Origin: Aquaspirillum serpens DSM 68
Lineage (GTDB): Bacteria > Pseudomonadota > Gammaproteobacteria > Burkholderiales > Aquaspirillaceae
NCBI RefSeq assembly: GCF_000420525.1
Contig: NZ_ATVC01000002.1
Location: forward strand, 1 to 64,000
Length of the DNA stretch: 64,000 nt
Direction: 5' to 3'
Part shown: positions 1-64,000 of the stretch, piece by piece
Numbering within the stretch: the first letter of the stretch is position 1
Layout of the letters: every line of letters begins with the position of its first letter
The notes under the pieces: model-generated
Told to the model about the DNA's origin: nothing
The model's database searches: none
Seen by the model: only the letters and a program-made list of their open reading frames with translations
Translations under genes and position numbers: made by a program

Positions 1-117
1 TAGTACCGAGCGGAGGTAGTGATACTTTTTTTGACTCGTTTGCCATTGCCACCAAAGCACAGCGCAAAGGCAGAGCAGCAAGAAAGTGATCAACCATGGA
101 AACAAAGGTGAAGCCAT
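1..117 (-). CDS. N-terminus of a membrane protein, truncated by the window edge
   Basis: An open frame on the minus strand starts at ATG 117 and runs off the left edge after 39 codons without a stop. It reads MASPLFPWLITFLLLCLCAV followed by a Trp/Gln and Lys-rich stretch, so it has one hydrophobic segment at about residues 5-23 and then a basic, polar start of a cytoplasmic or coiled region. This topology suits a bitopic membrane protein such as a sensor or an envelope protein, but too little is present to name a family. No strong ribosome-binding site precedes the ATG. The 7-bp repeat array lies about 90-190 bp upstream of this start, in its likely promoter region. Confidence 0.4.
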   Translation of the reverse strand, partial: MASPLFPWLITFLLLCLCAVLWWQWQTSQKKYHYLRSVL

Positions 118-203
118 GATGACAGACTCTGAATAAGGTCGAATACTTGCCACCGCACTAGTACTTGCGACAGCACCCGTTAACAACAGACAAATCTGTC
201 TCC

Positions 204-304
204 AGACACGAGACACGAGACACGAGACACGAGACACGAGACACGAGACACGAGACACGAGACACGAGACACGAGACACGAGACACGAGACACGAGACAC
301 GAGA
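204..304. repeat. 7-bp tandem repeat array, 14 copies
   Basis: The unit AGACACG is repeated 14 times without a mismatch from 204 to 301, followed by a partial unit. It sits between the start of the minus-strand gene at 117 and the end of the lipoprotein gene at 401. A small plus-strand frame crosses it, but I see no convincing gene there. Because the unit is not a multiple of three, copy-number change would shift any frame crossing it, or change spacing in the promoter region of the gene starting at 117. Confidence 0.95.
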
Positions 305-400
305 TCATGATGTTTATCCCTGTCTAAAGGTTGACAAGAACAATTATATCACGAGCGAATATTTTTTGTTTAAATTTTACAAAAAAATCATTTATATCAA

Positions 401-1249
401 TTAATACAAATTCTCGACCACTAATAACCATGGACGACCGCCCGCTTCGAGCTGAATCTTGCCATTTTCATCTAATTGCACACGAATCTTTGTCACCGAA
501 TTGCGCACATTGCCACCAATCGCATAGAGATAGGGGGCATCAACTTTCACCACCACATCACAATGCATCGGTGCCCGCGACAGTTGCTCAACCTGTTGCC
601 ATTCCACCTCGGTTCGCACAGCACAAATCAAATCACCAACCTGTGGTGCATAGGCTGTTCGTTCATGCACGCGGAAATAAGGAGAAGGGTGATCCAGCAG
701 ATGTCGCAGGTATTGCCAATGGGCAGCGCGAGATGGCAACACCGTTTCTGGCACCCCAGCTTGCCGCATCGCCCATGAAATAAAAACGGCTGACCACGGC
801 TGAGTGCAAACATTAGACTGGGTAAAACCGGTTCGACCCACCGCACACCAATACTGCTGAATTCGTTCTACATACTGCGGCGCATCATCTTCCCACGCGC
901 CAAGACGGGGAATGCTGGCAATCCCTTGGTCAATTTGTAAGGTTTGCTCACCAAAAAAACGCCATTCCTCGTTTACCACTTGCACCAAACGCTGTTTGAT
1001 TTCTGCCGTGGCTACTTCTGCTGTTGCGACAGACTCACAACTGCGGCTGGGTAGCAGCGCCGCAAATCCAAGCGGGGGACACAATAAAGAGGGGGTCAAT
1101 GGTGGACAAGTCGAGGGAGAAGACGCTGATGGCGCAGTGGCGGGGGAATGTGCACAACCACCCAACCAAAAAAGCAGCGGCAATAATAAAAACAAACAGC
1201 CCTGTGCAAAACAGGGCTGTTGTTGTGCTGACGCAGTAAATAACGCCAT
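401..1249 (-). CDS. DUF2272-type lipoprotein
   Basis: A 282-residue protein with a long hydrophobic signal ending in a lipobox-like LGGC (Cys near residue 32), which predicts a lipoprotein anchored in the envelope. After a Pro/Ser/Thr-rich linker, the C-terminal ~190 residues contain a Cys..PWSAVFISWAMRQAG stretch and a later MHCDVVV segment. This matches my recollection of DUF2272 proteins, which resemble papain-like NlpC/P60 or CHAP hydrolases with a Cys followed by a later His. Function is unknown; peptidoglycan hydrolysis is inference only. The start lies 8 bp after the stop of the FabG-like gene, so the two are probably co-transcribed. Confidence 0.75.
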   Translation of the reverse strand: MALFTASAQQQPCFAQGCLFLLLPLLFWLGGCAHSPATAPSASSPSTCPPLTPSLLCPPLGFAALLPSRSCESVATAEVATAEIKQRLVQVVNEEWRFFGEQTLQIDQGIASIPRLGAWEDDAPQYVERIQQYWCAVGRTGFTQSNVCTQPWSAVFISWAMRQAGVPETVLPSRAAHWQYLRHLLDHPSPYFRVHERTAYAPQVGDLICAVRTEVEWQQVEQLSRAPMHCDVVVKVDAPYLYAIGGNVRNSVTKIRVQLDENGKIQLEAGGRPWLLVVENLY

Positions 1250-1256
1250 ACCCTAA

Positions 1257-2003
1257 TTACAGGGTCAAACCGCCGGTCACTTCAATTGCTGCACCGTTGA
1301 TGTAGCTAGCATCATCAGAGGCCAAGAAAGCATACACGCTGGCGATTTCTTTTGGATCGGCCATACGTTTCATTGGCACTTTTTCTTCCATTGCCTGAAT
1401 CACTTTTTCTGGCATGGATTTCAGAATTGGGGTAGCAACAAAGCCAGGGCACACGGCGTTAGCGCGGATGCCTTTTTTACCCAATTCTTTTGCCCAAGTT
1501 TTGACGAAACCGATCACGCCAAATTTGGTAGCAGCATAGTTGGTTTGACCGAAGTTACCGTACACACCAACCACGGAGGAAGCGTTCAGAATCACGCCAG
1601 AACCTTGTGCAACCATGGTGTCAACCACTGCACGAGCGCAGTTGTAAACACCGCGCAAGTTGATGTCGATCACTTTGTCGAATTGGTCGTCAGTCATTTT
1701 GAGCAACTGAGCATCTTGCACGATGCCCGCATTGTTCACTAATACATCGATACGGCCAAAGCGAGTTTTCAGGTCGCCAACCATGTCTGCGATCTGCGCT
1801 TTGTTGGTGACATTCACCACATAGCCAACAGCTTCACCGCCAGCAGCTTTGATTTCGTTGACGACAGCGTCAGCGTCAATCGCTTCTTGATTCAAATCGC
1901 AAACGGCAACAATTGCGCCTTCTTGGGCGAATTTCAGGGCTGTTGCATGGCCGATGCCGCTGGCACCGCCGGTGATGATCGAGACTTTACCTTGCAAACG
2001 CAT
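1257..2003 (-). CDS. FabG-like short-chain dehydrogenase/reductase
   Basis: A 248-residue classical short-chain dehydrogenase. It shows TGGASGIG at residues 11-18 for nucleotide binding, NNAG at 90-93, and the catalytic set N115, S142/S143, Y156 and K160 (YAATK). A 3-oxoacyl-ACP or 3-oxoacyl-CoA reductase using NAD(P)H fits best; the sequence does not closely follow PhaB as I remember it, so I do not assign acetoacetyl-CoA reductase. The longer frame begins at 2123, but ATG 2003 is preferred because AAAGGAAC lies upstream at good spacing and the family begins with the Rossmann strand. The DUF2272 lipoprotein gene follows 8 bp after the stop. Confidence 0.88.
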
Positions 2004-2198
2004 GATCTGTTCCTTTGTACACTCGAGAATCGTAAGGCTACTCGAACTCGGGCCAATCAAACCCGAGCCGAGCGCATTATCTCCACCATCCGCCTTCTTG
2101 TTTTTATCCGGTTGCTTATTCATAAAATGGGGATAAGCAACTCAGGGAAGCGGTCTCACGACACGGCCAACAAAACGCGGCTGTGTAAACGTGATGAT

Positions 2199-2232
2199 TT
2201 CTGCACTGCAAAATTTATCGTGCAGTGCAGAA
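2199..2232. promoter_or_regulatory. Perfect 12-bp inverted repeat upstream of the FabG-like gene
   Basis: TTCTGCACTGCA (2199-2210) and TGCAGTGCAGAA (2221-2232) are perfect complements around a 10-nt AT-rich spacer, about 200 bp upstream of the reductase start. TGC/GCA-rich repeats of this kind resemble sites described for the PHB-responsive repressor PhaR. That assignment is speculation. A DNA operator or an RNA hairpin are both possible. Confidence 0.5.
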
Positions 2233-2394
2233 TGCCGAGAGTATAACCACAGGCTTTCACTCGGTAAAGTTATTGCAGAAAAATTTCACAAAACGATCAT
2301 ATTTGATTCGTTACCCAACGCGCGAGAAGCCTCGGGGTTCAACCCGAGGCCAAGAGCGCGGACGCTGAAAACAGACGGCAGGTAAGCGAAACGC

Positions 2395-4023
2395 TTAGCT
2401 TAAACCACGCGAGGCCAAGTAATCCTCATAATTGCCCATGTAATGCTCATAGCCCCCTTTGCCGTCAAGCTCGAGGATTTGCGTGGCCAACGAGCTCACA
2501 AATTGGCGGTCATGCGACACAAAAATCAACGTGCCTTTGTACTTTTCCAACGCCATGTTGAGCGATTCAATCGACTCCATATCCATGTGGTTGGTCGGTT
2601 CATCCATAATCAGCACATTTGGCTTGGTCAAAATCAGCTTGCCGTACAACATCCGACCTTTTTCACCGCCGGATAACACGCGCACGGGCTTGCTCACATC
2701 ATCGCCACCAAACAACAAGCGGCCTAACGTGCCACGCACCACTTGCTCGTCATCCCCTTCTTGGGTCCATTGTCGCATCCACTCCGTCAGATTCATGTCA
2801 GTGTCAAAATCAGACTCGTGATCTTGGGCGTAATAACCGACTTGCGCCTTATCCGCCCATTTAATGGTGCCGGCGTCTGCAGTGACACCAGCGGCATTTG
2901 CTGCCTCGTATGCCCCCGCCAACAGTTTCACCAATGTCGATTTACCGGCACCGTTCGGGCCAATAATCGCCAAGCGTTGGCCTGCTTCAAGGATAAAGTC
3001 CATCTTTTGGAACAAGGGTTGATCAAACGATTTTGACAGTCCGGCAATTTCCACCGCTTGACGGTGCAGCTTTTGTTTATCGTCTAACTCAAAGCGGATA
3101 AATGGGTTTTGGCGGCTCGATGGTTTGACATCCACCATTTCTGATTTGAGCTTATCAACTTGTTTCAGCCGGCTGGTGGCTTGGCGAGCTTTTGATTTAT
3201 TGGCTGAGAAACGCGCCACGAATTCTTGCAATTCTTGGATACGTTCTTTTGCCTTCGCATTCGACGACAGTTGGCGTTCACGCGCTTGAGCCGAAGCAAT
3301 CATGTAGTCGTCGTAATTGCCGGGGTAAATCCGGATGGTGTTGTAATCCAAGTCTGCCATGTGGGTACAGACTTCATTTAAGAAGTGACGATCGTGCGAG
3401 ATGATAATCATGGTGCAATTACGATCGTTCAACACATGCTCTAACCAACGAATCGTATTGATGTCCAAGTTGTTGGTCGGTTCATCTAACAACAAAACAT
3501 CAGGATTGGAGAACAGCGCTTGCGCCAACAACACCCGCAGTTTGAAACCCGGCGCCACTTCGCGCATGGGGCCGTTGTGTAATTCGGTCGGAATGCCGAC
3601 ACCTAACAACAATTCGCCTGCTCGTGCTTCGGCGGTGTAGCCATCGTATTCCGCAAATTTGGCTTCCAACTCAGCGGCACGCATGTAGTCGTCTTCGGTT
3701 GCTTCGAGGTTGGCATAAATCGCATCGCGTTCGCTCATTGCCGCCCACATTTCAGTGTGTCCCATCAACACAACGTCGAGCACCCGCTGGTCTTCATAGG
3801 CAAACTGATCTTGGCGCAACTTACCCAAACGCATACCGGGTTCTAAGGAAACATTACCCGACGTTGGCTCTAAATCGCCGCCGAGTATCTTCATGAAAGT
3901 CGATTTACCGGAACCATTGGCACCGATGAGACCATAACGATTGCCCTCGCCGAACTTTACAGAAACATTTTCGAACAAGGGTTTGGCACCGAACTGCATG
4001 GTGATATTGGCTGTGGTAATCAC
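2395..4023 (-). CDS. ybiT: ABC-F family ATPase, YbiT-like
   Basis: About 542 residues with two ABC ATPase domains and no membrane segment, as in ABC-F proteins that act on the ribosome. The first domain has GANGSGKS (Lys at residue 40) and the signature/Walker B region ending [11 protein letters not shown]. The second has [17 protein letters not shown] and [11 protein letters not shown]. The linker between them is charged and helical. Order and length fit E. coli YbiT (530 aa). GTG at 4023 is chosen because the protein then begins [12 protein letters not shown] as in the family, with CAAAGG upstream; an ATG at 4110 would add 29 unrelated residues. It is divergent from dapA. Confidence 0.85.
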
Positions 4024-4187
4024 GAAGTGGCCTTTGCTAACTGACTGTATCAAAGAAAGAAAGTGGGCGATTGTAGCACAGCACGCGCCAACATTCTGTG
4101 TAGGGCGCAAGAGGGATTCACGCCGTTGGGCTGAATTGGGCTACAATCGCCGCTTGTTATCTTAATTCCCGTGACAGGCCTAAAGAT

Positions 4188-5063
4188 ATGCTTACAGGTA
4201 GCTTGGTCGCTATTGTGACCCCTATGTTGGAAGACGGCAGTGTTGATTATGCGGCACTCGATCGTCTGGTAGATTTTCATATTGATAATGGTACGAGCGG
4301 CATTGTCGCTGTGGGTACCACAGGTGAATCAGCCACTTTGGCGGTTGAAGAGCATTTGAGCGTGGTTGAAGCCGTCATCAAACGCAGCGCAGGCCGCGTG
4401 CCGGTGATTGCTGGAACGGGTGCCAACTCCACTGCGGAAGCCATTGAATTATCACGTGCAGCAGAAAAAATTGGTGCTAACTACACCTTATCTGTCGTGC
4501 CCTACTACAACAAACCAACCCAAGAAGGGTTGTATCAACATTTCCGCGCTATCGCAGAAGCCACTGCTGTCCCGATGATTTTGTATAACGTGCCAGGGCG
4601 CACAGTGGCAGACATGAGCAATGACACCGCACTGCGTTTAGCCGAAATCCCCAATATTGTTGGGATTAAAGATGCCACCGGCGATTTAGGTCGTGGGTGT
4701 GATTTGTTCTTGCGTGCACCAGAAGACTTTGCCATTTACACGGGTGATGATGCAAGCTCCTTGGCCTTCCTGTTGTCGGGTGGGGATGGGGTGATTTCGG
4801 TTACTGCCAACGTCGCACCACGCCAAATGGCTGATTTGTGCCAAGCATGTGCCGAGGGTGATGTTCACCGCGCCCGTGCTATCAACGATCCCTTACAAGG
4901 TCTGCACAAACATCTCTTCTGCGAAGCCAACCCCATTCCAGTGAAATGGGCTTTGGAACGTATGGGTTTAATTGGCCCCACATTGCGTTTACCTCTGACC
5001 CGTCTTTCCGAAGGCGCACAAGCCCAAGTTGAAGCAGCCTTGACCCAAGCAGGTTTGCTCTAA
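4188..5063 (+). CDS. dapA: 4-hydroxy-tetrahydrodipicolinate synthase
   Basis: A 291-residue TIM-barrel enzyme condensing pyruvate with aspartate semialdehyde in the first committed step of lysine and diaminopimelate synthesis. The Schiff-base lysine K161 (GIKDATGD), Y133 (LYNVPGRT) and the T44-T45 pair in GTTGES are all present at the numbering of the E. coli enzyme. It acts as a cytoplasmic tetramer in the known family. It is followed 26 bp later by bamC, the same dapA-bamC order found in Enterobacteria, which supports a gammaproteobacterial origin. Confidence 0.97.
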
Positions 5064-5089
5064 GCTCTTTATACGCAAGAAGGAAAACC

Positions 5090-6220
5090 ATGAAGGCTCG
5101 TTTTGTCACTCTATTGCTGTTAGCAGCAGGTGGTTTAGCTGCTTGCAGCAGCAATACCGAACCCCTTGCCGGCAAAAAGCTAGACTACCAATCAGCGGAC
5201 CCTAACCGCAAAGGCGCACTGGAAGTCCCTCCCGACCTCACCACGCCCGAGCTGAAAAATACCTATGCCCTACCCAAAGGCACAGTCAGCGCCAATGCCG
5301 CACAACAAGCAGCATTAAACCAACAACAAACCGAGGCCAAAGGCAAACAAGGGGTGTTGGTCAGTGTGCCTAATGTGAAGTTAGAGCGTGATGGTTCTCA
5401 ACGTTGGCTGCGGGTTAGCCAAACCCCCGAGGCGCTGTGGCCAATTTTGGAAGAGTTTTGGCAAGACAACGGTTTTGTGATTAAAACCAACGAGCCTAAA
5501 TTGGGTTTGATGGAAACCGACTGGGCGGAAAACCGCGCCAAACTGCCACAAGATGGTGTGCGTTTCTTACTGTCTAAAGTCGGTTTGGACGGTCTGTATT
5601 CGACTCCCGAACGCGATAAATTCCGTGTCCGAATCGAGCGCGGCGCACAAGGTACCGAGGTTTACTTCACTCATCGCGGTTTAGTCGAGGTCTACTCGGA
5701 TGAAAGCAAGGGCCAAACCATGTGGCAAGCCCGTGCTGCCGATCCAGAGCTAGAAGCGGAATTACTTGGTCGCTTTATGTTGCGCTTGGGGCTGAATGAA
5801 GAAAAAGCCCGTGAAGAAATCAAAAACAGCCAAACTGCCCCCGCAACCACTCGTGCCCGTGTTGAAGGCAACAGTATTGTCGTAAACGATGCGTTTGATC
5901 GTGCATGGCGCCGCAGTGGTTTGGCTTTAGATCGCGCCGGTTTGGTAGTGGTTGACCGCAATCGTCAGGCCGGTGTGTACTATGTCCGGCCAGCACAAAC
6001 TGAGTTGGATAAGAAAGACGACGGTGGATTCTGGTCTAGCCTCGCCTTCTGGCGTAGTAAGGGCAGTGATACCGCGACTAAGCAGCCGGCCTTACAAGTG
6101 AAATTAAGCGGTACCGCAGAAAATCAAACCCGCATTCAATTGTTAGACCCACAAGGCAACCCCTTGACCGAGCAACAAAGCAGTTCTATTTTGCGCGCGC
6201 TGCAACAACAGTTGAACTAA
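5090..6220 (+). CDS. bamC: Outer-membrane assembly lipoprotein BamC
   Basis: A 376-residue lipoprotein with signal MKARFVTLLLLAAGG and lipobox LAAC. An unstructured N-terminal segment follows (LDYQSADPNRKGALEVPPDL), the part that in E. coli binds BamD, and then two helix-grip domains. It is a non-essential partner of the BAM complex that inserts beta-barrel proteins. AAGGA sits just before the ATG. It is downstream of dapA and ends before a likely terminator. The family is variable in sequence, but the N-terminal motif and gene order make the call firm. Confidence 0.92.
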   Translation: MKARFVTLLLLAAGGLAACSSNTEPLAGKKLDYQSADPNRKGALEVPPDLTTPELKNTYALPKGTVSANAAQQAALNQQQTEAKGKQGVLVSVPNVKLERDGSQRWLRVSQTPEALWPILEEFWQDNGFVIKTNEPKLGLMETDWAENRAKLPQDGVRFLLSKVGLDGLYSTPERDKFRVRIERGAQGTEVYFTHRGLVEVYSDESKGQTMWQARAADPELEAELLGRFMLRLGLNEEKAREEIKNSQTAPATTRARVEGNSIVVNDAFDRAWRRSGLALDRAGLVVVDRNRQAGVYYVRPAQTELDKKDDGGFWSSLAFWRSKGSDTATKQPALQVKLSGTAENQTRIQLLDPQGNPLTEQQSSSILRALQQQLN

Positions 6221-6248
6221 CAATCTCTGTTACCCAACAACAACCAAA

Positions 6249-6275
6249 GGGCGGTTCGTATGAATCGCCTTTTTT
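6249..6275 (+). terminator. Intrinsic terminator after bamC
   Basis: GGCGGTTC and GAATCGCC pair around GTAT with one wobble, followed by a T run. It lies about 30 bp after the bamC stop. Confidence 0.75.
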
Positions 6276-6309
6276 CTTATTTGTCGTCCTTAAGCCTAGA
6301 GACAATTCC

Positions 6310-6933
6310 ATGTACTGTCCTACACTGTTTCGCGAACAACGTCTGGAAAAATTACACGAAATTATCAAAAAATATCCGTTAGCGATGTTAATCACTTCAG
6401 GGGAAAATGGGCTGACTGCCAATTTAATCCCCTTTACCCTCGATCCTATTGGCGAATATGGCACGCTGCATGCCCACCTCGCACGAGGGAATCGCCAACT
6501 CAAAGACTTACAGCAAGACACTGAAGTGTTAGTTGTCTTTCAAGGGCCTGCGGCTTATTTGTCGCCGTCTTGGTATCCATCAAAAGCGGACGAAGGCAAA
6601 GTCGTTCCCACTTGGAATTTTGTCATGGTGCAAGCGAGGGGGAAAGCACGACTGATTGAAAATGCGGACTGGCTGCAGGCACAAATTGGGCAACTGACTG
6701 ACCAACAAGAACAAACACGACCACACCCATGGCGGGTCAACAATGCGCCCGAGGCCTTTGTCGAACAACAGTTAAAAGGGATTGTTGGTGTTGAAATCCC
6801 AATCAGTCAGCTTGAAGGCAAATGGAAAATCAGCCAGAACCGCACAGTAGCCGATCAAGAAGGTGTGATAGCAGGGCTGAGTAGCGAAGGCATTTCGCCC
6901 GAGATGGTTGAGTGGATGCAAAGGGAAAATTGA
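6310..6933 (+). CDS. PaiB-type FMN-binding split-barrel protein
   Basis: A 207-residue protein starting MYCPTLFREQRLEKLHEIIK, with LITSGENGLTANLIPF and later HAHLARGNRQ, WYPSK and VPTWNFV. These are typical of the PaiB family (named in Bacillus as a transcriptional regulator of sporulation and protease genes, with a flavin-reductase-like split barrel that binds FMN or haem). The biological role in Gram-negative bacteria is poorly defined. It stands alone between the bamC terminator and a rhodanese gene. The ribosome-binding site is weak, but the ATG matches the family N-terminus. Confidence 0.85.
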   Translation: MYCPTLFREQRLEKLHEIIKKYPLAMLITSGENGLTANLIPFTLDPIGEYGTLHAHLARGNRQLKDLQQDTEVLVVFQGPAAYLSPSWYPSKADEGKVVPTWNFVMVQARGKARLIENADWLQAQIGQLTDQQEQTRPHPWRVNNAPEAFVEQQLKGIVGVEIPISQLEGKWKISQNRTVADQEGVIAGLSSEGISPEMVEWMQREN

Positions 6934-7005
6934 AATTTTTTCTCGATTGCCACAAACAATTAAACATAATGTATATTAGTATTTTGTTTAATTTTGGGGC
7001 AGATG

Positions 7006-7566
7006 ATGAAGATGCGACAAGTAGTATATGGGGTGGCTCTTGCCATGCTTAGCAGCACCAGTTTTGCTATAGAAATTGCAATCAGTGCAACCGAAGCCTA
7101 TGACAAAGCAAAAAATCATCAGGCCTTATTGATTGATGTACGTGATCCAGTCGAGATTATGTTCACTGGCTTTACTGATAGCGTCCACATCAACATCCCT
7201 TATCTGCTAGTTGATCGCACTCGCTGGGATGAAAAACGCAATGTCTTTCGGCTATATCAAAACCCCAGCTTTGTGAGAGAAATCGAACAAGCATTACAAA
7301 AGCACGGTTGGGATAAAAACACAGAAATCATTACGCTGTGTCGTTCTGGAAGCGAGCGAGGAGAGCCCAGCGCGGCATTCTTAAGACAACAGGGGTTTCA
7401 AAATGCTCGTTATGTAGTTCACGGTTTTCAGGGTGATGCCTTGAAAGAAGGCGAGAAAAAAGGTTTTCGGATTCAAAACGGCTGGCAAAATAGTGGCCTG
7501 CCATGGAGCCCGAAGATGAATGCAGAAAAAATTTATCGCAACAATGAACCTGCGCCTAAACCATAG
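7006..7566 (+). CDS. Exported rhodanese-domain protein
   Basis: About 186 residues: signal peptide (MKMRQVVYGVALAMLSSTSFA) and a single rhodanese-like domain. The catalytic loop is CRSGSERGEPSA, so the active-site Cys is present, and LIDVRDPVEIMF is the usual entry strand. It probably acts in the periplasm on persulfide sulfur, but no substrate can be deduced. Candidate starts are TTG 6994 and ATG 7003, 7006 and 7012; 7006 is chosen because GGGG lies six bases upstream. Its C-terminal portion (HGFQGD...NGWQNSGLPW) closely parallels the cytoplasmic rhodanese at 14125-14577, so the two look like paralogues. Confidence 0.85.
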   Translation: MKMRQVVYGVALAMLSSTSFAIEIAISATEAYDKAKNHQALLIDVRDPVEIMFTGFTDSVHINIPYLLVDRTRWDEKRNVFRLYQNPSFVREIEQALQKHGWDKNTEIITLCRSGSERGEPSAAFLRQQGFQNARYVVHGFQGDALKEGEKKGFRIQNGWQNSGLPWSPKMNAEKIYRNNEPAPKP

Positions 7567-7579
7567 ACAACTGAGCACG

Positions 7580-7611
7580 AAAAAGCCGACTGATTTCAGT
7601 CGGCTTTTTTT
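7580..7611 (+). terminator. Strong intrinsic terminator, usable from both sides
   Basis: GCCGACTGA and TCAGTCGGC form a perfect stem with A5 before and a T run after. It lies between the rhodanese gene and the convergent Ala/Pro-rich lipoprotein gene, so it may end both transcripts. Confidence 0.9.
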
Positions 7612-7634
7612 ACGTCAGAGAAACAGCAATCAGA

Positions 7635-7934
7635 TTACTGTTTTTTCTCTTCGGTTGCAGCTGGAGCAGCAGCGGCGTCAGCTGGAGCAGCGGCAGGCGC
7701 AGCAGCATCGGCTGGAGCAGCAGCAGGTGCAGCGGCGTCAGCTGGAGCAGCGGCAGGCGCAGCAGCGTCGGCTGGAGCAGCAGCAGGTGCAGCGGCGTCA
7801 GCTGGAGCAGCAGCAGGCGCTTCAGCAGCAGGTGCTGGAGCAGCTTCAGCAGCAGGTGCTGGTTCTTCTTTTTTACCGCAAGCAGTCAAAGCCAAAGCCA
7901 ACAGAGCAGCAACGAGGAGAGATTGTTGTTTCAT
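7635..7934 (-). CDS. Small Ala/Pro/Asp repeat lipoprotein
   Basis: A 99-residue protein with signal MKQQSLLVAALLALALTAC and a clear lipobox (LTAC), then GKKEEPAP and a low-complexity tract in which the 10-residue unit AAAPADAAAP recurs about five times, ending EEKKQ. At DNA level this is a 30-bp repeat, partly arranged as a 60-bp higher unit, at roughly 7670-7830. Such Ala/Pro tracts act as extended envelope linkers, but no catalytic domain exists here. ATG 7934 is chosen over 7964 because AAAGGTAACC precedes it and the signal begins there. Repeat copy number may vary between strains. Confidence 0.85.
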   Translation of the reverse strand: MKQQSLLVAALLALALTACGKKEEPAPAAEAAPAPAAEAPAAAPADAAAPAAAPADAAAPAAAPADAAAPAAAPADAAAPAAAPADAAAAPAATEEKKQ

Positions 7935-8262
7935 TATGGTTACCTTTTCACGAGAAATGGACACGTTTATACAAACACATAACTTCGTCAGATATTGCTC
8001 GTATCCCTTGCTTTACCTGACAACAGCGATTTCTTAAAGTGGTGCGGATTCTACCATAGAAACCTGATTTTCCAACGCATCTGTCACAGCAAAAATGTAA
8101 CGATATGTTTGAAGAATGAAAGCGTTTGTACAACGCTTGGTTGAAAAACCGCCCACTTTTAAATTCATCGCCATCATAGCAAAGTCAATACAATAAGTTG
8201 ACCTCATAGCCAAAAAATAGTGCAGTGCAACAATTTTCGTTGTAGGAATACAACATACTTAG
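7935..8262. other. Intergenic stretch between the lipoprotein gene and roxA
   Basis: This 328-bp gap holds the promoter region of the lipoprotein gene and the 3' flank of roxA. It contains one copy of the TGCAGTGCA motif at 8221-8229. I see no convincing gene or terminator in it. Confidence 0.6.
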
Positions 8263-9399
8263 TTAGTTTTGAAATTGCCAATAACCGCAAAGATAAGCGT
8301 CATATAACAAATTCACAGTTTCTATGGACAAATCGGCATAGTTTGCGCGTCTTTTTGCAGCAAAATCGGTCCACCAAACAATATCTTTATTAGGAACTTC
8401 TAATTTTTCGCCATTTACGTAAAAACTGTTCTGATAGCTTAACAACTGTGTTTTAAGGTCTAGCACCAAAGCATTTCCTGTCTGCCAACAGGCAAGAAAG
8501 GCATCCTCATCTAATGGGTCTTCTGGTGGGTCGTAAAAGACATGCGCCTTAGGCTCAGTCAGATAACGTCCGAGAAAATCACCAATTGTATGGTGATCCC
8601 ACTCGATTTTAGCCAGCATCTGAGCAATCTGTCCCACCATCGCTGGGCTGATCTCGGCCGGATTGGCCTGCCAACTCAAGTCAGGATCGGCATAATGGCC
8701 TTCTAGGCAAAGATGATCTTGTAGATGCACTAAAAATTGATTGGCTAATTCTTGTGCGCTCGGGGCTCTAAAACCAATCGAATAAGTCATCCCTGGTTCT
8801 AATGCCACCCCATAATGGGCATATTTTGGCGGTAAATACAGCATATCGCCTTCTTCTAATTCCCATGTCTGATCGGCCACAAAAGATTTCAGGATTTTTA
8901 ATGGTGCATCATCCACCAAACCTAATTCTGCCTCCGATTGGGCAGAAATTTGCCAACGCTTTTTACCACCGACCTGTAATAAAAACACATCATAAGAATC
9001 AAAATGCGGGCCAACAGTGCCGCCTGGTGGCGCATAAGAAATCATCAAATCATCTAATCGGGCATAAGGGATGAAATCAAAACGCCACAATAAATCGGCA
9101 ATATGCGGCAGATGATGATTGACACTTTGCACCAGTAAAGTCCAATCGGTTTCGGGCAAGCGTTGAAAGCGGCTTGGGCGGAAAGGCCCTTTTTCCAAAT
9201 GCCAACGATCAGCGCGATATTCCACCAAACGGGACTCAACATCGTCGCGCACGGCCAGTTGTTTTAAAACGGAAAAATCGATGATGGGGTCGAGATGTTG
9301 TACGGCTTGACGAATCAACAGCGGTTTTTTCTGCCAATATTCGGCTAAGAAAGCCTCTGCAGTCAGACCTCCTAATAGCGGAATGGCTTGATCTTTCAT
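8263..9399 (-). CDS. roxA: Ribosomal protein uL16 arginine hydroxylase (RoxA/YcfD)
   Basis: A 378-residue JmjC/cupin oxygenase using Fe(II) and 2-oxoglutarate. The iron ligands fit H132, D134 (GPHFDSYDVFLLQ) and H195 (KYAHYGVAL), at spacing like that of E. coli YcfD, which hydroxylates an arginine of ribosomal protein L16. A dimerisation and winged-helix-like C-terminal region follows. The longer frame begins with TTG at 9423; ATG 9399 is preferred because AGGAT precedes it. The neighbouring gene is a divergent SlyD-like isomerase. Confidence 0.92.
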   Translation of the reverse strand: MKDQAIPLLGGLTAEAFLAEYWQKKPLLIRQAVQHLDPIIDFSVLKQLAVRDDVESRLVEYRADRWHLEKGPFRPSRFQRLPETDWTLLVQSVNHHLPHIADLLWRFDFIPYARLDDLMISYAPPGGTVGPHFDSYDVFLLQVGGKKRWQISAQSEAELGLVDDAPLKILKSFVADQTWELEEGDMLYLPPKYAHYGVALEPGMTYSIGFRAPSAQELANQFLVHLQDHLCLEGHYADPDLSWQANPAEISPAMVGQIAQMLAKIEWDHHTIGDFLGRYLTEPKAHVFYDPPEDPLDEDAFLACWQTGNALVLDLKTQLLSYQNSFYVNGEKLEVPNKDIVWWTDFAAKRRANYADLSIETVNLLYDAYLCGYWQFQN

Positions 9400-9572
9400 T
9401 TTTTTGAATCCTAGATGCGACAAATCGCAAACATACCATGAGCAGCAGGCCGCTCGGGCGAATTTGTGCGATAATTAGACCGATGTTTGAGTGGGATGGA
9501 TGCTATTTTGTAATGCACCATGCCCACCCAATCATCCGCCTTTTTCGCTTTTTACGCAGATGGACACTCCTT

Positions 9573-10061
9573 ATGCAAATCATCAAAAATACCGTCGTTT
9601 CTCTGCATTACAAAATGTTTGATGCAGATAACCAACTGATCGACCAGACTCAGCCTGAAGAACCTATGACCTACCTGCATGGCGGTTATGACGGTATTTT
9701 CCCGCTGGTTGAAGAACAGCTGCAGGGTAAGCAAGTTGGCGATCAGATTGATGTCACCATGCAAGCCGAAGATGCCTTTGGCGACCACGAACCTGAATTG
9801 GTGCGCCAAGAGCCTATCGACGTTTTCCCAGAAGACATCGAACTGGAAGTTGGCATGATGTTTGAAGCCGATGATCCCGAAACGGGAGATGTGATTGTGT
9901 TCCGAATCACCGACATCACCGATGGTCAAGTCACTGTTGATGGCAACCATCCTTTAGCAGGCCAAACCCTGCGTTTTGAAGCCACTGTTGCCAGCGTGCG
10001 CGAAGCAACTGCGGAAGAAATCGACCACGGCCATGTGCACGACGGCCACCATCACCATTAA
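9573..10061 (+). CDS. SlyD-like FKBP-type peptidyl-prolyl isomerase
   Basis: A 162-residue FKBP-type isomerase with the inserted chaperone flap seen in SlyD/FkpB proteins. MTYLHGGYDGIFPLVEEQL is the FKBP core and AFGDHEPELV begins the insert. The C-terminus is His-rich (GHVHDGHHHH), suited to nickel or zinc binding as in SlyD, though shorter. It probably assists folding in the cytoplasm and perhaps metallocentre assembly. ATG 9573 is chosen because the FKBP fold begins at MQIIKNTVVSL; the upstream 45 codons look non-native. A strong terminator follows. Confidence 0.88.
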   Translation: MQIIKNTVVSLHYKMFDADNQLIDQTQPEEPMTYLHGGYDGIFPLVEEQLQGKQVGDQIDVTMQAEDAFGDHEPELVRQEPIDVFPEDIELEVGMMFEADDPETGDVIVFRITDITDGQVTVDGNHPLAGQTLRFEATVASVREATAEEIDHGHVHDGHHHH

Positions 10062-10090
10062 TCAGTGCGTGATATTGTTGTAATGACAGA

Positions 10091-10118
10091 AAAAATGCCG
10101 CATCTCGCGGCATTTTTT
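10091..10118. terminator. Bidirectional terminator between slyD-like and prmC genes
   Basis: AAATGCCGC and GCGGCATTT form a stem flanked by an A run and a T run, between two convergent genes. It can work on both strands. Confidence 0.9.
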
Positions 10119-10125
10119 TGTGCTC

Positions 10126-10950
10126 TCAAACATAACGCCCGACAGTGATTCGCTCTACCCCAGCTAAATCACGCTCGGTCTCCACCTCACAAAAACCACG
10201 CTGTTGGAGTGCTTTTCGCACTGCCTCGCCTTGGTCAAAACCGTGCTCCAACCCCAGCCATCCCCCCGAGACCAAATACAGTGGTGCCGTTTCAATAATC
10301 GTTGTTAATGCCGACAATCCATCTTGACCATCGGTTAAAGCTTGCTGTGGTTCAAAACGTAAATCGCCCTGCTGTAAGTGTTGATCTTGTGCTGCGATGT
10401 AGGGTGGATTTGAAACGATCACATCCCACAGTGGTGCAGGACACGCAGCAAGCGCTTGCCACCATGAGCCCTGATAAAACGTTACCTGAGCACCTAATCT
10501 ATTGGCATTTTCTTCGGCCACAGCTAACGCAGCAGCAGAAACATCAGTAGCCGTAACATGCGAAGCCGGTTGTTCTAATGCCAACGTCACTGAAATAACA
10601 CCGCTGCCGGTTCCTAAATCGAGATAACGAATTGGACGATGGGCAATTGGACGGGTTAACGCCCACTCAACCAGTAGTTCGGTTTCTGGTCGTGGAATTA
10701 AGGTAGCAGGAGAAACGGCAAATTCACGGCCATAAAACTCGCGCCAGCCAAGTAAATAAGCAATTGGCTCGCCCTGTTGCCGCCGCTGGCATAGCGTCAA
10801 GAAGCTTTCTGCTTGCGGCGTTGGGATAACACGCTCTGGATAGGTAGTTTGTTGGACGCGCGAATAGCCAGTAACCTGCTCTAACAACAACCGCGCTTCT
10901 AAGCGCGGCAGTTGACTGACGTGTAATAACTCAGCAATGGTAGATGACAT
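10126..10950 (-). CDS. prmC: Release-factor glutamine N5-methyltransferase
   Basis: About 274 residues. PrmC methylates the GGQ glutamine of release factors 1 and 2 with S-adenosylmethionine. The helical N-terminal domain contains GEPIAYLLGWREFYG and the loop RPETELLVEW. The methyltransferase domain has DLGTGSGVI for cofactor binding and the NPPY motif. ATG 10950 is preferred because GAGGATAGGG precedes it. The start follows the mgtE stop by only 8 bases on the same strand, so prmC is probably the second gene of an mgtE-prmC transcript. In many bacteria prmC follows prfA instead, so this context is unusual. Confidence 0.95.
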   Translation of the reverse strand: MSSTIAELLHVSQLPRLEARLLLEQVTGYSRVQQTTYPERVIPTPQAESFLTLCQRRQQGEPIAYLLGWREFYGREFAVSPATLIPRPETELLVEWALTRPIAHRPIRYLDLGTGSGVISVTLALEQPASHVTATDVSAAALAVAEENANRLGAQVTFYQGSWWQALAACPAPLWDVIVSNPPYIAAQDQHLQQGDLRFEPQQALTDGQDGLSALTTIIETAPLYLVSGGWLGLEHGFDQGEAVRKALQQRGFCEVETERDLAGVERITVGRYV

Positions 10951-10958
10951 CCCTATCC

Positions 10959-12395
10959 TCACAGTAAGAACAGCGTGGCAAGGCCCAAGAAAATAAAGAA
11001 ACCACCGGAATCGGTACACGCGGTAATCATCACCGAAGACCCCATTGCCGGATCACGCCCAAAACGCACCATCAGTAGTGGCACTACCACACCCATGGTC
11101 GCGGCCAACATTAAATTTAAGGTCATCGCAGCGGTCATCACCACACCAAGCGAAGGGCTGCCATACAAAATAAAGGCAATCAGACCAATCAAACCGCCCC
11201 ACACCACCCCATTCACCATGGCAACGCCAATTTCTTTACGCCACAACCGCGAAATATTATTCGGCTGTAACTGGCCCAAAGCTAAGGCACGCACAATCAT
11301 GGTGATGGTTTGATTACCAGAATTACCGCCAATGCCCGCCACAATCGGCATCAAGGCCGCCAGTGCCACTAATTTTTCAATGGCATCTTCAAACACGCCA
11401 ATCACGCGACTAGCAACAAAGGCCGTAATCAGATTAATCGCCAACCATGCCCAACGGTTTTGCACCGAGCGAATCACCGGCGCAAAAAGATCTTCCTCTT
11501 CTTTCAAACCGGCCATGTTTAACACTTCGGTTTCCGATTCTTCGCGGATGTAATCCACCATCGCTTCAATCGTGACCCGTGCAATCAGTTTCCCTTCGTG
11601 GGTTACCACCGGTGCGGATACGAGGTCATAACGCTCAAACGCTTGTGCGGCCTCGCCCAAATCTTCATCAGGACGAAAGGTCACCACATCACGCGCCATT
11701 ACGTCTTCGACTAGTTCATCTGGGTCGTTGACCAACAACACATTGATCGGTAACACCCCTTGCAGGATTTCGTCTTCATCGACCACAAAAATTTTGTCAG
11801 CGTGGGTCGGTAATTCTTCAAAGCGGCGTAAATAGCGCAATACCACTTCTAGTTTCACATCAGCGCGGATTTTGACCACATCAAAATCCATCACACTACC
11901 GACTTGCTCTTCGGAATGCGACAGCGCCGATTGCAACTGCTCGCGCTCTTTGCTGTCTAAACTTCCGATCACTTCATGAACAACATGTTGTGGTAAATCG
12001 GGCGCAAGATCGGCTAATTCGTCAGCATCCAAGCTTTCTGCAGCCGCCACCAATTCTTCGCGATCCATCGACTGAATCAACGATTCGCGGACAGCATCGG
12101 ATACTTCCAGCAAAATCTCGCCATCACGCTCCGATTTCACCAAATCCCACACCAATAAGCGTTCTTCTAATGGCAAGGCTTCGAGGATATAGGCGACGTC
12201 AGCCGGATGAAGTTGATCAAGACGTTTTTGTAATTCAGCGATATTTTGTCGATGCACCAAATCTTCGACTAAGTCGTGTTTGGGCATATCTTGGCGATGA
12301 ATCAGTTCTTCGACAATTTTATGGCGGTGCAGCAACGCCATGACCTGTTGCAGGCTGGCGTGCAGACCTTCTGGGTTGTGACGGTTATCGGACAT
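10959..12395 (-). CDS. mgtE: Magnesium transporter MgtE
   Basis: About 478 residues in the order expected for MgtE: an N-terminal superhelical domain (LHPADVAYILEALP), two CBS domains (the VMARDVVTFRPDEDL and VTHEGKLIARVT regions), a plug helix and a C-terminal membrane domain with five helices containing GIGGNSGNQTITMIVRALA, the selectivity-filter region. In the known family the cytoplasmic domain senses magnesium and closes the channel. ATG 12395 has GAGG upstream. The leader contains two overlapping perfect inverted repeats that could switch ribosome access (see the separate entry). prmC follows directly. Confidence 0.95.
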   Translation of the reverse strand: MSDNRHNPEGLHASLQQVMALLHRHKIVEELIHRQDMPKHDLVEDLVHRQNIAELQKRLDQLHPADVAYILEALPLEERLLVWDLVKSERDGEILLEVSDAVRESLIQSMDREELVAAAESLDADELADLAPDLPQHVVHEVIGSLDSKEREQLQSALSHSEEQVGSVMDFDVVKIRADVKLEVVLRYLRRFEELPTHADKIFVVDEDEILQGVLPINVLLVNDPDELVEDVMARDVVTFRPDEDLGEAAQAFERYDLVSAPVVTHEGKLIARVTIEAMVDYIREESETEVLNMAGLKEEEDLFAPVIRSVQNRWAWLAINLITAFVASRVIGVFEDAIEKLVALAALMPIVAGIGGNSGNQTITMIVRALALGQLQPNNISRLWRKEIGVAMVNGVVWGGLIGLIAFILYGSPSLGVVMTAAMTLNLMLAATMGVVVPLLMVRFGRDPAMGSSVMITACTDSGGFFIFLGLATLFLL

Positions 12396-12397
12396 AG

Positions 12398-12448
12398 GTG
12401 CATCCTCATTGCCTGCTGCGGTGCAGGCAATAAGCAATGCACCGCAGC
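12398..12448 (-). promoter_or_regulatory. mgtE leader with two mutually exclusive hairpins
   Basis: On the minus strand the first hairpin pairs 12438-12448 with 12415-12425 (11 perfect base pairs, 12-nt loop). The second pairs 12424-12431 with 12408-12415 (8 perfect base pairs, 8-nt loop). They share bases and cannot coexist. The Shine-Dalgarno GAGG lies immediately 3' of the second stem. TGCACC next to the start codon could also pair with GGTGCA in the first arm. This arrangement suits a leader switch, but no known magnesium riboswitch class was recognised. Confidence 0.5.
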
Positions 12449-12577
12449 ATCAGGCGGGTAATAGAATCAAATAAGTATCAAGTTGAGATCGACTGGGGAG
12501 GTCCATTGTCGTGGTCGGGTATTGCCCGAGCATTGAGAACAGGTTGCAGATTTTAGCGAGGTATGGCGAGAAAAGCA

Positions 12578-13270
12578 TCAAGGAATGTCCGCATAAGTCA
12601 TGCGCCGCACAATAATGGCGCTTTTCCTTAATAAACGGCGATCATTGCGATGGCTGTCGTAATAGCGCGGATTGGGCAACATTGCCGCCAATTTGGCCGC
12701 CTGTGGCTTAGCCAATTTGGCTGCCGATGTTCGATAATAATGGCGTGCCGCCGCCTCGGCCCCAAACACACCGTCCCCCCATTCAACGACATTGAGATAA
12801 ATCTCAAAAATCCGTTGCTTGTCTAACACCGCCTCAAGCATCACCGTAATCACCGCCTCTTGCGCTTTCCGCCACGGTGTACGTTGAGAAGAGAGAAACA
12901 GATTTTTTGCTAATTGTTGACTGATGGTTGAACCACCGGCCACGATACGGCCTTTTTGCAGATTTTTTTCCCACGCATCTTGAATACCTTCCCAATCAAA
13001 ACCGTCGTGATTGAGAAATTTGGCATCTTCACTCGCCACAATCGCACGTTTCAGATGTGAGGAAATCTGGGGATAATCCACCCACTGATAGCGAAGCTCG
13101 GCCTCTGGGTTGTCTTGCTGCAAGCGAGCTTGTTGTTCAGACATAAACGAGGTCATCGCCGGCGGATACCAGCGCCAATACACAATATGACCAAAAATCC
13201 ACAGCTGATATAAAAAACAAATGGCCAGCAAAATGCCGACCACTTGTGCAATGCGCTTACGCAAGCTCAA
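12578..13270 (-). CDS. mtgA: Monofunctional peptidoglycan glycosyltransferase
   Basis: A 230-residue protein with one N-terminal membrane helix (about residues 10-30) and a single GT51 domain that polymerises lipid II into glycan strands. The catalytic glutamate E81 lies in ASEDAKFLNHDGFD. GGSTISQQLAKN and a second Glu in EIYLNVVEWGDGVFG are also present. The start is TTG at 13270, supported by GAGGTGC upstream. It overlaps the aroE stop as TTGA, so translation is probably coupled. aroE-mtgA pairing is also seen in other Gram-negative bacteria. Confidence 0.95.
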   Translation of the reverse strand: MSLRKRIAQVVGILLAICFLYQLWIFGHIVYWRWYPPAMTSFMSEQQARLQQDNPEAELRYQWVDYPQISSHLKRAIVASEDAKFLNHDGFDWEGIQDAWEKNLQKGRIVAGGSTISQQLAKNLFLSSQRTPWRKAQEAVITVMLEAVLDKQRIFEIYLNVVEWGDGVFGAEAAARHYYRTSAAKLAKPQAAKLAAMLPNPRYYDSHRNDRRLLRKSAIIVRRMTYADIP

Positions 13271-14088
13271 GAAAGCACCTCACGCAACAACCCCATCACG
13301 GTACGGGTTTCTGGCATCACGCCACGCCAAATCAAAAAGGCTTCAGCAGCTTGTTCCACCAACATCCCCAAACCATCAGCCAACATCGCCGCATTTTCTT
13401 GCTGACCACGACGCAAGAAAGGCGTTAAACCTGACGAGTACATCATATCGTAGGCCAAGCTGCCCTCGGCAAAGATGCCATTCGGTATGGGAGGAAGCTC
13501 ATCATTCAAGCTAGAAGAGGTGCCGTTGATAATGATGTCAAACTGCTGACCATTGAGAGCCTCATAACCGCAGGCTTCAATCTTGCCTTGGGCAGCAAAC
13601 GCTGTTGCTAGGTCTTGTGCCTTGCTGACTGTACGGTTGACCACGGTCAGACTAGCAGGATTTTGTTCTAACAAAGGCAACAACACGCCACGTACCGCGC
13701 CACCAGCCCCCAACACCAACACCCGCTTACCGGCAATGGCAAAATCTAGGTTTTGCACAATATCACGCACCAACCCGATACCATCGGTGTTGTCGCCAAA
13801 AATTTCACCATCTTTGAACGTTAAAGTATTCACCGCATCTGCCAAGCGCGCACGTTCGGTCAATTGCGTCGCCATCTGCCGTGCTTCAAGCTTAAACGGA
13901 ATCGTAATATTGACCCCTTTACCGCCTTCGCTGACAAATTGCTGTACGGTGGTTGCAAAGCCGTCTAGAGGCGCAAGTAAACGCTCGTAAGTCAGTTTTT
14001 GACTGGTTTGACGGGCAAACTCAGCATGAATCAGGGGCGATTGACTGTGGGAAATCGGATTACCCACAACAGCATAACGATCGGTCAT
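13267..14088 (-). CDS. aroE: Shikimate dehydrogenase
   Basis: A 273-residue NADPH-dependent enzyme of the shikimate pathway, reducing 3-dehydroshikimate. Substrate-binding SHSQSP is at residues 13-18, the catalytic lysine K66 is in NITIPFK, and DNTDGIG and the nucleotide-binding LGAGGAVRG follow. Length is normal for AroE. The stop overlaps the TTG start of mtgA by four bases. The Shine-Dalgarno sequence is modest (AGGAAAAC). Confidence 0.96.
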   Translation of the reverse strand: MTDRYAVVGNPISHSQSPLIHAEFARQTSQKLTYERLLAPLDGFATTVQQFVSEGGKGVNITIPFKLEARQMATQLTERARLADAVNTLTFKDGEIFGDNTDGIGLVRDIVQNLDFAIAGKRVLVLGAGGAVRGVLLPLLEQNPASLTVVNRTVSKAQDLATAFAAQGKIEACGYEALNGQQFDIIINGTSSSLNDELPPIPNGIFAEGSLAYDMMYSSGLTPFLRRGQQENAAMLADGLGMLVEQAAEAFLIWRGVMPETRTVMGLLREVLS

Positions 14089-14124
14089 AGGAGAGGTTTT
14101 CCTAAAAAAGCGATGAGAAAATAA

Positions 14125-14577
14125 TTAGCCCTGCTGCCACGGCAGACCGCGAACTTTCCAGCCATTCACCGTTCCGCGATGCGCTTGTGCATCACAATCG
14201 CCTTCAAAGCCTTCTAGGATATTAAACGCGGTGTAACCCTCTGCCGCAGCAAGACAAGCGGTGTCGTGCGAACGTGCACCAGAACGGCACAAAAATAACA
14301 CTTTTTTCTGTGGTGGTACCTGCGCTTTTAAGCTGCTGATGAAATTCGGATTGAGCACCATGCCCGGAAACGACTTGTATTCAATATGAACAGCATGTGG
14401 GACTTGGCCGACAAATTGCCATTCCGCTGCCGAGCGCACATCCACTAACACCGCCTGTGCGTCAGGTTCAGCTAATAAAGCCGCTGCCTCGGTCGGTAAT
14501 AATAAGCCAGCGTAAGGTAAGCCCTGTTGTTGGGCACGTTGGGCGGCAGTTTGCAACAGCGTATCAAGCTCTGTCAT
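14125..14577 (-). CDS. Cytoplasmic rhodanese-domain protein
   Basis: A 150-residue single rhodanese domain without a signal peptide. The active-site loop is CRSGARSHDTA, with Cys present. VLVDVRSAAEWQFVG and NILEGFEGDCD...NGWKVRGLPW match the 'rhodanese-like' family that ends in a conserved GW...GLPW segment. That same ending appears in the exported rhodanese at 7006-7566. A role in sulfur relay or cyanide detoxification cannot be settled. GAGG precedes the ATG. It lies upstream of and co-directional with aroE-mtgA, and divergent from glnA. Confidence 0.85.
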   Translation of the reverse strand: MTELDTLLQTAAQRAQQQGLPYAGLLLPTEAAALLAEPDAQAVLVDVRSAAEWQFVGQVPHAVHIEYKSFPGMVLNPNFISSLKAQVPPQKKVLFLCRSGARSHDTACLAAAEGYTAFNILEGFEGDCDAQAHRGTVNGWKVRGLPWQQG

Positions 14578-14745
14578 GTCATTCCTCTTTCAATAGTCTT
14601 ATTGTCGCAAGCGTAGCAAGCGAGGCAACATCGCTTTGCAACACAGCAGGCTTACAATTTTGGCTGCGGCAGATTATGGCAAAGAAGCGAAATCACCGCC
14701 AATGCTTTCACTGCCCGCCCCATTTTGTGACCTAAAATCGGCAAA

Positions 14746-14762
14746 AGCACACTATTGGTGCA
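14746..14762 (+). promoter_or_regulatory. NtrC-type box 1 upstream of glnA
   Basis: AGCACACTATTGGTGCA matches the dyad TGCAC-N7-GTGCA recognised by NtrC, with the right half complete. Its centre is about 160 bp upstream of the predicted sigma-54 start site. Confidence 0.6.
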
Positions 14763-14775
14763 ATTTATTTTGCAT

Positions 14776-14792
14776 TGCACCAAAAATAAGCA
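14776..14792 (+). promoter_or_regulatory. NtrC-type box 2 upstream of glnA
   Basis: TGCACCAAAAATAAGCA has a perfect left half and a weaker right half. Its centre is 30 bp from box 1, about three helical turns, which is the spacing expected for a cooperative NtrC enhancer. Confidence 0.5.
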
Positions 14793-14887
14793 AAAACAGC
14801 CACCCCAGAAACAGTAACGGCATGGCACAATAGCGTTTCGCGGGCAAAATAGGCTTTTGCTAAGCGATTTTAAGCGGTTTGTTTAGA

Positions 14888-14903
14888 TGGCACGCTTCCT
14901 GCT
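14888..14903 (+). promoter_or_regulatory. Sigma-54 (-24/-12) promoter of glnA
   Basis: TGGCACG at 14888-14894 and CTGC at 14899-14902 place GG and GC exactly ten bases apart, as sigma-54 polymerase requires. The ATG of glnA is about 85 bp downstream, leaving a leader of roughly 70 nt. Confidence 0.8.
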
Positions 14904-14985
14904 TTAAGAAAACGCGCTAGTGGCAGTAACAAGACCCACCCACAGAAATAAACCGAATCTGCATCTGAATTTTCAGGAGAACACC

Positions 14986-16404
14986 ATGGCGGTTGCTGAT
15001 GTTTTGAAGATGATCGAAGAAAACGACGTGAAATTCGTTGACCTGCGTTTTACTGATACGCGTGGCAAAGAACAGCACGTTACCATCCCTGCTCACGTCC
15101 TCACTGAAGACGCTGAAGAATGGTTCGAACACGGTCACGCGTTTGACGGTTCTTCGATTGCAGGCTGGAAAGGGATCCAAGCTTCCGACATGCTGCTGAT
15201 GGCCGACCCAGCAACGGCCAATATCGACCCGTTCTTTGACGAACCCACATTGATCATGACATGTGATGTGGTCGATCCTGCTGATGGCAAAGGCTACGAC
15301 CGTTGCCCACGTTCGATTGCCAAACGCGCTGAAGCCTATCTGAAAGCCTCTGGCTTGGGCGATACCGCTTTCTTTGGCCCAGAACCTGAATTCTTTATTT
15401 TCGACAGCGTGACATGGGGCGTGGATATGTCCGGCTGTCACCTCAAGATCGAAGCACAAGAAGCCGCATGGTCTTCTAGCGAGAAATACGAAGGCGGCAA
15501 CACCGGCCACCGTCCTCGCGTGAAAGGCGGCTACTTCCCAGTGCCTCCAGTCGATTCTTCGCAAGACTTGCGTTCTGCGATGGTGTTGACTTTGGAAGAA
15601 ATGGGCGTGCCAGTTGAAGTGCACCATCACGAAGTGGCCACCGCAGGTCAGAACGAAATTGGTACCAAATTCAGCACCTTAACTCAACGTGCTGACTGGA
15701 CCCAAATTCTGAAATATGTGGTGCACAACGTAGCACACAGCTATGGCAAAACAGCAACCTTTATGCCTAAGCCTATCGTTGGCGACAACGGCTCGGGTAT
15801 GCACGTTCACCAATCGATTTGGAAAGACGGCAAAAACCTGTTTGCTGGCGACCAATACGCAGGCCTGTCTGAAACTGCGCTGTACTACATCGGCGGTATC
15901 ATCAAGCACGCTAAAGCATTGAACGCCATCACCAACCCAGGCACCAACTCCTACAAGCGTTTAGTGCCACACTACGAAGCACCGGTGAAACTGGCCTACT
16001 CGGCGAAAAACCGTTCGGCTTCCATCCGTATCCCTCACGTGGCCAGCGAAAAAGCCCGCCGTATCGAGGCACGTTTCCCTGATCCACTGGCCAACCCATA
16101 CATGTGCTTCGCTGCGCTGTTGATGGCTGGTTTGGATGGTATCCAGAACAAGATTCACCCAGGCGATCCAGCAGACAAAAACCTGTACGATCTGCCACCA
16201 GAAGAAGACAAACTGATCCCAACCGTATGTGCTTCGTTGGAAGAAGCACTGGATGCGTTGGACAAAGACCGCGAGTTCTTGACTCGTGGTGGTGTGTTCT
16301 CGAACGAATTCATTGACGCTTACATCGAATTGAAGATGCAAGAAGTCAACCTGAACCGTATGACTACCACACCTGTTGAATTTGATCTGTACTACTCGCT
16401 GTAA
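14986..16404 (+). CDS. glnA: Glutamine synthetase, type I
   Basis: A 472-residue GSI-beta enzyme making glutamine from glutamate, ammonia and ATP. The N-terminal latch FDGSSIAGW, the metal and substrate motifs [16 protein letters not shown] and NGSGMHVH, and the adenylylation site Y401 in NLYDLPPEE are present, so control by GlnE is expected. ATG 14986 has AGGAG upstream; the longer frame from 14920 adds 22 unrelated residues. Expression probably depends on the sigma-54 promoter and NtrC boxes described here. glnL and glnG follow after a terminator, as in E. coli. Confidence 0.98.
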
Positions 16405-16428
16405 TCCTTAGTTCGATCAAATTAAGCT

Positions 16429-16458
16429 AAAAAAGGCGGTGGCAACACCGCCTTTTTG
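16429..16458 (+). terminator. Intrinsic terminator after glnA
   Basis: AAAGGCGGTG and CACCGCCTTT pair around GCAA, followed by a T run, 25 bp after the glnA stop. It should limit read-through into glnLG. Confidence 0.9.
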
Positions 16459-16624
16459 CATGGGTTTGCATAAAAAACCGTTATGATAGTGGCTAAATCC
16501 ATTGATTTGAGGGGATATCTGTGTTGCGTCTTTTGTTACTGGGCGGCAGCAGCATGAGGCTAGGTACGCCAGCATGGTTACACAACGTTTATCAGCCCAC
16601 CCACACCACAATATCTCACCCCTA

Positions 16625-16672
16625 CGCTTTCGATTATCGCGTTCCCTCCGCTTTCGATTATCGCGTTCCCTC
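16625..16672 (+). repeat. 24-bp exact tandem duplication
   Basis: A 24-bp unit beginning CGCTTTCGATTATCGCGTTC occurs twice, at 16625-16648 and 16649-16672, with no mismatch, and a short partial third copy follows. It lies in noncoding sequence between glnA and glnL. The perfect identity suggests a recent event. Confidence 0.95.
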
Positions 16673-16911
16673 CGCTTCACCCCGTATCAACACGGCTCAT
16701 CCCCCACCCTCCCAGATCAGCGCCTTCAATCACGCTTGTCTGCCTGTTCAAACAGCATGACACCATCAACAACAGGCCCAACAATACGCGCCGATTGTCC
16801 TTAAAGAACAGCCATGCCAAGCAAGCATTGCGCCGGTAAACCACGATTCGCGGCCATCCACCGCATCAACAGGCGATTGCACGCGACATGACTGGATTTA
16901 CTTGAATTTAA

Positions 16912-16928
16912 CGCACCAAAACAGTGCA
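16912..16928 (+). promoter_or_regulatory. NtrC-type box upstream of glnL
   Basis: CGCACCAAAACAGTGCA matches the NtrC dyad (GCACC-N5-xGTGCA). It lies about 106 bp before the glnL start. In E. coli a similar site lets NtrC repress its own operon; the same role here is inference. Confidence 0.6.
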
Positions 16929-17001
16929 AAAGCTTGCTTCTTTTTTGGACGATACGCGCCGTATCGGGACATCCTCTGGTAAAAAAATGGCCTGCTTATT
17001 G

Positions 17002-17021
17002 CTTTATCGTGTTCGATAAAG
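17002..17021 (+). promoter_or_regulatory. Hairpin overlapping the glnL ribosome-binding site
   Basis: CTTTATCG (17002-17009) and CGATAAAG (17014-17021) pair perfectly around TGTT. The last bases AAAG form part of the Shine-Dalgarno AAAGGAG, so the stem could lower glnL translation. Confidence 0.5.
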
Positions 17022-17033
17022 GAGCGCACTGCG

Positions 17034-18131
17034 ATGAACGCCCGTCAAGACAACCCGCTAAACCGTCAATTTTGTGGTTTTGAACTGCTCGATACTGCCC
17101 TGATTGCTGTCGATCAGGCCGGAGCCCTACGTTATGTCAACCCTGCTGCAGAAAACCTGCTTGCGCTTGGCTGTCGTGAATTACTACGACACCAACTCCA
17201 CACCCTCTTTGTCGATAGCCGGCGTCTGTTGAATGGCTTAAAAACGGCCATCGGTAACAACGTCAGTTTTACCGAACACGACCTCGAGCTCGACACCTGC
17301 CAACAACAACATCTTCATGTGTTGTGCACCATTACCCCTATTGAACATCCGCAGTGTGCTGCGCTGATTGAGCTGCGGCCCGTGGAACAACATTTACGAA
17401 TTGCCAACGAGGAACGCCTGTTAATCCAACAACAAGCCAACCGTGAGCTAATCCGTAATTTGGCACATGAAATTAAAAACCCTTTGGGTGGGATACGCGG
17501 TGCAGCACAATTATTGGCCTTGGAATTGGCAGAACGACCCGAACTGCGTGAATACCTTGATGTGATTACCCAAGAGGCGTTGCGGCTACAGTCGCTCGTT
17601 GATCGTTTACTCACCCCTAGCCGCAAACATCAACAAGTCGAGGTCAATATTCATGAAGTGTTAGAACGGGTGCGTAGTGTGGTCTTGGCAGAATATCCGC
17701 ATGGACTGAGTTTAGAGCGCGACTACGATACCAGTTTGCCACCCCTGCTTGCAGATAAGGAACAATTGATCCAAGTGGTATTAAACATTGTCCGCAATGG
17801 CGTACAAGCGATGCACGGGGTGGGTGATATTGTGTTGCGTACCCGTGTCGTACGACAAGTCACCCTTGCCCGCAAACGTTATCAATTGGCGTTGCAATTA
17901 CAGATTATCGATAACGGCCCCGGCATTCCCGCCGAGCTAAAAGACCATATTTTTTATCCGTTGGTCACTGGCCGAGCCGAGGGCACAGGCCTTGGCCTGA
18001 CATTGGCACAAACCTATGTCCACCAACATCAAGGGGCCATCGACTTTGAGTCACGCCCCGGTTACACCTGTTTTACTGTGTTACTACCTTTTGCCAGCAA
18101 ACCGAATAACGGGGGAGAAAAAACACCATGA
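17034..18131 (+). CDS. glnL: Nitrogen-regulation sensor kinase NtrB
   Basis: A 365-residue cytoplasmic histidine kinase: an N-terminal PAS domain (about residues 12-110), a HisKA region with H145 in HEIKNPLGGIRGAAQ, and a HATPase domain with NIVRNGVQAM and the G1/G2 boxes DNGPGI and TGLGLTLAQ. It phosphorylates or dephosphorylates NtrC according to PII signalling of nitrogen status. AAAGGAG precedes the ATG. The stop overlaps glnG by four bases (ATGA), so the pair is translationally coupled. Confidence 0.96.
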   Translation: MNARQDNPLNRQFCGFELLDTALIAVDQAGALRYVNPAAENLLALGCRELLRHQLHTLFVDSRRLLNGLKTAIGNNVSFTEHDLELDTCQQQHLHVLCTITPIEHPQCAALIELRPVEQHLRIANEERLLIQQQANRELIRNLAHEIKNPLGGIRGAAQLLALELAERPELREYLDVITQEALRLQSLVDRLLTPSRKHQQVEVNIHEVLERVRSVVLAEYPHGLSLERDYDTSLPPLLADKEQLIQVVLNIVRNGVQAMHGVGDIVLRTRVVRQVTLARKRYQLALQLQIIDNGPGIPAELKDHIFYPLVTGRAEGTGLGLTLAQTYVHQHQGAIDFESRPGYTCFTVLLPFASKPNNGGEKTP

Positions 18132-19537
18132 CCCATCCTGTTTGGATTATTGATGATGATAAGTCTATACGCTGGGTGCTCGAAAAAGCACTCAGTCGGG
18201 CAGGGATTCAATTTGAAAGTTTCAGCAGTGCTGATGACGCCCTCAATGCCATGTACGACCGTGTGCCACGGGTGATCGTCAGCGACATCCGCATGCCCGG
18301 CACCGATGGCTTAAAGTTTCTTGCCAAAGTGAAAGGTGAGTATCCAGAGTTGCCGGTGATTGTGATGACCGCTCATTCGGATCTGGACTCAGCCGTCGCC
18401 GCCTTTCAGGGCGGGGCTTTTGAGTATTTACCCAAACCCTTTGACATTGATCATGCAGTGCAACTGGTCGAACGCGCTTTAACCGAAGCTAACCGCGCCG
18501 GACAAGAGCAAGATGATAGCAGTCCCGCTCAAGTGATTCTGGGTCAGGCACCGGCGATGCAAGATGTGTTCCGCGCCATTGGCCGTTTAGCGCAATCGTC
18601 AGTCACGGTGTTGATTACTGGCGAGTCGGGCTCGGGCAAAGAATTGGTTGCACATGCTTTGCATCAACATTCCACCCGCGCTAACCGACCTTTTATCGCC
18701 ATCAACACCGCCGCCATTCCTCGCGATTTATTAGAAAGCGAGTTGTTCGGCCATGAACGTGGTTCCTTCACCGGCGCCAGCACCCAACGCCGTGGCCGTT
18801 TTGAAGAAGCTGAAGGAGGCACACTGTTTTTAGATGAAATCGGTGATATGCCGACCGAGCTACAAACTCGCCTGTTACGGGTGTTGTCTGATGGCCAGTT
18901 TTATCGTGTTGGGGGTCATACTCCGATTAAGGCCAATGTACGGGTCATTGCTGCTACCCATCAAAATCTTGAAGAACGGGTCAAAGCAGGTTTATTTCGG
19001 GAAGATTTATTTCACCGATTGAATGTGATCCGCCTACGCCTGCCGCCGCTGCGAGAGCGTACGGAAGATATTCCCCTGCTGGCACGCCACTTTTTACAAA
19101 AGAGCGCGCAGAGTTTGGGTGTGGAAGCGAAACGCTTATCCGATGCCGCATTAGAAGTGATGAAAAGCGCACCGTTCCACGGCAATGTGCGCCAGCTAGA
19201 AAATCTGTGTCATTGGTTAACGGTGATGGCACCCGGGCAAACCGTAGAAGTCGGCGACTTACCACCCGAGTTTCGCGATGAACCGCCCTCTGGCGTGGTT
19301 CAACATCATGGAGATTGGCTCAGTGCCTTGGCCGCTTTAGCAGAAGCCCGTCTCAAACGCGGTGAGGCCAATATTATTGATGACCTCAGCCGCAGTTTTG
19401 AAGCAGCGTTGATCCGTGTGGCCTTGCAACACACCGGCGGCCGACGTGTTGAAGCCGCCCATTTACTTGGCTTTGGTCGCAACACATTAACGCGAAAAAT
19501 CCACGAATTACACCTCGACGACGGCCACGACGACTAG
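18128..19537 (+). CDS. glnG: Nitrogen-regulation response regulator NtrC
   Basis: A 469-residue activator of sigma-54 promoters. The receiver domain has D53 as phosphoacceptor (VSDIRMPGTDG). The AAA+ domain has the Walker A GESGSGKE at residues 165-172 and Walker B GGTLFLDEIGD. The sigma-54 contact loop reads GSFTGA (212-217) rather than the usual GAFTGA. The Fis-type DNA-binding helix-turn-helix is at the C-terminus (GGRRVEAAHLLGFGRNTLTR). It probably activates glnA through the two boxes found here and may repress its own operon. A hairpin without a strong T run follows. Confidence 0.96.
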   Translation: MTHPVWIIDDDKSIRWVLEKALSRAGIQFESFSSADDALNAMYDRVPRVIVSDIRMPGTDGLKFLAKVKGEYPELPVIVMTAHSDLDSAVAAFQGGAFEYLPKPFDIDHAVQLVERALTEANRAGQEQDDSSPAQVILGQAPAMQDVFRAIGRLAQSSVTVLITGESGSGKELVAHALHQHSTRANRPFIAINTAAIPRDLLESELFGHERGSFTGASTQRRGRFEEAEGGTLFLDEIGDMPTELQTRLLRVLSDGQFYRVGGHTPIKANVRVIAATHQNLEERVKAGLFREDLFHRLNVIRLRLPPLRERTEDIPLLARHFLQKSAQSLGVEAKRLSDAALEVMKSAPFHGNVRQLENLCHWLTVMAPGQTVEVGDLPPEFRDEPPSGVVQHHGDWLSALAALAEARLKRGEANIIDDLSRSFEAALIRVALQHTGGRRVEAAHLLGFGRNTLTRKIHELHLDDGHDD

Positions 19538-19540
19538 GGC

Positions 19541-19564
19541 ACAGCGCAGGCCCCCCTGCGCTGT
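19541..19564 (+). terminator. GC-rich hairpin after glnG
   Basis: ACAGCGCAGG and CCTGCGCTGT pair perfectly around CCCC just after the stop. The downstream sequence is only moderately T-rich, so efficiency is uncertain. Confidence 0.6.
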
Positions 19565-19617
19565 CTGCCTGTTCTTTGTTATGCTGGAGGTTTGTTTGCT
19601 CTGGTGGAATTCTCTCC

Positions 19618-20526
19618 ATGCCAATGTGTTCAGGGGCCAGTCTGCTACTGGCAGATCGTGCACTTGTCCTTACTTTTCCAATTCTTGAAGGCTCACAGCT
19701 GATTCATTTGTCACGTCAGCGTGATATCCAAGCGCAAGATTGGTATTCCACTGATCATCTTGCCCATCATATTTCCGCTTTACTCGACCAAGCCTATCAA
19801 GTGGGCGCTCAACCACCGTCTTTAGTCTATCCCTTGCTGCCTGCCGATTGGGTGGCCAGTCATACCAATCAAAGCCGTATCCAACTCAACCACCCGACAG
19901 CCCTCGATGGGGAAACATTCAAACAGGCTTATGATGGTGCCGCGCCTCATCCTTTGACACCCCATAGCTTAATGTTGCTTGAGCTGCCGGCGGATTACGA
20001 AGTGGATGGGCAATGGCAAACGCAACTCCACGCCTTACACAGCGGCCAAACCCTCACCGTCACACGCCATGCCATTTTTGCCCCGCGACAACGACTACAA
20101 ACCCTGTCTAAAGCGGTTCATTTACTGGGTCTATTAGTTGCCGTACCGCAAGTCGCCACCGTCACTACCGCGCACACCCTCGCACAAACTAAACAACAAG
20201 CCGTTGGTTTATTAGACCTCACCCCCGAACATGCAGTGTTAGCATTGATTCACCATGAGACCTTACGACGCTTTCATGTGCTACAGGCGCCCACCGGCCT
20301 GCCTCCGCTGCGTTTGGTCAAGGAAGTGGCACAGCTATTAGATAACCTCCCACTGCCATTGCGCCAAGACACACAATTTTACGTCCTCGACCGCCACCGC
20401 CGTATCCCCCCCATCCTCAGCAGCCTTGCCAGTCAAGCCGGCTTAACTTTATTAGCAGGTAGCGATGCGGCTTTGGCCGAACAATTGGCACAACAGGCAG
20501 TGTATTCACTCCACCAACGGCAGTAA
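19618..20526 (+). CDS. Divergent FtsA/actin-like protein with degenerate nucleotide site
   Basis: About 302 residues, family not securely recognised. The order of segments follows FtsA/PilM-type actin-fold proteins: a 'STDHLAHHISALLDQAYQVG' segment, a TPHSLMLLELPADYEVDG stretch resembling the FtsA HVIPQEYAIDYQEG region, VTRHAIFAPRQRLQTLSKAV, and QAVGLLDLTPEHAVLAL at the place of the phosphate-2 loop. The glycines expected there (DIGGGT) are missing, as is a clear phosphate-1 motif, so ATP binding is doubtful. There is no signal peptide or membrane helix. ATG 19618 is the likely start; a TTG at 19576 would add 14 residues. Its 3' end overlaps metR by 21 bp in opposite orientation. Confidence 0.5.
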   Translation: MPMCSGASLLLADRALVLTFPILEGSQLIHLSRQRDIQAQDWYSTDHLAHHISALLDQAYQVGAQPPSLVYPLLPADWVASHTNQSRIQLNHPTALDGETFKQAYDGAAPHPLTPHSLMLLELPADYEVDGQWQTQLHALHSGQTLTVTRHAIFAPRQRLQTLSKAVHLLGLLVAVPQVATVTTAHTLAQTKQQAVGLLDLTPEHAVLALIHHETLRRFHVLQAPTGLPPLRLVKEVAQLLDNLPLPLRQDTQFYVLDRHRRIPPILSSLASQAGLTLLAGSDAALAEQLAQQAVYSLHQRQ

Positions 20527-21441
20527 GGCAATACCAGCCAATGCGCTGGCACAGACCTCGCGCATGGTATGTAAAAAATCGGCCATATACGGTAAATGGG
20601 CATCTTCTTGCCGCACCACCGCATACAACTCACCAAATAACCCTCCCTCGCCAATCGGCCGTGCCGAAATATAGTGGCGATCCACATACGATTTCACCGC
20701 CCAAAACGGCAATGCCGCCACCCCTCGGCGACTGGCCACCAACTGTAAGATAGCGACAGTAAGCTCTGAGGTACGCCGTGCAGGATTGATACCGGCTGGC
20801 AATAACACCTGCCGCACTAGATCAAGCATGTCATCCGGCACTGGATAGGTAATTAAGGTTTGATCACGGAAATCCTCCGCCGACAGCCGTGGTTTTTCTG
20901 CCAATGGATGATCATTTGCCAGCAAAGCCATAATTTCATAACGAAATAATGGGGTATAAAACACCGCTGGATCGGGTTCGTATTCTGATACCACCGCCAA
21001 ATCAGCACGATGAGTCAACAGCAAACTGGTTGGGTCGGCATGAAAGCCCGACACAATATCCAGCTCAACCTCTCGCCAATGGGCCCGAAAATCGTCCATC
21101 GTTGGCATCAACCAGTCGAAACAGGTGTGGCATTCCACCGCAATCCGCAAACAACCTGCCTCACCATCCACCATGCGGCTTAACTCACGCTCGGCTTCTT
21201 CGACGGCAGGTAAGACCAGTTGTGCCAAGGTCAACAACCGTTGGCCGGTTTGTGTAGCGCACAGTGGTTGTCGTCGTCGATCAAATAGCTGGGTGTTGTA
21301 ATGCGTTTCTAAGGCTTTGAGCTGATGCGACAACGCCGATTGCGTCAGATGCAGCCGTTGGGCCGCAGCAGAAACGCTGCCAGTGTCTTGTAAAGTCAAC
21401 ATCGTGCGTAGATGACGCAGTTCCAAAACAGAGCGCGACAT
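20506..21441 (-). CDS. metR: LysR-family regulator MetR
   Basis: A 311-residue LysR-type regulator. The N-terminal winged helix (residues ~8-66) contains TGSVSAAAQRLHLTQSALSHQ, and a periplasmic-binding-like effector domain follows. CHTCFDWLMP is characteristic of MetR, which senses homocysteine and activates metE. The gene is divergent from metE with 94 bp between starts, the classic metR-metE arrangement. A perfect inverted repeat in that gap is a candidate operator. The 3' end overlaps the FtsA-like gene. Confidence 0.93.
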   Translation of the reverse strand: MSRSVLELRHLRTMLTLQDTGSVSAAAQRLHLTQSALSHQLKALETHYNTQLFDRRRQPLCATQTGQRLLTLAQLVLPAVEEAERELSRMVDGEAGCLRIAVECHTCFDWLMPTMDDFRAHWREVELDIVSGFHADPTSLLLTHRADLAVVSEYEPDPAVFYTPLFRYEIMALLANDHPLAEKPRLSAEDFRDQTLITYPVPDDMLDLVRQVLLPAGINPARRTSELTVAILQLVASRRGVAALPFWAVKSYVDRHYISARPIGEGGLFGELYAVVRQEDAHLPYMADFLHTMREVCASALAGIALLPLVE

Positions 21442-21467
21442 AAATTTTTTTCATCCTTACAATAAAA

Positions 21468-21488
21468 AACATGATTTTGCCTCATGTT
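21468..21488. promoter_or_regulatory. Candidate MetR operator between metR and metE
   Basis: AACATGA and TCATGTT are perfect complements around seven bases, giving a LysR-type dyad between the two divergent starts. It does not exactly match the TGAA-N5-TTCA consensus of E. coli MetR. Confidence 0.55.
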
Positions 21489-21535
21489 GTAACTGAGTGC
21501 ATCATGGCAGGGTGATTTTCTATGGAGCACTCGCT

Positions 21536-23812
21536 ATGACCACCTTACACACCCTTGGTTTTCCCCGCATTGGCGCCCAACGTGAATTAAAACAAGCTCA
21601 AGAAGCGTTTTGGCGTGGAGAAAGCAATGTTGAGGCACTGCACACCACCGCACGCCAATTGCGCCAGCGGCATTGGTTATTACAAAAAGGGGCTGGCATC
21701 GAACGCATTGCCGTCGGTGATTTCACCTTGTACGACCATGTTCTCGACCATCAAGTATTATTTGGTGCACTGCCGGCGCGTTTTGGCTTGGATGTTGCCA
21801 ACTTGAGCACGGAAGATTATTTCGCCTTAGCGCGGGGCAATGCCCAACAACCTGCCTTGGAAATGACAAAGTGGTTTGACACCAACTATCACTATTTGGT
21901 GCCAGAGTTCGACCGCCACACCACATTTCAATTACAACCAGCCACCTTGTTTAACCAACTGAGCGAGGCACAAGCATTAGGGATTCCAGCGAAACCGGTG
22001 TTATTGGGGCCGGTGAGTTTTCTTTATCTCGGCAAAGAAAAAGAAGCCAATTTTGATCGACTCAGTCTATTAACAGACCTCTTGCCGTTGTATATCGATT
22101 TACTGACCCAACTAGCGGCACGCGGCATCGATTGGGTGCAAATAGATGAACCGATCTTAGGCCTAGAATTAGATGCAGCATGGCAACAAGCCTTTTTCAC
22201 TGCCTATCAAGCCCTCGCCGCACAGCCGTGCAAACTGTTACTGACCACTTATTTTGCCTCGGTAGCAGAACAGCTGCCTTTGCTAAAAGATTTACCGATT
22301 GCAGGTTTACATATCGATGTGGTGCGAGCACCCGCGCAATTAGCTGTTTTTACACAACAATGGCCGGCGGAGCGGGTGTTATCGGTAGGGATCATTGATG
22401 GACGCAATGTATGGCGGGCAGATTTATCGCAAAAACTCGCCCAACTCAAACCCGCCGCCGGCAAATTTGGTCAGCAGTTATGGCTATCCAGCAGTTGTTC
22501 TCTGTTGCATACCCCGGTTGATTTAGCCTTTGAAACAGAATTAGACAGCGAGTTGAAAATCTGGCTCGCATTTGCAACACAAAAACTCAATGAGATTAAA
22601 GTGTTAGGTCGTGGTCTCGATCACGGTGAAGCCAGCATTGCCAATGAATTGGCCGCCAGCGACCATGCACGGGACAGTCGTGCCAAGAGCCCACGTGTGG
22701 TGAATGCGGCGGTGCGGGCCGCCCGTCAGGCACTCACTACCGCCGATGGTCAACGCCATAGCGCGTATCCGCAGCGCGCCGCCGCACAGAAAGCCGCACT
22801 GAAGCTACCGTTATTGCCCACCACCACCATTGGTTCTTTCCCACAAACCCCCGACATCCGCCGTGCCCGCGCCGCTTTCAAACGTGGCGAACTTGATCAG
22901 CACAGCTATCAACAAGCGATGGAGCAGGAAATTCGCTTTGCGGTCGAAAAACAGTTGGCACTTGGTTTGGATGTATTGGTTCATGGTGAAGCCGAACGCA
23001 ACGACATGGTGGAATACTTCGGCGAACAGTTAGAAGGGTTTGCCTTCACCCGCAATGGCTGGGTGCAAAGTTATGGTAGCCGTTGTGTGAAACCACCGAT
23101 TTTGTTTGGTGATGTTAGCCGCCCAACGGCGATGACGGTAGCGTGGAGCCAATTTGCCCAAAGCCTGACCGATAAGCCGATGAAAGGGATGTTGACTGGG
23201 CCAGTCACCATTTTGCAATGGTCGTTTGTCCGCGATGATCAGCCACGGCGTGATACCTGCTTGGATATTGCCTTAGCTATCCGTGCCGAAGTGAAAGACC
23301 TCGAACAAGCGGGTATTACTGTCATTCAAATCGATGAACCGGCTTTCCGCGAAGGTTTACCGTTACAACGCAGCCAATGGCAGGATTATTTAGATTGGGC
23401 AGGGTTCGCTTTCCGTGTTTCGGCTTCGGCTGTCAACGACAGCACACAGATTCACACCCACATGTGCTATTCCGAATTTAACGACATTCTGCCCGCTATT
23501 GCTGCTTTAGATGCCGATGTGATTACCATTGAAACCAGCCGGTCTGATATGGAGTTGTTGGATGCGTTTGGTGAATTTGCCTATCCAAATGAAATTGGCC
23601 CTGGGGTGTATGACATTCATAGTCCACGCGTTCCGACTGAGGCGGATATTGTGCGGCTGTTGGAAAAAGCTTTGGCCGTCATCCCAGCATCGCGGCTGTG
23701 GGTGAATCCCGATTGCGGCCTTAAAACCCGTGGTTGGCCAGAAACTGAAGCCGCTTTAGCTGCCATGCTGCGCGCCACACAACAACTGCGCCAGCGATTA
23801 GCAAACGCCTAA
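21536..23812 (+). CDS. metE: Cobalamin-independent methionine synthase
   Basis: A 758-residue enzyme that transfers a methyl group from methyltetrahydropteroyltriglutamate to homocysteine. The two-barrel organisation is visible: [16 protein letters not shown] at the N-terminus, and [14 protein letters not shown] opening the catalytic half near residue 430. The zinc ligands His and Cys are in [11 protein letters not shown], with the last Cys in [11 protein letters not shown]. Length matches the E. coli protein (753). ATG 21536 has TGGAGC upstream. Expression is presumably activated by the divergent metR. Confidence 0.98.
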
Positions 23813-23844
23813 ATCGGTAATGAAAGATTATTTATCATAGAAAT

Positions 23845-23871
23845 AAAAAAGCCCGTAATCGGGCTTTTTTT
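23845..23871 (+). terminator. Intrinsic terminator after metE
   Basis: AAAAAAGCCCG and CGGGCTTTTTT form a stem with a short TAAT loop and a T run, about 35 bp after the metE stop. Confidence 0.9.
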
Positions 23872-23896
23872 ATTGTGCAAATTTTTATTTCGGTGG

Positions 23897-23971
23897 AGTG
23901 GGTACGGGGTTTGTGCCCACTAAATTCGTAGCTATTAAGCGGTGGGCAAAAAAACATGCCCACACTACCGA
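23897..23971 (+). repeat. Dispersed hairpin repeat, copy A
   Basis: A ~75-bp element with two internal inverted repeats: GTGGGTAC/GTGCCCAC around GGGGTTT, and GTGGGCA/TGCCCAC around an A-rich loop. It recurs in the same orientation at 24755-24832, on the other side of the chpSB genes. Confidence 0.85.
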
Positions 23972-24000
23972 ACTCGTTTGAGTACCAGAGTTACGCACAA

Positions 24001-24333
24001 TCAAGTGAAGATCGGCGCAATTTTGGCGAGTACCTCGTCAAGCACGGACTGTGGCACGCTTTCAAGTTTGCGGCCGTGGCGTGAATCAATATCGAGTGCG
24101 CGGGGCTGATCACAGCGCACGATACCCGTCGTTTGTGTACCTGATCCCATAAGAGAAACAGCAAAGCCCGCTGTGCGAGCAAAATTACCGCCACTGGTAA
24201 TCGGCAGTACGATGGGCGTTCGTGTCAGCCGGTTAAACGCTGTCGGTGATACCACCAGCACGGGGCGAGTACCCTGTTGCTCGTGACCTGATGTCGGGTC
24301 AAGTGAAACGAGATAAATATCACCTCGCTCCAT
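24001..24333 (-). CDS. chpB: ChpB/MazF-family endoribonuclease toxin
   Basis: A 110-residue MazF/PemK fold toxin: MERGDIYLVSLDPTSGHEQQ at the start, GTRPVLVVSP, and PIVLPITSGGNFAR. These features are those of ChpB-type mRNA interferases, which cleave mRNA at short sequences. The antitoxin gene lies just upstream, with the two overlapping as TGATG so that toxin translation is coupled. The longer frame from 24372 runs within the antitoxin gene and is not used. Hairpin repeats lie on both sides of the module. Confidence 0.92.
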   Translation of the reverse strand: MERGDIYLVSLDPTSGHEQQGTRPVLVVSPTAFNRLTRTPIVLPITSGGNFARTAGFAVSLMGSGTQTTGIVRCDQPRALDIDSRHGRKLESVPQSVLDEVLAKIAPIFT

Positions 24334-24590
24334 CACAACAGCTCGCCACCAACCGCAGGTGCCTCCAGCCATTCACGATCTTCCGCCGAGATCTCAGCAT
24401 TGGGATCGCACTGAGCAAGCAACTCTTCGAGCGTGTAACGTGGCCGTAGATTCGGATTAACCACCAGACAGCCATGGTCGATCGCAAGCCCTACCGTCAC
24501 ACCTGCGTGTAGATGCAGTTGGTCAAGAAAAGCAGGGGGCACGGCCAACATGACCGAACCGCCAACCTTGCGCAAACTTGTTGTGTACAT
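24333..24590 (-). CDS. chpS: ChpS/MazE-family antitoxin
   Basis: An 85-residue AbrB/MazE-type antitoxin. The N-terminal swapped-hairpin DNA-binding domain reads YTTSLRKVGGSVMLAVPPAF. The C-terminal toxin-binding tail PRYTLEELLAQCDPNAEIS resembles E. coli ChpS (RRYSLDELLAQCD). ATG 24590 is chosen over 24596 because GGGAG then has six bases of spacing. It probably represses its own promoter through the palindrome upstream. Confidence 0.92.
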   Translation of the reverse strand: MYTTSLRKVGGSVMLAVPPAFLDQLHLHAGVTVGLAIDHGCLVVNPNLRPRYTLEELLAQCDPNAEISAEDREWLEAPAVGGELL

Positions 24591-24610
24591 GAGCATCTCC
24601 CATTTATCAG

Positions 24611-24628
24611 GTTATACTTTAGTATAAC
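24611..24628. promoter_or_regulatory. Palindromic operator of the chpSB module
   Basis: GTTATAC-TTTA-GTATAAC is a perfect inverted repeat centred about 30 bp upstream of the antitoxin start. It overlaps TATAC-type -10 sequences, consistent with autorepression by the antitoxin-toxin complex. Confidence 0.7.
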
Positions 24629-24754
24629 TAAATCTTACCTTTGTATCCAACCACCGGCTGTTTCGCTTAGGGGGAGGGGAAAAAAACCGCCCGACCCAAT
24701 TCAGGGCGAGGCGGTTCGGTGTTACATGCGGCGGTGTTTTGCCGTTTTGCCGAT

Positions 24755-24832
24755 GTGGTGGGCACGGGGTTTGTGTCCACTAAATTCGGGCCATTATGTG
24801 GTGGGCAAAAAAACATACCTACCGACTTGCCT
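24755..24832 (+). repeat. Dispersed hairpin repeat, copy B
   Basis: This is the second copy of the element at 23897-23971. It shares ACGGGGTTTGTG, CCACTAAATTCG and GTGGGCAAAAAAACAT exactly, with scattered differences elsewhere. The pair brackets chpSB with about 860 bp between starts. Confidence 0.85.
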
Positions 24833-24860
24833 CCAACTGGGTGCGCCCTACCGGTCGCAC

Positions 24861-24890
24861 AAAAAAATGCCACCCCTCGCAGGGTGGCAC
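24861..24890 (-). terminator. Intrinsic terminator after livF
   Basis: Read on the minus strand, GTGCCACCC and GGGTGGCAT pair and are followed by seven T residues, 26 bp after the livF stop. It ends the livHMGF transcript. Confidence 0.9.
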
Positions 24891-24915
24891 AAGTCTCGTG
24901 AAGGGTTGCCAGTGT

Positions 24916-25626
24916 TTATTCGCCCAAATAGGCTTTTTTCACTGCATCACTGTGTAACAATTCTTGCGCAGGGCCGGACATCGTAATTTTACCGGACTCC
25001 ATCACATAACCTCGGTCGGAGACTTCTAACGCCAACTTCGCGTTTTGCTCAACCAATAAAATGGTTACGCCCTGCTGAGAAATCATTTTCACAATTTCAA
25101 AGATTTTTTGCACGATAATCGGTGCTAAACCCATCGAAGGTTCGTCTAATAACAACAGTTTAGGCTTTGCCAAAATCGCACGGCCCATTGCCAACATCTG
25201 TTGTTCACCGCCCGACAACGTCCCAGCCAACTGTTTATAGCGTTCTTTCAAACGAGGAAAGAGCTCGTAAACATGTTCGATTTCTGCATTGATGGCGTTT
25301 GGATCGTTGCGATAAAACGCCCCCATCCGCAGGTTTTCTTCGACGGTTAGGCGTGAGAACACCCCACGACCCTCGGGCACCAAAGACAGGCCTTTCGAGA
25401 CAAAATGATGCACCGGAATTTTCGTGCAGTCGTTGCCATCGTAGCTAATCGAACCTGACTTTGGTTTGACCAAACCCACCAAGGTTTTCAACGTGGTGGT
25501 TTTGCCGGCACCGTTGGCACCAATCAGCGTCACCAATTCGCCTTGCTCGATATGCAAGTCGATCCCTTTTACCGCTTGAATGCCGCCGTAGGCAACTTCA
25601 AGCTTTTTCACTTCAAGCAGGCTCAT
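24916..25626 (-). CDS. livF: Branched-chain amino-acid ABC transporter ATPase LivF
   Basis: A 236-residue ABC ATPase of the high-affinity leucine/isoleucine/valine importer. Walker A GANGAGKTT, signature LSGGEQQMLAMGRA and Walker B LLLLDEPSMGLAP are intact. Length and the 'PEGRGVFSRLTVEENL' segment are typical of LivF. It overlaps livG by four bases (ATGA) and is the last gene of livHMGF on the minus strand, followed by a strong terminator. Confidence 0.96.
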   Translation of the reverse strand: MSLLEVKKLEVAYGGIQAVKGIDLHIEQGELVTLIGANGAGKTTTLKTLVGLVKPKSGSISYDGNDCTKIPVHHFVSKGLSLVPEGRGVFSRLTVEENLRMGAFYRNDPNAINAEIEHVYELFPRLKERYKQLAGTLSGGEQQMLAMGRAILAKPKLLLLDEPSMGLAPIIVQKIFEIVKMISQQGVTILLVEQNAKLALEVSDRGYVMESGKITMSGPAQELLHSDAVKKAYLGE

Positions 25627-26393
25627 GCGTGGGCAGCTCCCAAATAGGCCTCGATCACGCGAGGGTTGTTTTTCACCTCGGCAGGCAGACCTTCGGCAAT
25701 TTTCTTACCGTAGTCCAACACCGCAATCCGGTCACACAAAGTCATCATTAACTTCACATCATGTTCAATCAACAACAACGTGACGCCGGTGGCGCGGATT
25801 TTTTCCATCAACACCTGCAAGTCTTCTGTCTCGCGAGGGTTCATACCGGCAGCAGGTTCATCCAAGGCCAATAAAGTCGGCTCGGTGGCCAGCGCACGGG
25901 CAATTTCTAAACGCCGTTGGTGACCATAGCTGAGGTTTTTTGCCCGTTCATTGGCGACTTCTGAAATGCCGACATAAGCCAACAACTCACGCGCCCGTTG
26001 CCGAATGGCTTTTTCTTCATTGCGAGTTTTTTTGTCTCGCAACATCGCACCCAACGCGCCAGCAAACGTGCGGACATGACGACCCACCATCACGTTTTCC
26101 AACGCCGTCATTTCACCAAACAGACGAATGTTTTGGAATGTGCGCGCAATCCCTGCGTCAACAATCACATGCGGTTTTTTGCAGAATAGGTCTTTACCGT
26201 TAAAGGTAAACACCCCTTCATCAGGCTGATACAGACCGGTTAGCACGTTAAACAAAGTGGTTTTACCCGCCCCATTCGGGCCAATCAAACCGTAAATCTC
26301 ACCTTTGTTGATCGTCAGCCCAACATCGTTGAGCGCATGCAGACCACCGAAGCGTTTGTGAATACCTTCAATTTTAAGTAGTGCTTCTGCCAT
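25623..26393 (-). CDS. livG: Branched-chain amino-acid ABC transporter ATPase LivG
   Basis: A 256-residue ABC ATPase pairing with LivF. Walker A GPNGAGKTT, the LivG-type ARTFQNIRLF segment, the signature LSYGHQRRLEIARAL (SYG rather than SGG, usual for LivG) and Walker B LLALDEPAAGMNP are present. AAGGGG precedes the ATG. The start lies 3 bp from the livM stop and the end overlaps livF. Confidence 0.96.
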   Translation of the reverse strand: MAEALLKIEGIHKRFGGLHALNDVGLTINKGEIYGLIGPNGAGKTTLFNVLTGLYQPDEGVFTFNGKDLFCKKPHVIVDAGIARTFQNIRLFGEMTALENVMVGRHVRTFAGALGAMLRDKKTRNEEKAIRQRARELLAYVGISEVANERAKNLSYGHQRRLEIARALATEPTLLALDEPAAGMNPRETEDLQVLMEKIRATGVTLLLIEHDVKLMMTLCDRIAVLDYGKKIAEGLPAEVKNNPRVIEAYLGAAHA

Positions 26394-26396
26394 GAT

Positions 26397-27512
26397 TTAC
26401 CCCTTGATTCCTTCTTGACGTGCCTGAGAATCAACAGCAGGCAAATCTTCGTCGAGGGCATCGTGGAACTCAGCTGCCCGACGCTTATTCGGCCACAGGC
26501 CTTCTGGACGCAACAACATCACCAAAATCAGCGCTAAACCGAACAACAACATCCGTGCATTTTCTGGATCGATCAACATTTTGCCAAAAACAGCCATTTG
26601 CACTGGGCCAATCACATCACGCAGCAATTCTGGTGTGATGGTCAGCAAGATCGCACCCAGAATCACCCCTGGGATATGCCCCATGCCGCCCAACACCACC
26701 ATCGCCAACACCATGATCGACTCTAACAAACCGAACGATTCTGGCGATACAAAGCCTTGGAAGCTGGCAAACAAACCACCGGCAATCCCACCAAACACCG
26801 CGCCGAGGGCAAAAGCCAACAGTTTGATGTTGCGGATGTTAATCCCCATCGCCGAGGCGGCAATGTCATCTTCACGCAACGCCACCCACGCCCGACCAAT
26901 ACGGGAATGTTGCAAGCGCGAACACACAATCACGGTTAAGACACAGAGAATCAGGAACAGGTAGTAATACAGGTACACCGAGTTAATTTTGGTGCCAAAC
27001 AATTCAATCGATTTACCTAAACTAACACCGGCAATTTCGACTGGGGCAATCATATTCACCCCTTGTGGCCCGTTGGTGATGTTGATTGGCGCATTGAGGT
27101 TATTCATAAAAATCCGAATAATTTCCCCAAAACCCAAGGTCACAATCGCCAGATAGTCACCGCGTAGTTTTAAGACCGGCGTCCCCAACATAATGCCAGC
27201 ACACGCGGCAAGGAAAGCCCCCACCGGCAAAATCGTCCACCACGGTAAGAAGATGCCGAAGTGTGGCGAGTTAAGCAGGGCGTAGGTATAGGCCCCCACA
27301 GCATAGAAAGCAATAAAGCCCAAATCGAGTAGGCCAGCAAAACCGACCACGATATTCAGACCCAATGCCAGCATGATATACAGCAGGGCAAAATCGAGGG
27401 TACGCACCCAAGAATTACCCAGCGTACCGCCGACAATAAAAGGTAGGCAGGCTAAACCAATCGCCGCCAAGCCGAAAACGGCCAGTTGTTTTACCTTGTT
27501 GACTTGTGTCAT
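26397..27512 (-). CDS. livM: Branched-chain amino-acid permease LivM
   Basis: A 371-residue permease with about 8-10 hydrophobic segments. FALLYIMLALGLNIVVGFAG and the coupling-loop region EDDIAASAMGINIRNIKLLA are LivM signatures. It forms the inner-membrane channel with LivH. A hydrophilic C-terminal tail of about 40 residues extends into the cytoplasm. GGGAG lies upstream of the ATG, 20 bp after livH. Confidence 0.95.
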   Translation of the reverse strand: MTQVNKVKQLAVFGLAAIGLACLPFIVGGTLGNSWVRTLDFALLYIMLALGLNIVVGFAGLLDLGFIAFYAVGAYTYALLNSPHFGIFLPWWTILPVGAFLAACAGIMLGTPVLKLRGDYLAIVTLGFGEIIRIFMNNLNAPINITNGPQGVNMIAPVEIAGVSLGKSIELFGTKINSVYLYYYLFLILCVLTVIVCSRLQHSRIGRAWVALREDDIAASAMGINIRNIKLLAFALGAVFGGIAGGLFASFQGFVSPESFGLLESIMVLAMVVLGGMGHIPGVILGAILLTITPELLRDVIGPVQMAVFGKMLIDPENARMLLFGLALILVMLLRPEGLWPNKRRAAEFHDALDEDLPAVDSQARQEGIKG

Positions 27513-27531
27513 CTGTCTGTCTCCCAGTCAA

Positions 27532-28458
27532 TCAAGCACGTTCGGCCACGCGTTCGCCCAACAAACCAGACGGACGGAACACCAACACTAAAATCAATAC
27601 CATAAAGGCAAAGATGTCTTGATAGTGGCTGCCAAGGAAACCACCGGTTAAATCACCGATATAACCTGCGCCCAACGACTCGATCACCCCCAACAGAATG
27701 CCACCGACCACCGCACCACCGAGGTTACCAATCCCACCCAATACCGCAGCAGTAAAGGCTTTCAGACCAATCAAGAACCCCATGTGCGAGTGTGCTTGGT
27801 CATAGTTTGCCGCCACCATCACGCCAGCAATCGCGCCTAAGCCGGCACCAATCACAAACGTCATCGAAATCACGGTGTTGACATTCACCCCCATCAAACC
27901 TGCAACAGCAGGGTTTTGGCTGGTAGCACGCATGGCACGGCCAAGCTTGGTTTTTTCGACCATCAGCAACAGGCCCACCATGATGGCAATCGCCAAGAAG
28001 ATAATGACCACTTGCAACACGGTAATCGAGGCGCCAAAGATATTGACACTATCGTGTGGCAATAAAGGCGGGAAGGGGATGTAGTTACGGCCCCAGATTA
28101 AGATGGCTAGGTTTTGTAACACAATCGACAGACCAATCGCTGTAATCAGCGGAGCCAGTCGCGGTGCATTACGCAATGGCCGATAGGCCACCCGTTCGAT
28201 GGTAAAGCCCAGCAACATACACACCGGAATCGCCACCATCAGAGCCAATAACACCATCACGGCCCCCGGCAAATCGACACCAGCATTGGCTAATACACCC
28301 AACACGGTAATCGTTACCATCGCACCGATCATTGTCACTTCACCATGGGCAAAGTTGATCAAACCCATAATGCCGTACACCATGGTGTACCCAAGCGCAA
28401 TCAGCGCATAAATACTGCCGAGCACCAGCCCATTCAGTATCTGTTGTAGAAAATCCAC
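27532..28458 (-). CDS. livH: Branched-chain amino-acid permease LivH
   Basis: A 308-residue permease, exactly the length of E. coli LivH. It begins (V/M)DFLQQILNGLVLGSIYAL and contains GLINFAHGEVTMIGA and the coupling motif RAMRATSQNPAVAGLMG. GTG 28458 is chosen because AGGAGAG lies upstream and the alignment to the family starts there; a longer frame to 28503 has no ribosome-binding site. It is the first gene of livHMGF. No gene for the periplasmic binding protein (LivJ/LivK) is found beside it. Confidence 0.94.
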   Translation of the reverse strand: MDFLQQILNGLVLGSIYALIALGYTMVYGIMGLINFAHGEVTMIGAMVTITVLGVLANAGVDLPGAVMVLLALMVAIPVCMLLGFTIERVAYRPLRNAPRLAPLITAIGLSIVLQNLAILIWGRNYIPFPPLLPHDSVNIFGASITVLQVVIIFLAIAIMVGLLLMVEKTKLGRAMRATSQNPAVAGLMGVNVNTVISMTFVIGAGLGAIAGVMVAANYDQAHSHMGFLIGLKAFTAAVLGGIGNLGGAVVGGILLGVIESLGAGYIGDLTGGFLGSHYQDIFAFMVLILVLVFRPSGLLGERVAERA

Positions 28459-29120
28459 AGCAGGAACTCTCCTTTGCCTTTGCATGGGGTTAAACTTCGC
28501 CAAGAAACGAAGTCAAGCAAGGACAGGTCAGAAATTACACCTCGTGATCCCGTCTTTTTTATTTGAAAAACCGCTTGAGCGGTATGGGGCGGATTATGGT
28601 TTTGACTGCCCACCCTGTCAACGCAATAAAAAAATTATTTACTGCAGTAAAGGCTACCGAGTGGGTTTTTACACTACCTTAGCGCAGTTTTCTGGAAAAT
28701 TCCCCTATGTTTTCACTATTTTGTAATGTCGCAACGCACAATAATCTGGCATAAAACATGCCCCAAAACAGGGAAACCCAGCACTGTTTTGCAACTTAAG
28801 CTGCGAAATGTGAATATTTTTTTAAACGCAGAGAAAAGCCACATCACCTTCTTGTTTTACTCGAAAAGGCCAACAATAGCTGTAGAGAAAATGGCATTTT
28901 TTCTGTCATAGCAGGAAAAATATCCCATAAATTGCATAAAAATGGCAGAGCATGGCCGAGAAATCAGAAAATTATTTCGTCATGCCAAATTTGAGAAAGG
29001 TCAGCGTAGAGTCTGCAAAATCATCGTTGAGAATCTTAAACAGTTTGGGTGGGAGGTTGCCGTGGGACGATAGTAGGATGCACTGCACCGAAATAGCGCA
29101 GTGCTGTTTATCTCTCAACC
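28459..29120. other. Intergenic region between livH and aruG
   Basis: This 662-bp gap has no convincing gene. It must carry the livH promoter on the minus strand. A 14-bp palindrome TTTACTGCAGTAAA lies at 28638-28651, and a TGCACTGCA motif at about 29079. Much of it is AT-rich. The missing aruDBE genes or a liv binding-protein gene might have been lost from here, but no remnant is visible. Confidence 0.6.
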
Positions 29121-30149
29121 TCACCGCGCAGGCAACGGACATACCCGCACGATATCGCCCTCTTGTCGCAATAACGCTGCAGCCACACTAGGCATCAATT
29201 CAATTTCTTCACGCTCGTGATGACAGACAGCAGAAGCAAGCACCGCCCGAAACTGTTGATCAACCGTATTGCTCAAGAGATAGGGGGTAGCGGTTGCAGG
29301 AAGTGATTCAACCACCCGCAGTCGATAACAGCGGCTGGCAGCAACAGTACGAATCTGCTCCGTCTCCGCCACCAGCGTTGGCCCGCCATCAAAAATATCG
29401 ACATAGCCTTGTTGCACAAAGCCCTCGTGACGCAACAAGGCTTCTGCCAATACCGTATCGGGATGGGTTTGTGCCAGCACCGCTTGGGCCTCAGCCGGCA
29501 GAAAATCGAGATACACCGGATATTTCGGCATCATTTCCGCCACAAAGGCTTTGTGCCCCAGTCCAGTTAAACGATCGGCTTCGGCAAAATCAATTTGGAA
29601 AAAATGACGGCCCAAGCCTTCCCAAAAGGGAGAGCGCCCCTGACCATCACACACCCCACGCAATTCTGAGATCACGCGAGCCGGAAAACGGCTGATAAAT
29701 TGTGCAATGAACAAAAAGCGTGCCCGCGATAATAACGCGCCCCAGCCTTGCCCACGCACGCTAGGGTCGAGATAAAGTGAGCACAACTCAGCACAACCGG
29801 TGTAATCATTCGACAAAAATAGGCTTTGATGTTGACTCCAAATCCCTAGCGCAGGAGAGGCATGCACCATAGTGCCAATCCGATAGTGATAACACGGCGC
29901 ATCCAAGCCCACCGCGCCACGAATGGCGCTGATGCCGACCACCTGTTGTCGGGTTTGGTCTTCCAATACAAACAAATAATCCGCCTCGGCCAACGGGCTC
30001 AGCCCCGCAAATGCCTGCTGTGAGGCGGTAATCCGCTGGGCTAGACGGGCTTCATCCACTGGCAACGAAGTGACCCCGACCCCAGCTGCCGCCGCAAAAC
30101 GCAGCAGCACCGCAAGATCGGTTTCAGCGATGGGGCGCAGCACTAACAT
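29121..30149 (-). CDS. aruG: Arginine N-succinyltransferase subunit, AruG type
   Basis: A 342-residue protein of the AstA/AruF/AruG family, transferring succinyl from succinyl-CoA to arginine in the first step of the AST pathway. It contains YRIGTMVHASPALGI, ELCSLYLDPSVRGQG, LLSRARFLFIA, SPFWEGLGRHFFQIDF and IFDGGPTLVAE, all intact. Two adjacent, different paralogues (AruF and AruG) are typical of Pseudomonas-like bacteria, where they form a heteromeric enzyme. Its start overlaps the aruF stop by seven bases. No aruD, aruB or aruE follows. Confidence 0.9.
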   Translation of the reverse strand: MLVLRPIAETDLAVLLRFAAAAGVGVTSLPVDEARLAQRITASQQAFAGLSPLAEADYLFVLEDQTRQQVVGISAIRGAVGLDAPCYHYRIGTMVHASPALGIWSQHQSLFLSNDYTGCAELCSLYLDPSVRGQGWGALLSRARFLFIAQFISRFPARVISELRGVCDGQGRSPFWEGLGRHFFQIDFAEADRLTGLGHKAFVAEMMPKYPVYLDFLPAEAQAVLAQTHPDTVLAEALLRHEGFVQQGYVDIFDGGPTLVAETEQIRTVAASRCYRLRVVESLPATATPYLLSNTVDQQFRAVLASAVCHHEREEIELMPSVAAALLRQEGDIVRVCPLPAR

Positions 30150-31172
30150 AAGGATTCATCCACAGGCAAGGCAGTCACCGTTTCGCCCTCACGCAGCCCA
30201 AGTGCGGCGCAGGTTTCCAGCGGTAGATACAATTTATTCACATCCACCGTACCGGTGGTGAGGGTGGCACGAAACTCGGCCGTCGCGGTATTGGCTAATA
30301 AATAGGGCTGGGTGTGCGATGCGGCAGGCGCAGCATGTCGCACAAAATAGGATTTTGCTGCAGCGATTGAACGGACATGATCGGTACGAGCGACTAAAGT
30401 CGGCGCACCGTCAAAAATCGCTAAATAATCTTCGTCTTCAAATCCCTCGGCCATCAAAATCGACCACGGCAATTCAGCATCGGGATGAATTTGTCCAATC
30501 ACATGCTGGGCGGCATCGGGCAATAAGCTGACGTAGATGGGATAGCTGGGCATTAACTCGGCGACAAACGTTTTACTGCGAGTGGCAACTAAATGTTGTG
30601 CTTGGGCGTAATCGATGTGGAAAAACTTGCGCCCAATCGCTTCCCAAAATGGCGATATTCCATTTTCATCAGTCCACCCCACCATTTCGGCAATCAAACG
30701 CCGCGCAAAACGCTCGCGGTGTTGAGCAATAAACAATAACCGCGCCCGCGATAACAGCTGTGCCGCATAAGGATGGCGATGATAAGCCGGCTCTAAAAAG
30801 AAGGCACATAGCTGGCTTTCACCAGATAAATCATGACATAAAGTTAAAGCATGAATTTTATTGTGGACATTCAAGCTAGCGGAGGCGTGGATAAGAGTTT
30901 CATTACGATAACTGTAAAATGGTTCAGAAAACCCTGCCGCCGCCGCAATCGCCGCCGTCCCACACAACCGGCCTTCATCCTCCCTCCAACACAAATTGAT
31001 AAAACTCGGTGCCATAGGTTGCCACATCGGTTTCAAACGAACGCACCGATAAACAAATGCGTTCGAATAAGGTATCTCTTTGATCGGGAAGATTGGTGAC
31101 GCCCACCCCACTATCGTGAGCCATGCGTTCGATAGCAGGCAGGTCGGACACCCGTACCGGGCGAATGATCAT
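30143..31172 (-). pseudogene. aruF: Frameshifted arginine N-succinyltransferase subunit, AruF type
   Basis: The N-terminal ~64 residues (from ATG 31172, MIIRPVRVSDLPAIERMAHD) end in FVLEGG-stop. The remainder continues in another frame (EGRLCGTAAIAAAAGFSEPF...) to a normal C-terminus. The break is at 30980-30987 where CTCC occurs twice in tandem. Removing one copy restores FVLEDEGRLCG, matching the FVLED motif found in AruG and in E. coli AstA. The gene is otherwise full length (~341 codons). Either the gene is inactive, or it varies by slippage, or this is an assembly error. AAGGG precedes the ATG. Confidence 0.85.
30980..30987. repeat. 4-bp tandem duplication breaking aruF
   Basis: CTCCCTCC on the plus strand (GGAGGGAG on the coding strand). 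Deletion of one CTCC restores the aruF reading frame and the conserved VLED sequence. Confidence 0.8.
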
Positions 31173-31176
31173 CGCA

Positions 31177-32419
31177 TTACCCTTGTTGAGCCACAAAACG
31201 AGCCAATGCACGATCCAAGCGTGCTAAGCCTTCATCAATGTCGGCATCGTCAATCACCAGCGAAGGGGCAAAACGCAACACATTCATCCCCGCCACCAAC
31301 ACAATCAACAATTCTTCTTCTGCTGCTTGCATCAGGGCTTTGGCTTGATTTTGATAACGCTCATTCATCACCGCACCCAACAACAGCCCCAAACCGCGCA
31401 CTTCGGCAAAGACTTGATAACGGGCATTTAACGCTTCCAGCCCCGCTACTAAACGCTGATGTTTGGCTTTCACACCGGCGAGAGTGGACGGTGTATTGAT
31501 GACATCCAACACCCGTTCTGCCACAGCACACGCCAAGGGATTGCCGCCATAGGTAGTACCGTGCGAGCCCACGCCAAAACTGGCCGCCACTTTGGCGGTA
31601 CTTAAAATGGCCCCAATCGGGAAACCACCGCCCAACGACTTAGCCGAGGACAAAATATCGGGAGTCACGCCATATTCCATATAGGCGAACAACGAGCCTG
31701 AACGCCCCATCCCTGTTTGCACTTCATCAAAAATCAGCAAAGCCTGATGACGGTCGGCAATTTCACGGGCAGCCGCTAAAAATTCACGCTGGGCTGGCAA
31801 AACACCGCCTTCACCCTGCACCGGCTCCACAATAATGGCACAGGTATTGTCGTTGACGGCGGCTTCGAGCGCAGCAATGTCGTTATAGGGAATGTGCTCA
31901 ATACCAGATGGGGCAGGGGCGAACCCTTCAACATACTTTGGCTGTCCACCGGTCGAGACCGTGAATAAGGTTCGGCCATGAAATGAATTGAGGGTAGAGA
32001 CAATATGGTGCTTATGTGGCCCAAAATGGTCGTGGGCATATTTACGCGCCAATTTCAAAGCAGCTTCGTTTGCCTCGGCACCGGAATTGCAGAAAAACAC
32101 TTTTTCAGCAAAGGTCGCCGCCACCAATTTGCTGGCTAAACGCAGTGCAGGTTCGTTAGTCATCACATTCGAGACATGCCATAACTGTTGTGCTTGTTCG
32201 GTTAAGGCCTCGACTAAGGCGGGGTGGCAATGGCCAAGAGAGTTCACTGCAATGCCGCCGGCAAAATCCACAAATTCACGCCCTGCTTGATCCCACAGAC
32301 GCGCGCCACGCCCGCGCACCGGGACGCGCGCCACGCCCGCGCACCGGAATAAAGGCGGCAGGGGCATAGTTGGGAAACATCACTTCATCAAAGGTGGCGC
32401 GGGTGATCGCAGCAGACAT
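31177..32419 (-). pseudogene. aruC: Acetylornithine/succinylornithine aminotransferase, frame broken near the N-terminus
   Basis: This PLP enzyme (AruC/AstC/ArgD) shows [29 protein letters not shown] and the catalytic lysine in [15 protein letters not shown], all intact. From ATG 32419 (AAGGAAC upstream) the frame reads [20 protein letters not shown] and then PVRGRGAR, after which an exact 25-bp tandem duplication throws it out of frame. Removing one copy joins RGRGAR directly to [12 protein letters not shown]. An internal ATG at 32367 opens the correct downstream frame and would give a 396-residue protein with a replaced N-terminus ([11 protein letters not shown]...), so some activity may persist. 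It is the first gene of the aruCFG block. Confidence 0.85.
32298..32347. repeat. 25-bp exact tandem duplication breaking aruC
   Basis: A 25-bp unit starting GACGCGCGCCACGCCCGCGC is present at 32298-32322 and again at 32323-32347 with no mismatch. Since 25 is not a multiple of three it shifts the aruC frame. Confidence 0.95.
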
Positions 32420-32776
32420 CACAGTTCCTTTTCAATATTCAGTCGAAAAACACAGGCTAACAAAAACAGATTGCAATTGTTGATTTTGCAACAGAACTGC
32501 CAGCTTAGGCGACAACTTTCACCGGCAAGTTTCATTGCCGCACGCAAACCGCGTGAGATTGGCAGGACAAATTATTTTTTTAGCATGACCCAACCCCCAA
32601 CAAAAAAAGCTATTGGGATTTTTTGCAAAGCAGCAAATCCCTGTCTTTACAAATATTTATCGCCCAACGCTTGACGCAAAACAAAATAAAACATACGTTT
32701 GAACCCCTCAATTCACCGTCGAGTGAAATAACGCATTAGGCAACACCCCATACTAATAACGAGAGGAAAACATCGT
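32420..32776. other. Divergent promoter region of aruC and the chemoreceptor gene
   Basis: This 357-bp AT-rich gap holds no convincing gene. It should carry promoters for both directions. No clear operator was identified. Confidence 0.55.
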
Positions 32777-34288
32777 ATGCAGCAACGCCCATCGCCGACA
32801 GAATGGTTTATCCCAGAACACATACGGCAACAACCCGAACAAATGATCCGCGCCCGCACCACTGTGGGCGTGGCACTTTTAGCTGGCACGATTGCCCCTC
32901 TCTTTGCCTTGTCCTATTTCAAACTGCAGCATCCAGCGATGGGGTGGGGGATTGTATTAGGCGGGGCGTTGATGTTTGTAATGGCGTTTTTCTTACGCCT
33001 CAGTGGTGCGGTAACCGTTGTGGGCTATGCCGTCAGTGCCGTGATGTTTGGCATGGTGACATGGATGGTGTATGTCAACGGTGGCATTTTATCGACCAGC
33101 ATCGTGTGGTATGCCTGTGTACCGGTCGCGGCCACCTTTGTGTCAGGACGGCGAGCCGGCATGATTTGGGCGCTGTTGAGCTTTCTTTGCATTGGTTTGT
33201 TTTTATTTTTATACGGCCAAGCCGATGCCTTGCCCCATAGCCCGATTGCGGTGGAGCGGATTCCAGAGCTGCAAGCAAAGTCACTGATTGGGCTGATTTT
33301 GGTGGTGTTGGCGCTGAGTTTGGCATTCGATAGTGCAAAAACCCGTGGTTTTGCCAAGTTGGAAATTGCCCGCGAACAAGCAGAAACCGCCAGACAACAG
33401 GTCAGCGAGATGCTGACACAATTAACCCGTTCGGTGCGCTCGGCCAGCCGCGAAAGCAAAGAAATCGCCGATTCCACGCATTTCATGGTGCAAACCATGG
33501 AGGCGCAAAGTGCGCGTACGCAAGGCATGGTGGTCACCGTACAACAAATGTCCACCCTTGCCGGCCAAACCGCTGGTCAATCTGAAGAAGCAGCACAAAC
33601 CGCCCGTTCAGCCGGAGAAGAAGCCACGGACGGCGGCAATATTATGAATCAAGCGGTATATCGACTTGATGAAGCACAACAGGCAATTTTATTGTCTTCG
33701 CAAGCAATTGAAGAATTAGGGCGGCGTTCGAGCGAGATTCGCGGCATTATCGAAATGATTAACGAGATTGCCGAACAAACGAATTTGCTGGCCTTAAATG
33801 CAGCGATTGAGGCGGCCCGCGCCGGTGAAGCTGGGCGCGGTTTTGCAGTGGTATCCGATGAAGTCCGCAAATTGGCCGAGCGTACCCAAGGTGCAACGCA
33901 AGACATTACTCAGCGCATTAACCTCATCACCAGCGGCACAGAATCGGCCCTCAACGCCATCCGACAGGGCTCTAGCCGGATGGCTGATGGCACCGAACAT
34001 ACGCGACAGGCACAACAACGCTTGGAACAAATTATTCGTGGTGCGCAACAGATTGCCCGTATGTTAGGCCGTGCAGCGGAAGCCAATAAAACACAATCGG
34101 CAGGTTTCGATACCTTTAGCCATGACATCACTGATTTTGGTCAGGCCACGCTCGCCTTATCATCCGAAACCGCCTCGATTGCACGTTCTATCGCTCGTTT
34201 AGACAAACTGATGACCGAGTTGGGCGAATTTGTACGGCGTTTGGATGCAGAACGTGAGGACGAAGTTATTCCCACGTCACGGTACTGA
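32777..34288 (+). CDS. Methyl-accepting chemotaxis-type receptor with multi-helix membrane sensor
   Basis: A 503-residue protein. The N-terminal ~195 residues contain about six hydrophobic segments (from residue ~28) and no large periplasmic domain. The C-terminal part is the coiled-coil signalling domain with the highly conserved tip [35 protein letters not shown], given here in part. Such receptors usually sense membrane-linked or cytoplasmic signals such as energy state. No HAMP domain is obvious. GAGAGG precedes the ATG. Its 3' end overlaps the convergent response-regulator gene by 23 bp. No che genes are near. Confidence 0.9.
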
Positions 34289-35009
34289 CAAACAAATAGC
34301 CAGCGCCATAGACGGTTTTAATTAAGCGCGGATTGTGGGTGTCATCGCCTAATTTACGGCGCAAACGCGAAATCCGCACATCAATACTGCGGTCAAACGG
34401 GGACATATCGTTTTGACCGAGTAATTGTTCACGCGGCAACACACGGTTTGGACGCTCGAGAAAACGCTGTAGCATTTGCCCTTCGCTGGCACTGATGGAT
34501 TTTTTACTGCCATCCGGCGCAAACAAGGTATAGCTCTCGGGGTCGTAGCGCCAGCCAGAAAAACACGCAATTCGCGTATTGTCTGGCCCTAATTCTGCCG
34601 CTTGTTCACAACGCCGCAGAATACTGCGCAAACGCGCCACCAATTCGCGGGGTTCAAACGGTTTCATTACATAGTCATCAGCACCGATTTCTAAGCCCAT
34701 GACGCGATCTCCGACATGACCTCGTCCGGTCAAAATCATCACGCCACAGCGGGTTTTCGCCCGTAGCTGACGCACGATTTCCATGCCGTCCATATCTGGC
34801 AAACCGAGGTCGATAATGCACAAATCGGGGGTCGCCGTCCGTAAGCGGCGGAACAGTTCGCTGCCGGTGCGGAAACACTCGCACTTGAATTGATAGTCGC
34901 GCAAGATGGTGGCGATTAAACGCGCCACCGACATATCGTCTTCTACCAGAAAAATCAATTTTTCCTGTCGAGTGGTGGTTTCCATAGCAGTTAAAGGGGT
35001 CGTTGACAC
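34266..35009 (-). CDS. OmpR/PhoB-family response regulator
   Basis: A 247-residue regulator with a receiver domain (phosphoacceptor Asp in [13 protein letters not shown], conserved Lys in [11 protein letters not shown]) and a C-terminal winged helix ([28 protein letters not shown]). GTG 35009 is chosen because GAGG lies upstream; it overlaps the end of the hybrid kinase gene by 19 bases, so the two are co-expressed. It is the likely partner of that kinase. Confidence 0.9.
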
Positions 35010-37066
35010 ATTATTACCTCATCCAGGACCTGTGATAACTGTTCCTGGGTAAACGGTTTTTCAAGAATAGGGACAGCCTGCAAGCTGGGATGCGAGACAC
35101 TCGAACCCGCCGCATGACCACTCATCAACACCACCCGCAAATGCGGACGATGACGACGCGCAAAATCTGCCAAGGTGCGGCCATTCAGTTGGCCGGGCAT
35201 CACCACATCTGACAGCAGCAGACCAATTTCAGCGATATTTTCCACCATTGCGGCGGCTTCATCACCATTTTCTGCTTCAAGGACAGGATAGCCCAAGCCA
35301 GTCAGTTGCAAACGCACAATCCGCCGCACTTCAGGATCATCCTCGGTTAACAGCACCAAGGGTTTGTCACGGCCACCCGCCCGACCGCTGAAATTCAAGC
35401 GTCCAGTCGGCACCGACTCCTCATCAGCGCAAGGCAAGAACAGCGATACCACCGTGCCTTTGCCCAATTGGCTATCGAGGCGAATACCGCCGCCAGATTG
35501 CTGCACAAAACCATACACCATCGCCAGCCCCAAGCCACTGCCCGAGCCAAAACGCTTGGTCGTAAAAAAGGGCTCGAACACGCGCATTTGGATGGTGGGG
35601 TCTATCCCAGTGCCGTTATCACGCACCGAAATGCGGATATATTCCCCTACCTGCATCTGGCAATCTTGCGCTTCTTCTTCGGTCAGTGGATGGCGAGTGG
35701 CTTCAATTAACAATTCGCCACCTTCAGGCATCGCATCACGGGCATTGAGCACCAAATTAAGGATGGCGCTTTCCAGTTGATGCGGGTCAACCGTGGCATA
35801 TAGCGGTGTCTCACCCAGTGCTGTGTTCATGGTGATATTTTCCGGCAACGAATTTTCCGGCAACGAACGCCGCAATAATTTCATCATGCCAAGAATCAAA
35901 CCGCCGATTTGTACAGTTTTGGGTTCGAGTGGCTGTTGTCGCGAGAAAGACAATAAACGCTTAATCAGCTCGACGCCGCGCTCGGCAGCATGGAGCGCAG
36001 GCTCTAAAAATTCGGTCACTTGTGGGTCTTGCCCACAACGATTTTGTAACTCGGCCAAGTTACCAATCACCACCGTCAACATATTGTTAAAGTCGTGCGC
36101 CAGCCCACCGGCCAGTTGACCCACGGCTTCCATTTTCTGCGCTTGAACCAAGGCAGCTTGTGTATGTTTTTGCTCAGTAATGTCAAATGACAGCACAAAA
36201 CACCCTAACACCTTCCCCTCTGGCGAGACCTCGGGCACCAAGGTGCTGCGGGCAAAAATGGTGCTGCCGTCCTCTTTTTCCATCGAATATTCATACGTGA
36301 CGCGCGCCCCAGTCAGCGCCTGTTCAACATAACTTTTGACGGCGGCATAGAACTTAATCCCGAGCGCCGCTTCGATATGGTGGCCTACGATGTGCTCATT
36401 ACGGCGACCAAACCAATCAGCGTAGCCGCGATTGGCATAGCGATAGACTTGTTCATGGTCAAAATAGGCAATCAGAGCCGGAATGGTATCGGTCATCAGC
36501 CGCAATCGTTCCTCACTGCGCTGCAATGCAGCAGTCATTTGACTGTTGATTTCACTGGCTTCGCGCAAGCGCGCATTGGCCGCTTCAAGCTCAGCCGTTC
36601 GCCGCCGCACACTGTCTTCGAGTTGAGCATGATGTTGTTGTACCACCTGCTCTAAAGCGCGCTGTTCTGTGATGTCGGTATATAACGTGATGTAACCAAG
36701 TTCGGGCAAAAACTCGCCATGTAGCTTCAAAATGCGCCCATTTGGCCGCACCCATTCGGTTTGATCGGTTAATACCGCCCGTGCTTGCTCCACAATCAGC
36801 CGCACCCGTTGTTCAGCATCGCCTTCGCCATATTCTCCATGCAGTGCGTTATGACGAATAAACGCTTCAAACGGTGTTCCCAATTTTGGCAGCGACTCGG
36901 GGAAGTCTAAAAGCTGTAAAAAGCGACGATTCCACGCCATTAAGCGTAGATCTGTATCGAACAGCGTCAGACCCTGATCTAGCCAATCTAAGCCCACCAG
37001 TAAATGCTCATGGAGATGAGTTTGGGGTTCGTTAGCCGAAGAGGCTGGACGGACGCTTTCAGTCAT
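34991..37066 (-). CDS. Hybrid sensor histidine kinase with PAS domains and a C-terminal receiver
   Basis: About 691 residues without a membrane segment. A PAS domain (DWLDQGLTLFDTDLRLMAWN), a coiled coil, a second PAS domain with PAC (~residues 200-320), the phosphorylated His in LAHDFNNMLTVVIGNLAEL, HATPase boxes DNGTGI and GSGLGLAMVYG, and a receiver domain (VVMPGQLNG) follow in order. An in-frame 15-bp tandem duplication gives SLPENSLPEN between the kinase subdomains. ATG 37066 has GAGG upstream. It is divergent from the acyl-CoA ligase and upstream of the regulator. Control of acetate or fatty-acid use is inferred from neighbours only. Confidence 0.9.
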   Translation of the reverse strand: MTESVRPASSANEPQTHLHEHLLVGLDWLDQGLTLFDTDLRLMAWNRRFLQLLDFPESLPKLGTPFEAFIRHNALHGEYGEGDAEQRVRLIVEQARAVLTDQTEWVRPNGRILKLHGEFLPELGYITLYTDITEQRALEQVVQQHHAQLEDSVRRRTAELEAANARLREASEINSQMTAALQRSEERLRLMTDTIPALIAYFDHEQVYRYANRGYADWFGRRNEHIVGHHIEAALGIKFYAAVKSYVEQALTGARVTYEYSMEKEDGSTIFARSTLVPEVSPEGKVLGCFVLSFDITEQKHTQAALVQAQKMEAVGQLAGGLAHDFNNMLTVVIGNLAELQNRCGQDPQVTEFLEPALHAAERGVELIKRLLSFSRQQPLEPKTVQIGGLILGMMKLLRRSLPENSLPENITMNTALGETPLYATVDPHQLESAILNLVLNARDAMPEGGELLIEATRHPLTEEEAQDCQMQVGEYIRISVRDNGTGIDPTIQMRVFEPFFTTKRFGSGSGLGLAMVYGFVQQSGGGIRLDSQLGKGTVVSLFLPCADEESVPTGRLNFSGRAGGRDKPLVLLTEDDPEVRRIVRLQLTGLGYPVLEAENGDEAAAMVENIAEIGLLLSDVVMPGQLNGRTLADFARRHRPHLRVVLMSGHAAGSSVSHPSLQAVPILEKPFTQEQLSQVLDEVIMCQRPL
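35837..35866. repeat. 15-bp exact in-frame tandem duplication in the hybrid kinase gene
   Basis: ATTTTCCGGCAACGA occurs twice in a row without a mismatch. It duplicates the pentapeptide SLPEN and keeps the frame. Confidence 0.92.
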
Positions 37067-37230
37067 AGAAAACCTCATACAATAAAGACCGCGCTGCGCA
37101 AAAAGCAGGCGCATAGTGAACTAAAAACACCACAAAATGGTGCACTGCAAACATTCGTTACGATTGGTACAAAGTTTTGCAAATTGTTCCATGAATTATG
37201 AACGGATAAAAACCAAATGAAGGAGAACTC

Positions 37231-38874
37231 ATGCAAGCGGCTAACCCCTATCAAATCGGTTTGGACAAAACCCCTGCTAATCACGTTTCTTTGTCGCCTC
37301 TGACGTTTTTAGAGCGCGCAGCAACAGTTTATCCAAATACCATTTCCGTCATTCACGGCGATCAGCGTTTTACTTGGCAAGAAACTTATGCCCGCTGCCG
37401 TCGTCTGGCTTCTGCTTTACAACAACGCGGCATCGGTAAAGGGGATACCGTTGCGGTGATGTTACCTAACATCCCAGCCATGGTTGAATGTCATTTTGGC
37501 ATCCCTATGACCGGTGCGGTGCTCAACACCCTCAACACCCGCTTAGATGCCGAGGCGATTGCCTTTATGCTCAAGCATGGTGAAGCCAAGGTATTGATTA
37601 CCGACCGCGAATTCTCTGACACCATCGCCGGTGCATTGAAATTGTTGGAACAGCCTCCGCTGGTGATTGATGTCGATGATGTCGTTTACACCGGCAGCGG
37701 TAAATGCTTAGGTGAAATCGAATACGAAGCCTTCATTGCTACAGGCGATGCTAATTTTGCTTGGGGTATGCCAGCCGACGAGTGGGAAGCGATTGCCCTG
37801 AACTACACCTCGGGCACCACCGGCAACCCGAAAGGTGTGGTTTACCACCATCGCGGCGCGTATTTGAACGCGGTTTGTAACATCTTGGAATGGGGTATGC
37901 CACGCCATGCGGTGTATCTGTGGACGCTGCCGATGTTCCATTGCAATGGCTGGTGCTTCCCGTGGACGATGGCAGCCAATGTTGGCACCAATGTTTGCTT
38001 ACGCCGTATTGATGCCCGCGCCATCTTTGATCTGATCAAAGAACACAAAGTGACGCACTACTGTGCCGCCCCGATTGTTCACAATTTGCTGATCAATGCC
38101 CCTGCTGATTGCAAAGAAGGCATTGAACACGGTGTGAATTGCTTGGTTGCCGGCGCTGCACCACCCTCGTCGGTGATTGAAGGCATGGAAAAACTGGGTT
38201 TCAACATCACCCACGTTTACGGCCTGACTGAAACCTATGGCCCTGCTTCGGTGTGCGCTAAACATCCAGAGTGGGACAACCTCACCTTGGCTGATCGCAC
38301 CGAGAAAAATGGTCGTCAAGGCGTGCGCTATTCGATGCAAGATGGCATGACCGTCATGGATCCTAACACCATGACCGAAGTGCCACATGATGGCGAAACC
38401 ATGGGCGAAATTATGTTCCGTGGTAATTTGGTGATGAAGGGTTATCTGAAAAACCCCGATGCCACCAATGAATCTTTAGCCGGCGGCTGGTTCCATACCG
38501 GTGACTTGGCGGTGATTCAACCTGATGGCTACATCAAAATTAAAGACCGTTCCAAAGACGTGATTATCTCGGGTGGTGAGAACATTTCTTCGATTGAAGT
38601 GGAAGATGTGTTGTGCCGCTATCCCGGCGTGATTACAGCGGCGGTGGTTGCCTTGCCAGATCCAAAATGGGGTGAAGTCCCTTGCGCCTTCGTTGAATTA
38701 GCCGAAGGCTTAGAGGGCAATGAACAAGCGGTGATCGAGTATTGCCGTGAACACCTCGCTCGCTTCAAAGTGCCAAAACAAATTCACTTTGGCCCAATTC
38801 CCAAAACCTCGACCGGTAAGATTCAGAAGTTCCTGCTGCGCCAACAGGTGAAGTCGGCCTCTGCCATCGAGTAA
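37231..38874 (+). CDS. Acyl-CoA synthetase, DmdB/AlkK-like
   Basis: A 547-residue AMP-forming ligase. The nucleotide-binding loop YTSGTTGNPKGVVYHHRG, the YGLTETYGP motif, GWFHTGDLA and the C-terminal catalytic lysine in PKTSTGKIQKFLLR are all present. LWTLPMFHCNGWCFPW is characteristic of the group containing medium-chain ligases and methylmercaptopropionyl-CoA ligase (DmdB). The exact acid cannot be predicted. AAGGAGAA precedes the ATG. It is divergent from the hybrid kinase and upstream of the DUF485-actP pair. Confidence 0.9.
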   Translation: MQAANPYQIGLDKTPANHVSLSPLTFLERAATVYPNTISVIHGDQRFTWQETYARCRRLASALQQRGIGKGDTVAVMLPNIPAMVECHFGIPMTGAVLNTLNTRLDAEAIAFMLKHGEAKVLITDREFSDTIAGALKLLEQPPLVIDVDDVVYTGSGKCLGEIEYEAFIATGDANFAWGMPADEWEAIALNYTSGTTGNPKGVVYHHRGAYLNAVCNILEWGMPRHAVYLWTLPMFHCNGWCFPWTMAANVGTNVCLRRIDARAIFDLIKEHKVTHYCAAPIVHNLLINAPADCKEGIEHGVNCLVAGAAPPSSVIEGMEKLGFNITHVYGLTETYGPASVCAKHPEWDNLTLADRTEKNGRQGVRYSMQDGMTVMDPNTMTEVPHDGETMGEIMFRGNLVMKGYLKNPDATNESLAGGWFHTGDLAVIQPDGYIKIKDRSKDVIISGGENISSIEVEDVLCRYPGVITAAVVALPDPKWGEVPCAFVELAEGLEGNEQAVIEYCREHLARFKVPKQIHFGPIPKTSTGKIQKFLLRQQVKSASAIE

Positions 38875-38895
38875 TCGTATTACCCCCTGTTTCAC

Positions 38896-38932
38896 CTACC
38901 CCATCAACCTGCACAACGGGTTGATTGGGGTA
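38896..38932 (+). terminator. Imperfect hairpin after the acyl-CoA synthetase gene
   Basis: CTACCCC-ATCAACC pairs with GGTTGAT-TGGGGTAG around a short loop, about 20 bp after the stop. It lacks a proper T run, so it may be a weak terminator or an mRNA-stabilising hairpin. Confidence 0.5.
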
Positions 38933-38976
38933 GTTTCACCCAGAAAAACCTAAAAACGTATCGAGAAGGATGAAAT

Positions 38977-39288
38977 ATGAGCAAAGACCTATATCAACGC
39001 ATGCGCGACAACCCGCGCTTTAATGAGTTGGTCACTAAACGTTCACGCCTCGCTTGGGGTCTCGCTATTCTGACCTTGGTGATTTACTACACCTATATGA
39101 TGCTGGTCGCATTTAACCCTAAAGTGTTACACGCCACATTATCCGAGGGCGGCATGTTGACAGTCGGTGTGCCAGTTGGTGCTTTTATTATCTTTATCAC
39201 TTGGGCCATGACCGGTTATTACGTCTGGCGCGCTAACACCGAGTTTGACTCCCTGAACGAGGAAATCGTGAAGGAGGCCAAAAAATGA
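38977..39288 (+). CDS. DUF485 inner-membrane protein (YjcH-like)
   Basis: A 103-residue protein with two transmembrane helices (about residues 24-45 and 58-80) and charged ends. DUF485 proteins of this size precede actP in many Proteobacteria, as yjcH does in E. coli. They are thought to assist the acetate permease, but the mechanism is not known. AAGGATG lies upstream. The stop overlaps the actP start by four bases (ATGA), indicating coupling. Confidence 0.92.
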
Positions 39289-40958
39289 AAAAATTTGTTT
39301 CCGGTTTAACAGGCGTTGCCCTGAGCTTGGCAACCACTTTAGCCATCGCTGGCCCTGCAGCGAGTGGCGTAGTAGAAAAACAGCCATTGAACATTCACGC
39401 CATCGTGATGTTCTTTATTTTCGTGCTCGGCACCTTAGCCATCACTTGGTGGGCGGCGAGTAAGACACAATCGACCTCCGATTTCTACACCGCAGGCGGT
39501 GGTATCACTGGCTTCCAAAACGGTTTAGCGATTGCGGGTGACTACATGTCCGCAGCCACCTTGTTAGGTTTGTCCAGCTTGGTGTTCTCTAAAGGCTATG
39601 ACGGCTTTATCTACACCGTTGGCTTCTTCGTCGGTTGGCCAATTATCACCTTCCTGATGGCGGAACGTCTGCGTAACTTGGGTCGTTTCACTTTTGCTGA
39701 TATTGCTTCCTATCGCCTCGACCAGACCAAAATTCGGACTTTTGCTGCATTTGGTTCGTTGACGGTGGTGTGTTTCTATCTGATCGTACAGATGGTGGGT
39801 GCGGGTCAGCTGATTCAGTTGCTGTTCGGTCTGGATTACCCTATCGCTGTGGTGGTAGTGGGTGTCTTGATGCTGGTGTATGTGATTTTCGGCGGCATGA
39901 TTGCAACCACTTGGGTGCAAATCATTAAAGCGGTGTTGTTGTTGGTGGGTGGTACCACACTGGCAGCGTTGGCGATGAGCGAGTTTGGTTTCAGCTACGA
40001 AACGCTGGCACAACAAGCTGTTGAAACACATAAAGATGGCTTCAAAATGATGGGCCCAGGCCCAATGTTGGCCGACCCAATCAATGCCGCCTCGATGTCC
40101 TTGGGCTTGGTGTTTGGTATTGCTGGTTTGCCACACATCATGATGCGTTTCTTCACCGTGCCAAACGCTAAAGAAGCGCGTAAATCGGTGTTCTACGCAA
40201 CAGGTTTCATCGGTTTCTTCTTCTTGGTGGTATGTACCATTGGTTTTGCTGCCATCGTGATGATCGGTAAAGATCCACAATACTTCGTGGGCGGTGAGCT
40301 GGGCGGCAAGTTGATCGGTGGTGGCAACATGGTTGCAATGCACATGGCGAAAGCGGTGGGCGGCAACTTGTTCTTAGGCTTCTTGTCTGCAGTGGCGTTT
40401 GCAACGATTTTGGCTGTGGTGGCAGGTTTGGCCTTGGCTGGTGCATCGGCGGTGTCGCATGACTTGTATGCAACTGTGATCAAGAAAGGCAAAGCCAACG
40501 AGAAAGACGAACTGAAAGTATCGCGTATCGCGACTATCGTGTTGGGTCTGATTGCGGTGGTGTTGGGTATTCTGTTCGAGAAAATGAACGTTGCGTTCTT
40601 GGTTGGTCTGACCTTCGGTGTGGCCGCTTCGACTAACTTCCCAATCTTGTTGTTGTCGATGTACTGGAAACCATTGACCACTCGCGGCGCTCTGGCCGGT
40701 GGTTTTGTGGGTCTGATCTCTGCCGTGTCCTTCGTAGTGTTGTCGAAGTCGGTGTGGGTAACAGTATTGGGCAATGAAGCAGAAATCTTCCCATACGAAC
40801 ATCCAGCTTTGTTCTCGATGCCGCTGGCCTTCTTGGTCACCATGGTGGTGTCGCTGTTGGATAACTCGCATCAAGCAACCGAAGAACGTGCTCGTTTCGA
40901 CGATCAATTCGTTCGTGCACAAACTGGTGTAGGTGCTGCAGCTGCATCGAATCACTAA
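39285..40958 (+). CDS. actP: Cation/acetate symporter ActP
   Basis: A 557-residue sodium:solute symporter family protein with a cleavable-looking N-terminal segment ([16 protein letters not shown]) and about 13 membrane helices. [26 protein letters not shown] is the family signature at the sodium site. It imports acetate and other short monocarboxylates in the known family. It is coupled to the DUF485 gene and followed by a strong terminator. A kinase/regulator pair and an acyl-CoA ligase next to it suggest an acetate or short-acid utilisation locus. Confidence 0.95.
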
Positions 40959-40977
40959 TCGTTAGTGTCGTAGTCTC

Positions 40978-41012
40978 AAAAAAGACCAACAGTTCGCTGT
41001 TGGTCTTTTTTT
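40978..41012 (+). terminator. Intrinsic terminator after actP
   Basis: AAAAGACCAACAG and CTGTTGGTCTTTT pair around TTCG, a stable tetraloop, with a T run following. It may also act on the convergent ligase transcript. Confidence 0.92.
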
Positions 41013-41124
41013 GGCTTGTGGTTTGGATAGGTCAGCGGGGTGGTTGCATAGCCGAAAAAAAGCGGACTGGCACTGATGTACCAAGTCCGCCCAGGGGGAT
41101 CGAAGCGAGGGAGTTGGAGCAGGA

Positions 41125-42813
41125 TTACGCTGTGGTTGCCTCTTGTAGCCCTAATTTCTCTTTCATCTGATCGCGCATAACAAATTTCTGAATCTTGCCA
41201 GTAATCGTCATCGGGAAGGCCTGCACAAACTCGATATAGCGCGGGATTTTGTAGTGGGCGATTTGACCACGACAAAACTCACGGATGTCTTCTTCGGTAG
41301 CGGTTTGCCCCTCTTTTAACTTAATCCAAGCGCACAACTCCTCGCCATATTTCTGATCCGGCACACCAATCACTTGCACATCTTGGATTTTGGGATGGCG
41401 ATATAAAAATTCTTCAATCTCGCGTGGATAAAGATTTTCTCCACCACGAATCACCATATCTTTCACCCGACCAACAATATTGCAGTATCCCTCATCGTCT
41501 AATACCGCTAAATCCCCAGTGTGCATCCAACCAGCGGCATCAATCGCTTCCGCTGTTTTGGTTTCATCACCCCAATAACCCAACATCACCGAATACCCTC
41601 GGGTGAGCAATTCGCCGGTGCTACCGCGAGGCACAATCCGTCCAGCGTTATCGACAATTTTCACCTCAACATGCGGATGCACCTGCCCGACAGTGGTAAC
41701 CCGTTTTTCTAGGCTGGTGTCGGTTAGGCTTTGGAAGCTGACGGGGCTGGTTTCGGTCATACCATAGGCAATGGTCACTTCTGCCATATTCATTTCCGCC
41801 ACCACCCGTTTCATCACTTCAATCGGGCATGGGCTACCGGCCATAATCCCCGTGCGAAGGGTAGAAAGTTGGTATTCCTCAAATTCAGGATGGTCGAGCA
41901 CCGCAATAAACATGGTCGGCACACCGTGCAAGGCGGTGCATTGCTCTGCTTCAACCGTTTCTAAAACCGCTTGGGCATCAAAGGCTTCAGATGGGAATAC
42001 CATCGCTGCACCGTGGGTAATACACGCTAAATTGCCCAATACCATCCCAAAGCAGTGATACAACGGCACAGGAATACATAAGCGATCTTGTTCGGTTAAA
42101 CGCATCGCCTCACCGACAAAAAAGCCGTTATTTAAAATATTGTGGTGCGATAACGTGGCGCCTTTAGGCTGGCCAGTGGTGCCGGACGTAAACTGGATAT
42201 TGATTGGGTCATCAAATTGCAGCAGTGCTGCTTGTTCGCGCAGTGCCGCCCGTTCTTCGGCAGTGGGCTCAGCCAAGAGGCTGGCAAAATTCAATAAACC
42301 ACGGCTTTGGCCTTCGCCGAGGCGAATCACGATTTCCAAATTGGGCAGACGCTGTGCTTTGAGCTGACCCGGGATAGCGTTTTTCCATTCCGGTGCTAAG
42401 TCGTACAACATCTCTAAATAATCGCTGCTCTTAAACTGTGGCGACACAATCAAAGCCCGACAACCCACCTTATTCAGCGCGTATTCCACTTCGGAACGGC
42501 GATACGCTGGGTTGATATTCACCATCACCAGCCCCGCATAGGCGGTGGCAAACTGTGTTAACACCCACTCAACATTGTTTTGTGACCAAATCCCTATCCG
42601 ATCACCGGCTTGCAAGCCCAATCGTCGTAAACCACATGCCATACGTTCAACTTGCTCGAATAAATCGGCATACGTCCAACGAATGTTCTGATGCCGCACA
42701 ATCAAGGCCGGACGATCAGCAAATTGTTGGCAGATTTTTGGGAAATAGGTTGCTAACGATTCACCAATTAAAGATTGATCGCTTGCACCGTGGACATAGC
42801 TAGGTAAAGGCAT
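41125..42813 (-). CDS. AMP-binding acyl-CoA ligase next to the liu operon
   Basis: A 562-residue AMP-forming ligase. [39 protein letters not shown] and the C-terminal [13 protein letters not shown] are intact. Ligases of this group often accompany leucine/isovalerate operons and fatty-acid catabolism genes; the substrate is not certain (medium or branched chain likely). ATG 42813 has AGGAGACACC upstream. It is divergent from liuR, and the palindrome at 42880-42893 lies between them, so LiuR may control it. Confidence 0.9.
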
Positions 42814-42879
42814 GGTGTCTCCTGTATTGTGATGCCTCAGCAAAAAAAGCCATTGAATGCTAGCGCATTTCGCTTACCA

Positions 42880-42893
42880 TTACGTTAACGTAA
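42880..42893. promoter_or_regulatory. LiuR operator 1
   Basis: TTACGTTAACGTAA is a perfect 14-bp palindrome in the gap between the divergent ligase gene and liuR, 36 bp before the liuR start. Its near twin lies before liuA. Confidence 0.8.
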
Positions 42894-42928
42894 ACTTGCC
42901 CCATTAAACAAGAGCCCGCCCACCGATC

Positions 42929-43336
42929 ATGGAAAAAACCTACACCATCACCGAACTGGCCGATGAATTCGGCATTACCCTGCGTACCCTCCGTTTTTAC
43001 GAGGAGCAAGGCCTTATCACCCCGATTCGTGAGGGCCGCCAACGTATTTTTTCGCGGCGTGATCGGGTGCGCCTAAAGCTGATTTTACGCGGTAAGCGAC
43101 TTGGCTTATCCATCAACGAAATTCGTGAAATTATTGATTTATATGGATCAAAACCGGATGAAGCCAGTCAATCGCTGAAATTATTGGCCTCATTATCTAT
43201 CCGCCGCCGCCAGCTCGAACAGCAAAAGCATGATATTGAAATCATCCTCGATGAAATCGAAAAACTCGAAGCCCATTGCCGCCAAGTATTGACCACCGCC
43301 ACCACGCCAAACGAGGGGCAAAGCGACACAGCGTAA
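42929..43336 (+). CDS. liuR: MerR-family regulator LiuR
   Basis: A 135-residue MerR-type regulator: winged helix at the N-terminus (YTITELADEFGITLRTLRFYEEQGL), then a long dimerisation helix (residues ~75-120). LiuR regulators of this family control leucine and isovalerate catabolism genes in gamma- and betaproteobacteria. No metal-binding cysteine cluster is present, which fits an acyl-CoA or organic effector. Two matching palindromes flank the gene, one in its own promoter region and one before liuA. Confidence 0.92.
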   Translation: MEKTYTITELADEFGITLRTLRFYEEQGLITPIREGRQRIFSRRDRVRLKLILRGKRLGLSINEIREIIDLYGSKPDEASQSLKLLASLSIRRRQLEQQKHDIEIILDEIEKLEAHCRQVLTTATTPNEGQSDTA

Positions 43337-43377
43337 AGGTGATGGATGTCATTTTGTTGAAGCCTGCATATTGACGC

Positions 43378-43391
43378 TTACGTCAACGTAA
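43378..43391. promoter_or_regulatory. LiuR operator 2, in the liuA promoter
   Basis: TTACGTCAACGTAA differs from operator 1 by one base. A TTGACG -35-like hexamer at 43371 lies directly before it, so the palindrome sits in the spacer as expected for MerR-type activation. Confidence 0.8.
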
Positions 43392-43401
43392 CTTAAAGTC
43401 T

Positions 43402-43439
43402 CGCTTACACAACCATTCTTCGCTTACACAACCATTCTT
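43402..43439 (+). repeat. 19-bp exact tandem duplication in the liuA leader
   Basis: CGCTTACACAACCATTCTT is present at 43402-43420 and 43421-43439 with no mismatch. It lies between operator 2 and the liuA ribosome-binding site, so it lengthens the leader or moves the -10 region. Confidence 0.95.
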
Positions 43440-43466
43440 ACATCGGATTCTCGGAGGAGACCCATC

Positions 43467-44633
43467 ATGATTAGCCTGCCATTTGATTTGGGTGAAGACT
43501 TAGATATGTTGCGCGACAGTGTGCGCCAGTTTGCACAAAACGAAGTGGCACCCCGTGCCGCTGCCATCGATCACGACAATGTGTTCCCAGAAGATTTGTG
43601 GAAAAAATTTGGTGATATGGGATTGTTGGGGATTACCGTCGATGAAGAATACGGCGGTGCCAACATGGGGTATCTGGCGCACATGATTGCGATGGAAGAA
43701 CTGTCCCGTGCTTCGGCCTCTGTCGCATTGTCGTACGGCGCGCACTCGAATTTGTGTGTCAACCAAATCAAACGTAACGGCAATGCCGCACAAAAAGCCA
43801 AATATCTGCCCAAACTGATTTCAGGTGAACATATCGGTGCTTTAGCGATGTCCGAACCTAATGCAGGCTCAGATGTGGTGTCGATGAAATTGCGTGCGGA
43901 TAAAAAAGGCGATCGCTATGTGCTCAACGGCGCCAAGATGTGGATTACCAACGGTGGCGATGCCGATACCTTAGTGGTCTACGCCAAAACGGATGTTAAT
44001 GCTGGTCCACGCGGTATCACCGCTTTCATCATCGAAAAAGGCATGAAAGGCTTTAGCGCCGGCAGCAAGCTCGACAAATTAGGGATGCGCGGTTCGAATA
44101 CCTATCCGCTGTTCTTTGATGATGTGGAAGTACCAGAAGAAAACGTATTGGGCGAAGTCGGCAAGGGTGTCAATGTATTGATGTCTGGTCTTGACTTTGA
44201 ACGTGCCGTCTTGGCGGCTGGCCCATTGGGCATTATGCAATCGTGCATGGACATTGTGTTGCCTTACCTCAATGAGCGTACCCAGTTTGGTCAATCCATC
44301 GGTGATTTCCAACTGATGCAAGGCAAATTAGCCGATATGTACGTCACCCTTTCCGCCAGCCGTGCTTATGTCTATGCCGTTGGTCAAGCATTGGATGCCG
44401 GCCATCAAGGTCGTCAAGTACGTAAAGACGCTGCCGGTGCCATCTTGTATGCCGCAGAAAAAGCCACGCAAATGGCGTTGGATGCCATCCAATGTCTGGG
44501 GGGCAATGGCTACATCAATGAATACGCCACTGGCCGCCTGTTGCGCGATGCCAAATTGTATGAAATCGGGGCAGGAACTTCAGAAATCCGCCGCTGGTTG
44601 ATTGGCCGCGAATTGATGGCCGAATTGCGTTGA
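43467..44633 (+). CDS. liuA: Isovaleryl-CoA dehydrogenase
   Basis: A 388-residue FAD acyl-CoA dehydrogenase for the third step of leucine breakdown. The FAD and substrate segments [18 protein letters not shown] and [14 protein letters not shown] and the C-terminal [20 protein letters not shown] match isovaleryl-CoA dehydrogenases. GGAGGAG lies upstream. First gene of liuABCDE, with operator 2 in its promoter region. Electrons would pass to ETF. Confidence 0.96.
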
Positions 44634-44654
44634 TTGTTTGAAGGACACTCCCCC

Positions 44655-46253
44655 ATGCCTATCCTCGAATCAAAACTCAATCCACGCTCGGCTGACTTTC
44701 AGCTCAATGCGGAAAAAATGCGCAGCATCGTGGCCGATTTGCGTGAAAAAGTCGCAAAAAATGCTCTCGGCGGCGGTGAAGGCCCACGCGCCAAACACCT
44801 TGCACGCGGCAAATTATTGCCACGGGAACGGATCGATCTGTTGTTAGATGCTGGTGCGCCCTTTTTAGAACTGTCGCAACTGGCTGCCTTCGGGATGTAT
44901 GACGACCAAGCGCCCGGCGCAGGGGTCATCACCGGCATAGGGCGAGTGTCTGGCGTCGATTGCATGATCGTCGCCAACGACCCTACCGTCAAAGGGGGAA
45001 CTTACTACCCGATGACGGTGAAAAAACACTTGCGAGCACAAGACATTGCTCGTGAAAACCGGCTTCCATGCGTTTACTTGGTCGATTCTGGCGGCGCCTT
45101 CCTCCCGCTGCAAGATGAGGTCTTTCCAGACCGCGACCATTTCGGACGCATTTTTTATAACCAAGCCAATATGAGTGCGATGGGCATTCCACAAATTGCG
45201 GTGGTGATGGGGTCGTGTACGGCCGGTGGGGCGTATGTCCCAGCGATGAGTGACGAAACCATTATCGTCCGTAATCAAGGCACCATTTTCTTGGGTGGCC
45301 CACCGCTGGTACGCGCTGCCACGGGTGAAGTGGTCACTGCAGAAGAATTGGGTGGTGCCGATGTCCATACCCGTATTTCGGGCGTAGCCGATCATCTGGC
45401 AGAAAATGACGCCCATGCTTTGGCGATTGCACGACAAGTGGTGGCCAATCTTAACCACCGCCGCGCCGACGACCTCACCCGCAGCGCCAGCTTGCCCCCA
45501 CGCTACGCCAGCGAAGAAATTTACGGCGTGATTCCAGCCGATGCCAAAAAACCGTTTGATGTGCGTGAAATTATTGCCCGCCTTGTCGATGATTCGGCCT
45601 TTGATGAATTCAAACAAAACTACGGCACCACTTTAGTCACCGGTTTTGCACGAATTGATGGCTGGCCAGTCGGCATTATCGCCAACAACGGCATTTTGTT
45701 CTCCGAATCAGCGTTAAAAGGCGCCCACTTTGTCGAACTGTGCTGCCAACGCGGTATTCCCTTAGTGTTTTTACAAAATATCACCGGCTTTATGGTCGGG
45801 AAAAAATACGAAAACGGCGGCATTGCCAAAGATGGCGCGAAACTGGTTACAGCAGTGGCCTGTGCCAAAGTCCCCAAATTCACCGTGTTGATTGGCGGTT
45901 CGTTTGGCGCAGGCAACTACGGTATGTGTGGCCGTGCTTACAGCCCACGCTTCTTGTGGATGTGGCCAAATTCGCGCATCTCGGTGATGGGCGGTGAACA
46001 AGCCGCTGGGGTGTTAGCACAGGTCAAGCGTGAGCAATTGGGCGATGCGTTTACAGCAGAAGATGAAGAAAAACTCAAAGCCCCAGTGCGCGAACAATAT
46101 GAACGGCAAGGCCATCCTTACTATGCCAGTGCGCGTTTGTGGGATGACGGCGTGATCGACCCAGCACAAACACGAGAAGTGTTAGCGTTGGCACTACAAG
46201 CGGCGTTAAACGCACCGGTTGAACCGACACCCTTCGGTGTCTTCCGTATGTAA
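44655..46253 (+). CDS. liuB: 3-methylcrotonyl-CoA carboxylase, carboxyltransferase (beta) subunit
   Basis: A 532-residue carboxyltransferase with two crotonase-like halves. [16 protein letters not shown] and [15 protein letters not shown] lie in the first half. [19 protein letters not shown] and [16 protein letters not shown] are in the second. It transfers CO2 from biotin to 3-methylcrotonyl-CoA. ATG 44655 is chosen because AAGGA precedes it and the family begins near there; a TTG at 44634 would overlap the liuA end. Confidence 0.96.
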
Positions 46254-46265
46254 GCGAGGGCGATC

Positions 46266-47054
46266 ATGTCATTTGAAACACTCGAAATCACCCAAGACGA
46301 TGCCATCGCGACGGTTTGGATGAACCGGCCAGCCTTTCACAATGCTTTTAACGAAACGCTGATTAGCGAACTGACACAAGCGTTTAGCCAACTGGGACAG
46401 GATGACAGTGTACGTGTCATCGTGTTGGCAGGCCGTGGCAAAAGTTTTTCTGCTGGGGCGGATTTGGACTGGATGAAACGCGCCGCTGGCTACACCATCG
46501 AGCAAAATCGAGCCGATGCCGACAAATTAGCCGCCATGTTGAAAACCATCTACCGTTGTCCAAAACCGACTGTAGCGCGGGTGCATGGCGCAGCCTTTGG
46601 TGGCGGCACAGGTTTAACTGCCGTGTGCGATATCGCGATTGCCTCTGATGCAGCGGTTTTTTCCCTGTCTGAAGTTCGTCTTGGTTTGATTCCCGCCACG
46701 ATTGGCCCGTATGTCGCAGATGCGATTGGCTGGCGACAAGCCAGACGCTATTTCTTGTCTGCCGAAAGAATGGATGCTGCCACTGCCATGCGTATTGGTT
46801 TAGTCCATGAAACCGTGGTGGCCGAGGCACTCGACAGCCGTTTACAAACCGTGTGTGCAGAACTGCTCAAAGGCGGCCCAGCGGCACAACATGCGGCCAA
46901 AGATTTGTTAGAAGGTTTGCGCCAAGGCCATCCCTTCGATGACAACTTGTTAGAAGATACCGCGCAACGTATTGCGGCGATTCGCGCCACCGCAGAAGCC
47001 CGTGAAGGCTTAAGCGCATTTTTTGAAAAGCGCCCTGCCGCTTGGTTAGCGTAA
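46266..47054 (+). CDS. liuC: Methylglutaconyl-CoA hydratase (enoyl-CoA hydratase family)
   Basis: A 262-residue crotonase-fold hydratase. The oxyanion-hole segments GKSFSAGADLDWMKRAAG and HGAAFGGGTGLTAVCD and the SEVRLGLIPATIGPYV region are present. Position between liuB and liuD indicates 3-methylglutaconyl-CoA hydration to HMG-CoA. GAGGGCGATC precedes the ATG, 12 bp after liuB. Confidence 0.95.
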   Translation: MSFETLEITQDDAIATVWMNRPAFHNAFNETLISELTQAFSQLGQDDSVRVIVLAGRGKSFSAGADLDWMKRAAGYTIEQNRADADKLAAMLKTIYRCPKPTVARVHGAAFGGGTGLTAVCDIAIASDAAVFSLSEVRLGLIPATIGPYVADAIGWRQARRYFLSAERMDAATAMRIGLVHETVVAEALDSRLQTVCAELLKGGPAAQHAAKDLLEGLRQGHPFDDNLLEDTAQRIAAIRATAEAREGLSAFFEKRPAAWLA

Positions 47055-47067
47055 GGAACTGTCAGTT

Positions 47068-49029
47068 ATGTTCACAAAAATTTTAATTGCGAACCGTGGT
47101 GAGATTGCTTGCCGTGTCATTAAAACAGCACGCCGCATGGGGATCCGCACCGTTGCCGTGTATTCTGATGCCGACCGCGATGCGCTTTTCGTGCGGCTTG
47201 CGGATGAAGCCGTGCATATTGGCGGTGCGCCAGCGGCTGAAAGCTATTTACAAGCCGAGCGTATTGTCGAAGTCGCCAAACGCACCGGCGCACAAGCCGT
47301 CCATCCCGGTTATGGTTTCCTCTCGGAAAATGAAGGTTTTGCCGAAGCATGTGCCCGTGAAGGCATTGTCTTTATTGGCCCACCCGTGTCAGCAATTGCG
47401 GCAATGGGTTCAAAATCAGAAGCCAAAAAACTGATGGAAGCCGCCGGTGTGCCACTGGTCCCCGGTTATCACGGCGATGAACAAGCCCCCGATTTTCTGC
47501 GGCAACAAGCCGACCAAATGGGCTATCCGGTGCTGATTAAGGCCAGTGCCGGCGGTGGTGGTAAGGGAATGCGGATTGTTGAAAAGTCAGAAGACTTTAT
47601 CGCCGCCCTCGAATCGTGCCAACGTGAGGCACGTGCCAGCTTTGGTAGTGACCATGTGTTGGTGGAAAAATACCTACAAAAACCGCGCCACATCGAAATT
47701 CAAGTGTTTGCCGACACTCACGGCAACACCGTTTATCTGTTTGAACGCGATTGCTCGGTGCAACGTCGTCATCAAAAAGTATTAGAAGAAGCCCCTGCCC
47801 CGAATATGGGCGAGACACGCCGCCGCGATATGGGTGAAGCCGCCTGTGCGGCCGCACGCGCCGTGAACTATGTCGGTGCCGGCACGGTGGAATTTATTGT
47901 CGATACCACCGATGACCGTTTCTATTTCATGGAAATGAATACTCGGCTGCAAGTCGAACATCCGGTGACAGAAATGATCACTGGGCTCGATTTAGTGGAA
48001 TGGCAATTGCGGGTCGCAGCAGGGGAAACCTTACCAAAACAGCAAGCAGAGCTGGTGATTCACGGCCATGCTATCGAAGCGCGGGTCTATGCTGAAGACC
48101 CTTATAAAGGCTTTTTACCTGCCACCGGTACCTTACACACCCTGCGCCCACCGGCAGAATCGGCGTATGTACGGGTCGATACCGGCGTGGTCGAAGGCGA
48201 CACCATCACCCCGTTTTACGATCCGATGATTGCCAAGTTGATTGTATGGGATGAAAACCGCGAGACCGCTTTGGCGCGGATGGAACGGGCGCTGAGTGAA
48301 TACCAAGTGGTGGGTTTAACCACTAACTTGCCGTTCTTACATCGTTTGGTAACCCACCATGCGTTTGCTACTGCCGATTTAGACACCGGCCTGATTGCAC
48401 GTTATCAAGATACCTTACTGACCCCACCACCAGCGATCAGTGCCGAAGAATTGGCCTTGTTAGCTGTCGCAGAAGTGTTAGCTGACAACCCCGACAGCCG
48501 CCGTGCCAGCTGGCGCCTCAATAGCGTGGCACAACGCAGCCTGCGTTTTGATGATCTTGAAGATGCTGATCGCCATTGGACAGTACAAATCAGCCAACAA
48601 AACGGGCAATTTTGTGTCATTGTTGACCAACAGCGTTTTGAATTAAGCGCCGAACGTCAAGGGGCGCGCCTGATTGCCACGTTGAACGGTCATCGCCGCC
48701 AAGTCGATGTATTTGCACAGGGGGCACAGCGGGTTTTGTTCAGCGCCACCCGTCGCGTCGCGGTCAATCGCCACAATCCCTTTGCAGTCAATGCCGCAGG
48801 GGTTCATGGTGATACCCACTTAAAAGCGCCAATGCCCGGGCGCGTGGTGGCCTTGCTAGCCGAAGTAGGTAGCCGCGTTGAAAAAGGCAGCCCGTTGATG
48901 ATTTTGGAAGCCATGAAGATGGAACACACGATTTCTGCGCCAGCAGATGGTGTGGTACAAGAGTTCTATTTTGCCGCCGGCGATCAAGTCGGTGATGGCG
49001 ACGACCTCGTCGATTTTATGGCGGATTAA
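47068..49029 (+). CDS. liuD: 3-methylcrotonyl-CoA carboxylase, biotin (alpha) subunit
   Basis: A 653-residue subunit with biotin carboxylase (ILIANRGEIACRVIKTARRM, ATP loop KASAGGGGKGMR, MEMNTRLQVEHPVTE) and a C-terminal biotin carrier domain (LEAMKMEH, biotinylated Lys). The middle region forms the BT domain that docks LiuB. AAGGAACTG precedes the ATG. It works with LiuB as a dodecamer in the known family. Confidence 0.97.
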   Translation: MFTKILIANRGEIACRVIKTARRMGIRTVAVYSDADRDALFVRLADEAVHIGGAPAAESYLQAERIVEVAKRTGAQAVHPGYGFLSENEGFAEACAREGIVFIGPPVSAIAAMGSKSEAKKLMEAAGVPLVPGYHGDEQAPDFLRQQADQMGYPVLIKASAGGGGKGMRIVEKSEDFIAALESCQREARASFGSDHVLVEKYLQKPRHIEIQVFADTHGNTVYLFERDCSVQRRHQKVLEEAPAPNMGETRRRDMGEAACAAARAVNYVGAGTVEFIVDTTDDRFYFMEMNTRLQVEHPVTEMITGLDLVEWQLRVAAGETLPKQQAELVIHGHAIEARVYAEDPYKGFLPATGTLHTLRPPAESAYVRVDTGVVEGDTITPFYDPMIAKLIVWDENRETALARMERALSEYQVVGLTTNLPFLHRLVTHHAFATADLDTGLIARYQDTLLTPPPAISAEELALLAVAEVLADNPDSRRASWRLNSVAQRSLRFDDLEDADRHWTVQISQQNGQFCVIVDQQRFELSAERQGARLIATLNGHRRQVDVFAQGAQRVLFSATRRVAVNRHNPFAVNAAGVHGDTHLKAPMPGRVVALLAEVGSRVEKGSPLMILEAMKMEHTISAPADGVVQEFYFAAGDQVGDGDDLVDFMAD

Positions 49030-49053
49030 CCCTCCCTTCAGGAGCCACTCACT

Positions 49054-49953
49054 ATGCGAGTCAGAATTGTCGAAGTCGGGCCACGCGATGGCTTACAAAA
49101 TGAAAAACAGCGCATCAGTACCGAGGTCAAAATCGAGCTGATTCGCCGCCTCGCCGCCGCCGGTGTCGATACCATCGAAGCAGGCAGTTTTGTCTCGCCC
49201 AAGTGGGTACCGCAAATGGCTGATACCAACGAGGTGTTAGCCGCACTCGATTTACATGGCAATATCAACTACCCAGTCTTAACCCCCAATCAATATGGCT
49301 TTGAACAAGCACTTGCTGCCGAGGTGAAGGAAGTCGCGGTATTTGCCGCTGCCAGCGAATCGTTCAGCCAAAAAAATATCAACTGCTCAATCAGTGAGAG
49401 CCTTGATCGCTTCTCACCCATCATGCACAGCGCCCAACAAGCCGGCATTCGGGTACGCGGCTATGTTTCTTGTGTGGTCGGCTGTCCGTATGAAGGAGAG
49501 ATTGCCCCCAGCCAAGTGGCACAAGTGGCCCAGCGGCTATTGGACATGGGCTGTTATGAAATTTCGCTCGGCGACACAATCGGCAGCGGCAATCCAGCTA
49601 ATGTGGCGCGGATGTTAGATGCGGTGTTAGATCATGTCCCTGCGGATAAACTGGCGGGGCATTTCCACGACACCTACGGCATGGCGATTGCCAATATTTA
49701 CACCGCCTATCAAATGGGTGTACGCGTGTTTGACAGTTCGATTGCGGGTTTGGGCGGCTGTCCCTATGCCAAGGGCGCCTCGGGCAATGTCGCAACCGAA
49801 GATGTGGTGTGGTTGTTCCAAGGGCTCGGTGTTGAAACAGGGATTGATTTGACACGCTTATTAGATGCCACCGCCTTTATCAGCCAAGCCCTCGAACGCG
49901 CCCCAGCCAGCAAAGTTAGCCAAGCGCTATTAGCAAAACGCAATACACAATAA
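49054..49953 (+). CDS. liuE: Hydroxymethylglutaryl-CoA lyase
   Basis: A 299-residue TIM-barrel lyase cleaving HMG-CoA to acetoacetate and acetyl-CoA. [13 protein letters not shown], the metal/substrate segment [13 protein letters not shown] and the catalytic loop [15 protein letters not shown] (active Cys) are intact. AGGAG lies upstream. Its product acetoacetate is the substrate of the next gene. Confidence 0.97.
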
Positions 49954-49999
49954 AAGAGACGAATCCCGATTGCAGGATTCATTGGAGGAGAAACCTACT

Positions 50000-51940
50000 A
50001 TGTCCGCCCCGTTATGGCAGCCAAGCGCAGAACATATTCAATCCACTCGTTTGTCAGCATTTATCCGCCACACTCGGCGTGAGTTTGCTGACTACCAAGC
50101 CCTACACCGCTGGAGTGTCGAAGACAGCGAAGCCTTTTGGCAAGAGGTCTGGCAATTCACTGGCGTAATAGGGGACATGGGCAGCGAGCGCTTACGGCAA
50201 CCCACGGCCATGCCCGGCGCGGAATGGTTTCCCCAAGCCAAATTGAATTTTGCCGAGAACCTCTTGCGGCGGCGTGATGAACGGCAGGCCTTGGTTTTCT
50301 GGGGTGAAGATCAGTGCAAAACCCAGCTGAGTTATGCCGAACTGTATGCAGCCGTTTCGCGATTGGCCCAAGCCTTACGGGCGCAAGGGGTGGGTGTCGG
50401 CGACCGCGTTGCGGGGATGATGCCGAACATGCCAGCCACCTTGGTTGCCATGTTGGCCAGCAGTGCTATCGGAGCGATTTGGTCGTCTTGTTCGCCTGAT
50501 TTTGGGGTGGATGGTGCCCTTGATCGTTTTGGTCAGGTCGAGCCCAAAGTGTGGTTTGTGCCAGATGGATATTGGTATAACGGCAAGAAAATTGATATTG
50601 CCAGCAAAGTCAGTGCGATTGCCGCCGGTTTACCAACCGTCAGCCGCATTATCACCGTGCCATATATCCATGACGGCACGCTGGCAGGTTTCAGCGATGA
50701 ACGGGCGCAAAATTGGGATGACTTCCTTGCCCCGTATCCGGCAGGTGAGATTGAGTTTGTCCGCTTGCCGTTTAATCACCCCCTCTACATTCTGTTTTCT
50801 AGCGGCACCACCGGCAAGCCAAAATGTATTGTCCACGGTGCCGGCGGCACGCTATTACAGCATGTCAAAGAACATCAACTCCATGCCGATGTGCGGGAAG
50901 GCGACCGCCTGTTTTACTTCACAACCTGCGGTTGGATGATGTGGAACTGGTTGGTGTCGGGTTTGGCTTCGGATGCCACGCTGTTGTTATACGATGGTTC
51001 GCCGTTTGCCGCCGGTGGTAATGTGCTGTGGGATTACGCACAAGCCGAACATTGCACCCACTTCGGCACCTCGGCGAAATACCTTGATGCGGCGGCCAAA
51101 ATGGGCTTAAAACCCGCACAAACCCACGATTTAAGTGCATTACGCGCCATTTTCTCCACCGGTTCGCCACTGGTGGCTGAAGGTTTTGATTATGTCTATC
51201 GCGACATTAAAGCCGATCTCAATTTGGCCTCTATCTCTGGTGGCACCGATATTGTGTCGTGCTTTGCCCTCGGTTGTGCCAATTTGCCGGTTTATCGCGG
51301 CGAATTGCAATGCCGTGGTTTGGGGATGGCGGTCGATATTTTTAATGAACAAGGACAACCGATTCGGCAAGAAAAAGGCGAGTTGGTGTGCACCAAGCCG
51401 TTCCCATCTATGCCCGTGGCGTTTTGGAATGACCCCACCGGCGAAAAATATCGCAGTGCCTATTTTGGCCGTTTCGCCAATATCTGGTGTCATGGCGACT
51501 TTGCTGAATTAACCGAACACGATGGCATGATTATTTATGGCCGTTCGGATGCGGTGCTCAATCCAGGTGGGGTGCGTATCGGAACGGCGGAGATTTATCG
51601 CCAAGTCGAACAAGTGCACGAGGTGTTAGAGTCTTTGGCCTGCGGCCAACGCTGGGAGGGTGATGAACGGGTGGTGTTGTTTGTTAAATTGCGAGAGGGC
51701 ATTGCACTGGACGACAGCATCAGCCAACGGATTAAACAGCAAATTCGTGAGGGTGCCAGCCCACGCCATGTGCCAGCCAAGATTCTGCAGGTGGTTGATA
51801 TTCCAAAAACCATCAGCGGCAAAATCGTTGAATTGGCAGTAAAAAATGTCATTCACAACGAACCGGTACACAACTTGGGGGCACTGGCCAATCCTGAGGC
51901 ACTGGCACATTTCCGCGACAGAGCAGAATTACAAAATTAA
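50000..51940 (+). CDS. aacS: Acetoacetyl-CoA synthetase
   Basis: A 646-residue AMP-forming ligase converting acetoacetate to acetoacetyl-CoA. [18 protein letters not shown], the [12 protein letters not shown] motif in place of the usual YGxTE, and [13 protein letters not shown] at the C-terminus are characteristic of acetoacetate ligases. ATG 50000 has GGAGGAG upstream. Last gene of the liu operon, followed by a terminator; it returns acetoacetate carbon to the thiolase route. Confidence 0.96.
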
Positions 51941-51987
51941 CAAAATCTCGGCTTTTCGCCGGTGAACTCAACAGCAATGAAAATGAG

Positions 51988-52020
51988 CCGAGGGGATCCA
52001 CACATTCCCCTCGGTTTTTC
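51988..52020 (+). terminator. Intrinsic terminator of the liu operon
   Basis: CCGAGGGGA and TCCCCTCGG pair around a short loop and are followed by T5, about 50 bp after aacS. Confidence 0.9.
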
Positions 52021-52069
52021 TGCTTTTTGACAAAACAGTGCGGCAATACGCTGTGCTACACTGCGGCCC

Positions 52070-53224
52070 ATGTTTGCTTCTTCTCGTCGCGCTTGGCGCA
52101 TTCGTCCTCTATTTCTTCTGTTGTTGGTATGTGGCTTAGCGCCGTTGTTGTGGCGACAAGAAACCCAGACCAACCAGTTGGCCTTACCTGCTCACTTTCC
52201 GTTTAGCCCAGAGCAGCGCATGGCAACCTATCGCGAAACCAGTTTGCCCACCGTCAGCGGTTCACCTTCGGTTCACGCCGCCAGTGCAGTAGCGCTAGAA
52301 GGAGGCCAGCTATTGGCTGTTTGGTTTGCTGGCAGCCGCGAAGGCGCCGCCGACGTTGCGATTTGGTCAAGCCGCTTTGATGGTGTCAGTTGGTCAACCC
52401 CACAAAAGTTAGCAGACCGTCATAGCACAATGCAGCAAACACAACGCTATGTGCGTAAAGTCGGCAACCCAGTGTTATACAGCAGCTCGGATGGGGCTTT
52501 GCATCTGGTCTATGTCTCGGTCAGTGTAGGCGGTTGGGCCGGCAGTGCGCTCAACCACCGCATTTCCTACGATCAGGGCAAAACTTGGCAACCGGCACAG
52601 CGCCTGATCAGCAGTCCCTTTTTCAATATCAGCACCCTCGCCCGCGCTCAACCACTGGCTTTGAATGATGGTCGGGTGTTGCTGCCGGCGTATCACGAGT
52701 TTGTGAACAAATATCCGCAATTTTTATTGTTGGACAAAGGGACAGTGCAAGGTTCGAGTGCGGTTTTGCGAGCAGTCGATACCCTGCAACCGGCTCCGCT
52801 TGCGCTCAACGGACAGCAAGCGATGGCATGGCTACGCAGTAGCGGTGAAACCCGTAAAGTGCAATTTGTCAGCAGCAGCGATGGTGGCAAAAAATGGACC
52901 GCGCCGCAGGCAACCAATGTAGAAAACCCCAATGCAGCCGTGGCCAGTGTGCGGTTGGATGATGGCAAAATTTTATTGCTGGCGAATCCCTCCACCGGTG
53001 GCCGCTATCATCTCGCGGCCTTTCTGTCGGATAACGGCGAACAGTTTGAATTTGTCCGCAGTCTAGCCGGTAGCAGCACCCCGAGTGGGGACGAGTTTTC
53101 CTACCCCTATTTATTGCAACATAACGGGGTGATTGATTTGCTCTACACATGGCAACGCAAAGAAATTCGCCATGTGCGCTTTAACCGCGCTTGGTTACAA
53201 GCAGGCAAGGAGACTCTGCCTTGA
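52070..53224 (+). CDS. Sialidase/BNR-repeat superfamily exported protein
   Basis: A 384-residue protein with an N-terminal hydrophobic anchor or signal (PLFLLLLVCGLAPLL) and a six-bladed propeller-type domain. Asp-box-like turns (ISYDQGKTWQPA, SSSDGGKKWTAP) and LLAVWFAGSREGAADVAIW are present. It resembles the exo-alpha-sialidase-like family found widely in Proteobacteria without proven sialidase activity; the Arg triad and Tyr nucleophile of true sialidases were not confirmed. A membrane-protein gene is coupled to its stop. Confidence 0.75.
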   Translation: MFASSRRAWRIRPLFLLLLVCGLAPLLWRQETQTNQLALPAHFPFSPEQRMATYRETSLPTVSGSPSVHAASAVALEGGQLLAVWFAGSREGAADVAIWSSRFDGVSWSTPQKLADRHSTMQQTQRYVRKVGNPVLYSSSDGALHLVYVSVSVGGWAGSALNHRISYDQGKTWQPAQRLISSPFFNISTLARAQPLALNDGRVLLPAYHEFVNKYPQFLLLDKGTVQGSSAVLRAVDTLQPAPLALNGQQAMAWLRSSGETRKVQFVSSSDGGKKWTAPQATNVENPNAAVASVRLDDGKILLLANPSTGGRYHLAAFLSDNGEQFEFVRSLAGSSTPSGDEFSYPYLLQHNGVIDLLYTWQRKEIRHVRFNRAWLQAGKETLP

Positions 53225-53844
53225 ATCCGCTTTCTTTAACTGATGCCGTCGGGCTGGCTGGGCAAGCATGGTTATTGGCCGCTTTAAGCAGTTATGGCCT
53301 GCGGCAACATAGCCCAGTGGTCGTGCGCTTTGGCATTGGCCTTGTGGTGTTTCTCTTGGCACTATCGCTACCGATTGCGGGTTTGTCTATCGCTGCTTGG
53401 TTGCGTGGTCTGTGGGGCGATCTGAGTATCAGCAGCATGTTGGTATTACTATTCCTACAGCGTCAGCCACCCCGCGATCACTATCAAGGTGAAATTGCTG
53501 GCCTAACACGCCCAGAATGGTTAATTGGTTTGTTATTGCCAGCGCTGGTGTTGTATAGCAGTGCGTTGGGGTTTGTGCCGTGGGATGGTTATAGCCTCGG
53601 TTATCAAACCCCATTTGCCATTGCAGTGGCAGTGGTGGCGTTATTGTGGCACAGCTTGGGCTATCGCCTCGGTTGGTATTTGGTGTGTGGCTTAATCGCG
53701 TGGCAATTAGGGTTATTAGAATCCCAAAACTTGTGGGATTACTTATTTGATGCGGGACTGATCTTAGTTGGGGCAGGACATAGTTTGTACCGCTGGTGGC
53801 GGCCACTGTCACAGCGGCACGCCTATGGTCGCGGTTGGCTTTAG
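53221..53844 (+). CDS. Integral membrane protein of unknown function
   Basis: About 207 residues with five to six hydrophobic helices and a short basic C-terminus. I do not recognise the family. TTG 53221 is chosen because AAGGAG lies eight bases upstream and the start overlaps the sialidase-like stop as TTGA, the same coupling type as aroE-mtgA. The link to the preceding gene suggests a joint envelope role. Its 3' end overlaps the convergent patatin gene by four bases. Confidence 0.7.
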   Translation: MNPLSLTDAVGLAGQAWLLAALSSYGLRQHSPVVVRFGIGLVVFLLALSLPIAGLSIAAWLRGLWGDLSISSMLVLLFLQRQPPRDHYQGEIAGLTRPEWLIGLLLPALVLYSSALGFVPWDGYSLGYQTPFAIAVAVVALLWHSLGYRLGWYLVCGLIAWQLGLLESQNLWDYLFDAGLILVGAGHSLYRWWRPLSQRHAYGRGWL

Positions 53845-56018
53845 TAATCGACCCCCAAATAGAGATAACCAGTGGCATCGCCGCCCTTGGCATGTCCAAC
53901 ACCCAAGAACAACGGCCCAAGCAAGGTATCGGTTACCACAAAGGCCGATGCCGCTGGCACCCACTCATCACGAACTTGAATCAGCCCTTGGCCTTCCCAC
54001 ACACGTCCTGCTTCGAGCGAAAAGCCAGCATATAAACCGGTGCCAAAAGGTTGTGACATGGCGGCAATTTGGCGGTAACTCATTAGACGAGCAAACGCCA
54101 ACCGTGAGCCAAGCAGTTGTTTGGGCTTCAAGCCGGACAAGCTCAAGAACCCACCTAGAGCAAAAGCATTCACCTCGGCAGCGCGGCCAAATTGTTGCGC
54201 ATAACGGCCACTCACGCGCCACGTCTGTTTGCCCCAAGTGTGCGCCCAATCGCCGCGTGCCCGTAATACGGTGCTGTCTTCGCCAAGTAAATGCGCCAAC
54301 TCAGCACTGACAAAATAGCCTTGACGCGGTAAGCGCGGGTTATCAAATTGGTCGATCAACAAGCGGCTAGAGAATTGGGTCAACCAACCGCGTTCATTGG
54401 CAAATAAACTCGGGTCGCCCACTTTGCGCTCGGCACTGATGCGGTTGCGCTCAATCCCCGTCCGCCATTCACCATAATTGCCTAAATTGACCCCGACTTC
54501 GGCACGCAGATAGTTGCGATATAAGTTATAGCGCGAGTATTCATTGCCATCGATGTCATAGACACTAAACGGCTCGGCATTCCGCCCTGCACCCAAAGCA
54601 AAGAAATAGGGGCTGGTATAGCTGAAAGGCTGGAACCATTCGGTCGAAAAACCTCCGCCGCGCCCCAGTTCTAATTCGTTGCGCCATTCACCACCGGCAT
54701 CATTCAGCCAAATACGGCGATGGCTAAATAACAAATTAAAGTCGCTGCTGTCGTCGGTGTCGGCGCGCAGCGATAAGCCAAAGCGCAGGTAATTGGGGGC
54801 TTGCGCTCGTTCGAGGGCTTCGATAGTGAGAATGTTGTGCTGTTCACGTTGATCGAGGCGATAGTTCAAGCGATCAAAATCACCACCGGCAAATAAATGT
54901 TCAATTTGCTGGTGCAACTGCGGTTGGTCTAACGGTTGTCCGGTGGTAACCGGTAACGCCTGTTTAATCCATTCCCGATTGGCAATTTCTAATGGTTTGA
55001 CTTCCACTTGATCGACACGCGGCGCGTGAGGTTGCCATTGTTCGCGGCGTTGTTTCCACGCTTGATACGCTTCTGGCGACACCGCAAAGCGTTGCAAGGC
55101 CGCCGCCAGTGGTTGAATTGCTTGTTCGCCTTTTACTGCAAATTCGGCGCTTTTGCGGAAGTCGGCTGCACTCAACGCCCCCAATTCTGGACGCAACACC
55201 ATATCCGCCGGTGTCAACAAGGCCAGTTGCTGCCGCACGTTTTGCATAATGCCGACATTGGTGGTTTGCGCCAGCACATCAAATACCGTTTTAATTTGCT
55301 GTGGGGCGAGATTGTCCGAGCCAACATCCACCACTAACAGCACATCGGCACAGCGTTTTTGCTTCAGATTCTCAATTGGCAGTTGACGAGCCAACCCACC
55401 ATCCACCAACAAGGTTTCACCCTGCGCCACCGGATCAAATAAGCCCGGCACCGCCATGCTGGCGCGCAACGCCGTTGCCAGCTTGCCTTGACGAAACACC
55501 ACTGCCTCGCCGGTGGTTAAATCGGTCGCCACCGCTTCGAAGGGGATCGGCAGCCGGTCAAATGCCGCTACTTCAGCATCACGGGTTAACTCACGGATAA
55601 ATAAATCAATTTTTTGTGAATTGATGGCACCGCGTGGAAATTGAAATTGCCAATTGCGTACCCCAAGCACCACATCAAAATAATTTTTGTAGTCATCGCG
55701 TTTGCGTTGATACGGCACTTGTTCACGCGGCACCCGCCCCGACAAAATACCGTCCCAATCCGCCGTGGCAAAAGCGCGTTCCATCGCCGGCAATGGCATT
55801 CCGCTGGCGTAAAAACCACCAATCAGCGAACCAGCACTGGTGCCGGCAATACACGCCACCGGCACCCGCCACGCTTCTAGCTGTTTTAATACGCCCAAGT
55901 GGGCAAAACCACGCGCCCCGCCGCCGCCCAGCACAAGCCCCAAACGCGGCGGTGTCGTTTGTGCTATCGCCACGCTAGAAAATAAGGCCAACACCACCGC
56001 CGTTTTCAGCCAACGCAT
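53841..56018 (-). CDS. Patatin-like phospholipase fused to an Omp85 barrel (PlpD type)
   Basis: A 725-residue protein. Signal peptide (residues 1-20), patatin domain with GGGGARGFAHLG and nucleophile S61 in GTSAGS, and a catalytic Asp in VDGGLARQLP. A POTRA-like domain follows (~residues 320-400), then a C-terminal beta barrel ending YLYLGVDY with a terminal aromatic residue. This is the type Vd autotransporter layout of Pseudomonas PlpD, a lipase on the cell surface. ATG 56018 is preferred (GGGGAG upstream); it overlaps the hisC stop as TGATG. Confidence 0.9.
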   Translation of the reverse strand: MRWLKTAVVLALFSSVAIAQTTPPRLGLVLGGGGARGFAHLGVLKQLEAWRVPVACIAGTSAGSLIGGFYASGMPLPAMERAFATADWDGILSGRVPREQVPYQRKRDDYKNYFDVVLGVRNWQFQFPRGAINSQKIDLFIRELTRDAEVAAFDRLPIPFEAVATDLTTGEAVVFRQGKLATALRASMAVPGLFDPVAQGETLLVDGGLARQLPIENLKQKRCADVLLVVDVGSDNLAPQQIKTVFDVLAQTTNVGIMQNVRQQLALLTPADMVLRPELGALSAADFRKSAEFAVKGEQAIQPLAAALQRFAVSPEAYQAWKQRREQWQPHAPRVDQVEVKPLEIANREWIKQALPVTTGQPLDQPQLHQQIEHLFAGGDFDRLNYRLDQREQHNILTIEALERAQAPNYLRFGLSLRADTDDSSDFNLLFSHRRIWLNDAGGEWRNELELGRGGGFSTEWFQPFSYTSPYFFALGAGRNAEPFSVYDIDGNEYSRYNLYRNYLRAEVGVNLGNYGEWRTGIERNRISAERKVGDPSLFANERGWLTQFSSRLLIDQFDNPRLPRQGYFVSAELAHLLGEDSTVLRARGDWAHTWGKQTWRVSGRYAQQFGRAAEVNAFALGGFLSLSGLKPKQLLGSRLAFARLMSYRQIAAMSQPFGTGLYAGFSLEAGRVWEGQGLIQVRDEWVPAASAFVVTDTLLGPLFLGVGHAKGGDATGYLYLGVDY

Positions 56019-57097
56019 CACAACTCCCCAGCTTGTGCAGCAGCAAAGACTGCTAAAAACGGCTCGGTTAAGGCGGCAGGATGGGCGCTAATGCGCAATA
56101 GATGGGCGCTGGCAGGGTGAGGGGGGCGATGAATAGCGATACCGTCTTGCCATAAACGGTGCTGAATCGCCTGTGCTTGTTCGACCTGTGGCAACACCAC
56201 ACAGACAAAATTAGTGGCGGAAGGCAACACATGATAATCGAGTTGGGCCAGTGCCTGCGCCAGCCGATCGCGCAGGGCGATGCTATGTGCCACTAAGCCA
56301 CGCGACCACGCCGGATCAGCCAACGCAGCCAAGGCTGCTAACTGTGCCGGATGGGACACAGCAAATTGGATGCGAATTTGATCCGCTTTTGCAATCACCT
56401 CCGGTTCTGCCAACACATACGCCACCCGCATTCCTGCCAACGCATAGGCTTTGGAAAAAGTACGAACACGAGCCGTATTCGGCAAGATCGTGCCTTGTTC
56501 GCTGTCTTGATAAAAATCGATATACGCTTCATCAAGCAGCAAGAAGGTATCGGACGGTAAACGGGCGCGGAAGGCGGCAATCTCGGCAAAGGAATACACC
56601 GAGCCGGTGGGGTTGTCTGGATTGGCTAAATAGACCAGTTTGGCCTGATGTTGTTCGGCAGCGGCAGCCAAAGCGGTCAGGTCGTGCTGCAGGGTATCGG
56701 TGTAGGGGCATTCAAATAAGTTCACACCACAGCCACGCGCAAAATAAGGGAAAGTGGGATAGCTACCTGCGGTTAACACCACCGCATCACCTACTTGGCA
56801 AAACAGCCGCAAAAACAGCAATAACAGCGCATCTGCACCGGCATCCACCGCAATGCACTCGGCGGTCGTGCCCCAGCGTTCGGCCAGTTGTTGACGTAAA
56901 TCGCGAGCATAGGGATCGGGGTAGTAGGGCGCGCAGTCGGCTAGATTCAGCTGTGCCACCGGATGGGCTGGATAAGGTGGGCTTTCATTTGAACCAATAC
57001 GAGTTGGAACAGCATGCCCCAATTGTTGTTCTAATGTTCGAATCCCGGGGAAGGGATTGATAATAGGCTGTTGTAGATGTGGGACAAAATTTGCCAT
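56018..57097 (-). CDS. hisC: Histidinol-phosphate aminotransferase
   Basis: A 359-residue PLP aminotransferase. IGSNESPPYPAHP, YPDPYARDLRQ, NPDNPTGS and the PLP lysine in RTFSKAYALAGMRVAY support HisC, which converts imidazole-acetol phosphate to histidinol phosphate. It is not in a his operon here; its stop overlaps the PlpD-type gene. Other class I aminotransferases of HisC type cannot be fully excluded without alignment. AGGAAAAC precedes the ATG. Confidence 0.88.
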   Translation of the reverse strand: MANFVPHLQQPIINPFPGIRTLEQQLGHAVPTRIGSNESPPYPAHPVAQLNLADCAPYYPDPYARDLRQQLAERWGTTAECIAVDAGADALLLLFLRLFCQVGDAVVLTAGSYPTFPYFARGCGVNLFECPYTDTLQHDLTALAAAAEQHQAKLVYLANPDNPTGSVYSFAEIAAFRARLPSDTFLLLDEAYIDFYQDSEQGTILPNTARVRTFSKAYALAGMRVAYVLAEPEVIAKADQIRIQFAVSHPAQLAALAALADPAWSRGLVAHSIALRDRLAQALAQLDYHVLPSATNFVCVVLPQVEQAQAIQHRLWQDGIAIHRPPHPASAHLLRISAHPAALTEPFLAVFAAAQAGEL

Positions 57098-57228
57098 GTT
57101 GGTTTTCCTATGTTGAACGGCGGCAAAGAGACGACAGACAAGCGCAAAAGTATGAGGGGCTTGAGTTGGCCTTGCGTTGTGCTAGATTGCCCATCATCTT
57201 GCCTCTATCACTTTGCGCGCGGTGCCCG

Positions 57229-57998
57229 ATGCTAAAACCTCTCCGAATTGCCTCATACAATATCCACAAAGGCATGTCGCCGCTCAATCGCCGCCTTCAA
57301 TTGCCGAATATGGCCGAGAGTTTGCAACAACTCAACGCAGATGTGTTGTTTTTACAAGAAGTGCAAGGCCGTCATGGTCAACGGGCCTTGCGCTTTGCCG
57401 ATTGGCCACACGAGCCACAGCATCACTACCTCGCCCGCCGTTTACAACACCGCGTTGCCTATGGTTTAAACGCTCACTATGCCCACGGTCATCATGGCAA
57501 CGCGATTTTGTCGCGCTTCCCGATTCAGCAATGGTGCGGTGCAACCTTGATATTTCTGTCAACCGTTTTGAAAGCCGTGGCTTATTACATTGTGAGTTAC
57601 AGCTACCACGCTGGCCGGTAACAGTTTCGGCGCTGTGTGTTCACCTCAATTTATTGGCACGCGACCGCCGCAAGCAATTTTCTGCATTAAAAGACTATAT
57701 TCAACGCGCTGTGCCGGCTGATCATGCTTTGATTTTGGCAGGGGATTTTAATGATTGGCGCGGCGAGGCTTGCGACCATTTGAGTGAAGATCTTGGATTA
57801 CAAGAAATTTTTCACCATCTCCACGGTCACTATGCCCGTAGCTTTCCGGCACGTTTCCCCTTGTTGTCATTAGATCGCATTTATGTGCGTGGTCTGGTAC
57901 CACACCATGCCGAAGTGCTGCGCGGCGCACCGTGGGGCGCGCTCTCCGATCACCTGCCGCTTGCGGCAGAGTTGCTACCTAGCATTTATTTACACTGA
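57229..57998 (+). pseudogene. Frameshifted endonuclease/exonuclease/phosphatase-family protein, YbhP-like
   Basis: The N-terminal half from ATG 57229 (MLKPLRIASYNIHKGMSPLN, FLQEVQGRHG, HGNAILSRFPIQQW) and the C-terminal half in another frame (NLDISVNRFESRGLLHCEL, LAGDFNDWRGEA, LSDHLPLAAEL) together make one complete EEP-family enzyme of about 255 residues with its Asn, Glu and His/Asp metal-site motifs. The break is at 57533-57542, where GGTGC occurs twice; removing one copy restores the frame (QQWCNLDIS). The neighbour clsB is downstream as in the E. coli ybhP-clsB group. Confidence 0.85.
57533..57542 (+). repeat. 5-bp tandem duplication breaking the ybhP-like gene
   Basis: GGTGCGGTGC. Deletion of one GGTGC rejoins the two halves of the coding region in frame. 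Confidence 0.85.
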
Positions 57999-58005
57999 CT
58001 TTGTG

Positions 58006-59172
58006 ATGGTTCATTCTTGGTATTCTGGCAATCAGGTTGATTTACTCGAAACTGGCAGCGAGTTTTTTCCTGCTTTATTACACGCTATTGAGCACGCCAC
58101 ACAGGAAATTCATCTCGAAACCTATATTTTTCGGGTTGACAGTGCCAGCCAGCCGATCGCGATGGCCTTAGCAGCAGCGGCACAGCGTGGTGTACGTTGT
58201 TATGTGTTGGTGGATGGATTTGGTTCGCGTGATTTTCCTGAGCTGTGGCAACAACGCTTTCACGCTGCCGGTGTCGAATTTTTATTTTTCCGCCCCGAAC
58301 GACTACGCTGGTTGCCACGGCGTAACCGCCTGCGCCGCCTGCATCGTAAATTGGCGATGATTGATGGCACGATTGCCTTTGTCGGCGGCATCAATTTACA
58401 TCACGACTTAGACGATGCCGAACCTCATTTTTTGCCGCGTTATGACTACGCAGTGCGGCTACGCGGGCCGATTGTGTTGCCGATTTATCAAACCATCAAA
58501 AAAATGTGGCGGCGTGAAAGGTGGTTGCGCGGTTCAATTGCCCCCGTTCCAAGATTGATCCCCAACCAACAGCCAGCGGGCGAATTAAATGTCCGGTTTC
58601 TAACCCGTGATAACGTCCGCCATCGGCAAAGCATCGAAATTGAATACCTCAAAGAAATTCACAGTGCGCGCCGTGAAATTATCATCGCCAATGCTTATTT
58701 TTTACCAGGGTTCCGCTTTCGCCACGCCATCAAACATGCGGCACAGCGTGGAGTGAAGGTGAAAATTTTGCTGCAAGGTCGAGTTGACCATACGATTTTT
58801 TACTATGCCACCCGCGTGTTATTTCGTGATTTTCTGCGCGAAGGGGTCGAGATTTACGAATATCGCGCAGGGTTTTTACATGCCAAAGTCGCGATTGTTG
58901 ATGGATTATGGGCGACAGTCGGTTCATCCAATATCGACCCCTTTAGCTTGATGTTGGCGCAAGAGGCCAATGTAGTGGTAAAAAACCACCTGTTTGCCGA
59001 CCATCTCCGTCATCGGGTGCTAACACGAATTGAACAATATAGCCGCCCTGTGCACCTACTACGGTTGCGCCACGCCCATTGGTTAGAGCGTAGTTTGATG
59101 TGGTGTTGTTATGCGTTTGTACGGGCGGCGGTAGGGATTGCCGGATTGGGACAGCGTTATTTTCGCGGTTAA
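58006..59172 (+). CDS. clsB: Cardiolipin synthase B-like phospholipase D family protein
   Basis: A 388-residue enzyme with two HKD motifs: HRKLAMIDG with H113 and HAKVAIVDG with H292, each followed by GGINL or GSSNID. No N-terminal membrane helices are present, as in ClsB (YbhO) rather than ClsA. It would make cardiolipin or related phospholipids at the inner membrane. ATG 58006 is preferred; the longer frame from 57883 overlaps the ybhP-like gene. The frameshift upstream could reduce translational coupling. Confidence 0.93.
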   Translation: MVHSWYSGNQVDLLETGSEFFPALLHAIEHATQEIHLETYIFRVDSASQPIAMALAAAAQRGVRCYVLVDGFGSRDFPELWQQRFHAAGVEFLFFRPERLRWLPRRNRLRRLHRKLAMIDGTIAFVGGINLHHDLDDAEPHFLPRYDYAVRLRGPIVLPIYQTIKKMWRRERWLRGSIAPVPRLIPNQQPAGELNVRFLTRDNVRHRQSIEIEYLKEIHSARREIIIANAYFLPGFRFRHAIKHAAQRGVKVKILLQGRVDHTIFYYATRVLFRDFLREGVEIYEYRAGFLHAKVAIVDGLWATVGSSNIDPFSLMLAQEANVVVKNHLFADHLRHRVLTRIEQYSRPVHLLRLRHAHWLERSLMWCCYAFVRAAVGIAGLGQRYFRG

Positions 59173-59242
59173 TGGCTTGTCATGTCGGTGCCATCGCGTT
59201 TATTGTATCAATCACGACAACGGCAAAAAGGGAATTATCGCT

Positions 59243-59692
59243 ATGTGGCATCGAGTCCTTTGCATCAGTGGCTTGGCGATGATGTTATCAATCCCCACCA
59301 CCTTCGCCAGCTCCACGCCCCCCACCCCTCATATCGTCGCCATGCCACAGCAAAAATCATTGCGCTTACCCAATGTGGGGAAAAGCAATCAGCTAAGCGG
59401 CAGCGTGAGTCAGGGACGGGTGCAGGATTACACGTTTCAAGGCAATGAAGGGCAAGCATTACGCATTTCACTACAAGGCTCAGATAGCCGTGTGTATTTT
59501 CTGTTGTGGCAGATTGAGAAAAGCGCATTGGTAGTGCCCGATACCCGCGATTGGTGGGGCACACTGCCAGAAGAGGGAAAATATCTGTTGCGAGTCTATA
59601 CCTTTGAAGATGAACTCAACCCCCTCCCTCATCAGGGCAGCTATCCATTTCGCCTGCGCATTCAACAGGTGAAACCTAAGGTCAATCGTTAA
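59243..59692 (+). CDS. Small exported protein, PPC/PliG-like fold suspected
   Basis: A 149-residue protein with signal peptide (MWHRVLCISGLAMMLSIPTTFAS). The mature part contains LSGSVSQGRVQDYTF and GQALRISLQGSDSRVYFLLW, a pattern like pre-peptidase C-terminal domains and the g-type lysozyme inhibitor PliG, then LPEEGKYLLRVYTF. It would lie in the periplasm. A lysozyme-inhibitor role is inference from pattern alone. AAGGGAA precedes the ATG at 59243. Confidence 0.65.
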   Translation: MWHRVLCISGLAMMLSIPTTFASSTPPTPHIVAMPQQKSLRLPNVGKSNQLSGSVSQGRVQDYTFQGNEGQALRISLQGSDSRVYFLLWQIEKSALVVPDTRDWWGTLPEEGKYLLRVYTFEDELNPLPHQGSYPFRLRIQQVKPKVNR

Positions 59693-59693
59693 A

Positions 59694-59748
59694 GAGATAT
59701 TTTATTATCTCAAAACAGGGCTTATACTGCCTTTATGAGATCATAAAG
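59694..59748. promoter_or_regulatory. Promoter and paired operators of the HipA/HipB-like module
   Basis: Two perfect inverted repeats lie before the hipA-like start: GAGATA-N6-TATCTC at 59694-59711 and CTTTATGA-GA-TCATAAAG at 59731-59748. TATACT at 59723-59728, between them, is a good -10 hexamer. This suits autorepression by the XRE-type partner. Confidence 0.65.
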
Positions 59749-59755
59749 TATTTCA

Positions 59756-61039
59756 ATGCAACTTCTTTTAGAAAAATTTGTTGCTGGCACTTGGCAAGCG
59801 GCTGCAAATCTCACCATCGAAACACCACAACACGGTATTTCATCTGCTTGTATTGTGGAGTATCTACCAGAATACGCTCTCGCTTATCTGGATGCGAAAG
59901 GTGAGCCTGCGTTATCTGCCAACCTACCAGTTTCATTTCACCATCAACGCCTTCCCCACTGGCCACCATTTTTACTCGATATCTTACCGAGTGGTTTTGG
60001 TCGCGAGCTACTGGTTGTGCAGCAAAAACTACCTCAACCAGATGGTCCACATAACGACTCCACTCTTTTAGCACTTGGTGCCAGCAATCCTGTCGGCAAT
60101 CTACGAGTTGCACAAGCGCATAATTGGCTGCTCATGCAACTACCAGAAACCAATCAGGGATGGCAGTTAGAAGACATGTCACGCCATGATGCTGATTTTA
60201 TTGAGTATGCACAAACACATGGCACACTTGTGGCGGGAACAAGCACACAAGGACAAGCCGCCAAGCTGTGGATCACTCAAAAAGGTGATGCGCTATATTA
60301 TGCAGATATTCTTGTGCCAGACGATGAAGCAATAGCACACTATCTCATTAAAATACCGCGCAATGAACGTGATGCCAATTTACTGAAACATGAACTTTAC
60401 TGGCTGCAATTGGCTAAAAAAGCAGGCCTCAATGTTCATGGCGAGCCCTTTATGGCTGGGGGGTTACTATTTATTCCACGTTTCGACCGCGTCTTAAAAA
60501 ATCATGGTGTGCATCGTCGTGCGGTTGAAAGTGTTTTTAGTTTATTGGGTATTGCTGCTCATGCGCAGTCACTGAGATACGAAGATATTATTGAGACATG
60601 GATAAAACATGCAGACATCTCATGGCTTGGGATAGATCTGCTCGAATATCTACAAAGAGATATTTTAGGCTATTGCCTACGTGTAGAAGACAACCATGGC
60701 CGTAACACCGCATTTTTTCTTGGTCAGCAGGGTATTCAGCTCACACCCTTATTTGATTTTTCTCCGATGTTCCTTGCCGATGATCCTCCAGCACGCGCTA
60801 CATTATGGCGACAATTTCCTCTAGGAAATCACATCCAGTGGCCATGCTTATTTCATCGCTGGTTACCGGATATTATTGGTATAGAAAACACAGAGGCATT
60901 ACGTAGCCAGTTGGGACAATGGCAGCCCCGATTAGCAGAAACCTATGCCGAATTTATGCAATTAGATTTAGATCCACGCACATCTATTTGCCATCAACGT
61001 TTCCAAACTGTTTTAAAGGTCTTTGATGCGTTACGCTAA
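59756..61039 (+). CDS. HipA-family kinase toxin
   Basis: A 427-residue HipA-fold Ser/Thr kinase. The N-subdomain has PPFLLDILPSGFGRELL and STLLALGASNPVGNLRVA, nearer to the YjjJ-type HipA group than to E. coli HipA. GTSTQGQAAKLWI is the position of the Gly-rich loop, FIPRFDR follows, the catalytic loop reads VEDNHGRN (D312), and LTPLFDFSP is the metal-binding Asp. Family members phosphorylate glutamyl-tRNA synthetase or other tRNA ligases. The target here is unknown. The antitoxin-like gene lies downstream and overlaps by 14 bp, the reverse of classical hipBA order. Confidence 0.88.
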   Translation: MQLLLEKFVAGTWQAAANLTIETPQHGISSACIVEYLPEYALAYLDAKGEPALSANLPVSFHHQRLPHWPPFLLDILPSGFGRELLVVQQKLPQPDGPHNDSTLLALGASNPVGNLRVAQAHNWLLMQLPETNQGWQLEDMSRHDADFIEYAQTHGTLVAGTSTQGQAAKLWITQKGDALYYADILVPDDEAIAHYLIKIPRNERDANLLKHELYWLQLAKKAGLNVHGEPFMAGGLLFIPRFDRVLKNHGVHRRAVESVFSLLGIAAHAQSLRYEDIIETWIKHADISWLGIDLLEYLQRDILGYCLRVEDNHGRNTAFFLGQQGIQLTPLFDFSPMFLADDPPARATLWRQFPLGNHIQWPCLFHRWLPDIIGIENTEALRSQLGQWQPRLAETYAEFMQLDLDPRTSICHQRFQTVLKVFDALR

Positions 61040-61397
61040 AAAATCGCCAGAAGCACTACAGATACTTCGACAAACGTTAGTGGCTCGTCTTGCACAATCA
61101 CAACCGACGGTTGCTGAAGCAGCACGCTGGATTAGAGAATCGTTAGGTCTCAATCAGCGCGAGTTTGCTAAGTTAGTCGGGTTGAGCACCCCGCAAATTG
61201 CCCGACTTGAACGAGGAGAAGCGAATCCGACACTGGAAACCCTGATGGCGATCGGGAAACCTTATGGGCTGTATGTCGGTTTTATCCATCCAACGATGTG
61301 TGTCCAATCTACTGACCACACAGCATCACCGATACAAGCGACTCCCCAGCGTCGAATCCTGCCCCGACTTAATTTCAATAAAACAACTCATGATTAA
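61026..61397 (+). CDS. XRE/HipB-like antitoxin
   Basis: A 123-residue protein with a Cro/C1-type helix-turn-helix (LGLNQREFAKLVGLSTPQIA and RLERGEANPTLETL, about residues 40-80) and a basic, Thr/Pro-rich tail. AAAGG precedes ATG 61026, inside the end of the kinase gene. It probably binds the palindromes at 59694-59748 and restrains the HipA-like protein. The 3' end overlaps rarD by four bases on the opposite strand. Confidence 0.88.
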   Translation: MRYAKKSPEALQILRQTLVARLAQSQPTVAEAARWIRESLGLNQREFAKLVGLSTPQIARLERGEANPTLETLMAIGKPYGLYVGFIHPTMCVQSTDHTASPIQATPQRRILPRLNFNKTTHD

Positions 61398-62290
61398 GTC
61401 CACCCATACCGCCGCCGCCACAGTCCTTCGGCGCTAGACACCAGCAACGCAGCCCAAATCAAAACAAAGCCAGTTAGCCGACCTGCATCAAGCACTTCAC
61501 CAAACACCAAGACACCGAGGGTGAATTGAATACTTGGCGAAAGGTATTGCAACAAGCCCAATGTGGCTAAATCGAGCTGTCGGGCGGCGGCGGCAAACAG
61601 CAATAACGGCACCGCCGTTACCACACCCGCCCCCACCAACAAGCTATTGACCTGCCACGACACCGCCGCACCGAACATCGCCGTGCCTTGCCATTCTTGC
61701 CACAATAAATAGCCCAAGGCCGGCAACACAATCAGCCATGTTTCTAATGCCAATCCTTCTAACGAGCCAAGTCGAGCGACTTTGCGCAACAAACCATACG
61801 CGCCAAAACTAGCAGCAATCGCCAATGCAATCCACGGCGGCACCCCCGCTTGCCAGCCCATCCACGCCACACCAATCATCGCCAATAACACCGCCATCTG
61901 TTGCGGGCGGCGCAGGCGTTCTTTCAACACCACCGCGCCCAATGCCACATTAAGCAACGGTGTAATGAAATAGCCCAGACTGGCCTCCACGACATGGCCG
62001 GCGTTCACCGCCCAAATATAAATCAGCCAATTGGTCGCTAATAAAACAGAGGAAAAAGTAAAGGCACGCAGGGTTTTACGGTCGAGCTGGGTCAACCACG
62101 CCCATTGCTTACGCCAACCTAAAATAAGGAATAGGAATAAAGCCGACCAAATAATGCGGTGAGCAAGGATTTCCAGTGCAGGCACCGAGGCAAGCGGTTT
62201 CCAATAGAGTGGAAACAATCCCCAAATAACGTAGGCCAACAATGCCAACGTCACTCCATTTTCTTTCACGTTTTGCGTCAGATTAGGCAT
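61394..62290 (-). CDS. rarD: EamA-family transporter RarD
   Basis: A 298-residue inner-membrane protein with ten predicted helices in two EamA repeats. LLAYVIWGLFPLYWKPL near the N-terminus and LATNWLIYIWAVNAGHVVEA and SLGYFITPLLNVALGAV further on are RarD signatures. E. coli rarD was named for chloramphenicol sensitivity, and the natural substrate is unknown. It is convergent with the HipB-like gene. Confidence 0.93.
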   Translation of the reverse strand: MPNLTQNVKENGVTLALLAYVIWGLFPLYWKPLASVPALEILAHRIIWSALFLFLILGWRKQWAWLTQLDRKTLRAFTFSSVLLATNWLIYIWAVNAGHVVEASLGYFITPLLNVALGAVVLKERLRRPQQMAVLLAMIGVAWMGWQAGVPPWIALAIAASFGAYGLLRKVARLGSLEGLALETWLIVLPALGYLLWQEWQGTAMFGAAVSWQVNSLLVGAGVVTAVPLLLFAAAARQLDLATLGLLQYLSPSIQFTLGVLVFGEVLDAGRLTGFVLIWAALLVSSAEGLWRRRYGWT

Positions 62291-62523
62291 AACGTTCTAC
62301 TGGTTAAACAAAGAAAGCCATCTTACGCCTAAACTGTGGTTTAGGATATGCAGCACAACAAAAAAAGACAAATGACTAAAAAATGCAAAAATATTTAACA
62401 AAATCAAAAACATAAATATAAGAAAATTTCTAACATCTATCAAAATTCAATAAAAAGAATGTTCATGGTATGATTTTGTTTATGTCATATCAGATAATCG
62501 CTTTGAAAAGTTAAGACGGAAAA
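62291..62523. other. AT-rich region upstream of the P-loop ATPase
   Basis: This 233-bp gap is markedly richer in A and T than its surroundings and has no gene. It probably holds promoters for rarD and the ATPase. It may mark the boundary of an acquired segment. Confidence 0.55.
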
Positions 62524-64000
62524 ATGAAAAGATACATTCCCCTCAACGCCAGCGAAAGTGCTGTGTTGCCTGATGCAGATACCCTGTTGCCACGCGATGA
62601 AGTGTACGAGCCGCTAGCGCGGATGATCGAAGAAGCTGTAAAAAAGGCAGAGGCTGCCAAAGGCCAATCGCTGAACCAGCTACGTGAGCACAATGCCATC
62701 TCGATTGATGGCGCACGAGGGACGGGCAAAACCGCCGTATTGGTCAATCTGAAAAGTTATCTGAAAGAGCGAGATGTACTAAAAGATGTGCATTTGTTCG
62801 ATCCTATCGACCCCACCTTGTTGGAAGAGGGTGAATCATTGTTTTTGCACATCATCGTCGCCGCTGTGCTGCACGACAAAGATGTTAAAGAAGCGCAAAG
62901 AAAAGAGCCGAACAAGGCCCGCAACTTGAATCAGACGCTGGAGAAACTCGCCCAGTCGTTGGAATCGATAGAGACACAAAAAAACTATCATGGCATGGAT
63001 AAAATACGAGCCATGTATAGCAACAAGCATCTGGCGGATTGCGTACAGGATTTTTTTCGCGAAGTGCTGAGTCTGCTAGGTAAAAAGCTGTTGATTTTAC
63101 CGATTGATGATGTCGATACCTCGCTGAACCGTGCCTTTGAAAATTTGGAAATCGTGCGCCGTTATTTGGCCACACCTTATGTTCTTCCCATCGTCAGTGG
63201 CGACCGTGAACTGTATAACGAAGTCACTTGGCGCGACTTTCATGGCCGCCTGACCAAAGACTCCAAGCATCTTTCTGAAGCCGCTTATGAAACAGCCGTA
63301 GAGTTGGCCGCAGAGTATCAGCGCAAAATCCTGCCATTCCCGCGACGTTTGACCATGCCGGAAGTCAGTCAGTATTGGCAGGAAAAAGATATTTATCTGG
63401 GTGATGGAGAGAAAAAAGAAGTCATGCCACTGCGTAACTTTATCGCTTGGCTAGAGATTTTTTTGAGTGGGCCGGTCAATGGACTTGAAGATAGTCAGTT
63501 ACCGTTGCCGATTCCTTCAGTGCGAGCACTAACCCAGCTCTTAAATCGGTGTCAAGATTTAATCCCTGCGCTGCCAAAACGGGTTAAAGAGGCAAGTTCG
63601 GCTTTACAGGTAAAACGGGCATGGCAAATGCCCGATGTACCAGAAGAAGTAATGGAAGCATTTGAAAAAGCATATCAAGAGCAACACAAGGAAGTAAAAC
63701 GTGATTACAACCCCGCCTATGCCACGTTTGCGACTGAATTGGCTAAACAGCCAATGGATGTACCAAATGATTGGATTCAGCTTGACCGCCAACAGTGGAC
63801 TGCCAGTCTAAAAAATCACTTTCAGTTTGAGACAGAAGCAGGGCCAGTCTTTCTGGTTTTACAAGCACAGGAATATTGGCAGCAATGGCGTAATACACCT
63901 GCCGGAGAACATAGAGGCAGCATATTTGATACTGCCCTATTCCAGCCCCTCTGGCATAGTTCCCCAAACTATCAGCGTTTTGAAAAAAGGCATGACTTAT
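62524..64000 (+). CDS. Large P-loop ATPase, truncated by the window edge; possible defence protein
   Basis: An open frame from ATG 62524 runs 492 codons to the right edge with no stop. Walker A is GARGTGKT (residues 63-70) and Walker B is LLILPIDDVDTS (D195, D196, D198). LFDPIDPTLLEEGESLFLHI and LPIVSGDRELYNEVTWRDFH follow the style of STAND/ORC-like AAA+ ATPases. The region after ~residue 250 is unassigned. The domain style resembles ATPases of anti-phage systems such as RADAR (RdrA) or Avs-like proteins, but I cannot confirm membership. The leader is AT-rich, unlike the rest of the window, which may point to transfer. Confidence 0.8.
   Translation, partial: MKRYIPLNASESAVLPDADTLLPRDEVYEPLARMIEEAVKKAEAAKGQSLNQLREHNAISIDGARGTGKTAVLVNLKSYLKERDVLKDVHLFDPIDPTLLEEGESLFLHIIVAAVLHDKDVKEAQRKEPNKARNLNQTLEKLAQSLESIETQKNYHGMDKIRAMYSNKHLADCVQDFFREVLSLLGKKLLILPIDDVDTSLNRAFENLEIVRRYLATPYVLPIVSGDRELYNEVTWRDFHGRLTKDSKHLSEAAYETAVELAAEYQRKILPFPRRLTMPEVSQYWQEKDIYLGDGEKKEVMPLRNFIAWLEIFLSGPVNGLEDSQLPLPIPSVRALTQLLNRCQDLIPALPKRVKEASSALQVKRAWQMPDVPEEVMEAFEKAYQEQHKEVKRDYNPAYATFATELAKQPMDVPNDWIQLDRQQWTASLKNHFQFETEAGPVFLVLQAQEYWQQWRNTPAGEHRGSIFDTALFQPLWHSSPNYQRFEKRHDL

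Follow-up and report, generated by a model that had tools for sequence, protein, structure and literature searches.

What system does the P-loop ATPase gene cut off by the right edge of this sequence belong to? The window, the 64,000-nucleotide stretch analyzed here, covers positions 1-64000 of a 93,055-base contig in a 2.6 Mb Aquaspirillum serpens genome, and the contig numbering continues that of the window. A first-pass annotation had proposed from the fragment that the ATPase may open a defence system, that any partner gene lies beyond the window, and that an adenosine-deaminase-like partner would indicate RADAR. The sequence to the right bears this out. The same contig carries a full rdrA-rdrB-rdrD RADAR operon, in which rdrB, the deaminase gene, and then rdrD follow the ATPase gene rdrA (Table 1).

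Table 1. Positions of the RADAR operon, its neighbours and the third genes of related Undibacterium operons
Feature	Position	Strand	Remarks
HipA_C/HTH (HipA-like) pair	59756-61397		upstream of rarD; profile match
rarD	61394-62290	minus	TIGR00688 above cut-off; between HipA-like pair and rdrA
AT-rich rdrA leader	62300-62523 (about 230 bases)	plus	between rarD and rdrA
rdrA, 5' part	62524-64000	plus	492 codons; ATG start; no stop before window end
rdrA, whole	62524-64959	plus	811 aa; continues on the same contig beyond the window
35-codon ORF	65064-65171		in the 211-base rdrA-rdrB gap; ends TAATG, its stop overlapping the rdrB start
rdrB	65171-67891	plus	906 aa
rdrD	67902-68693	plus	263 aa; likely start 67902, 11 bases past the rdrB stop and preceded by GAGGAG
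Solute-binding protein gene	3' of operon	minus	beside fabI
fabI, LysR-type regulator, malate synthase	downstream of solute-binding protein gene		named from sequence
SLATT gene, U. rugosum (L064)	10878-11624		NF033633/NF033634
SLATT gene, U. crateris (L070)	10901-11647		NF033633/NF033634
SLATT gene, U. curvum (L071)	10901-11617		NF033633/NF033634

All three proteins score above curated family cut-offs. NCBIfam equivalog models give 842.8 bits for RdrA (cut-off 600, with the model covered end to end, 1-742 of 742), 1050 bits for RdrB (cut-off 800) and 310 bits for RdrD (NF041745, cut-off 230), and PADLOC gives 1093 bits for RdrA and 1536 bits for RdrB. The truncated part of RdrA inside the window reaches an E value of 1.9e-245 with PADLOC and 612 bits with NCBIfam (cut-off 600) on its own, so the open reading frame is not a product of chance. 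A Protein Data Bank sequence search returned matches only to RdrA and RdrB of E. coli RADAR.

The motifs from which the ATPase was recognized are all present: Walker A GARGTGKT (residues 63-70), Walker B IDDVDTS (residues 194-200, with IDD at 194-196) and SGDRELYNEVTWRDFHGRL, which starts at residue 225. Specifically, G68, K69 and T70 of Walker A, D195 and D196 of Walker B and the sensor-1 residue D227 are counterparts of residues required in E. coli. R334, invariant in 26 RdrA sequences, is perhaps sensor 2. In RdrB, H542, E545 and H574 align with the E. coli zinc ligands and catalytic Glu (H498, E501 and H530, which are among the residues reported as needed for RADAR function; PMC9994260), and the motif itself places the HxH pair at H170/H172.

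An AlphaFold2 model of RdrA, built from 26 relatives (pLDDT 84, pTM 0.84), has the predicted AAA+ core, four-helix crown (about residues 107-185) and all-helical C-terminal lobe of the RdrA fold. The seven top rows of the comparison with solved structures were all RdrA (Z 19.7-24.1 over 480-607 residues). These were E. coli chains, with Z 21-24 and rmsd 5.0-5.8 over 538-607 residues, and Streptococcus suis RdrA, with Z 19.7 and rmsd 6.3 over 480 residues. The next family was BREX BrxC, with Z 12.2 and rmsd 3.6 over 252 residues. Because all three genes exceed curated cut-offs, the RdrA fold matches and the catalytic motifs are intact, we assign the locus to accessory-bearing RADAR (rdrABD), a member of an already known system type. 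Gene content, family membership, intact catalytic residues and the RdrA fold are direct observations on this operon, and we are confident that a complete chromosomal RADAR anti-phage operon is the best explanation overall.

The ATPase had also been described as of STAND/AAA+ type, with an Avs-like or new system to be expected if the C-terminus held a nuclease or effector domain. The structure supports the AAA+ half of that description. For STAND, Pfam gives a marginal KAP_NTPase match alone (20.6 bits, cut-off 20). The P-loop with its weak KAP- and AAA_16-like matches, and the weak matches of PifA and other defence models, speak for an Avs-like or other STAND ATPase. However, Pfam finds no nuclease or effector domain in the full 811 aa beyond the marginal KAP/AAA matches, two curated libraries and the fold identify RdrA, and RdrB comes directly after it. 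The downstream sequence thus already refutes an Avs-like system, to which we give almost no chance.

The third gene makes this RADAR one with a less common accessory. RADAR subtypes associated with Csx27 and SLATT are described in a commentary on the original discovery paper (PMC7699616). The Aquaspirillum RdrD, encoded after rdrB, has at least three hydrophobic stretches and matches no SLATT model, NCBIfam SLATT_1 and SLATT_2 included; its structure model is poor (pLDDT 61). It is a candidate membrane accessory, for which a role as a membrane-linked auxiliary effector or anchor is likeliest. The same rdrA-rdrB-rdrD order, with an NCBIfam-positive RdrD, occurs in Silvania hatchlandensis (L055) and Pluralibacter gergoviae (L050). 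Their RdrB is 56-57% and their RdrD 30% identical to the Aquaspirillum proteins, their RdrA has a C-terminal tail, and their genes nearly touch or overlap.

The Aquaspirillum RdrA lacks that tail, which spans 60-110 aa in its closest relatives, and ends right after a conserved HPL motif. The gap between rdrA and rdrB is 211 bases long and AT-rich, and relatives have almost none. Most relatives combine a tail with near-touching genes, and a degenerate operon can be imagined in which a stop or deletion removed the rdrA tail, the gap is its remnant and the system no longer works. We consider this improbable. The gap resembles the relatives' tails no more than shuffled sequence does and contains no homologous reading frame, so its reading as a tail remnant is not supported. 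Two other RdrA proteins (L064 and L067) are equally tail-less with rdrB intact, all three Aquaspirillum genes are open with their motifs kept, and the NCBIfam RdrA model is matched over its whole length. The extreme C-terminal tail, which these three RdrA proteins lack, is another unit that varies. In the solved E. coli RdrA, the alignment reached only residue 861 of 947. The 35-codon ORF in the gap, for which no relative was found, may be either a chance frame or a translational coupler.

The feature of wider value is a pattern of exchange in the C-terminal half of RdrA. We compared RdrA along its length with proteins from three operons with similar RdrB: Undibacterium squillarum (L054), Enterovibrio sp. 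(L048) and Chromobacterium aquaticum (L049). Identity is 81-83% over residues 1-340 and 73-78% for RdrB, but just 34-38% over residues 360-800. In the C part these three are no closer than the outgroups L050, L051 and L055 (37-39%). A change-point scan places the break near residue 340, the start of the variable C-terminal lobe (window position about 63545), with a likelihood ratio of 72-79 versus at most 32 in block shuffles. Together with L032, from genome G238, the three operons are the closest in RdrB (73-78%) and in the N-terminal part of RdrA (81-82%); RdrD was not found in any of the four. L032 differs from the others in sharing the Aquaspirillum type of C half (59% identical).

Trees of the two parts conflict. 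The C half joins Aquaspirillum RdrA and L032 at 100/100, and supports both this pair and an L048+L049+L054 group at 99-100%. With the RdrA N-terminal part and RdrB joined, in a smaller set, the pair is rejected (AU p 0.003) and so is the group of three (AU p 0.004); the tested clades were picked after the first trees had been inspected, so these p-values are optimistic. In a larger tree the alternatives were not rejected (p 0.115 and 0.218).

In three Undibacterium species, U. rugosum (L064), U. crateris (L070) and U. curvum (L071), RADAR occupies one and the same chromosomal site: the flanking sequence on either side aligns by blastn at about 87-93%, and the neighbouring genes are shared. Within the trio, identity reaches 94-95% for RdrB but only 28-32% for the C halves of RdrA. 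An alignment of the U. crateris and U. curvum loci runs mostly at 92-100% nucleotide identity as far as about base 5930 and is down to about 45% by 6110, the fall from about 90% taking place within about 100 bases; identity is back to at least 88% by about 8120, just within rdrB. In U. rugosum most of rdrA is replaced, including much of the ATPase part (N part 62-63%). The third gene of these operons, unlike the Aquaspirillum rdrD, encodes a true SLATT protein, above the NF033633/NF033634 cut-off. At the U. crateris site, about 3.5 kb that separate the SLATT gene from the next gene common to the trio (11635-15123), missing there in the two sister species, hold a 962-aa ORF that is possibly another defence gene.

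These patterns suggest that the RdrA C half, from about residue 340, is a cassette that was probably swapped by recombination while the ATPase half and RdrB were kept. An N/C contrast could also arise without module exchange, if the C-terminal lobe were less constrained and evolved faster; control pairs, too, show somewhat greater variability in the C half (88/87/72% for RdrB, N and C in L050-L055). In AU tests on the C half, a single clade of the five close relatives is not rejected (p 0.115-0.134), and fast evolution could therefore account for some of the divergence. Yet no control pair collapses: the other two stand at 92/94/85% and 71/85/79%, so that identity drops only from 94 to 85%, 87 to 72% and 85 to 79% from N to C, versus values of 28-38% here. 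The tree conflict and the abrupt nucleotide boundaries between U. crateris and U. curvum also stand against it, and we regard fast evolution as the sole cause as unlikely. In the open literature searched, no report of RdrA domain exchange was found, an absence that is weak evidence.

What such a swap would mean depends on how RADAR works. In the characterized systems, RdrA rings dock via the crown on an RdrB dodecamer, and ATP and dATP are deaminated to ITP and dITP during infection (PMC9994260). The same study proposes, but does not prove, that the RdrA C-terminal domain is the sensor, and states that what RADAR senses is unknown. RdrA-RdrB assembly, substrate and phage defence are here carried over from the literature. 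By analogy with E. coli and S. suis, the Aquaspirillum RADAR would most likely act in the same way. An AAA+ ring of RdrA would dock through its helical crown on the RdrB deaminase dodecamer, and the phage signal would probably be read by the C-terminal helical lobe. RdrB would then convert ATP and dATP to ITP and dITP, which would poison the nucleotide pool and stop the phage.

The likeness to E. coli P0304799.3 RADAR (PDB 8fnt, 8fnw; PMC9994260) extends to tandem rdrA-rdrB, the ADA-type zinc site in RdrB, and an AAA+ RdrA with a crown insertion and all-alpha C-terminal lobe (model fit Z about 22). The two differ in RdrA, where the structural alignment has about 14-16% identity and the E. coli protein is longer (947 aa versus 811 here), and in that the E. 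coli operon was characterized with two proteins and no RdrD. Exchange of the C half, as read from the alignments, fits the published idea of this lobe as the phage sensor. Aquaspirillum RdrA and the three Undibacterium species may well exemplify one killing machine with interchangeable phage sensors. Pairs like U. crateris and U. curvum, in which RdrB and the ATPase part of RdrA are nearly identical but the C halves look unrelated, amount to natural domain-swap experiments that make the sensor proposal directly testable.

Returning to the genomic setting, the leader of rdrA is AT-rich, as had been noted. It holds no plus-strand sigma-70-like matches, and promoter-like matches are fewer than in shuffles. 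The first-pass annotation had also placed the gene after a HipA/HipB-like pair in an accessory island. The pair exists, but rarD intervenes between it and rdrA. The island itself was not borne out: the flanks are rarD and the solute-binding protein gene beside fabI, and no integrase, tRNA or long repeats were seen near the operon, where no mobile element is visible. The solute-binding protein-fabI pair is kept in two other genomes of the family (G002 and G005), and sister RADAR loci also lie mostly amid ordinary genes. An empty-site comparison found that the rarD and solute-binding protein genes are not adjacent in relatives, so the insertion site is not definable. The HipA-like gene was absent from all six other genomes checked, and the pair may represent a toxin-antitoxin acquisition distinct from RADAR.

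A single-sequence RdrA scan of genome contigs gave no match; an RdrB alignment search succeeded instead and identified 27 related loci in named genomes. RADAR is rare in the order: 8 of 399 genomes match the RdrB model, 3 of them above the cut-off. The operon gives the family that includes Laribacter a further RADAR; a Laribacter sp. assembly (G004) from this family also has a RADAR contig (JAGPIM010000176.1). The nearest RdrB relatives are in Undibacterium, Enterovibrio, Chromobacterium and G238, from which we infer that the operon is transferred among distant hosts. The phage records and viral contigs searched yielded no RdrB relative, and plasmid records hold seven distant ones. A 322,681-base Salmonella enterica plasmid (CP101356.1), for example, encodes at 172465-174090 a relative that the record labels a hypothetical protein (31% identity across 65% of the query).

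Among the related loci, the rdrA frame of Zoogloea dura (L058, 2613-5434) consists of two overlapping ORFs of 832 and 156 codons, reflecting either a frameshift or a sequencing error. One Undibacterium squillarum contig (NZ_BMYU01000001.1) carries two different RADAR operons, L054 and L067. Beside the Pluralibacter RADAR, at L050 8056-11968, two ORFs are reminiscent of Gabija, one of 716 aa that begins like an OLD ATPase and one of 589 aa that resembles a helicase.
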